From Pseudomonadales bacterium (GTDB lineage Bacteria; Pseudomonadota; Gammaproteobacteria; Pseudomonadales; Pseudohongiellaceae), in the NCBI GenBank assembly GCA_023256835.1, contig JALREE010000308.1:1-32672 (forward strand): a stretch of DNA of 32,672 nt, read 5' to 3'. The first letter of the stretch is position 1. Every line of letters starts with the position of its first letter. Below are positions 1-32,672 of the stretch, piece after piece. The notes under the pieces were generated by a model. That model was not told the DNA's origin and made no database searches. It was given only the letters and a program-made list of their open reading frames with translations. The position numbers were made by a program, and so were the translations under genes.

Positions 1-1
1 G

Positions 2-604
2 AGTGCGAACTACGAGGAAGAGCTGGAGTTCTTCAGCATCAAGGTGCCCGATGGCCCGCTGACCTCGCGCCTGCAGAACATACGTGTCGGCGACGAACTG
101 CTGATCAGCAGCAAGCCCACCGGCACCCTGGTGGCGGATCACCTGCTGCCCGGGCGTCATCTGTACCTGCTGGGCACCGGCACCGGGCTGGCCCCGTTCA
201 TGAGCATCATCCGGGACCCGGAAGTGTACGAACGCTTCGAGAAAGTGATTCTGGTGCACGGCGTCCGGCGCATCATTGACCTGGCCTACCGCGACTACAT
301 CAGCCAGGAACTGCCGCAGAACGAATTCTTCGGCGAGCAGGTACGCGAGCAGTTGATCTATTACCCCACTGTCACCCGCGAAGCCTTCGTCAATACCGGC
401 CGCATCACCGACTTGATGCTCAGCGGCAAGCTGTTCTCGGACATCGGCCTGCCCCATGCCTGCAAGGAAGACGATCGCTTCATGCTGTGCGGCAGCTCGG
501 CCATGCTCAAGGACATCAGCCGCATCCTCAACGACTGGGGTTTTGGCGAGTCCCGCCAGGGCATCAAGGCCGAGTACGTGATCGAGCGCGCCTTCGTCGA
601 CTGA
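2..604 (+). CDS. fpr: Ferredoxin--NADP(+) reductase, C-terminal part (5' end outside window)
   Basis: Flavoprotein that exchanges electrons between NADPH and ferredoxin or flavodoxin in the cytoplasm. The listed ORF starts at an internal GTG (44), but the frame is open to base 2 and upstream residues read EEELEFFSIKVPDGPLTS, which fits the family, so the gene enters from the left. About 200 of the usual ~258 residues are present; most of the FAD-binding barrel is missing. Visible are the NADP-binding GTGTGLAPF loop, the CGSSAMLKD motif of the nicotinamide domain and the characteristic terminal AFVD of bacterial (subclass I) Fpr. A strong terminator follows. Identification is confident; the start is not in the window. 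Confidence 0.95.
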   Translation, partial: SANYEEELEFFSIKVPDGPLTSRLQNIRVGDELLISSKPTGTLVADHLLPGRHLYLLGTGTGLAPFMSIIRDPEVYERFEKVILVHGVRRIIDLAYRDYISQELPQNEFFGEQVREQLIYYPTVTREAFVNTGRITDLMLSGKLFSDIGLPHACKEDDRFMLCGSSAMLKDISRILNDWGFGESRQGIKAEYVIERAFVD

Positions 605-648
605 GACACGGCCGCACGCGCGGTCCGCGCCGCCACGAGCGCAAAACA

Positions 649-685
649 AAAGGGCCTTGCGTCTGCACGCAAGGCCCTTTGTGTT
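649..685 (+). terminator. Bidirectional intrinsic terminator between fpr and the redoxin gene
   Basis: A perfect 14-bp stem (AAAGGGCCTTGCGT / ACGCAAGGCCCTTT) closes a 4-base CTGC loop. It is followed by TGTTT on the plus strand and preceded by an A-rich run that gives T residues on the minus strand. It lies between two convergent genes and can serve both. Confidence 0.9.
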
Positions 686-725
686 TGTGGCGCCGCCCGG
701 ATGGCTCCAGGCCTGCCGTCCGGAC

Positions 726-1340
726 TTACAGGCCGGTCACGGCCGGGTGGAAGAAGCCCACCAGACAGCCCTTGGAGTCGGGAATGTCGTCCATGTTCAC
801 CACGCCGCCGGCCAGGATGGTTTCCAGGGCATCGGTCAAGTAGTGGTTGTCCGCTTCATTGCGCTGGCTTTCGTAGCCCAGGGCGTCATTGATCGGGCCG
901 CGGAAGTGCACTTCACGGGTGCGCGGGTCGATCACGAACACTTCAGCCGTGCGCTCCACGCCCAAGGACTTGGCCACGGTCTGATCTTCATCCTTGAGAA
1001 TCGGGAACTCGATATTGAATTCCTCGGCTTCCTTCTGGATGCGTGCCATGTCGTCCTGGATGAACGAGTTGAGCATCAGGAACTCGATGTTCTTGTCCTT
1101 GTAGGTCTGGGTGATCTGCTGGTACTCGGGTACGGACAGGCGGGCAATCGGGCAACCCGAGCCGTGGATGTACATCACGATGTAGTCCTTGTCTGCGTAC
1201 TCGGCCAGCGAATGCGTCACGCCCAGATGATCCACCAGGGTGAAGTCCTTGATCGGCTTGAGGAAATCGTCCGCCATTGCGCCAAGGGACAGCATTGCTG
1301 ACAGCAGGGTTCCTGCAACCAGTCCGGCAATCTTGTTCAT
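726..1340 (-). CDS. Exported redoxin-family (AhpC/TSA-like thioredoxin-fold) protein
   Basis: 204 residues. The start at 1340 is chosen because a GAGGAG Shine-Dalgarno lies upstream and an N-terminal signal peptide follows (hydrophobic 5-20, AMA cleavage near 23); the listed ORF adds 22 non-matching residues. The mature part is a thioredoxin fold with a peroxiredoxin-type site GSGCPIARLS (Cys63) and a C-terminal GCLVGF (Cys191) that could be a resolving cysteine. The family is usually fused to, or coded near, cytochrome c/copper monooxygenase-like proteins, and such a multidomain protein lies at 7179-9167 with a related but cysteine-less N-terminal domain. Probable periplasmic thiol redox role; the substrate is unknown. 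Confidence 0.85.
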   Translation of the reverse strand: MNKIAGLVAGTLLSAMLSLGAMADDFLKPIKDFTLVDHLGVTHSLAEYADKDYIVMYIHGSGCPIARLSVPEYQQITQTYKDKNIEFLMLNSFIQDDMARIQKEAEEFNIEFPILKDEDQTVAKSLGVERTAEVFVIDPRTREVHFRGPINDALGYESQRNEADNHYLTDALETILAGGVVNMDDIPDSKGCLVGFFHPAVTGL

Positions 1341-1693
1341 CACTGCACACTCCTCTTCTTCACGACCACTGTGTTCCCTTGTCCTGCCCGGCGGCGCCCC
1401 CGGCACTCGCTTCGTCTTCGGGCTGTACGCGTCAGGGACGGGAACATACCCTGACCGACGCTACAGTGCCACTTTAATCAAGCATCCGGCATTGCCGCAA
1501 GCCGCACATTGTGACTAATTGTGAGTCCAAGTCACCCGAAAACTCTTTGATTTAAAACAATTTTCATGCACATGGAACACCGCTGCGCAAAGTCGCGCAA
1601 AGGGGCTGGTGGCCGCTCGCCACGTGGCTTTGCGGGGTGCAAGCCCCTGGCCAACAAGGTATAGTTGGCCGCTGCTCATTTTCAGGGAATACC
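1341..1693. other. 353-bp divergent intergenic region
   Basis: No convincing gene. It separates the redoxin gene (minus) from the RND transporter (plus) and should hold both promoters. Visible features are an AT-rich stretch around 1540-1566, an inverted repeat GTGACT/AGTCAC at 1511-1535, and a 7-bp inverted repeat just before the transporter start (listed separately). No promoter pair stands out clearly. Confidence 0.6.
1649..1670 (+). promoter_or_regulatory. Operator-like inverted repeat upstream of the RND transporter
   Basis: Perfect inverted repeat GGCCAAC-8 bp-GTTGGCC, ending 23 bases before the ATG at 1694. The spacer and right arm contain TATAGT (1660-1665), a good -10 match, but no good -35 lies at the normal distance. 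It could be a repressor operator over a promoter, or an RNA hairpin near the ribosome-binding site. Confidence 0.4.
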
Positions 1694-4156
1694 ATGCGCT
1701 CCACTTTTTCCGGTCTTTACACCAGGCTTGTCTTCGGGCGTCCCGTGCTGGTGATTTTCCTGCTGTTGCTGGTCACGGCGCTTTTCGGCTGGTACGCACA
1801 GTACTTCCGGCTGGATGCCTCCGCCGACTCCCTGTTGATGGAAGGCGACGAGGAGCTGGAGTACTCGCGGCAGGTCAACAATCGCTATGGCACCCGCGAT
1901 GCCGTCACCATTGCCTTTACCCCCACGGCCGATCTGTTCAGCCCCGAGTCCTTCCAGGTGCTCGCAGACCTGCGCGAGGAACTGCTCACCATCGAGCGCG
2001 TGGAATCGGTGGACAGCCTGCTGAACGTGCCCATCTTCGGTGACACCGAGCTGATGAGCATTTCCGAGAATTACGCCACGGTGCTGACCCCTGGCATCGA
2101 TCTGGCCGCTGCCCGGGAAGAGCTGATCACCAGCCCGGTGTTCAGCAATGCCATCATCAGCCCCGATGGTCAGACGGCCGCCCTGCTGGTGAGCTTCGCC
2201 CGCGACGAGCGTTACCACTCCCTGATCCAGGCGCGCGAGGACCTGCGTCGCAAGCGCGACGCGGAAGGGCTCGGCGCAGAAGAAGCGGCGGAGCTTGAGC
2301 GGGTGACCGCCGAATTCGACGCCTACAGCACCCTGACTGCCGAGCAGCGGCATGAGGACATCAGCCGCATTCGCAGCATCCTGAACGGTTACCAGCAGAG
2401 CGGGACGCTCTACCTTGGCGGGGCGCCCATGATCGCCGATGACCTGGTCACCTTCGTGCAGAACGACCTGGCCACCTTCAGTCTGGGAGTGTTCGCCTTC
2501 ATCGTCTTCGCGCTCGGGCTGATCTTCCGCCGCCTGCGCTGGGTCTTCCTGCCGCTGGCCTGCTGCGCCGTGGCGAGCGTCATCGTGGTGGGCATCCTCG
2601 GATTGATGGACTGGCGGGTCACGGTGGTCTCGTCCAACTTCATGTCGCTGCTGCTGATCACCACCATCTCCCTGACCGTGCACCTGATCGTGCGCTATCG
2701 CCAGCTGCGTGCAACCCGGCGCCACACCGAGCACGGCAAGCTGCTGCGCCACGCCGTGATCTCCATGTGGAAGCCCTGCCTCTACACCGCGCTGACGACG
2801 ATCGTGGCTTTTGCTTCGCTGCTGGTCAGCGGCATATCCCCCATCATTTCCTTTGGCTGGATCATGGTCATCGGCGTGCTGACGGCACTGCTGGTGGTGT
2901 TCACACTGTTCCCGGCGCTGATGTCCCTGTTCAGCAAGGATGACACCGTCTACCAGCATCAGAGCAGCCTCGCGCTGACCTCGGCACTGGCGCGCGTGAC
3001 CGACCGACTCGGCAACAAGGTGTTGTGGATTTCAGGCGCGGTCTTCGTCTTCAGCGTGGTCGGCCTCACTCAGTTGAGGGTGGAGAACAGCTTCATCGAA
3101 TACTTCAGCGAAGACACCGAGATACATCAGGGCATGAAACTCTTCGACGAAAAACTGGGCGGAACACTCTCGCTGGATGTGGTCGTCAACCTGCCGGTGA
3201 TCGAGGACGAGTTCGACGATGGTTTCGACGACGGTTTCGAGGAAGAACCGAATGACGCCTACTGGTTCACTGGGGCCAGGATGGACGAGATCAAGCGGAT
3301 TCACGACTATCTGGACAATAATCCACAAACCGGCAAGGTGCTGTCCTTCGGTTCCGTGATTCATCTGGCGGAGAAGTTGAACAATGATACACCCGTGGAC
3401 AGCTTCGTCTGGGCCCTGCTGTATTCGCGCATTCCGGAAACCTTGAAAAGCTCGGTGCTGACCCCCTTCGTGTCAGTGGCCGACAACCAGGTGCGCTTCA
3501 ATGTGCGTGTGATCGAGTCGGACGAGAACCTCAATCGCAACGCCTTGATCAATGGTATCCAGCAGGGGCTGCAGCAGGAATTCGGCTATGCCGCCGAGCA
3601 GGTGCATGTCACCGGCATTCTGGTGCTTTACAACAATGTGCTGCAGAGCCTGTACCAGTCCCAGATCCTGACGCTGGGCGTGGTGCTGTTCGCCATCATG
3701 ATCATGTTCCTGTTCCTGTTCCGCTCACTGCCGATTGCCGTGCTCTGCATCATCCCCAACATCATCGCTGCGCTGCTGGTGCTGGGTCTGATGGGCTGGC
3801 TGGGCATTCCGCTGGACATCATGACCATCACCATTGCGGCCATCGCCGTGGGCATCGGCGTCGACAACACCATTCACTACATGCATCGCTTCCAGCACGA
3901 GTTCCACCGACTCGGCAGCTACCGCGCCACCATGTTCCATTGTCATGACAGCATCGCGCGTGCGATGTACTTCACCACCATGACGGTGGTGGCCGGTTTC
4001 TCGATCCTGGTGCTGTCGAATTTCATCCCCACCATTGTCTTCGGCCTGCTCACCAGCATCGCCATGATGGTCGCCCTTCTGGGCGCGCTGACTCTTCTGC
4101 CCCAGCTGCTGATCGCCTTCAAGCCGCTGGGCAGGGAAACGCACGCCGGTTCCTGA
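1694..4156 (+). CDS. RND/MMPL-family transporter
   Basis: 820-residue inner-membrane transporter of the RND superfamily (MMPL-type, like hopanoid/lipid exporters). The start at 1694 is chosen because the first transmembrane helix follows directly and AGGGA precedes it. Layout: helix 1 at ~17-34, a large periplasmic loop to ~255, a helix cluster ~256-414 followed by a helix at ~443-460, a second periplasmic loop, and a final cluster from ~658 to the end. This is the duplicated 6+6 RND topology. The second loop carries an unusual acidic repeat with two DDGF units (~503-520). No membrane-fusion or outer-membrane partner is adjacent, as is typical for MMPL/HpnN-type proteins. Substrate unknown. 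The clpP-like gene follows 17 bp later, probably in the same transcript. Confidence 0.9.
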   Translation: MRSTFSGLYTRLVFGRPVLVIFLLLLVTALFGWYAQYFRLDASADSLLMEGDEELEYSRQVNNRYGTRDAVTIAFTPTADLFSPESFQVLADLREELLTIERVESVDSLLNVPIFGDTELMSISENYATVLTPGIDLAAAREELITSPVFSNAIISPDGQTAALLVSFARDERYHSLIQAREDLRRKRDAEGLGAEEAAELERVTAEFDAYSTLTAEQRHEDISRIRSILNGYQQSGTLYLGGAPMIADDLVTFVQNDLATFSLGVFAFIVFALGLIFRRLRWVFLPLACCAVASVIVVGILGLMDWRVTVVSSNFMSLLLITTISLTVHLIVRYRQLRATRRHTEHGKLLRHAVISMWKPCLYTALTTIVAFASLLVSGISPIISFGWIMVIGVLTALLVVFTLFPALMSLFSKDDTVYQHQSSLALTSALARVTDRLGNKVLWISGAVFVFSVVGLTQLRVENSFIEYFSEDTEIHQGMKLFDEKLGGTLSLDVVVNLPVIEDEFDDGFDDGFEEEPNDAYWFTGARMDEIKRIHDYLDNNPQTGKVLSFGSVIHLAEKLNNDTPVDSFVWALLYSRIPETLKSSVLTPFVSVADNQVRFNVRVIESDENLNRNALINGIQQGLQQEFGYAAEQVHVTGILVLYNNVLQSLYQSQILTLGVVLFAIMIMFLFLFRSLPIAVLCIIPNIIAALLVLGLMGWLGIPLDIMTITIAAIAVGIGVDNTIHYMHRFQHEFHRLGSYRATMFHCHDSIARAMYFTTMTVVAGFSILVLSNFIPTIVFGLLTSIAMMVALLGALTLLPQLLIAFKPLGRETHAGS

Positions 4157-4173
4157 AACTTCTGGAGTAGTCT

Positions 4174-4764
4174 ATGCACGCAAATGAATCCCCCGAGCAG
4201 TCCAACATCGAGGCGCCCACGAGTCGCTTCATCGATGAGAAGCTCTTCAAGTCGCGCTCCATCACGATCTTCGGCGAGATCGACGAGAGGCTCGCGCGCT
4301 CTGTCACGGAAAAACTGCTGGCCCTGGCCGCTGCCGGCGATGAGCCCATCACCATTTACATCAGCTCGCCAGGCGGGCACGTGGAGTCGGGCGATGTGGT
4401 TTACGACATGATCAAGTTCATCAAGCCCGAAGTGCGCGTGGTGGGTACCGGCTGGGTTGCCAGTGCCGCCACCACCATCTATCTGGCGGCGAAGAAAGAG
4501 AACCGCTTCAGTCTTCCCAACACGCGCTTTCTTGTGCATCAGCCTTCGGGCGGTTCGCGCGGTCGCGCCTCGGACATCAAGATTCAGGCGGAGCAGATCA
4601 TCAAGATGCGCGAGCGCATCAATCAGCTGATTGCCGCCGAGACAGGGCAGCCTCTGGAGCGAGTCGCGCGGGATACGGATCGGGACTACTGGATGACGGT
4701 GGAAGAGGCGATCGATTATGGGATCGTCGGCCGCAAGATCACGAGCATGGCCGAGCTGGGTTGA
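4174..4764 (+). CDS. ClpP-family serine protease, stand-alone paralogue
   Basis: 196-residue proteolytic subunit of the Clp family, cytoplasmic. The catalytic triad is intact: Ser97 in WVASAAT, His122 in VHQPSGG and Asp171 in DTDRD, coinciding with mature E. coli ClpP numbering. The oligomer-handle region and the GQPLE segment are also recognisable. The N-terminus is short, without an obvious propeptide. Differences from housekeeping ClpP (WVASAATTI in place of the usual AASMGAFLL type) and the absence of neighbouring clpX, tig or lon indicate a second ClpP, comparable to the additional ClpP known in pseudomonads. A GGAG lies before the ATG. It probably shares a transcript with the upstream RND gene. 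Family assignment is firm; the partner ATPase is unknown. Confidence 0.9.
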   Translation: MHANESPEQSNIEAPTSRFIDEKLFKSRSITIFGEIDERLARSVTEKLLALAAAGDEPITIYISSPGGHVESGDVVYDMIKFIKPEVRVVGTGWVASAATTIYLAAKKENRFSLPNTRFLVHQPSGGSRGRASDIKIQAEQIIKMRERINQLIAAETGQPLERVARDTDRDYWMTVEEAIDYGIVGRKITSMAELG

Positions 4765-4772
4765 GGCTTCAC

Positions 4773-4794
4773 GGCCTGAGGCAAGTGTCAGGCC
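4773..4794. terminator. Hairpin between convergent genes, possible terminator
   Basis: 7-bp inverted repeat GGCCTGA / TCAGGCC with an 8-base loop, placed between two convergent stop codons (4764 and 4798). It has no T tract on either side, so intrinsic termination would be weak or factor-dependent. Confidence 0.4.
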
Positions 4795-4797
4795 ACG

Positions 4798-5262
4798 TCA
4801 GTTGGCGGTGGAACCGGCGGCGCTGGTCTGGGCATTCGCCGCGCCAGTTCGGCGGAAGAGCGCCTGCTGATTCTGTACCAGTGCGCATACAACATGGTAG
4901 TCCGGCTGACAGCTGAGTGCGCGTACCATGGCGGTGTTGTCATCGCCCAGCTGCACCAGCACCCGTGCCACAACCCCCTGGTATTCGACATCGAGCGTGG
5001 CGCTGTTGCCCCTGATCTCCCCGATGCTGTTGCGCCATTCGTAGCCCATGGTCACGAGGGGCTCAACATTCAACTGATCGTTCTGATGGGTGACTCTGAG
5101 AGTGATGAGACTCCCTTCCGCGTTCCAGATGCCTGACCACTGAGGGGACGGCTGGGCACTGCCGGGCTGGGCGAGGAGCTGCGCCGGCAAGCCCAGCGCC
5201 ACGGCCATGACTCCGGTCGTCCGCGTCAACAGACGCGTGAACTTCTCCACCTGAATTTGCAT
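4798..5262 (-). CDS. Small secreted protein of unknown function
   Basis: 154 residues with a signal peptide (hydrophobic stretch ~17-31, LLAQ cleavage region). The mature part is beta-rich and opens with PQWSGIWNAEGS, reminiscent of small periplasmic lipocalin-like or 'WSG/W-type' domains, but no named family is recognised. Two cysteines (in SCQPDYHVVC) could form a disulfide. GGAGG lies upstream of the ATG. The gene sits downstream of the NnrU-like gene on the same strand with a 27-bp gap and may be co-transcribed with it. Confidence 0.75.
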   Translation of the reverse strand: MQIQVEKFTRLLTRTTGVMAVALGLPAQLLAQPGSAQPSPQWSGIWNAEGSLITLRVTHQNDQLNVEPLVTMGYEWRNSIGEIRGNSATLDVEYQGVVARVLVQLGDDNTAMVRALSCQPDYHVVCALVQNQQALFRRTGAANAQTSAAGSTAN

Positions 5263-5289
5263 GATCTGGCATCCCCCTCCGGCCCAATC

Positions 5290-5850
5290 CTAGAACGGCC
5301 CTGTCAGCGCAAACCCGAACAGGGGCCCATGAAACACCAAAAGTGCGCTGTAGGCAATCATGCCCAGCAGGATGGCGGCGGCGTCCCATTGCAGCGCCGG
5401 TGCCACCGGCGTCATGGGGTGCTTGCGTTCGCGCACGACCACCTGCAGCAGCGCCCATGCGCTGGGCACTCCGAACAGCAGGATTGACGCCAGATCCCCA
5501 TTCGACAGCAGATGCGCGATGCCCGCGAGCGCCAGACCGACGAGCAAGGGATGACGAACAAGTGCGCGGGTGTGGGAATCCGGCAGCAGTCCGGCAACGA
5601 ACACGAGACACGCGGAAATCATCAGCAGATGGGTGCCGTCACGCAACGGAAACGGCGGTACCCAGATCTGGATGAAAGCGGCGGTGCTCTTGCCGGCAAT
5701 CACCAGTGCGACGCCGACCACCACTGCGGCCGATACCAGGGCGAGCAGGCGAGGACGACCCAGTGCATGCGCGAGAGTCCGACCACGCTCGCCCGAGCAC
5801 GCCGCATGTGCACCGATGCACAGTGCCAGTCCAAGTATCAAGAGGATCAC
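5290..5850 (-). CDS. NnrU-family integral membrane protein
   Basis: 186 residues, almost entirely hydrophobic with about five or six transmembrane helices. The motif RHPLLVGLALAGIAHLLSNGD matches the conserved core of the NnrU family (related to isoprenylcysteine methyltransferase-like membrane proteins), and IGAHA near the N-terminus resembles the family's G-H-S/A. NnrU was first linked to nitrite/nitric-oxide metabolism, but its biochemical role is unknown and no denitrification genes are nearby. The start is GTG at 5850 with a poor ribosome-binding site; an in-frame stop not far upstream limits longer versions. Confidence 0.85.
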   Translation of the reverse strand: MILLILGLALCIGAHAACSGERGRTLAHALGRPRLLALVSAAVVVGVALVIAGKSTAAFIQIWVPPFPLRDGTHLLMISACLVFVAGLLPDSHTRALVRHPLLVGLALAGIAHLLSNGDLASILLFGVPSAWALLQVVVRERKHPMTPVAPALQWDAAAILLGMIAYSALLVFHGPLFGFALTGPF

Positions 5851-5937
5851 GAGTTTGTCCGTATCCAGCCGGCATCACCGGCTCCCGAGTGTGGCGGGCG
5901 AAGATACTATGGCGTGAAATCGATGTATATCGGAGGC

Positions 5938-5976
5938 AAAAAAAACCGGAGCACTCCATGGGGTAGCGTGCTCCGG
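5938..5976 (-). terminator. Strong minus-strand intrinsic terminator with no gene upstream of it
   Basis: Read on the minus strand, a perfect 9-bp stem (CCGGAGCAC / GTGCTCCGG) with a 13-base loop is followed directly by eight T residues. No minus-strand protein gene lies between it and the oxyR-like gene, so it must end a short non-coding transcript or act as an attenuator before the NnrU gene. Confidence 0.85.
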
Positions 5977-6020
5977 CAAGGGCCTGTCACTCGTATTGCG
6001 GCGGTGTCTCTCAATACATG
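5938..6020 (-). ncRNA. Candidate small RNA divergent from the OxyR-like gene
   Basis: Predicted ~80-nt transcript. A possible promoter on the minus strand has TATGAT as -10 (plus coordinates 6026-6031) and a weak TTCATG -35 at 18 bp. The transcript would contain a hairpin GTATTG/CAATAC (5993-6017) and end at the strong terminator at 5938-5976. Size, two-stem layout and position beside an OxyR-like regulator resemble E. coli oxyS, but no sequence similarity to OxyS is claimed. The alternative is a leader/attenuator of the NnrU gene. Confidence 0.4.
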
Positions 6021-6127
6021 GCGCGATCATAGGCCTGCCGTTGTGGATACATGAAATGGATTAAAGCTATTGCGACGATATCAAAAGTCGATTAGCCTGC
6101 GGAAAAACCATCGCACAGGAGCCTGTC

Positions 6128-7048
6128 ATGCATCATCTGCCCACCACCAAGCAGCTGCGTTACTTCGTTGCCCTGGACCAGATCGGGCACTTCGGCAAGG
6201 CGGCAGAGGCCTGCTTCGTGTCCCAGCCGGCTTTCAGCGTAGCCATCCGTGAGCTGGAGAGCACGCTGAACATTCAGCTGGTGGATCGCACGAACAAGAA
6301 CGTCACGGTCACGAATCTGGGGCGGCAGATCGCCGTGCGGGCGCGCCAGGTGCTGCGGGATCTTGAAGAGCTGGTCGACATCGCTCAGGGAAATCAGCAG
6401 CCGCTGACCGGGCAGCTGAAGCTGGGGGTTATCCCGACGATTGCCCCGTTCCTGCTGCCGCGCCTGCTGCCCGCTCTGCGCAAGGCCTATCCCGATCTCA
6501 AGCTCTATCTGAAGGAAGATCTCACCGAGCGAGTCTACGCCCATTTGATGGATGGCGAGCTCGACATCATCCTGATCGCGCTGCCCTACGATCTGCGCAA
6601 TGTGACCGAGCTGTCTCTGTTCAAGGATCGTTTCTACCTGGCGCATCAGGCGAAGAGCGCGCTGGTGCCCAAGGATGCCCGTCAGGTCAGTGATCTGCCC
6701 GAGGACAGCATCCTGTTGCTCGAGGACGGCCACTGCCTGCGCGATCACGCGCTGACTGCCTGCAGCATCAACAATGCCGACAAGGTCAGCGACATCGCGG
6801 CCACCAGTCTGCTGACCCTGGTGCAGATGGTCGACGCAGACCTGGGGGTGACTTATCTCCCGGAAATGGCCATCGGCTCTTCCTTGCTGAAGAACACCCG
6901 CATCAAGACCACGCCGCTGGACAAGGACAGCTTCCGGGAGATCGGCCTGGTCTGGCGCCGCGCCAGCACGAGGGGGCAGGAGTTCGAGTTGCTCGGGGAC
7001 TTCATCAAGCAGAACTACCTTTCGAGCAAGGCAGCCGACGCTTCCTAG
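6128..7048 (+). CDS. oxyR: OxyR-type LysR-family peroxide-sensing regulator
   Basis: 306 residues. The N-terminal winged helix-turn-helix (AAEACFVSQPAFSVAIRELE, ~25-44) is followed by a periplasmic-binding-protein-like effector domain. LLEDGHCLRDHALTAC places Cys203 and Cys212 nine residues apart in the same context as the redox pair Cys199/Cys208 of E. coli OxyR, including LEDGHCLRD. This supports a peroxide-activated disulfide switch rather than a metabolite-binding LysR. AGGAG stands 6 bases before the ATG. The divergent region contains a terminator and hairpins that could be a target small RNA. Classical catalase or ahpCF targets are not in the window. The cysteine pair makes OxyR the best call. 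Confidence 0.9.
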   Translation: MHHLPTTKQLRYFVALDQIGHFGKAAEACFVSQPAFSVAIRELESTLNIQLVDRTNKNVTVTNLGRQIAVRARQVLRDLEELVDIAQGNQQPLTGQLKLGVIPTIAPFLLPRLLPALRKAYPDLKLYLKEDLTERVYAHLMDGELDIILIALPYDLRNVTELSLFKDRFYLAHQAKSALVPKDARQVSDLPEDSILLLEDGHCLRDHALTACSINNADKVSDIAATSLLTLVQMVDADLGVTYLPEMAIGSSLLKNTRIKTTPLDKDSFREIGLVWRRASTRGQEFELLGDFIKQNYLSSKAADAS

Positions 7049-7060
7049 ATGTGCAAAAAC

Positions 7061-7084
7061 TGCAATCTGTACGCAGATTCTGCA
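7061..7084 (+). repeat. Imperfect palindrome upstream of the multidomain redoxin gene
   Basis: TGCAATCTG...CAGATTCTGCA forms an imperfect inverted repeat between oxyR and the next gene. No T tract follows, so it is not a clear terminator. It could be a regulatory site. Confidence 0.25.
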
Positions 7085-7178
7085 AAAGCGGTGTCGTGCA
7101 GGTTGTGGGCATTCATTGCGCCGATGCAAAGCCTTACCATGCCGGCAATCTGTCCATGTCCGATCATCGGAGGCTTTC

Positions 7179-9167
7179 ATGTCCCTGCCTTGTGTTGTGC
7201 TGCGTCGACTGCGTGTCGCGCTGCTTCTCGCCGTTTCTGCCACTGCGACGCTGCCCGCGGTGGCCGCCGAAGCCCCGGACTTCCTGTTGCTGGACGACCG
7301 CGGTCAGGCCGTGAAACTGCATTACCACCGCGATGCCGATGCGGTGGTCCTGATGAGTCATCGCCGCGACTCCGCTGCCGTGGCGACGGCGGCCGCGCGT
7401 GTGGAACAGGAGATCGCGCGCCATGCGCAGCAGCAGGTCCCCTTCTTCCTGATCAATGCCGAAGCCGGCCTCACGCGCGAGGACGCCGCCGCCGACAGGA
7501 AGACGCATGGCATCACCGCACCGCTGCTGCTGGACGACACCGGCCTTGTCACGACGACCCTCGACCTGCAGCATGCCGGTGAAGTCCTGGTGATCGACCC
7601 GGCGCGCTGGGAGATCGTCTATCAGGGCCCTGCGACCGCACAGGCCGACGGCTCGGGGGATAACTATCTCGCGCAGGCGCTGGAGGCCGCGCTCCAGGGC
7701 AAGTCCCTCGCGCAGGCCCGTCGCACGCCCGCCGCTGATGCCGGCTTCGAGCTCCTGACGCTGGCCTCGGCGGCCAGCGTGCCAGCATATGCCACCGACA
7801 TTGCCCCCTTGCTGGTGGAAAAGTGCGCCAGCTGCCACCGCCCCGGCGGCATCGGACCCTGGGCCATGAACAGTCATCAAATGGTGCAGGGCTTCTCGCC
7901 CATGATCCGCGAAGTGATCCTGACCCGGCGCATGCCGCCCTGGCACGCCGACCCGCAGGTCAATCGGTTCAAGCACGACATGAGCCTGAGCATCGAGCAG
8001 GCACAGACTCTGGTGCGCTGGATCGATGCGGGAGCCCCGCGTGGCGCGGGCGAGGACCCGCTGCTGGCGGTGGTCGAACCGGACAATGCCTGGGAGCTGG
8101 GCGAGCCCGATCTGATCGTCGATCTGCCTTCGTTCTCCGTGCCGGCCACTGGCACGCTGGACTACCAGATCCTGAGCGTCGACAACCCGCTCGATCACGA
8201 TGTCTGGGTGCGTGCCGTGCAGATCGTGCCCAGCGATCGTCAGGTGCTGCATCACGCCATCGCCACCTTCGGCCTGCGCGACGAGCCTATGGACATCGAC
8301 CTGGGCACGCCGATCGGCGACGCCTTGCTGCAGTCCCAGTTGATGACCTTCGTGCCGGGCAACGAGATCTACGAGTATCCCGAGGGCACGGGCATCCTGG
8401 TGCCGGCCGGTGCCACCTTCTTCAGCCAGATGCACTACACCACCTATGGCCGCGAAACCGTGGATCAGACCCGCATCGGGCTGTACTTCGCCGAGGAGCC
8501 GCCGGAGTACACCCTCCAGCACTATGCCATCCTCAATGTCGACATCGAGATCCCGCCGGGCGAGAGTCAGGACGAGGAGCGGGCCTATTACCAGTTCCAG
8601 AAGGACGCGGTGATCTACAGCCTCTTCCCTCATGCGCATTATCGGGGCCGAAGTGCCAGCTTCAGTGTGATCTACCCCGACGGTCGCGAGGAACTGCTGC
8701 TGTCCGTGCCGCACTACGATTTCAACTGGCAGCGTTACTTCCAGCTGGAGGAGCCGCTCCAGGTGCCGGCGGGCACGCGACTGATCCACAGCATGGTGTA
8801 TGACAACTCTGACAACAATCCGAGCAATCCGGACGCGACGGCGCAAGTGAGCTTCGGCGAGCAGACCTGGGAGGAAATGCTCTATGGCGGGGTGTCTTTC
8901 CGCTATGCCAGCAAGGCGGACGACGTGCAGCAGATCAATCGGCAGGAGTATGTGACGAGTCTCAGCATGGGTTTCATGGACACCAACCAGGATGGCAGGA
9001 TCGTGCTGGACGAGATGCCGGAGCGCGCGCGCCAGCGCCTTGCCATGGCCTTCGTCGTGCTCGACAAGGACAAGTCAGGCGGGCTGGAATTCGCCGAGTT
9101 CCATCAGTTGATGACCACCCAGCGACAGGCTCAGGCGCGTTCGGACGGCGCCGCAGTGAACCGATAG
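7179..9167 (+). CDS. Exported multidomain protein: degenerate redoxin, cytochrome c, copper monooxygenase-like, two EF hands
   Basis: 662 residues. The start at 7179 has CGGAGG upstream and a signal peptide follows (~1-30, AVAA). Domain order: redoxin/thioredoxin fold (~33-175) that lacks the catalytic cysteine (SHRRDSAAV where the paralogue at 726-1340 has GSGCPIARLS); a c-type heme site CASCH (216-220) with Met252 in RMPPWH as a possible axial ligand; a copper type II, ascorbate-dependent monooxygenase-like region with metal-ligand candidates His358/359, His419, HAH 485-487 and Met539; and two EF-hand loops, DTNQDGRIVLDE (601-612) and DKDKSGGLEFAE (629-640). Location is periplasmic or extracellular. 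The hydroxylation substrate is unknown. Its 3' end overlaps the convergent gene by 37 bp. Confidence 0.85.
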   Translation: MSLPCVVLRRLRVALLLAVSATATLPAVAAEAPDFLLLDDRGQAVKLHYHRDADAVVLMSHRRDSAAVATAAARVEQEIARHAQQQVPFFLINAEAGLTREDAAADRKTHGITAPLLLDDTGLVTTTLDLQHAGEVLVIDPARWEIVYQGPATAQADGSGDNYLAQALEAALQGKSLAQARRTPAADAGFELLTLASAASVPAYATDIAPLLVEKCASCHRPGGIGPWAMNSHQMVQGFSPMIREVILTRRMPPWHADPQVNRFKHDMSLSIEQAQTLVRWIDAGAPRGAGEDPLLAVVEPDNAWELGEPDLIVDLPSFSVPATGTLDYQILSVDNPLDHDVWVRAVQIVPSDRQVLHHAIATFGLRDEPMDIDLGTPIGDALLQSQLMTFVPGNEIYEYPEGTGILVPAGATFFSQMHYTTYGRETVDQTRIGLYFAEEPPEYTLQHYAILNVDIEIPPGESQDEERAYYQFQKDAVIYSLFPHAHYRGRSASFSVIYPDGREELLLSVPHYDFNWQRYFQLEEPLQVPAGTRLIHSMVYDNSDNNPSNPDATAQVSFGEQTWEEMLYGGVSFRYASKADDVQQINRQEYVTSLSMGFMDTNQDGRIVLDEMPERARQRLAMAFVVLDKDKSGGLEFAEFHQLMTTQRQAQARSDGAAVNR

Positions 9168-11347
9168 TTCTTCAGGGGCAGTTCGCGCACGCGCTGCCCC
9201 GTCAGGATGTACAGCGCATTGGCCACCGCCGCCGCGATGGGCGGCGTGGCCGGCTCTCCCAGACCGCCCAGGGCGGCCCCGGATTCAATCGTCACCACAT
9301 CGATGTCAGGTGATTCGCGCAGGCGCAGCATCTCGTAATCGTTGAAGTTGCGCTGGACCACGGCGCCCTTGTCGATGCTGATCTCGCCGTAAAGAGCCGC
9401 CGTGAGACCGAAGATCACGCCGCTTTCCGCCTGTGAACGTACGGTGTCCGGATTCACTGCACGGCCACAGTCGATGGCGCAGGTCACGCGATGAACCCGC
9501 ACCTCGCCCGCCTCTCCGATGGATACTTCCGCCACCTGGGCCACGATGCTGCCGAAGCTTTCCTGCAGGGCGATGCCCCGCGCACGCCCGGCCGGCAGAT
9601 TGCGATCCCATCCGGCCTGTTCGGCCGCCGCCTTCAGCACGGCCGCGTGGCGTGGCTTGTCCGCCAGCAGGTTCAGACGGAACTGATAGGGATTCTGTCC
9701 GGCGTGGTGCGCCAGTTCGTCCACGAAGGATTCCAGGAAGAAGGTGTGCTGCGAATGCGCCACGCTGCGCCAGGCGCCGAAGGGGATATGCGTCGGGCTG
9801 TCGGCGTAGGCAATGGACTGGTTGGGAATGTCATAGGGCGTGTGCGCAGCTTCGGCCGGTTCGTTCTTGCCGATGTAGTGATTCTCCCAGGCCGTCAGCC
9901 GACCGGCGGCATCGAAGCCGGCGCGGAAACGGCTGGTGACGGCAGGACGGTAGTAGTCCTGCTGCATGTCGTCCTCGCGGCTCCAGATCGTCTTCACCGG
10001 CACATCGAACTGCATGGCGATGCGGGTGGCCTGGTCGATGGTGTTCGTCGCATTCGGCAGGCGTCGGCCGAAGCCTCCGCCCAGGTAGTGCGCGTGCACC
10101 GTCACGGCATTCTCGTCCAGGCCGGACACACTCGCGACGCGGCCGCGGATGCCGAGGTTGTCCTGAGTGCCGGTCCACACGTCGCAGCGACCGTCGTGGA
10201 AATGCACGGTGCAGTTCATCGGTTCCATGGCGGCATGGGCCAGGTAAGGTACGCGGTAGGTGGCTTCCACCACGCTGCTGGCGGTGGCGAGTGCTGCCGG
10301 CGTATCGCCTTTCTCGACGTCTTCACTGAGCTCGCCCTGCAGGGCCTGATCATACTGCGCGAAGATCGACTGCGTGGTCACGCCGTCGTTGGGCGTGGCT
10401 TCGAAGCTCACGGCCATGGCATCCAGTGCCTGACGTGCGCGCCAGTAATTGTCGGCCACCACGGCCACGGCATCGTCCAGCTCGACCACGCGCACCACGC
10501 CGCGGCGCTGCAGGGCACTGGCGCTGTCCACGGAGGCGAGTCGACTGCCGAACACCGGCGCCGTCTTCACGGCGGCGTAGAGCATGCCCGCAGGTCGGGC
10601 ATCGATGCCGAATGCCGCCGTGCCATCCACCTTGGCCGGGATGTCGATGCGGGGGATGGGCCGTCCCATCAGCGTGTATTGCTCCGGTCGCTTCAGCACA
10701 GGACTGGCCGGGGGCTCGAACCGTGCTGCCGCGCCGGCCAGCTCGCCATAGCTCAGCGAGCGGCCACTTGCCTCGTGATGTACATGGCTCAAGCGTGTGC
10801 TCAGTTCGGATTGGGGCACCTGCAGTTGCTGCGCGGCCGCCTGGAGCAGCATTTGCCTTGCGGCAGCACCGGCGACCCGCATGCCCTGTTCGCCGGTGAA
10901 GCGCACAGAACTGCTGCCCCCGGTGATCTGCATATTCATGATCTCGGCGACCTTCATGGTGGCGGCAGAGGCGAGGCCATCGAGGAAGCCGGGAATGCTG
11001 ACGCCGAGCGAGGTGGCAAAACCCTTGATCAGCACACCATTGGCGAACAGGTCCGTGGCCGGTGCCTGCTCGACACGCACCAGATTCCAGTCAGCATCCA
11101 GTTCGTCGGCGGCCATCATCGGCAGTGCCGTGAGCACGCCCTGGCCCATCTCGGAATGCGGCACGAGCACGGTGACGCTATTGTCCGGCGAGATTCGCAA
11201 CCAGGTGGTCAGGAACGGGGCGTCATTGCCGCTGCGCGTGGCATTGGCCAAGTGGTGCTTGCTTGGGCGAGTGGTGGCATAACCGAGCAGCAGTCCGCCG
11301 CCTGCAATGGCGGTGCCCAGCAGAAAACGACGTCGATTCATGGGCAT
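9131..11347 (-). CDS. Molybdopterin-binding large subunit, xanthine dehydrogenase family (IorB-like)
   Basis: 738-residue Mo-hydroxylase catalytic subunit of the isoquinoline 1-oxidoreductase beta / periplasmic aldehyde oxidase type. The start at 11347 has AAGGAG 6 bases upstream; an alternative ATG is at 11341. The N-terminus MNRRRFLLGTA is a Tat signal, so the cofactor-loaded enzyme is probably exported. Diagnostic segments are HSEMGQGVLTALPMMAADEL near the N-terminus, GGGFGRR in the cofactor region and GGLGEPATPP near the C-terminus with the active-site glutamate. The [2Fe-2S] partner is encoded 17 bp upstream. It probably hydroxylates an N-heterocycle or oxidises an aldehyde; the substrate cannot be told. 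No XdhC/CoxI-type maturation gene or cytochrome is adjacent. Confidence 0.9.
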   Translation of the reverse strand: MPMNRRRFLLGTAIAGGGLLLGYATTRPSKHHLANATRSGNDAPFLTTWLRISPDNSVTVLVPHSEMGQGVLTALPMMAADELDADWNLVRVEQAPATDLFANGVLIKGFATSLGVSIPGFLDGLASAATMKVAEIMNMQITGGSSSVRFTGEQGMRVAGAAARQMLLQAAAQQLQVPQSELSTRLSHVHHEASGRSLSYGELAGAAARFEPPASPVLKRPEQYTLMGRPIPRIDIPAKVDGTAAFGIDARPAGMLYAAVKTAPVFGSRLASVDSASALQRRGVVRVVELDDAVAVVADNYWRARQALDAMAVSFEATPNDGVTTQSIFAQYDQALQGELSEDVEKGDTPAALATASSVVEATYRVPYLAHAAMEPMNCTVHFHDGRCDVWTGTQDNLGIRGRVASVSGLDENAVTVHAHYLGGGFGRRLPNATNTIDQATRIAMQFDVPVKTIWSREDDMQQDYYRPAVTSRFRAGFDAAGRLTAWENHYIGKNEPAEAAHTPYDIPNQSIAYADSPTHIPFGAWRSVAHSQHTFFLESFVDELAHHAGQNPYQFRLNLLADKPRHAAVLKAAAEQAGWDRNLPAGRARGIALQESFGSIVAQVAEVSIGEAGEVRVHRVTCAIDCGRAVNPDTVRSQAESGVIFGLTAALYGEISIDKGAVVQRNFNDYEMLRLRESPDIDVVTIESGAALGGLGEPATPPIAAAVANALYILTGQRVRELPLKNYRFTAAPSERA

Positions 11348-11364
11348 GGCGGGCTCCTTGGCGT

Positions 11365-11826
11365 TCAGGCGGTAGCGCCGGTAAGGGAACGGATGGCAGT
11401 GCGGATGCGCGGGTAGGTGCCGCAGCGGCAGACATTGGGGATGGCGCCGTCGATCTCGGCATCGCTGGGCGCTGGATTCGTCGCCAGCAGGGCGGACACG
11501 GCCATGATCATGCCGGACTGACAGTAGCCGCACTGCGGCACCTGATGCTCGATCCAGGCTTGCTGCACCGGCGTGAGGCCGCCGGCCGCGTTCACGGCGA
11601 GACCTTCGATGGTGGTGATCTCGGCGCCTTCGACAGCGCTGATCGGAGTCACGCAACTGCGCACCGGATTGCCGTTCACCACGACGGTGCAGGCGCCGCA
11701 GGCCGCGATGCCGCAGCCGAACTTGGTGCCGGTCAGGCCCAGTTCATCCCGCAGCGCCCAGAGCAGCGGCATCTCCGGCTCGATATCCAGTTCCTGTGCT
11801 GTGCCATTGACGCGAAAGCGAGCCAT
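11365..11826 (-). CDS. [2Fe-2S]-binding small subunit of the molybdenum hydroxylase (IorA-like)
   Basis: 153 residues. The start at 11826 has a GGGGGAAAGG purine-rich site upstream and gives the normal family length; the listed ORF adds 125 spurious residues. The plant-type ferredoxin domain has Cys38, 43, 46 and 58 ([11 protein letters not shown]); the second helical domain has Cys99, 102, 133 and 135 ([12 protein letters not shown]). Together these bind the two [2Fe-2S] clusters that pass electrons from the molybdenum site. It precedes the large subunit in one operon with a 17-bp gap, and has no export signal of its own, consistent with co-export of the folded complex by the Tat signal of the large subunit. 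Confidence 0.93.
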
Positions 11827-12128
11827 GACCTTTCCCCCGTGCTGTTTGTGATGAACCCTGTGATGAGCGGCCAGCATAGCCGAGTCCCGACCTGTGCGGC
11901 AATTTCGCTTCACCGCGTCTGTCCCGGATGTCTGGCGGAAATCTGAAATTGCAGAATTCAGGCATACGTGCGTCGCGCAATACAGGCGGAGTGTCCAGAT
12001 TGTCGTTGACTCGCCAGACCAGCCGGCGAAAATAGCCCGACGTTGCGCGTGGCCACAGGGTCGCGACCAGGCAGCGAGAACGACACCACATCGAAGATAC
12101 TTTGCCGAACGGACCAATCGAGGAAAAC
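11827..12128. other. 302-bp divergent intergenic region
   Basis: No gene seen. It separates the iorAB-like operon (minus) from the small lipoprotein (plus). A plausible plus-strand promoter is listed separately; no clear minus-strand promoter was found. Confidence 0.5.
12006..12033 (+). promoter_or_regulatory. Putative sigma-70 promoter of the small lipoprotein
   Basis: TTGACT (five of six consensus bases) is followed after 16 bp by GAAAAT (four of six). It lies about 95 bp upstream of the ATG at 12129. Confidence 0.35.
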
Positions 12129-12494
12129 ATGAAAAGACTTTACAAGGGCTTGATGATTGCAGTGGCCACCTTGTTCCTGGCTGCCTGCGCGACCACACCA
12201 CCGAATCCCTTCGTGGGAGGCTGGGATGTAACGATTGACACTCCCGTAGGCGTATTGTCTGCGGCTCTCGACATCACGCCCGAACTGACAGGCACCATGT
12301 CCTCCGCGGAAATGGGTTCTGCCACGCTGAGCGGCGTGACAGTTCAGGACAATGCCGTGAGCTTCCAGACCACGGTCAGTGCTCAAGGCCAGTCCCTCAC
12401 ACTGCGTTTCGCCGGCACCATCGACGGTGATTCACTGGCTGGCAACTTCGACACCGACTTCGGCGCGATCCCTGTCACCGGCGTGCGTCGCTGA
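12129..12494 (+). CDS. Small lipoprotein of unknown function
   Basis: 121 residues. The start at 12129 follows a GAGGAAAAC ribosome-binding site and leads straight into a lipoprotein signal with lipobox FLAAC (Cys20). The residue after the cysteine is Ala, which favours outer-membrane sorting. The rest is short beta-prone segments ([28 protein letters not shown]) like those of small beta-barrel or lipocalin-like periplasmic proteins. No named family is recognised. It stands alone between its own promoter candidate and a terminator. Confidence 0.8.
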
Positions 12495-12510
12495 GACCTG
12501 CTGCCGCTGA

Positions 12511-12565
12511 TCCCTGCGGCGTCGCGCTGCCTGCGCAGAGCACGCCGCCAGGGATACTCCTTTTT
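12511..12565 (+). terminator. Intrinsic terminator of the small lipoprotein gene
   Basis: Stem TCCCTGCGGCGT / ACGCCGCCAGGGA (one bulged C) with an internally paired loop, followed by TACTCC and five T residues. It ends just before the stop codon of the convergent gene at 12567. Confidence 0.65.
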
Positions 12566-12566
12566 C

Positions 12567-14186
12567 TCAGAACCGCTCCGCACTCGCGCGTGCCCAGTCC
12601 TCGGCATATTCCTCGGGAATGCTGCCGGTAAGCAATTGCCCGTCCGCCAGTGGCGTGTGGATCTGGTCGAAGTGCTTCAAGTCCTTGCCCACCCGCTGGA
12701 ACAGGTCTGAGGGCCGGATTTGATCCGGATCCTCGTAGCCCAGCACCCCGCACAACTCCAGGAAGGCCTCCACAGTGCCGTGGTGGTAATTCGCCGCCCG
12801 GCGCGACTTGTCCTCGATGTCCACGGCCTTGCCACGCACCGGGTCCTGCGTCGCGATGCCCGTGGGGCACTTGTTGGTGTTGCAGGACTTGGACTGGATG
12901 CAGCCGATGGCGAGCATCATGGAGCGCGCCGCGTTCACAGTGTCGGCACCCACGGCAATCTTGCTCAGCATGTCGAAGCCTGAGGCCGTCTTGCCCGCAC
13001 TGATGATGCGGATGTGCTGACGCAGGCCGGCGCCCCGCAGTACCTGGTCGACGAAGTACGTGGCTTCCAGGCAGGGCATGCCGATGCGATCGGAAAACTC
13101 CACGGGTGCCGCGCCCGTGCCGCCCTCGGCACCGTCCACCGTGATGAAATCGGGCAGGATTCCCGTGGCCAGCATCGCCTTCACGATGCTCATGAACTCG
13201 CTCTTGCGGCCCACGCAGAGCTTGAAGCCAGTGGGTTTGCCGCCGCACAGATCGCGCAGGCGCTGCACGAACTGCAGCAATCCCTGCGGTGAATCGAACT
13301 CCGGATGATTGGCCGGGGAGGCCACCGTCTTGCCCACTTCCACCAGCCGGATTCGGGCGATCTCCTCGGTCACCTTGGCACCGGGCAGCACGCCGCCGTG
13401 CGAAGGCTTGGCGCCCTGCGAGAGCTTGATCTCGATCATCTTCACCACGTCCGGTGTGGCATTGCGCGCAAAGGCCTCGTCATTGAACGAGCCATCCAGA
13501 TTGCGGCAGCCGAAATAGCCGGTGCCTATCTGCCAGATCAGGTCGCCACCATGTTGCAGGTGATAGGCGCTGATGCTGCCCTCGCCCGTGTTGTGCGCGA
13601 AGCCGCCCATGGCGGCCGCCTTGTTGAGCGCGGCAATGGCATTGCCGCTCAGGGCACCGAAGCTCATGCCCGAGATATTGAGCAGGGAGGCGCTGTAGGG
13701 CTTGCGGCACTGCGGTCCGCCAAACATCACGCGGGCCTTGTCCTTCGTCACCACCCGCGCCTGAATGGAGTGGAACACAGTGAGATAGCCTTCGGCCATG
13801 AGGTCCTGCTCGGTGCCGAAGGGCAGCGTGTCATTCAGCCCCTTGGCGCGACGATAGATCAGATCGCGCGCCTCGCGATTGAACGGTGCTTCCTCGAGAT
13901 TGCTCGCGATGAAGTACTGGCGAATCTCCGGACGAATGCTCTCCAGCAGGTAGCGCAGATTGGCGAACACCGGATAGTTGCGGCGCAGATTGCTGTCGCT
14001 GAAATACATGTCGTGCACGCCGATGCCAAAGAACACCAGGGCGCAGACAAAGAAGGTGACCGGGCCCGTGTGCTCGGCCAGAGCAACCGGTGCGAGCGTG
14101 CCGTCGGTCGCTGCCCACACCGTGTAGAAGGCCACGGGAATCCAGAGCAGACTGGTGATCCAGAAGAAGCGAACAGTGGGCGTCAT
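12567..14186 (-). CDS. FMN-binding glutamate synthase-like membrane protein
   Basis: 539 residues. Two N-terminal transmembrane helices (~6-25 and ~41-58) precede a domain like the FMN/Fe-S synthase half of glutamate synthase. Recognisable are NTGEGSIS, the GAKPSHGGVLPG segment that binds substrate and FMN, DGAEGGTGAAP and the cysteine motif CIQSKSCNTNKCPTG of the [3Fe-4S] site. There is no glutaminase domain and no GltD partner, so it is a member of the stand-alone 'FMN-binding glutamate synthase family', whose reaction is mostly uncharacterised. AGGAAG lies before the ATG. The gene follows the DUF481 gene with a 13-bp gap, probably in one operon. Confidence 0.88.
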   Translation of the reverse strand: MTPTVRFFWITSLLWIPVAFYTVWAATDGTLAPVALAEHTGPVTFFVCALVFFGIGVHDMYFSDSNLRRNYPVFANLRYLLESIRPEIRQYFIASNLEEAPFNREARDLIYRRAKGLNDTLPFGTEQDLMAEGYLTVFHSIQARVVTKDKARVMFGGPQCRKPYSASLLNISGMSFGALSGNAIAALNKAAAMGGFAHNTGEGSISAYHLQHGGDLIWQIGTGYFGCRNLDGSFNDEAFARNATPDVVKMIEIKLSQGAKPSHGGVLPGAKVTEEIARIRLVEVGKTVASPANHPEFDSPQGLLQFVQRLRDLCGGKPTGFKLCVGRKSEFMSIVKAMLATGILPDFITVDGAEGGTGAAPVEFSDRIGMPCLEATYFVDQVLRGAGLRQHIRIISAGKTASGFDMLSKIAVGADTVNAARSMMLAIGCIQSKSCNTNKCPTGIATQDPVRGKAVDIEDKSRRAANYHHGTVEAFLELCGVLGYEDPDQIRPSDLFQRVGKDLKHFDQIHTPLADGQLLTGSIPEEYAEDWARASAERF

Positions 14187-14199
14187 GGCGGCCGCTTCC

Positions 14200-14931
14200 T
14201 CAGAGTTTCAGCAACAGGGTGACGGAGGCCTCGCTGTCAGTCTTCTCGCGCCCGAAGGGCACTTCTGTCTGATGCTTGAGCTTGATGGAGAACTTCATGG
14301 ACATGCTGTTGGAGATGTCCGACTGGATGGCGCTTTCGGAACGGCCGATGCTGGACTCGTCGCCGGCTTCGACGCTGAGTGTCTGGCTGAACATGGCGTT
14401 CTCGGAGATGTTCCACTGGTATTCCGTGGCGACACGCAGGATGGCTTCCTCGAAGTCCTCGGTGGGAGTGCGCGAGGTGCGCGCACCGGCACCGATACTG
14501 TAGTTCCAGTCCATCGTGGCGTGCTCACGCAAGAGGTTCTGACCATAGTTCACGGACAGGTCGGACTGACTGTCATAACCACTGAAACGGTCATCCTCGT
14601 GTGCAGCGCGGGTCTGGATGAAGGTGTCTGCCGTCATGTTGTAGGTGGCAGAGCCCACAGTGTAGAGGCGCTGGGCCGCGAGCTCATCCTCCTTGGACGA
14701 GCGGAAACCATCCACGGACAGCCCGTACTCCCAGGCTTCCTGCAGCCATACCACGGTGCCCTTGAACTTGATGTTCTCGTCCTTGGTGTTGCCGCCGGTG
14801 AAGATGGCACCGAGCTCCAGCTCCGTGGACAGATTGTCTTCTGTCTCCTGAGCCAGTGCTTCGGAGCCGGTTCCCGCCAGCAGCAGGCAGAGCAATGATG
14901 TAGGCAGAGCGATCCGTGAAAGCGTGCACAT
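14200..14931 (-). CDS. DUF481-family (YdiY-like) outer-membrane protein
   Basis: 243 residues from the start at 14931, chosen because AAAGGAT precedes it and a signal peptide follows (hydrophobic 7-20, ALAQ cleavage near 28). The mature part is made of alternating beta strands with aromatic girdle residues and ends in a hydrophobic strand finishing with LLLKL, as expected for an outer-membrane beta barrel. The opening LSTELELGAIFTGGNT is characteristic of DUF481/YdiY proteins. Function unknown in the family; salt- or acid-inducible in some enterobacteria. Likely co-transcribed with the FMN protein gene downstream. Confidence 0.82.
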   Translation of the reverse strand: MCTLSRIALPTSLLCLLLAGTGSEALAQETEDNLSTELELGAIFTGGNTKDENIKFKGTVVWLQEAWEYGLSVDGFRSSKEDELAAQRLYTVGSATYNMTADTFIQTRAAHEDDRFSGYDSQSDLSVNYGQNLLREHATMDWNYSIGAGARTSRTPTEDFEEAILRVATEYQWNISENAMFSQTLSVEAGDESSIGRSESAIQSDISNSMSMKFSIKLKHQTEVPFGREKTDSEASVTLLLKL

Positions 14932-15020
14932 GGTAGGTATCCTTTGTTGTTGATTTCTCGGAAATTTGAACAAAGGCATTCTACTCGGCGGCAGACGGAA
15001 TGGCGAACGCGCCGCGCCTG

Positions 15021-15497
15021 CTACTGCGGCATGCGTGCCGCGCGAATCTCGATCTCCACCAGCCAGTTCTCGTTCACCAGATCGGCCACCACCACTGTGG
15101 TGCGCACGGGCTTGGTGGGGTTCTCTTCGGTGCCGAAGAACTGCAGATAGCCGTTGTTGATGCCGGCGAAGTCGAACTCGCCGTCCGGTCCGGCCACGCC
15201 GAAGATGCGCACCTGCACGATGTCGGACATCGACCAGCCCTGTTCCTCCAGGGTGGCCTTGAATTTCTCGAAGATGTTGACCGTCTGCTGTTCCATGTTG
15301 CCCCAGCTGCCGTCTTCCGCCGGTGAGGCCCCGGCGCCGCTCAGGTAGAGCGTCTCGGCGCCGGCGGGAATGTAGATGTTGTTGAACAGCACGCGGCTCT
15401 CGCCAGTGCGCACGATCTCCTGGGCACTGGCACTGGCGACGGGCAGCAGGGCAGAAAGGGCAAGGCTCAGGCAGGCAGTCTTGAACAGGGCTTTCAT
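15021..15497 (-). CDS. Exported RidA-family protein, copy 2 (promoter-distal)
   Basis: 158 residues. The start at 15497 follows GAGGAAA and leads into a signal peptide (ASASA-QE cleavage near 25); the listed ORF is 52 residues too long. The Rid/YjgF domain keeps Arg132 in KPVRT, aligned with E. coli RidA Arg105 that binds the substrate carboxylate, and Glu148 in WLVEIEIRA, aligned with Glu120. It should therefore be able to hydrolyse 2-imino acids to keto acids plus ammonium, but outside the cytoplasm, which is unusual for RidA. It is a close tandem duplicate of the next gene, of the same length and without indels. Confidence 0.9.
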   Translation of the reverse strand: MKALFKTACLSLALSALLPVASASAQEIVRTGESRVLFNNIYIPAGAETLYLSGAGASPAEDGSWGNMEQQTVNIFEKFKATLEEQGWSMSDIVQVRIFGVAGPDGEFDFAGINNGYLQFFGTEENPTKPVRTTVVVADLVNENWLVEIEIRAARMPQ

Positions 15498-15624
15498 CGG
15501 GGTTTCCTCGCGAGGTGGTTGGTCGAATTCAGCGCGATTATGGCGCGTGCCAAGGCTGAAATTCCTGCCAACAATCTGCCGGAGAAAAAGGAGGTGGGGA
15601 GCGATGGCCCGGAGCGGGCGAGAA

Positions 15625-15657
15625 ACCGGTGCTGGGGCCTTGGCCCCGACCACCGGT
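15625..15657 (-). terminator. Hairpin between the two ridA copies, possible leaky terminator
   Basis: Inverted repeat ACCGGTG..GGGGCC-TT-GGCCCC..CACCGGT. On the minus strand it is followed by TTTCTC, a short and imperfect T tract. It lies just after the stop of the first ridA copy and could reduce expression of the second or stabilise the upstream mRNA. Confidence 0.5.
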
Positions 15658-15667
15658 GAGGGAGGAA

Positions 15668-16144
15668 TTATTTCGGCATTCTGACAGCGCGGATCTCGAT
15701 CTCGACCAGCCAGCCATCGACCACCAGGTCGGCAATCTCGACGACTGAACGCACGGGCTTCAGCGGGTTCTCCTCGGTGCCGAAGAACTGCTGGTAGCCG
15801 CGGTTGAAGCCGGCGAAGTCGAATTCGCCATCTTCACCAGCCACGCCGAAGACGCGCACCTGGACGATGTCACCCATGGACCAGCCCTTCTCTTCCAGCG
15901 TGGCCTTGAACTTGTTGAAGGTGTCGACCGTCTGCTGCTCCATGTCGCCGTAGCTGCCATCGGGCAGGGGGTCAGCGCCCGCACCGCTGAGGTACAGCGT
16001 CTCGGCGCCCGGCGGAATGTAGATGTTGTTGAAGAAGTTGCGGCCTTCGCCGGTACGGATGATCTCCTGCGCGCTGCTGGTCACCGCGAAGGCGGCGGCG
16101 AACAGGGCTGCGGAAAGGGAAACTGCCTTGGTGAATCGTGTCAT
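15668..16144 (-). CDS. Exported RidA-family protein, copy 1 (promoter-proximal)
   Basis: 158 residues with a good ribosome-binding site (GGAGG, 8 bases from ATG) and a signal peptide (VTSSA-QE cleavage near 25). The Rid domain retains Arg132 (KPVRS) and Glu148 (WLVEIEIRA), the two residues most tied to imine deaminase activity in RidA. Nearly the same sequence is repeated in the following gene. The signal peptide places it in the periplasm, together with the Tat-exported FAD oxidase of this locus, whose expected imine product is the RidA substrate. The diheme cytochrome gene lies immediately upstream on the same strand. Confidence 0.92.
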   Translation of the reverse strand: MTRFTKAVSLSAALFAAAFAVTSSAQEIIRTGEGRNFFNNIYIPPGAETLYLSGAGADPLPDGSYGDMEQQTVDTFNKFKATLEEKGWSMGDIVQVRVFGVAGEDGEFDFAGFNRGYQQFFGTEENPLKPVRSVVEIADLVVDGWLVEIEIRAVRMPK

Positions 16145-16185
16145 GAGTCTGGCCTCCGGAGGTCAGGGTCTGTTGGAGGGGCGCC

Positions 16186-16815
16186 TCAGCGCCCCAGCGT
16201 ATTGATGTAGCTGACGACATCCACGATGGCCTGGTCATCGGTCAACCCGGACGTCATGGTGCGCATCATCGCGCCGTACTGATCCAGCGGATCAACACCG
16301 CGGTACCCGGCCTTGAAGTTCTTCAGCTGGGTGACGAGGTACCAGTCATTCTGGCCGGCCAGTTGCGGGGCGTTCATGGCCTCGCTGCCTTCGGCATTGG
16401 CACCGTGACAGCTGGCGCAGGCCTGATACAGCTGCTGGCCGCGCTGGACATTGCCGCCGGTGAGGGTCGGGGTTGCCGGCACGTATTCCCAGGTGGCTGC
16501 CCACTCCAGGATGTCTGCGATGTTCTCGTCGGTCAGGATGACCGCCATCGGCTGCATTTCCATGCCGTGATAGTCATCCGGATGCTTGCCACGCCCCCCG
16601 GCGCGGAACAGCTCCAGCTGACGCTTGAGATACCAGGGCTCCATGCCGGCCAGGCGCGGGCCGTTGATGCCCTCGCTGCCCATGCCGTCGGTGCCGTGGC
16701 AGGTGAAACAGAATCGGTGATTGACTGGCTCGTGAGGTTCGGCCGCCCAGCTGCCCGCACTGACGGTGGCCATGGCGATGATGGCAAGCAGAGGGAATAA
16801 AGCTTTGCGTAACAT
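16186..16815 (-). CDS. Diheme cytochrome c (c4-like)
   Basis: 209 residues. The start at 16815 has GGAG upstream and a signal peptide follows (AGSWA-AE cleavage near 25). Two class I cytochrome c domains bear CFTCH (36-40) and CASCH (133-137); methionines after each (85-90; 183-187) can be the sixth heme ligands. The repeated LAGxxxWYLxxQLxxF segment is typical of cytochrome c4 and related periplasmic electron carriers. It lies between the TonB receptor and the ridA genes on the same strand with a 41-bp gap to ridA, suggesting that it takes electrons from an oxidase or dehydrogenase of this locus. That partnership is inferred. Confidence 0.92.
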   Translation of the reverse strand: MLRKALFPLLAIIAMATVSAGSWAAEPHEPVNHRFCFTCHGTDGMGSEGINGPRLAGMEPWYLKRQLELFRAGGRGKHPDDYHGMEMQPMAVILTDENIADILEWAATWEYVPATPTLTGGNVQRGQQLYQACASCHGANAEGSEAMNAPQLAGQNDWYLVTQLKNFKAGYRGVDPLDQYGAMMRTMTSGLTDDQAIVDVVSYINTLGR

Positions 16816-16837
16816 ACGGTTATGTCTCCATTTGAGA

Positions 16838-16869
16838 AAAGGGTGCCACCGCGGTGGCACCCTTTCGAG
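16838..16869 (-). terminator. Strong hairpin between the TonB receptor and cytochrome c genes
   Basis: A near-perfect palindrome, AAAGGGTGCCACC/GGTGGCACCCTTT (13-bp arms), is followed on the minus strand by TTTTCTC. It should end most receptor transcripts and allow limited read-through to the cytochrome and ridA genes. Confidence 0.75.
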
Positions 16870-16901
16870 GACTAACTCATCCGGTTCATCTCACGACGAA
16901 C

Positions 16902-19445
16902 TCAGATGTCCATCTTGAAGCGCGCGTACCAGAAGGCGCCGTTCGGGCTGAACGCACCACCGGTGACGTACCGGTTGCTGGTGGTGGCGTTGAAGTCCAC
17001 AGGACGCACTTTCTCGGGCGCGGTGTTCAGGATGTTGTCGGCGCCGACGATGAACGTGTAACGGTCACGCAGGGTGTAGGCCACTTCACCGCCGTAGATC
17101 ACCTTGTCACCCACCCAGTAGTCGCGCTTCGGGTCGGCATTGGCGGGTACAGAGAAGTACTCGTCGTAGTAGTTGGCCTGCAGCGTGAATCTCCAGTCAC
17201 CCAGAGTGTGATTCGCGCGGAAGTTGCCGCGGTTGGCGGGAATCCCGTCTTCCAGGTCGGCAATGTTGGCGCGGGTCAGCAAGCCAGGAGTCAGCTTGGT
17301 CAGCTCCTGCTTGGTCCAGGCCCAGGAAGCCGCGAACTCGGTGTTGCCCCAGTCCTCGAAATCCATTCCCCACGAACCGACGATCTCCACACCCTCGTTG
17401 GTGGTGGACATGTCGTTGGTGTAGTAGTTGAAGGACACGATGCTGCGGGCGCCGGAGATGCCGGAAGCTTCCAGCTGCTCGGCGATCGCCGGGGTGATGT
17501 CGAAGGTCGCAGAGTTCAGGATGCGGTCATCCAGATCGATGCGGTAGTAGTCGATGGTCAGATCCACACCGGCAAACTCCGTCGCCAGACCGATGCTGTA
17601 GTTGGTGGACTCTTCCGGTGTCAGCTCCTTGCCCCCGAAAAGCTGGGAGATCGGGTTGGTCGGAGGAATCTGGCCCTGAGTCACAGGAATGCTGTCAACC
17701 ACACCGGTGCTGATGTTGGAGATGTTCGCCTGACCCGGAGACGGTGCACGGAAGCCTGTGCTGACCGTCGTGCGGATGTTCGTGGTCTCTGTCAGCGCAT
17801 AACGGGCAGTCAGCTTGCCATTGGTAGTATTGCCGAAGGTGTTGTAGAAGTCTTCGTAACGGATGGCGGCGCCCAGCAGCAGACGTTCAGTCACGTCCAC
17901 TTCCAGGTCAGCGTAGATGCTCCAGTTCTTGCGGTCCCAGGTGCCCTGCTGGTCCGGGCCGAAACCCTGGAAGCCGTCGGAGCCCACGCCTGCGCCCAGG
18001 CTGGAGTATGGTCCGATGCGGTAGGAGTCCTGATCCTGTGAGCTCACCTTGAAGATTTCACGACGCCACTCGACACCGTAGGCGACGTTCAGGGGGGAGT
18101 ACAGACCCACGTCGAAAGGCTTGGACAGGTCGAGGTTGATGTTGTTCTCGATTGTCGTGTAGATACCCGGCTCGAAGCTGGTGGGTGAATCCGGACCCAT
18201 GGACGGGTTGGTGGTGTTCGAGATGATGTAGGTCATCTCGGAGAAACCATTGCCCAGGCTCAGATCGTAGCTGGTGCCGTCATTCAGCTCGCCACGCAGA
18301 CCGGTCACGTTGGACATGTCGGTGTTCTTGCCACCGAAGTCCGGCGTGTAGCCACCGGGGAACCACTCGAGGAACGTGAAGCACTGCGGGTCGGCCAGGC
18401 CGGCATTGCGGGCTGCCACGGAGCTGGTCACTTTGGTGGTCGCATTCAAGCCGCGCGGAATGGTCGGGCAGGTGGTGCCGGTGCCGGGTGTCAGATCGAA
18501 GAATAGCTGGTTTGAACCACGGGTGAACACACCGGAGCGGTTTTCCGGGTTGCGGAAGAAGAAGCCGAGTTCCACTTCCTTCTCACTGTAACCGGAGAAG
18601 GAGTACAGCTCCTGGTCACCGCCCAGATCCAGACCGGCGTTGAGGAACAGGTTGACGATTTCGGTGTCCGGCAGACCTTGATGCTGGGCGTTCACTCGCA
18701 CGGCGTTGTTGCCATTGTTGATCAGCGTCTGCGCGTCGCCGCGCTGGATGCTGCGGTCGCTGCGCTTCTGGTTGGTCATGTCCATGCTGATGTTGGCGAA
18801 GCCGTTCTGGCCCAGGGGCAGACCCAGGTTGGCGGCGACATAGTTCAGCTGGCCGTCGTTGGTCTCGGTCAGAATACCGGTCTTGGTCTCGATGGACAGG
18901 CCTTCGCTGTTTTCCTTCAGCTGGAAGTTGATCACGCCGGCGATCGCATCAGAGCCGTACTGGGCGGCAGCGCCGTCACGCAGCACTTCTACCTGACGCA
19001 GGGCGATCGGCGGAATCTGGGAGACGTCGGGGAAGTGGGTGCCCTGACGACCGAACTGCACCGCAGCGGAACGGTGACGACGCTTGCCGTTCACCAGTAC
19101 GAGCGTGTCATCGGCTGGCAGGCCGCGCAGGGTGGCGGGACGCACCAGTGAGCTGGAGTCGTTGATGTCCTGCACGTCAACGTTGAAGGTCGGTACCAGG
19201 TTGCGCAGCAGATCGTTCATGTCTGCAGTGCCCTGATCCTGGAAGTCGGACGCTGAGAAGACGTCGACGGGGGCAGCGGAGTCCAGCGCCGTACGCGGAG
19301 CGCGACGGGAGCCGATGATTACCACTTCTTCGATTTCTTCAGCCGCCGGCGCCTGAGCCATGGCGACTGGTGCGGTGGCTGCCACGGAGCCCAGCAGGGC
19401 GGCAACAGACGACAGCGTCAGCAGGTTCGATATTTTCATAGTCAT
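16902..19445 (-). CDS. TonB-dependent outer-membrane receptor
   Basis: 847 residues. A signal peptide (AMAQA, ~30) is followed by a TonB-box-like EEVVIIGS, a plug domain (~45-165) with LVNGKRRHR and VEVLRDGAAAQYGSDAIAG, and a large beta barrel ending in FWYARFKMDI with a C-terminal aromatic/hydrophobic strand. The start could also be ATG 19439, which lies at a better distance from AAAGGG. Lengthy acidic and Asn-rich loops are typical of receptors for organic substrates in marine and freshwater Gammaproteobacteria; the substrate is not predictable. It is the first gene downstream of the regulator on the same strand and has its own upstream operator and -10 box. A terminator hairpin follows it. 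Confidence 0.93.
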   Translation of the reverse strand: MTMKISNLLTLSSVAALLGSVAATAPVAMAQAPAAEEIEEVVIIGSRRAPRTALDSAAPVDVFSASDFQDQGTADMNDLLRNLVPTFNVDVQDINDSSSLVRPATLRGLPADDTLVLVNGKRRHRSAAVQFGRQGTHFPDVSQIPPIALRQVEVLRDGAAAQYGSDAIAGVINFQLKENSEGLSIETKTGILTETNDGQLNYVAANLGLPLGQNGFANISMDMTNQKRSDRSIQRGDAQTLINNGNNAVRVNAQHQGLPDTEIVNLFLNAGLDLGGDQELYSFSGYSEKEVELGFFFRNPENRSGVFTRGSNQLFFDLTPGTGTTCPTIPRGLNATTKVTSSVAARNAGLADPQCFTFLEWFPGGYTPDFGGKNTDMSNVTGLRGELNDGTSYDLSLGNGFSEMTYIISNTTNPSMGPDSPTSFEPGIYTTIENNINLDLSKPFDVGLYSPLNVAYGVEWRREIFKVSSQDQDSYRIGPYSSLGAGVGSDGFQGFGPDQQGTWDRKNWSIYADLEVDVTERLLLGAAIRYEDFYNTFGNTTNGKLTARYALTETTNIRTTVSTGFRAPSPGQANISNISTGVVDSIPVTQGQIPPTNPISQLFGGKELTPEESTNYSIGLATEFAGVDLTIDYYRIDLDDRILNSATFDITPAIAEQLEASGISGARSIVSFNYYTNDMSTTNEGVEIVGSWGMDFEDWGNTEFAASWAWTKQELTKLTPGLLTRANIADLEDGIPANRGNFRANHTLGDWRFTLQANYYDEYFSVPANADPKRDYWVGDKVIYGGEVAYTLRDRYTFIVGADNILNTAPEKVRPVDFNATTSNRYVTGGAFSPNGAFWYARFKMDI

Positions 19446-19535
19446 TTATCCCTTTTCATTCGTTTCTTGAGTTGCGAAAGAGAGACCGTGCGCCCGCTAC
19501 TGTGGGTATGGGGGCTCGACCTTGATAGCGTCTCG

Positions 19536-19541
19536 ATTATC
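19536..19541 (-). promoter_or_regulatory. -10 box of the TonB receptor promoter
   Basis: GATAAT on the minus strand (five of six consensus bases), 22 bp downstream of the last GGAGG of the shared 33-bp element. There is no good -35, as expected for an activator-dependent promoter. The leader to the ATG would be about 85 nt. Confidence 0.5.
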
Positions 19542-19556
19542 TGCACAGGGCTGGGT

Positions 19557-19591
19557 GCAAAGTCCTCCTAAAAACCTTCTGAATACCTCCC
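19557..19591 (-). promoter_or_regulatory. Shared operator, copy A (upstream of the TonB receptor)
   Basis: Minus strand reads GGGAGG-16 bp-AGGAGGACTTT with a central TTCAGAA. It matches copy B at 21913-21948 in 29 of 33 positions, in the same orientation relative to the gene it precedes. Two RGGAGG half-sites 22 bp apart lie on one face of the helix, as expected for direct-repeat binding by OmpR/ToxR-type winged-helix proteins. Confidence 0.7.
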
Positions 19592-19683
19592 ATAACTGTT
19601 CGAGGATTGAATTCATTAGGTTTTCGGTCAATTTTCGGGCGCGGTGGTGATGCGAGGGCAGGGCGCGAAGGGCGGCCCGGGGA

Positions 19684-21765
19684 TCAGTCGAGGATGTTCT
19701 GCGCCTGCATGCCGGCAAGCTTGCGGGACTCCAGTTCCGCCCAGTCCTCGTCGCTCCAGAGGTTGTTGCGGGACATGAAGGTGCCTGCTTCGTAGGCTGC
19801 ACGGGCGCGTTCGCTGAGGGCGACGCCGGTCATCGGCTGCATGGCCATGACCCCTTCCATGAGCCGGCGCTGCCAGGAGATGCCGAAATCCAGCTCTTCC
19901 AGGACAGCAAGGTAGCGCGGGTCTTCCAGCACGGCAGAAGGAAAGTACTTCTCGGCGCTGTGGGTGACATTGAAGAGACGACGTTTCTGCAACGGGGGAA
20001 TGTGCCGCCACTGTTCCACGCCGGATTCCACGTCGCCCAGCATGAAACTGAGCGCACCCTTGGTGAAGTTGTGGTCTTCGCCCAGATTCATGATGGCGCG
20101 ATAGGCCTCATTGCCCAGCGCCATCTCGCCGCTGAGAAAGCCGATGACTGCTTCACTGTAGTGCGCCAGCAGGCCGTCCTTGTCGACATCGCGTTGCCGG
20201 TTAAAGAACATCTCGGCCTGTCGGAAGTCTCCCGCCAGCGCCAGATTGGTGGCGACCGTGCCCAGGAAGCCCACGTGATAGGGACGCTCCTGCAGCTGTC
20301 CCTTGGCCGAGAGCAGCATGGCGCGGGGTGCCTGGATATTGCTGCGGTAGCTCCACACTTCATCGGGCGAGATCTCGAACGGGCCCACATCGCTGGCGCG
20401 ATCCAGGAACTGGGAGGCTTCCTCATACATGCGTGCGCCAATGAGGAACAGAGCATAGTGGGCCATGGCATAACCCGGCGGGTTGCCGGACAGGATCTGC
20501 TCGCGCAGCTGCATTTCCTGCTGGATCTGGCTGGTGCCGCTCATGCGCAGCTTCATTTCATTGATGGACTGCAGGGCGGCGCTGTCCGGCGCCAGGCGGG
20601 CCACTTCTCGATGGATGCTGCTGATCAGCTCGGTCAGCTCCGCGATTCGTTCACTGCCGCTGTACACCGCCATGTTGTTGGCGGCCGTGGCAGCCCCCTG
20701 GTAGGCGTTGATGAAGTCCGGGTCGGCCTCCAGGGCAGACAGGTAGTAGTCGATGGCGCGCTGGAAATCGTCCGGGCTGAACTGGTTGTAGTAGAACTCG
20801 GCGCGCAGGAAGCGCTCGTAGGCAATGGCATCGGTGGTGCCCCAGTCCAGCATCTGGCGTCGCTCTTCTTCATCCAGGTGCACGCTCAGGGCGCTGACGA
20901 CATTCGACACGATCTGATCCTGCAGGCCGAACAGATCCTCGATGGGCAGGTCGAACTGCTCGGAGTACTGGTGCACGCCGTCGCTGGCGCGCGTCAACTG
21001 CACCGTCACGCGCATGCGCCCTTCGGCGGTCTGCACGCTGCCGTGCAGGACGTGGTCGGCATTCAGATCACGCCCGCGGTCGACGATGCGCTCCGAGCGG
21101 CGGTTCTCCTCGCTGTCTGCCAGCCCGCGCGCCGGCGAGAGGACCTCCATGTGACTGAGCTTGGACAGCCCGTCCACCAGAGATTCGCGCAGTCCATCGG
21201 TGAGAAACTGATTCTCGGTGTTGAGGCCGCGATTGACGAAGGGCAGCACGGCAAGGCGCACCACTTCGTCCTTGTCGCTGACGACATTGCTGCCCGGCCA
21301 GATCAGCAGGACGGCCGCCAGCGCGGCGGCGCCAAGACCGGCGAGCACCCGGTTGTCCTGCAGCGGGTGCCACGTCGGACTTCGGCTGTCGGCTGTCGGG
21401 TCGGCTGCGGTCTCGGCGACTGTGTCGGCGGAGGATGGCGGTCGCACCACGTCGGCGATCAGGGAATAGCCCCGCTTTGGAATGGTGCGGATGTAGCGCG
21501 GCTGGTGCGCATCGTCGCCCAGGGCGCTGCGCAGCTCGGCAATGGCCTTGTGGACGGCATGGTCAGAAGGAAAGGTGCCCTGCCAGAAGCGCCCCAGCAA
21601 CTCTTCGTGGCTGATGACATCCCCGGGTTGCTGCGCGAGGCAGTCAAGCACGTCCATGCTGCGCGGGGTGACTTTCACCTCGACGTCGCCCTGGGTCAGG
21701 GTGCAGGAGGTCAGCGACACGTCCCAGTCGCCGATCCTGTATTTAGTGATCTTTTCGGATGCCAC
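19684..21765 (-). CDS. ToxR/CadC-type transmembrane transcriptional regulator with large C-terminal sensor region
   Basis: 693 residues from GTG 21765; the listed ORF starts at GTG 21852. The shorter start is preferred because the OmpR-type winged helix begins right after it (KYRIGDWDV) and a promoter appears to overlap 21852. Order: DNA-binding domain (~7-107, HKAIAELRSALGDD recognition region, IRTIPKRGYSL wing), one transmembrane helix (~138-157), then a TolB/FlgO-N-like segment (AVLPFVNRG..ENQFLTDGL) and TPR-like helices in the periplasm. This architecture signals through the membrane without phosphorylation. It lies between two genes that share a 33-bp element and is their likely regulator. 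TTG starts in between are possible. Confidence 0.87.
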   Translation of the reverse strand: MASEKITKYRIGDWDVSLTSCTLTQGDVEVKVTPRSMDVLDCLAQQPGDVISHEELLGRFWQGTFPSDHAVHKAIAELRSALGDDAHQPRYIRTIPKRGYSLIADVVRPPSSADTVAETAADPTADSRSPTWHPLQDNRVLAGLGAAALAAVLLIWPGSNVVSDKDEVVRLAVLPFVNRGLNTENQFLTDGLRESLVDGLSKLSHMEVLSPARGLADSEENRRSERIVDRGRDLNADHVLHGSVQTAEGRMRVTVQLTRASDGVHQYSEQFDLPIEDLFGLQDQIVSNVVSALSVHLDEEERRQMLDWGTTDAIAYERFLRAEFYYNQFSPDDFQRAIDYYLSALEADPDFINAYQGAATAANNMAVYSGSERIAELTELISSIHREVARLAPDSAALQSINEMKLRMSGTSQIQQEMQLREQILSGNPPGYAMAHYALFLIGARMYEEASQFLDRASDVGPFEISPDEVWSYRSNIQAPRAMLLSAKGQLQERPYHVGFLGTVATNLALAGDFRQAEMFFNRQRDVDKDGLLAHYSEAVIGFLSGEMALGNEAYRAIMNLGEDHNFTKGALSFMLGDVESGVEQWRHIPPLQKRRLFNVTHSAEKYFPSAVLEDPRYLAVLEELDFGISWQRRLMEGVMAMQPMTGVALSERARAAYEAGTFMSRNNLWSDEDWAELESRKLAGMQAQNILD

Positions 21766-21832
21766 GGTGGAACCGTATTTGAGTGTGCGACCCGGCAAGG
21801 TGCACTCGTTGTCTGCAGGCTGTGTGCTCCGA

Positions 21833-21861
21833 AGTAGAGCGCAGAAAGCCACCTAGGTCAA
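21833..21861 (-). promoter_or_regulatory. Putative promoter of the ToxR/CadC-type regulator
   Basis: On the minus strand TTGACC (21861-21856) and TCTACT (21838-21833) are spaced by 17 bp. Transcription would start near 21826, downstream of the GTG at 21852, which supports the internal GTG at 21765 as the true start. Confidence 0.45.
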
Positions 21862-21912
21862 GTTGGGTGCACGAGGCCGCGGGCAGCGCAAAGCCACGAA
21901 AACGGGGGATTT

Positions 21913-21948
21913 AGGAGGTTTTCAGAAGCTTTTTGGGAGGACTTTTGC
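21913..21948 (+). promoter_or_regulatory. Shared operator, copy B (upstream of the FAD oxidase)
   Basis: AGGAGG-16 bp-GGGAGGACTTT with a central TTCAGAA, matching copy A in 29 of 33 positions. The second GGAGG lies in the -35 region of the oxidase promoter. Its place between the divergent genes could also let it affect the regulator's own promoter. Confidence 0.7.
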
Positions 21949-21960
21949 CAGCGTGCCCGA

Positions 21961-21966
21961 TTTAAT
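21961..21966 (+). promoter_or_regulatory. -10 box of the FAD oxidase promoter
   Basis: TTTAAT (five of six consensus bases), 20 bp downstream of the last GGAGG of operator copy B and without a good -35. The spacing mirrors copy A and its -10 box. Confidence 0.5.
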
Positions 21967-22078
21967 CCCAAGCTGTGGAATACCCGCTTGCAGACTTGGG
22001 CACGTCGGTCTGCAGCGTCATCAGATTGTCGCGTCACACCCAATAGACAGAAGCACTGAATCACAAGAGGACCAGTCC

Positions 22079-23647
22079 GTGAACAAGCCCGTCAGCCGTC
22101 GAGAATTCCTGAACCTGATCGCCGCCACCGGTGGCACCGCCGCCATCCTCGGCATCACCGGGGCGCTGGGCATGATCCCCGCGAGCGCCACGGCATCGGT
22201 ACCCAATCTGCTGCGCCTGGCCAATCAGAACAAGAAGGTGGTGATCCTGGGCGCCGGCATCTCCGGTCTGACCGTGGCCTACGAACTGGGCAAGGCCGGT
22301 TATGACTGTACAGTGCTGGAGGGCTCCCATCGCCCCGGTGGTCGCATCTTCACCATTCGTGCCGGCACCCTGATCGACGAGATCGGCAATCCCCAGTACT
22401 GCGAATGGGACGATGAACCTCACCTGTTCTTCAATGGCGGTGCGGCTCGCATTCCGAGCACTCACAGCAACACGCTGCACTACTGCAAGGAACTGGGCGT
22501 CAATCTCGAGATGTTCATCAACGAGAACAAGATGGCCTGGATCCAGGACGACAACATCATGGGCGGCAAGCCCATCCGCAATGCGGAATTCACCACCAAT
22601 GTGCGCGGCTTCATGGCGGAGCTGATGTCCAAGGCGATGACCGAGCTGGAGCTGGATCAGCCCTTCAGCGACGAAGAGGCCGGTCAGGTCATGAGCATGA
22701 TCCGAGCCTTCGGCGATCTGGGGCCCGACAACCGCTTCACCGGCAGCAGCCGCGCCGGCTACGCCTCCGGCAACTATGTGACCCACACCGTGCAGAAGGA
22801 CATCATCGACGTGCGCAATCTGCTGCGTGCCAACGCCGCGCGCAACGTGCTCAGCGACAACGAAGGTGAAACCGGCCCGATGCTGATGCAGCCCACGGGC
22901 GGCATGGATCGCATTCCTTACGGCTTCGCCCGTGTGCTGGACGGCAAGATCAAGTACCGCGCCTTCGTGCTGGGCGTGAACCTGACCGACAAGGGCGTTG
23001 CGGTGGAATACCGTCAGGATGGCCAGACGCACGCCATCGAGGCGGATTACTGCTTCAACTGCATCCCCAGCCATTTCATGAGCGGCATCACCAACAACCT
23101 GCCAGCCGATTACCTCCAGGCGCTCAAGTACATCCGTCGCGGCACCGCGTACAAGGGTGCTTTCCAGGCGAAGGAGCGCTTCTGGGAGAAGCAGGGAATC
23201 TACGGTGGCATCAGCTGGACCAACCAGCCCATCCGCCAGATCTGGTATCCGCCGCACGGCATTCACAAGCAGAAGGGCGTTGTTCTGGCCGCCTACGATT
23301 ACGGCAATGGCATGCCCTTCACCCGCATGACCCAGGAGCAGCGCATCGAGGCCATGATCTCCCAGGGCGAGAAAGTGCACGCCGATTACCGTCAACAGGT
23401 CGAGAAGGGCGTCACCATCGCCTGGCACCGCATGAACTACATGCTGGGCTGTTCCGCCCGCTGGAATGTCGAGACTCCGGAAGAGGAGGCGATCTTCGCG
23501 AAGCTGCAGGCTTCGGTTGACGGCCGCTACTGGTGCATCGGGGATCAGGTCAGCAAGCACACCGCCTGGATGGAGAGTGCCATTCAGTCCGCCCATGTGG
23601 CGCTGGCCGATCTGGACGCCCGCGTGCGTGCCAAGGCGAGCGCCTGA
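22079..23647 (+). CDS. Tat-exported FAD-dependent amine / L-amino-acid oxidase family protein
   Basis: 522 residues from GTG 22079, which has AGAGGA 7 bases upstream; the listed ORF begins 72 codons too early. SRREFLNLIAATGG is a Tat signal (Arg7-Arg8), so a folded FAD enzyme is sent to the periplasm. The FAD fold is clear: VVILGAGISGLTVAYEL (dinucleotide-binding), Glu81, RPGGRI, and the C-terminal YWCIGDQVSKHTAWMESAI motif of flavin amine oxidases. Members oxidise amines or L-amino acids to imines, giving peroxide or passing electrons to a carrier. The gamma-glutamyltransferase gene follows after 29 bp. Exported RidA proteins and a cytochrome c in the same locus fit an imine-forming periplasmic enzyme. 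The exact substrate is unknown. Confidence 0.9.
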   Translation: MNKPVSRREFLNLIAATGGTAAILGITGALGMIPASATASVPNLLRLANQNKKVVILGAGISGLTVAYELGKAGYDCTVLEGSHRPGGRIFTIRAGTLIDEIGNPQYCEWDDEPHLFFNGGAARIPSTHSNTLHYCKELGVNLEMFINENKMAWIQDDNIMGGKPIRNAEFTTNVRGFMAELMSKAMTELELDQPFSDEEAGQVMSMIRAFGDLGPDNRFTGSSRAGYASGNYVTHTVQKDIIDVRNLLRANAARNVLSDNEGETGPMLMQPTGGMDRIPYGFARVLDGKIKYRAFVLGVNLTDKGVAVEYRQDGQTHAIEADYCFNCIPSHFMSGITNNLPADYLQALKYIRRGTAYKGAFQAKERFWEKQGIYGGISWTNQPIRQIWYPPHGIHKQKGVVLAAYDYGNGMPFTRMTQEQRIEAMISQGEKVHADYRQQVEKGVTIAWHRMNYMLGCSARWNVETPEEEAIFAKLQASVDGRYWCIGDQVSKHTAWMESAIQSAHVALADLDARVRAKASA

Positions 23648-23676
23648 TCCGGCTGTCACAGCCAGAGGAGAACGCC

Positions 23677-25398
23677 ATGTCATCCCACTCTTTGCTCACT
23701 CTGCGCGGCCGTCGCCCGGTCTTCCGACTGCTGGCGGCATTGCTCCTGGTGGTGCAGTGTGTCACGGGCAGCGCGCTGGCCAACACGGTCACTGGCGCCA
23801 ACGGGGCAGTCAGCTCACGTTCGGCCCTGGCTTCCGAGGTCGGTGTCGAGATCCTGCGTCAGGGCGGCAACGCCATCGATGCAGCGGTCGCGGTCGGGTT
23901 TGCTCTGGCCGTCACCTACCCGTCAGCAGGCAATATCGGGGGCGGTGGTTTCATCGTCATGCGCCTGGCCAACGGCGATGTGCTGACTCAGGATCACCGG
24001 GAAAAGGCGCCGCTGGCAGCCAGCACCGACATGTTCCTGGATGCCAATGGGGACGTGGATCGTGAGATGTCCCTCTTCAGCCTGCAGGCCTCCGGGGTGC
24101 CGGGGTCCGTGGCCGGCATGCTCGATGCGCTGGAGAAGCACGGCACCATGACTCGGGAACAGGTGCTTGCTCCCGCCATCGCGCTGGCGGAGGAAGGTTT
24201 CATCCTCAACGAGGATCTGGCCGGCGACTTCAACGACACCATGCCCTACTTCGAGCGTCACGTCGCCTCCCTGGCCGTGTTCACTCGCGACGGCACGCCC
24301 TACCGCGCCGGCGATCGCTTCGTGCAGCGTGATCTGGCCGAGGCGCTCAAGCGCATCTCTGCGCAAGGGCGTGACGGTTTCTACAAGGGCCCGACAGCCG
24401 ACATGATCGTGGCCGAGATGCAGCGCAACGGCGGCCTGATCAGCCACGAGGACCTGCAGACCTATGACGTGGTCTGGCGCGAGCCGATCCGGGGCGACTA
24501 CCGCGGCTACGAGATCTGGTCCATGCCGCCTCCCTCCTCCGGCGGTGTGGTGCTGATGCAGATACTCAACATGCTGGAGCCCTACGACATTGGCACGCTG
24601 GGCTGGGGCAGCTCGCAGACGGTGCATCTGATGGTGGAAGCATTGCGACGCGCCTATGCCGATCGCGCCGAGCATCTGGGTGATCCGGATTTCTATCCCG
24701 TGCCCATCGACAAGCTGATCAACAAGGACTACGCCGTGGAGCGCTTCGCGGACATGAATCCGGCCGCTGCCAGCGACAGCGAGTCGATCTTCGCCGGCAA
24801 CTGGGTCGGCGAGAGCCAGGACACCACGCATTATTCCGTGGTGGACAGCCAGGGCAATGCGGTGGCCGTGACCACCACGCTCAACGGCAGCTACGGCAAT
24901 CGCATCGTGGTTCCCGGCGCCGGCTTCCTGCTCAACAATGAAATGGACGACTTTTCGGCCAAGCCGGGCAGCCCGAACATGTACGGCCTGCTGGGCGGCG
25001 AAGCCAACAAGATTGAACCGGGCAAGCGCATGCTCAGCTCCATGACGCCCACCATCGTGGTCAAGGACGGTGCCACGGTATTGGTCACCGGTTCGCCCGG
25101 CGGCTCCACCATCATCAACACGGTGCTCCATATTGTCATGAACGTGATCGATCATGGCATGGGCGTGGAAGAGGCTGTCGCCAGCCCGCGCTTCTATCAC
25201 CAGTGGAAGCCGGATCAGATTCGTTTCGAGCGCGACTCCATCAGTGCGGAGACCCGCGCCACCCTCGAAGCGATGGGGCATCGCGGATTCCAGGAGGCGG
25301 GCTTCGCCTTCGGTGACGCCAACTCCATCGTCATTCGCGAAGGCGTGATCGAAGCCACATCGGACCCCCGCAGTGTTGGCGGCGCAGCCGCCTGGTAG
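23677..25398 (+). CDS. ggt: Gamma-glutamyltransferase
   Basis: 573 residues. The start at 23677 has GAGGAG 6 bases upstream; a signal peptide follows (hydrophobic ~17-30, SALA near 35). The proenzyme cleaves itself before Thr383 in DTTHYSVVD, equivalent to E. coli Thr391, to give large and small subunits. Other family signatures are GGNAIDAAVA, GNIGGGGF, the substrate loop MPPPSSGG and GSPGGSTIINTVL. In the periplasm it would hydrolyse or transfer gamma-glutamyl groups from glutathione, gamma-glutamyl amino acids or amines. Coupled in an operon to the FAD oxidase, it could release the amino compound that the oxidase attacks, which is an inference from gene order. Confidence 0.95.
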   Translation: MSSHSLLTLRGRRPVFRLLAALLLVVQCVTGSALANTVTGANGAVSSRSALASEVGVEILRQGGNAIDAAVAVGFALAVTYPSAGNIGGGGFIVMRLANGDVLTQDHREKAPLAASTDMFLDANGDVDREMSLFSLQASGVPGSVAGMLDALEKHGTMTREQVLAPAIALAEEGFILNEDLAGDFNDTMPYFERHVASLAVFTRDGTPYRAGDRFVQRDLAEALKRISAQGRDGFYKGPTADMIVAEMQRNGGLISHEDLQTYDVVWREPIRGDYRGYEIWSMPPPSSGGVVLMQILNMLEPYDIGTLGWGSSQTVHLMVEALRRAYADRAEHLGDPDFYPVPIDKLINKDYAVERFADMNPAAASDSESIFAGNWVGESQDTTHYSVVDSQGNAVAVTTTLNGSYGNRIVVPGAGFLLNNEMDDFSAKPGSPNMYGLLGGEANKIEPGKRMLSSMTPTIVVKDGATVLVTGSPGGSTIINTVLHIVMNVIDHGMGVEEAVASPRFYHQWKPDQIRFERDSISAETRATLEAMGHRGFQEAGFAFGDANSIVIREGVIEATSDPRSVGGAAAW

Positions 25399-25443
25399 AC
25401 CGCAGTATCTGATTACTCTCACAGACGTTGTAGTGACGTTTCT

Positions 25444-25478
25444 TGGGGAGGGCTCGCGAGGGCCTTCCCATTTTTTTT
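25444..25478 (+). terminator. Intrinsic terminator of the oxidase-ggt operon
   Basis: A GC-rich stem, TGGGGAGGGC / GGCCTTCCCA (10 pairs allowing one G-U and one mismatch), is followed directly by eight T residues, 46 bp after the ggt stop codon. Confidence 0.88.
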
Positions 25479-25587
25479 GCCGCTTTTTCTGGCCAGCACC
25501 GGCCATTCGCGTAGAATGCCGGGCAATTCGTTTTCCTCTGCCTGTGCCGGTCACGGGCGCCAGTCTCTCGAGGACAGTCTCCCCTTC

Positions 25588-26082
25588 ATGAAGACGCTGT
25601 ATCTGCTGCGGCACGCCAAATCGAGCTGGGCTGCGCCCGAGCAAAAGGATTACGACAGACCCCTCGATGAGCGCGGTCTCGCGGAAGCGCCGGAAATGGC
25701 AGCCCGCCTGATTGCGCGCGGCGAGATTCCGGACTTGGTGGTCAGCAGCCCTGCGCTGCGTGCGCTCAGCACTGCGCGCATCGTCTGCGAGAAACTGGGC
25801 AAACCCGTTGCGGGCATCATCGAGAATCGCCAGATCTATCTCGCTGGCAGCCCGAAGCTGCAGCAGCTGGTCAGTCTGTTCGACGAAGCGGCCGCCAGTG
25901 CCATGCTCGTTGCACACAACCCTGCGCTTACGGATCTCGCCAATGATCTGGCCCACGCAGGCATCGACAATATCCCCACCTGCGGGCTGGTCACTCTGGA
26001 GTTGCCCATCGAGCACTGGGCCGAGTTGCTGCCCGGCATCGGCCGCTTGCGCAGTTTCGAGTATCCGAACACGACCGATTGA
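25588..26082 (+). CDS. SixA-like histidine phosphatase
   Basis: 164 residues. The start at 25588 gives MKTLYLLRHAKSSW, the normal N-terminus of SixA-type histidine phosphatases with the RHG-like catalytic RHAKSSW; the ribosome-binding site (GAGGA) is 13 bases away and weak. The second catalytic histidine lies in VAHNPALTDLAN. The size and the 'RHAKS' variant match SixA, which dephosphorylates phosphohistidine in histidine phosphotransfer proteins (ArcB, or PTS-Ntr in E. coli). No kinase is nearby, so the target is open. The ChaN-like gene starts 16 bp later on the same strand. Confidence 0.88.
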   Translation: MKTLYLLRHAKSSWAAPEQKDYDRPLDERGLAEAPEMAARLIARGEIPDLVVSSPALRALSTARIVCEKLGKPVAGIIENRQIYLAGSPKLQQLVSLFDEAAASAMLVAHNPALTDLANDLAHAGIDNIPTCGLVTLELPIEHWAELLPGIGRLRSFEYPNTTD

Positions 26083-26098
26083 CTGGAGCAGGACTGCC

Positions 26099-27070
26099 AT
26101 GAAGACACTGTGCGCCGCGCTTGTTTCACTGTTCGTTCTGACAACCTGCACGTCGGGGGTGTCGATGTCTGCCCCCGGCCCGCGCTGGCAATCGCCCTTG
26201 CTGACCGAGCATCCGCTGGTCGGTCGTGTCTGGGATGTGCAGGCGCAAGCGTTCATCAGCGAGGACGCGCTGCTGCAGGCCCTGCGCGCGGCGGACATCG
26301 CGATCCTGGGCGAGAAGCATGACAACCCCGATCACCACACCATACAGCGCCGCCTCCTCGCGTCGCTGACCGCCACCCAATCGCTTGCCTCCGTCAGCTT
26401 CGAGATGCTGGACTCTAGCCAGCAGCCTGCGCTGGACAGTCTTGGCGACGTCGACCTGCATTCGGACGAGACGGTACGCACACATCTGCGCTGGGATGAC
26501 GATGGCTGGGACTGGTCGCTTTACGGTGCGCTCGTGCTGGATGTCGCTCGCACAAGCATTGCGCTGCGAGCGGCCAACATCAGCATGGACGAGATGCGGG
26601 CGGTGTACGCCGAACCGTTGGAGTCTGCCATCGAAGAGGCCCTCGGAGAGGCACAACGGGAGCGACTGCACGTCGAGATCGACGAGAGCCATTGCGGCAT
26701 GCTGCCGCAGAGCCAGTTCCCCGCCATGGTGCGGGTGCAGCAGGCGCGTGATGCCGCCATGGCCGCCAGCCTCGGCAGCGAGGCAGACGGCGTGAAGGTG
26801 CTCATCGCCGGCAATTTCCACGCGCGCCACGATCTCGGTGTCAGCAATTATCTTCCGGACACGGCTGGTCCCGTGCTGAGTCTGGGAATACTGGAAGTCA
26901 ATGCCGAGTGGACCGATCCCCGGCAGTACGTACAGGAATTCGTCGAGGTGCTGCCCCATGATTTCCTGTGGTTCACCCCTGCCGTGTCTGCCGAGGATTA
27001 TTGCGCATCGCTGCGCGAAGGGCGGGAGCAGACGGCCTTCAATGCGTCAGGGAATAGATCAGGTAATTGA
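26099..27070 (+). CDS. ChaN-family heme-binding (lipo)protein
   Basis: 323 residues from ATG 26099; the listed ORF adds 129 spurious codons. The N-terminus is a signal sequence with a lipobox-like VLTTC (Cys17; Thr at -1 is unusual), so membrane anchoring is uncertain. The domain has IAILGEKHDNPDHH near residue 70 and LIAGNFHARHDLGVSNYL further on, both characteristic of ChaN/PF04187 proteins, which bind heme between two monomers and are implicated in iron uptake. It may be co-transcribed with the SixA-like gene. Its 3' end overlaps the convergent DUF4159 gene by 32 bp. Confidence 0.85.
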   Translation: MKTLCAALVSLFVLTTCTSGVSMSAPGPRWQSPLLTEHPLVGRVWDVQAQAFISEDALLQALRAADIAILGEKHDNPDHHTIQRRLLASLTATQSLASVSFEMLDSSQQPALDSLGDVDLHSDETVRTHLRWDDDGWDWSLYGALVLDVARTSIALRAANISMDEMRAVYAEPLESAIEEALGEAQRERLHVEIDESHCGMLPQSQFPAMVRVQQARDAAMAASLGSEADGVKVLIAGNFHARHDLGVSNYLPDTAGPVLSLGILEVNAEWTDPRQYVQEFVEVLPHDFLWFTPAVSAEDYCASLREGREQTAFNASGNRSGN

Positions 27071-27836
27071 TGCCCAGCTGATAGGCGAGGTTGGCATAGC
27101 GCGTCGGATAGCTCGGATCATAGGTGTGCTCCCAGCCGTCCCCCATGTCTGAATTCCAGTTGATCAGCACCATCACCCGGCCTGCATCGTCCAAGATGGC
27201 GTGGTTGGTGGCCCGGTCGACATCCTGTTCCGGGTAGTTGTCGGGGTTGCCGATCACCGGAATCATCTGCGGGCCGTCGATGTCGTAATAGCTGCGGAAG
27301 ATCTCGTGATCCGGCGGCAGTTCGACGATCGGTCTGTCCGGAAACACCTCGGCGAAGGCGCGGTGAAAATTGTCCCACTGCCGTGTGCCCCAGAAATCAT
27401 CGATCAACAGAAAACCACCGCGCAGCAGGTATTCGCGCATGTTCTCCTGCTCTGCCGGCGAGAAGAACGGCCCGCCGTTGCGGCCCATCTCCAGCGCATA
27501 CAGGAACGGGTAGTCGAAAATCTCCTCATCCTCGAAGCGCAGCACGATCGGTTCGCTCATGACGCGCACGTTCGTCAGGCGCGAGACACCCCGCAGGAAA
27601 TTGGCATCGGCGCTGGGGAAATCGGTGCGCCATGTGCCGGAACGAAAACCATCGGCGTAGAAGTTCTCGTACTGCAGACGCACGAAGGCGAATTCGCCTG
27701 CCGTGTCATGGGTTTCGAGCACGAAGGGGTCGATGAGCGGCTGAGCCTGGGACGCCGCAGCGCCCAGGCTCAGGGCCAGGCTTGTCAGCGTAGCCAGCAC
27801 GCGAAAAGGGGAATGGCGGGGGCCGATGACTGACAT
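27039..27836 (-). CDS. Exported DUF4159 protein
   Basis: 265 residues. The start at 27836 follows GGAG at 6 bases and leads into a signal peptide (~15-32, ASQA); the listed ORF is 217 residues too long. The mature protein matches the DUF4159 family: FAFVRLQYENF, LYALEMGR, LRGGFLLIDDFWG and NWNSDMGDGWEH. The fold resembles glutamine-amidotransferase-like proteins, but the function is unknown. Other members often lie near MoxR/VWA gene clusters, which are absent here. The gene is single on the minus strand. Confidence 0.85.
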   Translation of the reverse strand: MSVIGPRHSPFRVLATLTSLALSLGAAASQAQPLIDPFVLETHDTAGEFAFVRLQYENFYADGFRSGTWRTDFPSADANFLRGVSRLTNVRVMSEPIVLRFEDEEIFDYPFLYALEMGRNGGPFFSPAEQENMREYLLRGGFLLIDDFWGTRQWDNFHRAFAEVFPDRPIVELPPDHEIFRSYYDIDGPQMIPVIGNPDNYPEQDVDRATNHAILDDAGRVMVLINWNSDMGDGWEHTYDPSYPTRYANLAYQLGINYLIYSLTH

Positions 27837-27981
27837 GGGGAACTCCGCGGGCATTGCTCGATGCCCGTAAGCTACCGTGCAGGCAGGGGCTTGGCAAGGC
27901 GATCCGGCCTCGCGCGTGGGCGAGGCTCTGCTCGCTGGACCTGTCAGGCAATCGTCTGGCCGGACCTGCTCTCGCGCAAGA

Positions 27982-28010
27982 TTGACAACACTGCGGCATG
28001 ACGACAACAT
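27982..28010 (+). promoter_or_regulatory. Putative promoter of the MarR gene
   Basis: A perfect TTGACA -35 (27982-27987) and a weak CAACAT -10 (28005-28010) are spaced by 17 bp, and the start codon follows 37 bp later. The -10 is inside the palindrome listed next. Confidence 0.5.
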
Positions 28011-28015
28011 GCTGC
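27993..28015 (+). promoter_or_regulatory. MarR-type palindromic operator
   Basis: GCGGCATG-7 bp-CATGCTGC, an 8-bp inverted repeat with one mismatch. The 23-bp size fits a MarR dimer, and it covers the spacer and -10 of the gene's own promoter, which suggests autorepression. Confidence 0.5.
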
Positions 28016-28046
28016 TCTGCCGCCCGGACAGGGCAAGGAGGCTACC

Positions 28047-28490
28047 GTGGCACATTCCCCGAAACGCAAGCTCTTCCTCGATCTCGTGCTCTCTCTTTTC
28101 CGCCTGAACGGCTTGCTCGTCTCTGAAGGCGATCGCATGGCCGAAGCGCTGGGCCTGACCAGTGCGCGCTGGAAAGTCATCGGCGTGGTCGCCCTCGCGC
28201 ATTCCGGCATGACGGTACCGGGCATCGCGCGCGTGCTGGGGCAGTCCCGGCAGGCTGTCCAGCGCATCTGTGATGTCATGGAACGCGACGGACTGCTGCG
28301 CTATCAAGCGAATCCCGATCACAAGCGCTCGGTACTGGTCTGTCTGACCGATGCGGGTCAGGAGGCCTACACGGCCCTGCGCAGTGTGCAGGACCCGTGG
28401 GCCATCGAGAATACCGACGACGTCCCAGTGGAGGAGCTGGAAACCTCCCTGCAACTGGTGCGCCGGCTGATCCACAAGTTTGAACACTGA
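28047..28490 (+). CDS. MarR-family transcriptional regulator
   Basis: 147 residues beginning at GTG 28047, which has an ideal AAGGAGG 5 bases upstream. The winged helix-turn-helix covers ~40-105: SARWKVIGVVALAHSGMTVPGIARVLGQSRQAVQRICDVME with the wing DGLLRYQANPDHKRSVLVCLTDAG, a typical MarR pattern. There is no cysteine pair that would suggest thiol sensing by itself, so the ligand is unknown. The stop codon directly precedes the region of nnrE/D, making it the first gene of the nnrE/D-tsaE-amiB-mutL block. It may regulate that block or itself only. Confidence 0.92.
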   Translation: MAHSPKRKLFLDLVLSLFRLNGLLVSEGDRMAEALGLTSARWKVIGVVALAHSGMTVPGIARVLGQSRQAVQRICDVMERDGLLRYQANPDHKRSVLVCLTDAGQEAYTALRSVQDPWAIENTDDVPVEELETSLQLVRRLIHKFEH

Positions 28491-28535
28491 GTGTCATCGC
28501 AATTCCCCTGCACGCGACCTCCTGGAGGCTACCCC

Positions 28536-30143
28536 GTGGAACGATCAGAATGGCTCGCCCGCCTGCCTCGCCAGCTCTACACCGCGGCTCAGGTACGGGC
28601 GCTCGATCAACAGGCCATCACGGAATTCGGCATTCCTGGCTTAGAACTGATGTCGCGTGCGGCGGCATCAGTGCTTGGCCATGTGCGGCAACGCTGGCCG
28701 CAGGTGCGCCGGCTCCTGGTGTTTGCCGGCACTGGCAACAACGCGGGTGATGGCTATCTGCTGGCTGCTCTGGCGCATGAGCAGGGCTTGCGTGTCCAGG
28801 TGCTGGAGGCAGGCGACCCGGCGCGGCTGAGGGCGGATGCAGGCCGGGCGCGGACGCGGGCGCTGGATGCCGAGGTTCCCCTGTTGCCACTGGATTCCCC
28901 GGAGGGACGGCAGGCCTGCGAGCCAGTGGCGCAGACCGTGGTGATCGATGCCTTGCTGGGCATGGGACTGACGGGCCCGGTGCGACCGGCACTGCGGCAG
29001 GCGATCGCCGTGCTCAATGCGCTGGACGCCCCCGTGGTGGCTGTCGATATCCCGTCCGGGCTGTGTGCGGACACCGGTGTCGTGCAGGGTGTCGCAGTGC
29101 GGGCCACGCTGACCGTGTGTTGCATCGCGCTCAAGCAGGGCTTGTTGACAGCACAGGGGCCCGATCATGCGGGCGAACTCGTCGTTGACGACCTGGGTCT
29201 GCCCCAGGCCCTGTGGCGCGGAGCCGTCGGCTCGACGCCTGCAGTGCGCCGGGTCGACATTCACTCGGTGGCCGGCCTTCTCGAGGCGCGGCCATTGAAT
29301 GCCCACAAGGGGCAGGCCGGCCAGGTGCTGGTGATCGGTGGCGAAACAGGCATGGGCGGCGCGGCCTTGCTGGCAGCCGAGGCGGCGGGACGCGCGGGAG
29401 CTGGCCTTGTTCGCCTGCTGACGCGTCAGGCGCATGTGCCGGCCGTGCTGGCCCGGCGTCCGGAAATCATGGTGCAGGCGATGGAGTCGGTGGAGGCTGG
29501 CGATGGCCCGGCCTTGCACGCCCTGGTGCGCGATGCGACGGTGATCGTCATCGGTCCGGGACTGGGCCGTGGGCCGCGTGCCCGCCAGCTCTTGCGTGAT
29601 GTGCTGGGCATGGCGAGTCCCGAGCAGGCCATGGTGCTCGATGCCGATGCTCTCAACCTGCTGGCCGAAGCCTGGCAGGAGCGCGCAGACACAGCGCCGG
29701 CCGGCGTGCCGCCGCATGGAGTGCGCCGGCGCGAGTGGGTGCTCACGCCGCACCCCGGGGAGGCGGCGCGCCTGCTGGGATGCACAAGCGCCGACATCCA
29801 GGCAGATCGCTTCGCGGCCGTGCGACAACTGCAGTCCCGCTGGGGCGGGGTGGTGCTGCTCAAGGGCCTGGGCAGTCTTATTTGTCACGAGGCAGAGGGG
29901 GTGCAGCAGGTCTCTCTGTGCACTGAAGGCAATCCCGGCATGGCCTCCGGGGGCATGGGCGATGTGCTGGCAGGCCTCACTGGCGCGCTGCTGGCACAGG
30001 GCCTGCCAGCAGCGCGCGCCCTGACCCTGGCCGTCTGCGTGCACGGCGAAGCTGCTGATCTCGCGGCCCGCGCCGATGGTGAGCGCGGTCTGCTCGCCAG
30101 CGACCTGCTGCCGCATGTCCGGCACTTGCTCAATCGACACTGA
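28536..30143 (+). CDS. nnr: Bifunctional NAD(P)H-hydrate epimerase / ADP-dependent dehydratase
   Basis: 535 residues from GTG 28536, which has GGAGG 7 bases upstream; the listed ORF starts 15 codons earlier at GTG 28491. The N-terminal YjeF/NnrE epimerase domain (~10-225) carries GTGNNAGDGYLL and VDIPSGL; the C-terminal NnrD kinase-like dehydratase domain (~245-530) carries HKGQAGQVLVIGG, GPGLGRG, LTPHPGEAARLLG and NPGMASGGMGDVLAG. Together they repair hydrated NAD(P)H in the cytoplasm. Its place before tsaE-amiB-mutL is a conserved gammaproteobacterial arrangement. Confidence 0.95.
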   Translation: MERSEWLARLPRQLYTAAQVRALDQQAITEFGIPGLELMSRAAASVLGHVRQRWPQVRRLLVFAGTGNNAGDGYLLAALAHEQGLRVQVLEAGDPARLRADAGRARTRALDAEVPLLPLDSPEGRQACEPVAQTVVIDALLGMGLTGPVRPALRQAIAVLNALDAPVVAVDIPSGLCADTGVVQGVAVRATLTVCCIALKQGLLTAQGPDHAGELVVDDLGLPQALWRGAVGSTPAVRRVDIHSVAGLLEARPLNAHKGQAGQVLVIGGETGMGGAALLAAEAAGRAGAGLVRLLTRQAHVPAVLARRPEIMVQAMESVEAGDGPALHALVRDATVIVIGPGLGRGPRARQLLRDVLGMASPEQAMVLDADALNLLAEAWQERADTAPAGVPPHGVRRREWVLTPHPGEAARLLGCTSADIQADRFAAVRQLQSRWGGVVLLKGLGSLICHEAEGVQQVSLCTEGNPGMASGGMGDVLAGLTGALLAQGLPAARALTLAVCVHGEAADLAARADGERGLLASDLLPHVRHLLNRH

Positions 30144-30152
30144 GGAGGCGCC

Positions 30153-30692
30153 ATGAACTCATCGACATGCTATCTGCCTGACGACGACGCCACCGTGGCG
30201 ATGGGGCAGTTGCTTGCCAGAGTCACGAGCGACGGGGAGTCGGACCCTGCCAGAAGACGCTGTCTGGGCGGTCGCCTGTTTCTTTGCGGCGACCTTGGCG
30301 CGGGCAAGACGACCCTCACGCGGGGTTTGCTGCGCGGCTACGGGCACAAGGGAAGCGTGAAGAGCCCGACCTATACACTGGTGGAACCCTATGAAGACAC
30401 AAGGTATTCCATCTATCACTTCGACCTTTATCGCATGAATACTCCGGAAGAAGTTGAATTTCTTGGTGTTTCAGAATATTTTGAAGAGACTAATCTCTGC
30501 GTGGTGGAGTGGGCCGAGAAAGGCAAGGGGTTCTTGCCCCCGCCAGACCTTGAAATCACGCTGGAAAACGAGGGTTCGGGCCGTCGCATTCACTGGCAGG
30601 CTTGCTCCCCCAGGGGGCTCGCCATGGCGACGAGACTCGATGAATTGACTGCAGACTGGAACACGCACGCAGATGCCCAAGACTACCACTGA
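30153..30692 (+). CDS. tsaE: tRNA threonylcarbamoyladenosine biosynthesis ATPase TsaE
   Basis: 179 residues, preceded by GAGGAGG. P-loop GDLGAGKTT (46-54), SPTYTLVEPY and YHFDLYR, followed by CVVEWAEKG, are the family signatures. TsaE is the ATPase that works with TsaB and TsaD to make t6A at position 37 of ANN-decoding tRNAs. It starts 9 bp after nnr and overlaps amiB by 20 bp, so translation of the group is probably coupled. Bases ~30390-30500 are visibly more AT-rich than the surrounding genes, although the encoded residues are normal for the family. Confidence 0.95.
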   Translation: MNSSTCYLPDDDATVAMGQLLARVTSDGESDPARRRCLGGRLFLCGDLGAGKTTLTRGLLRGYGHKGSVKSPTYTLVEPYEDTRYSIYHFDLYRMNTPEEVEFLGVSEYFEETNLCVVEWAEKGKGFLPPPDLEITLENEGSGRRIHWQACSPRGLAMATRLDELTADWNTHADAQDYH

Positions 30693-32262
30693 CACTTTCC
30701 TGCTCGCTCTCAAGCGCTCTGTCGCGGCTCGCCTGCTGATCGTTCTTGCGGCGCTTTGCAGTCTGCCTGGGTCTGCCTTGGCGGGCGATGTGCAGGATGT
30801 CCGGTTGTGGAGTGCGCCCGACCACACCCGCGTGGTGCTGGACATGGACAAGCTGGCGCAGTACAGCGTTTTTGCCCTAGAGAATCCCGACCGTATCGTG
30901 ATCGACATTCGCGATGCCAGCCTGAGTGCCAGCCTGAGCGCCGTGGACTTCAAGGACAGCCCTGTCACCGGTATTCGCAGTGCGGTGCGCAATGACACCG
31001 ATATCCGAATCGTGCTGGACCTGGCGCGCACGGTGAACCCGACCAGCTTCACGCTGGAGGCCAATGCCGAGCACAAGAACCGCCTGGTGGTCGACCTCTA
31101 CGAGGCTGGACAGACGCCGGCTGTGGCGCAGACGGTTGAGGCGCCGGTAGAGCGTCCGGCGCAGCGCGACATCATCGTTGCCATCGACGCCGGGCATGGG
31201 GGAGAGGATCCGGGTGCGCTGGCCCATGACCGCAAGATTCGTGAGAAGGATGTGGCGCTGGCCATTTCCCGCGCGCTGTTCGAACGACTGCAGACCGTGC
31301 CGGGCTTCGAGCCGGTCATGGTGCGTGACGGTGATTATTCCGTGCAGTTGCAGAGGCGGCCCCAGATTGCCCGGCAGCAGCGTGCCGACATCTTCCTGTC
31401 GATCCATGCCGACTCCTACAGCACCTCCCGTGCCGAAGGCGTCACCATCTATGCCTTGTCCGAGAAGATTGCCGTGGACGAGAACTCCAGGCGTGTCGCG
31501 GAAAAGGAGAACAGCGCTGATCTGCTGGGCGGCGTGGCGGGCGATACCAGTCTGCGCAACATCGAGGATGATCTGGCCCGCACCCTGCTGGATCTGTCCA
31601 TGGCCTGGAGCATCGAACAGAGCATCACGGCCGGCGATCACATCCTGAACTCGCTCAAGGGCGTGGCGACGCTGCGACGGGACAGGACGCAGCAGGGCAA
31701 TCTCTGGGTTCTGCGTTCCCCCGACATTCCTTCGCTGCTGATCGAGACAGGCTATCTCTCCAATCCTGAGGAGGCGCGCAAGCTCAATTCCGCCAGCTAT
31801 CAGCGGCGGCTTGCTGACGGCATCGTTCAGGGCGTGGTGCGCTACTTTGCCTCCAATCCGCCGGAAGACACCTTGCTTGCGTATCAAAAGGCCAACAACA
31901 TTCAGCCCGACTTCGGTCGCAGTGTGGCCTCGGGCAGCAGCGGCAGCCTCGGCGGCACCCATGTCGTGGCCCGTGGTGACAGTCTTTCCGTCATTGCGCA
32001 GCGCAACGGCATCAGCACGCGGGAGCTGCGCGAGTACAACAATCTGCGCAACGATGTCATCCATGTCGGGCAGGAATTGCGCATTCCCGGCGGCTTCAGC
32101 CTGCCGGACATCGTCGAGGTGCAGCACAAGGCCGAGCGGGGTGATACGCTGTCGGGCATTGCGGCGCGCTACCGAGTCAGTCTGTCCAGCCTGCGCGCCG
32201 CCAACGATCTGCGCAACGATGTCATTCACGTGGGGCAGGTTCTGACCATTCCCGCTCCCTGA
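30673..32262 (+). CDS. amiB: N-acetylmuramoyl-L-alanine amidase with AMIN and two LysM domains
   Basis: 529 residues, exported (signal ~17-37, SALA). Order: AMIN domain (~38-145) for septal peptidoglycan targeting, Amidase_3 catalytic domain (~166-395) with zinc ligands His175 (DAGHGG), Glu191 (REKD) and His245 (SIHAD) and the catalytic glutamate in LIETGYLS, then two LysM repeats (~430-474 and ~484-528), each ending in NDVIHVGQ..L.IP. It removes stem peptides from septal murein during cell separation, normally activated by EnvC/NlpD-type partners. LysM-bearing AmiB is common in pseudomonads. The start overlaps tsaE; the ribosome-binding site is poor, in keeping with translational coupling. 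Confidence 0.95.
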   Translation: MPKTTTDTFLLALKRSVAARLLIVLAALCSLPGSALAGDVQDVRLWSAPDHTRVVLDMDKLAQYSVFALENPDRIVIDIRDASLSASLSAVDFKDSPVTGIRSAVRNDTDIRIVLDLARTVNPTSFTLEANAEHKNRLVVDLYEAGQTPAVAQTVEAPVERPAQRDIIVAIDAGHGGEDPGALAHDRKIREKDVALAISRALFERLQTVPGFEPVMVRDGDYSVQLQRRPQIARQQRADIFLSIHADSYSTSRAEGVTIYALSEKIAVDENSRRVAEKENSADLLGGVAGDTSLRNIEDDLARTLLDLSMAWSIEQSITAGDHILNSLKGVATLRRDRTQQGNLWVLRSPDIPSLLIETGYLSNPEEARKLNSASYQRRLADGIVQGVVRYFASNPPEDTLLAYQKANNIQPDFGRSVASGSSGSLGGTHVVARGDSLSVIAQRNGISTRELREYNNLRNDVIHVGQELRIPGGFSLPDIVEVQHKAERGDTLSGIAARYRVSLSSLRAANDLRNDVIHVGQVLTIPAP

Positions 32263-32286
32263 GCGGACACTGTATCTGCGTGCCCC

Positions 32287-32672
32287 ATGAAACGAATCGC
32301 CCTTCTCAGCCAGCGCCTGGCCAATCAGATCGCCGCCGGCGAAGTCGTCGAACGCCCCGCCTCCGTGGTCAAGGAATTGCTGGAGAACTGCCTGGATGCC
32401 GGCGCGGATCGCGTCGAGATCGATCTGGAGCAAGGCGGCATGCGTCTGATCCGCATCCGCGACAATGGTTCGGGCATCGACAAGGAGGACCTCGGGCTGG
32501 CGCTCAGCCGCCACGCCACCAGCAAGATCGCGAATCTGGACGATCTGGAGAACATCGCCAGTCTTGGATTTCGTGGCGAGGCCCTGGCCAGCATCTGTTC
32601 TGTCTCGCGCCTGGAACTGGTCTCCCGGGCCCGCGATGCACAGGACGATAACGCCTGGCGCGTCGAGGCGCA
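32287..32672 (+). CDS. mutL: DNA mismatch repair protein MutL, N-terminal part (3' end outside window)
   Basis: Absent from the ORF track because it runs off the window; 128 codons are visible. The GHKL ATPase motifs are present: [20 protein letters not shown] (motif I with Glu and Asn), RIRDNGSGI (motif II), ATSKI and [12 protein letters not shown] (motif III). MutL couples MutS mismatch recognition to downstream nicking and excision. ENCLDAGA replaces the more usual ENSLDAGA, a mild change. It starts 24 bp after amiB, probably in the same transcript. The ribosome-binding site is weak. Confidence 0.96.

Follow-up and report, generated by a model that had tools for sequence, protein, structure and literature searches.

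To our knowledge, few regulators of the ToxR/CadC type have a defined operator, and those that do are known chiefly from pathogens. The use of direct repeats by ToxR-like regulators is itself established, one example being ToxR, whose tox-box reads TNAAA-N5-TNAAA (PMC8517210), and another being the ToxR-like regulator VtrA (PMC5693285). Head-to-tail repeats are also found in the Pho box of PhoB, which consists of two 11-bp direct repeats (PMC3978041). As to the metabolic genes of interest here, genes for an L-amino acid oxidase, a cytochrome c and a RidA protein occur together in the lao-cccA-ridA cluster of Gluconacetobacter diazotrophicus, whose regulation was left open (PMC5053998), and work on NicA2-type amine oxidoreductases has pointed to a Tat signal combined with an operonic cytochrome c as a predictor of a cytochrome-c-using dehydrogenase (PMC12224317).

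The locus described here is part of a 32,672-nucleotide stretch of DNA (the window; contig JALREE010000308.1) from a member of the Pseudohongiellaceae, in which a gene for a ToxR/CadC-like membrane regulator (19684-21765, minus strand; recognized by profile, structure and model matches) is located between two copies of a 33-bp element. The protein consists of a winged helix (residues ~8-105), a transmembrane helix (~137-156) and a TolB-like and TPR C-terminal part. Its N-terminus matches the OmpR-type winged helix (PF00486, 9.6e-17), its closest relative by sequence among solved structures is CadC (5ju7, 6.7e-16), and in a fold search its winged helix matches both the ToxR-DNA complexes and CadC (5ju7, 3ly7). 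A single hydrophobic stretch is present near residue 140, at the same position as in the homologues, and the AlphaFold model (mean pLDDT 77, 13 sequences) places the membrane helix at about 136-155. The same model suggests a partial resemblance of the C-terminal part to the CadC periplasmic domain and to TolB and TPR folds, with a topology that is itself predicted. With the PF00486 match, the CadC/ToxR fold and the one membrane helix, the protein is indeed the ToxR/CadC-type membrane regulator that the original prediction had placed between the elements. As it scores 115.9 bits against the NCBIfam CadC equivalog, far under the cut-off of 400, it is to be considered ToxR/CadC-like, and not CadC. 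It shares with E. coli CadC the winged helix, the single membrane helix and, by prediction, the periplasmic region, but it possesses a larger TolB/TPR-like C-terminal part, and no lysine decarboxylase locus is involved. The likeness to ToxR and VtrA lies in a winged-helix regulator that is bound to the membrane and lacks a receiver domain (no Pfam match to such a domain was found in the protein) and in direct repeats in the promoter, while the operator predicted here is G-rich, is composed of three 11-bp repeats and is local to the locus of the regulator, and its predicted targets are uptake and amino-acid oxidation, as opposed to virulence or porin genes.

Putative operator 1 (GGGAGGTATTCAGAAGGTTTTTAGGAGGACTTT) is located at 19591-19559 on the minus strand, 5' of a TonB receptor gene, and putative operator 2 (AGGAGGTTTTCAGAAGCTTTTTGGGAGGACTTT) at 21913-21945 on the plus strand, 5' of a flavoenzyme gene, both more than 110 bp upstream of the respective start codon and also upstream of the -10. 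Coordinates, orientation and -10 boxes are all found in the sequence as originally predicted, and a recount upholds the identity of 29/33 between the two copies, with 4 differing positions. The elements had been described as two half-sites 22 bp apart, and an RGGAGG pair is in fact present, but these turn out to be the first and the third of three tandem, head-to-tail 11-bp direct repeats approximating AGGAGGTNTTY. The repeats read, in order, (G/A)GGAGGT(A/T)TTC, AGAAG(G/C)TTTTT and (A/G)GGAGGACTTT, and they occupy 19591-19581, 19580-19570 and 19569-19559 (minus strand) in one copy, and 21913-21923, 21924-21934 and 21935-21945 (plus strand) in the other. Between-repeat matches amount to 22/33 and 21/33, values reached by 1 and 2 of 100,000 shuffles, respectively. 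Across 15 sites spread over lineages, the lags of 11 and 22 give 0.55 and 0.58, versus 0.13-0.41 elsewhere, and the 11-bp periodicity reaches z = 14.2, in a set that was selected by a matrix constructed from this element and in which near relatives are not independent. The pattern RGGAGG-N16-RGGAGG occurs twice in the window versus 0.00 expected (100 dinucleotide shuffles), no match to the element arises in shuffled window sequences, and, with a matrix derived from the sites, the two window sites score approximately 51, compared to a background maximum of 12.7 over 963,376 positions. Allowing up to 3 mismatches to the joint pattern, no match beyond these two was found in the assembly of the window's genome, which is ~77% complete.

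The position of the elements relative to the predicted promoters is as regular as their internal structure. In 55 of 58 aligned sites, the distance from the element to an ATAAT-like box is 15-16 bp, which places the third repeat over the -35 position; one site (L097) has no clear -10 at the usual distance. In the window, the predicted -10-like boxes are GATAAT (19541-19536, minus strand), 17 bp past operator 1, and TTTAAT (21961-21966, plus strand), 15 bp past operator 2. The hexamers at the -35 position, AGGACT and GGACTT, are poor -35 boxes, so both promoters look activator-dependent. In class II activation, as carried out by PhoB, repeats one helical turn apart substitute for the -35. Two traits of such PhoB-type promoters are present here, namely direct repeats in tandem, spaced by one helical turn, and a site over a poor -35 at a fixed distance to a predicted -10, and an element over the -35 ahead of a fixed -10 fits activation, as far as can be judged from the sequence. 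The head-to-tail 11-bp repeats are shared with the Pho box, which differs in having two repeats instead of three, of an unrelated sequence, and in serving a response regulator instead of a membrane one-component regulator.

The genes downstream of the elements form two units. The left unit, all on the minus strand, starts with the TonB-dependent receptor (16902-19445), followed by a diheme cytochrome c with a signal peptide and two CxxCH motifs (16186-16860), a RidA-family protein with an apparent signal peptide (15668-16144) and a second RidA-family protein (15021-15653), which probably starts at an internal ATG that precedes a signal peptide. The two RidA genes (15021-16144) are a tandem pair, both with apparent Sec signal peptides, which suggests a periplasmic RidA that would act alongside the flavoenzyme. 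The latter (22079-23647, plus strand) carries at its N-terminus a Tat motif, SRREFLNL (read by eye from the sequence, in MNKPVSRREFLNLIAATGG). What had been termed an FAD oxidase is a flavoenzyme, more exactly one of the L-amino-acid-oxidase family, closest to the bacterial L-amino acid oxidase 2jae (8.7e-77), and it is more likely a putative cytochrome-c-linked dehydrogenase than an oxidase. The cytochrome c gene, part of the receptor unit in the window, directly follows the oxidase gene in the paralogue loci. The combination of a Tat flavoenzyme with a cytochrome c gene in one locus resembles the NicA2 type (PMC12224317), while the enzyme here is closest to 2jae, is known from sequence, and has its cytochrome gene in the sister unit. 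Compared to the lao-cccA-ridA cluster, for which neither a TonB receptor nor a regulator is described, the genes here are arranged in two units with a shared predicted operator. Adjoining one unit each are a glutamate-synthase-domain protein (12567-14186, minus strand) and a gamma-glutamyltranspeptidase (23533-25398, plus strand), which may have a part in the same amino-acid metabolism. Elsewhere in the window, an open reading frame (7116-9167, plus strand) matches AhpC/TSA-like, copper type II monooxygenase C-terminal and EF-hand domains.

We now have multiple genomes in which the element can be followed, and the motif search in relatives, which had been proposed as a check, finds it 5' of both receptor and oxidase genes in two genera. 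In the genus of the window, exactly two copies per genome are present in 14/14 genomes, both adjoining the orthologue of the same regulator (69-100% identical), with 0 matches in a reversed-pattern control. In a second genus, which includes Pseudohongiella, 8 genomes have one pattern match each, and a matrix scan adds a second, more divergent copy 5' of the oxidase gene, seen also in members of this group missed by the pattern; Pseudohongiella relatives with regulators at 50-55% identity retain both copies. In each of four sets (two genera, both genes), the element has a mean information content of 1.73-1.86 bits per column versus about 0.5-1.3 in the flanks, the higher flank values falling at the -10, and thus the loss of the element amid conserved flanks, named originally as a refuting outcome, is not what is seen. 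Most of the genomes compared were assembled from metagenomes, and some labels are doubtful: CAMCRC010000005.1, titled Klebsiella pneumoniae, and CALQJO020000022.1, titled Rhodoferax sp., look mislabeled, as they cluster with the genus of the window and with Pseudohongiella. In one genome (G008:C85:121190-123263) the regulator gene is in two overlapping frames, possibly due to a frameshift or an assembly error, and both operators are still there. Halieaceae keep the RGGAGG boxes, at a spacing other than 3 x 11. In the receptor-regulator gap of Haliea and Parahaliea, GGGAGG and RGGAGG boxes are found 10 bp apart, with a GGGAGGACTTT box ~32 bp farther along.

The element is also strictly linked to the regulator. 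In the 97 genomes searched, matches were found only beside this regulator, while 12 genomes of the same family (G017, G019, G024, G028, G030, G033, G038, G045, G048, G051, G054, and G057), with oxidases 57-64% identical, have no close regulator homologue (45% identity or better; G019 has a 41% relative) and no match to the element. In L108 and L109, where the receptor heads a single operon, the search located one box, 5' of the receptor gene. A paralogous regulator (~46% identical) encoded in the window's own genome adjoins a second oxidase and does so without this element.

Very probably, then, the two elements are activator operators of the CadC-like regulator encoded between them, co-controlling both units. 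We infer that each element would offer the regulator three 11-bp sites that run head to tail along one face of the helix and would be filled cooperatively in response to a periplasmic signal. With the third site at the -35 position, 15-17 bp from the -10, the bound regulator would replace the weak -35 and contact RNA polymerase in the class II (PhoB-type) manner. The two units, one with the receptor, cytochrome c and exported RidA, the other with the Tat-exported L-amino-acid oxidoreductase, would be switched on together, resulting in the joint import of an amino-acid-like substrate and its oxidation in the periplasm. The different box spacing in Halieaceae and the additional class B element opposite a convergent gene count against this reading, as do the L097 site and the way in which the periodicity sites were picked.

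The main rival to activation is repression of both promoters by the same regulator, which would cover the -35 until freed by an inducer. A third repeat over the -35 position would block polymerase just as well, and ToxR is reported also to repress ompT (PMC6733452), but ToxR/CadC-like proteins are mostly activators and -35 hexamers this poor point to promoters in need of one, and we consider repression unlikely. It is less probable still that the elements serve some other, perhaps global, regulator and neighbor this gene by chance. The tie between site and protein is, admittedly, predicted from sequence and linkage; against chance adjacency speak the matches confined, over 97 genomes, to the vicinity of this regulator, the lack of the element at oxidase loci devoid of a close regulator homologue, and the separate arrays owned by paralogous regulators. 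A global regulator as such was rejected, no further copies being found in the searched genomes at 3 mismatches.

The AGGAGG motifs might alternatively be RNA sites in the leader, for ribosome binding, of the CsrA type or riboswitch-like. AGGAGG does resemble a Shine-Dalgarno sequence, and CsrA binds GGA motifs. However, the distance of over 110 bp to either start codon, the location upstream of the -10 and an 11-bp phase that suits DNA make such a role very improbable. Shine-Dalgarno, CsrA and riboswitch-like elements were rejected on the place upstream of the -10 and on an Rfam search of the element that returned no family at cut-off. Least credible of all, to the point of being negligible, is that two near-identical copies so near each other represent a recent duplication or the ends of a mobile element, as both positions are maintained over two genera, a conservation that refutes a recent origin, and as, in the Pseudohongiella group, the second copy has kept its repeat pattern while its sequence diverged. 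DNA of a mobile or recently duplicated kind was rejected on the unrelated flanks, the flanks of the two copies having no similarity.

Paralogous regulators have divergent arrays of their own. One example is the class A paralogues (L061-L068), whose 11-bp arrays end in GAAGGAA(A/T)TT, contain up to 5 repeats (z = 8.3) and are followed, 16 bp on, by an AATACT/AATAAT-like box (AACACT in two). Another example is the class B paralogues, with GGAG-type arrays near TonB receptors and without a clear -10. A loose pattern search of the 14 genomes of the genus recovered all 28 known sites, along with four further sites with 1-2 mismatches, all beside class B regulators. The remaining three hits, at the limit of 3 mismatches, carry no weight, since the reversed pattern gives ~3 matches per genome at this limit. 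In three class B loci (L071:8137, L069:9212, L070:8303), an element of 11-bp repeats is found downstream of the regulator; in L069 and L071 it has no sense gene, because it faces a convergent TonB receptor gene. When regulators are grouped by box type and genus, each group forms one clade, a consistency check and not an independent test. The recognition helices are almost equal (SDHAVHKAIAELRSAL versus SDHAIHKAIAELRAAM), and the loop after the helix varies. We tentatively propose, at somewhat less than even confidence, that tandem 11-bp arrays of the GGAG type, placed by the regulator's own gene, are used throughout a whole family of CadC-like regulators whose sensors are TolB/TPR-like, and that same-cell duplicates have drifted to different operators (AGGAGGTNTTC versus GGAAGAAGATT); with operators diverged and recognition helices nearly constant, specificity would then reside in the post-helix loop or the wing.

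No description of the operator was found in the open-access literature on CadC-type direct repeats, on Pseudohongiella regulators, or on regulators of TonB receptors with L-amino acid oxidases, in agreement with the original view of it as unreported. While ToxR-like regulators on direct repeats have precedents, the present case stands out by the uncommon clarity of its footprint, by its triple, G-rich site and by paralogue operators that form a natural divergence series. Overall, in these environmental Gammaproteobacteria the sequence allows the prediction of a regulator, of the precise 33 bp on which it would act and of a regulon made of two units that fit together in function. The paralogue series would constitute a natural test of how such regulators shift their DNA specificity, could help to find what the receptor takes up, and, if the family-wide use of these arrays is true, would represent a natural series of one-component circuits in the membrane, insulated from one another and serving amino-acid scavenging.
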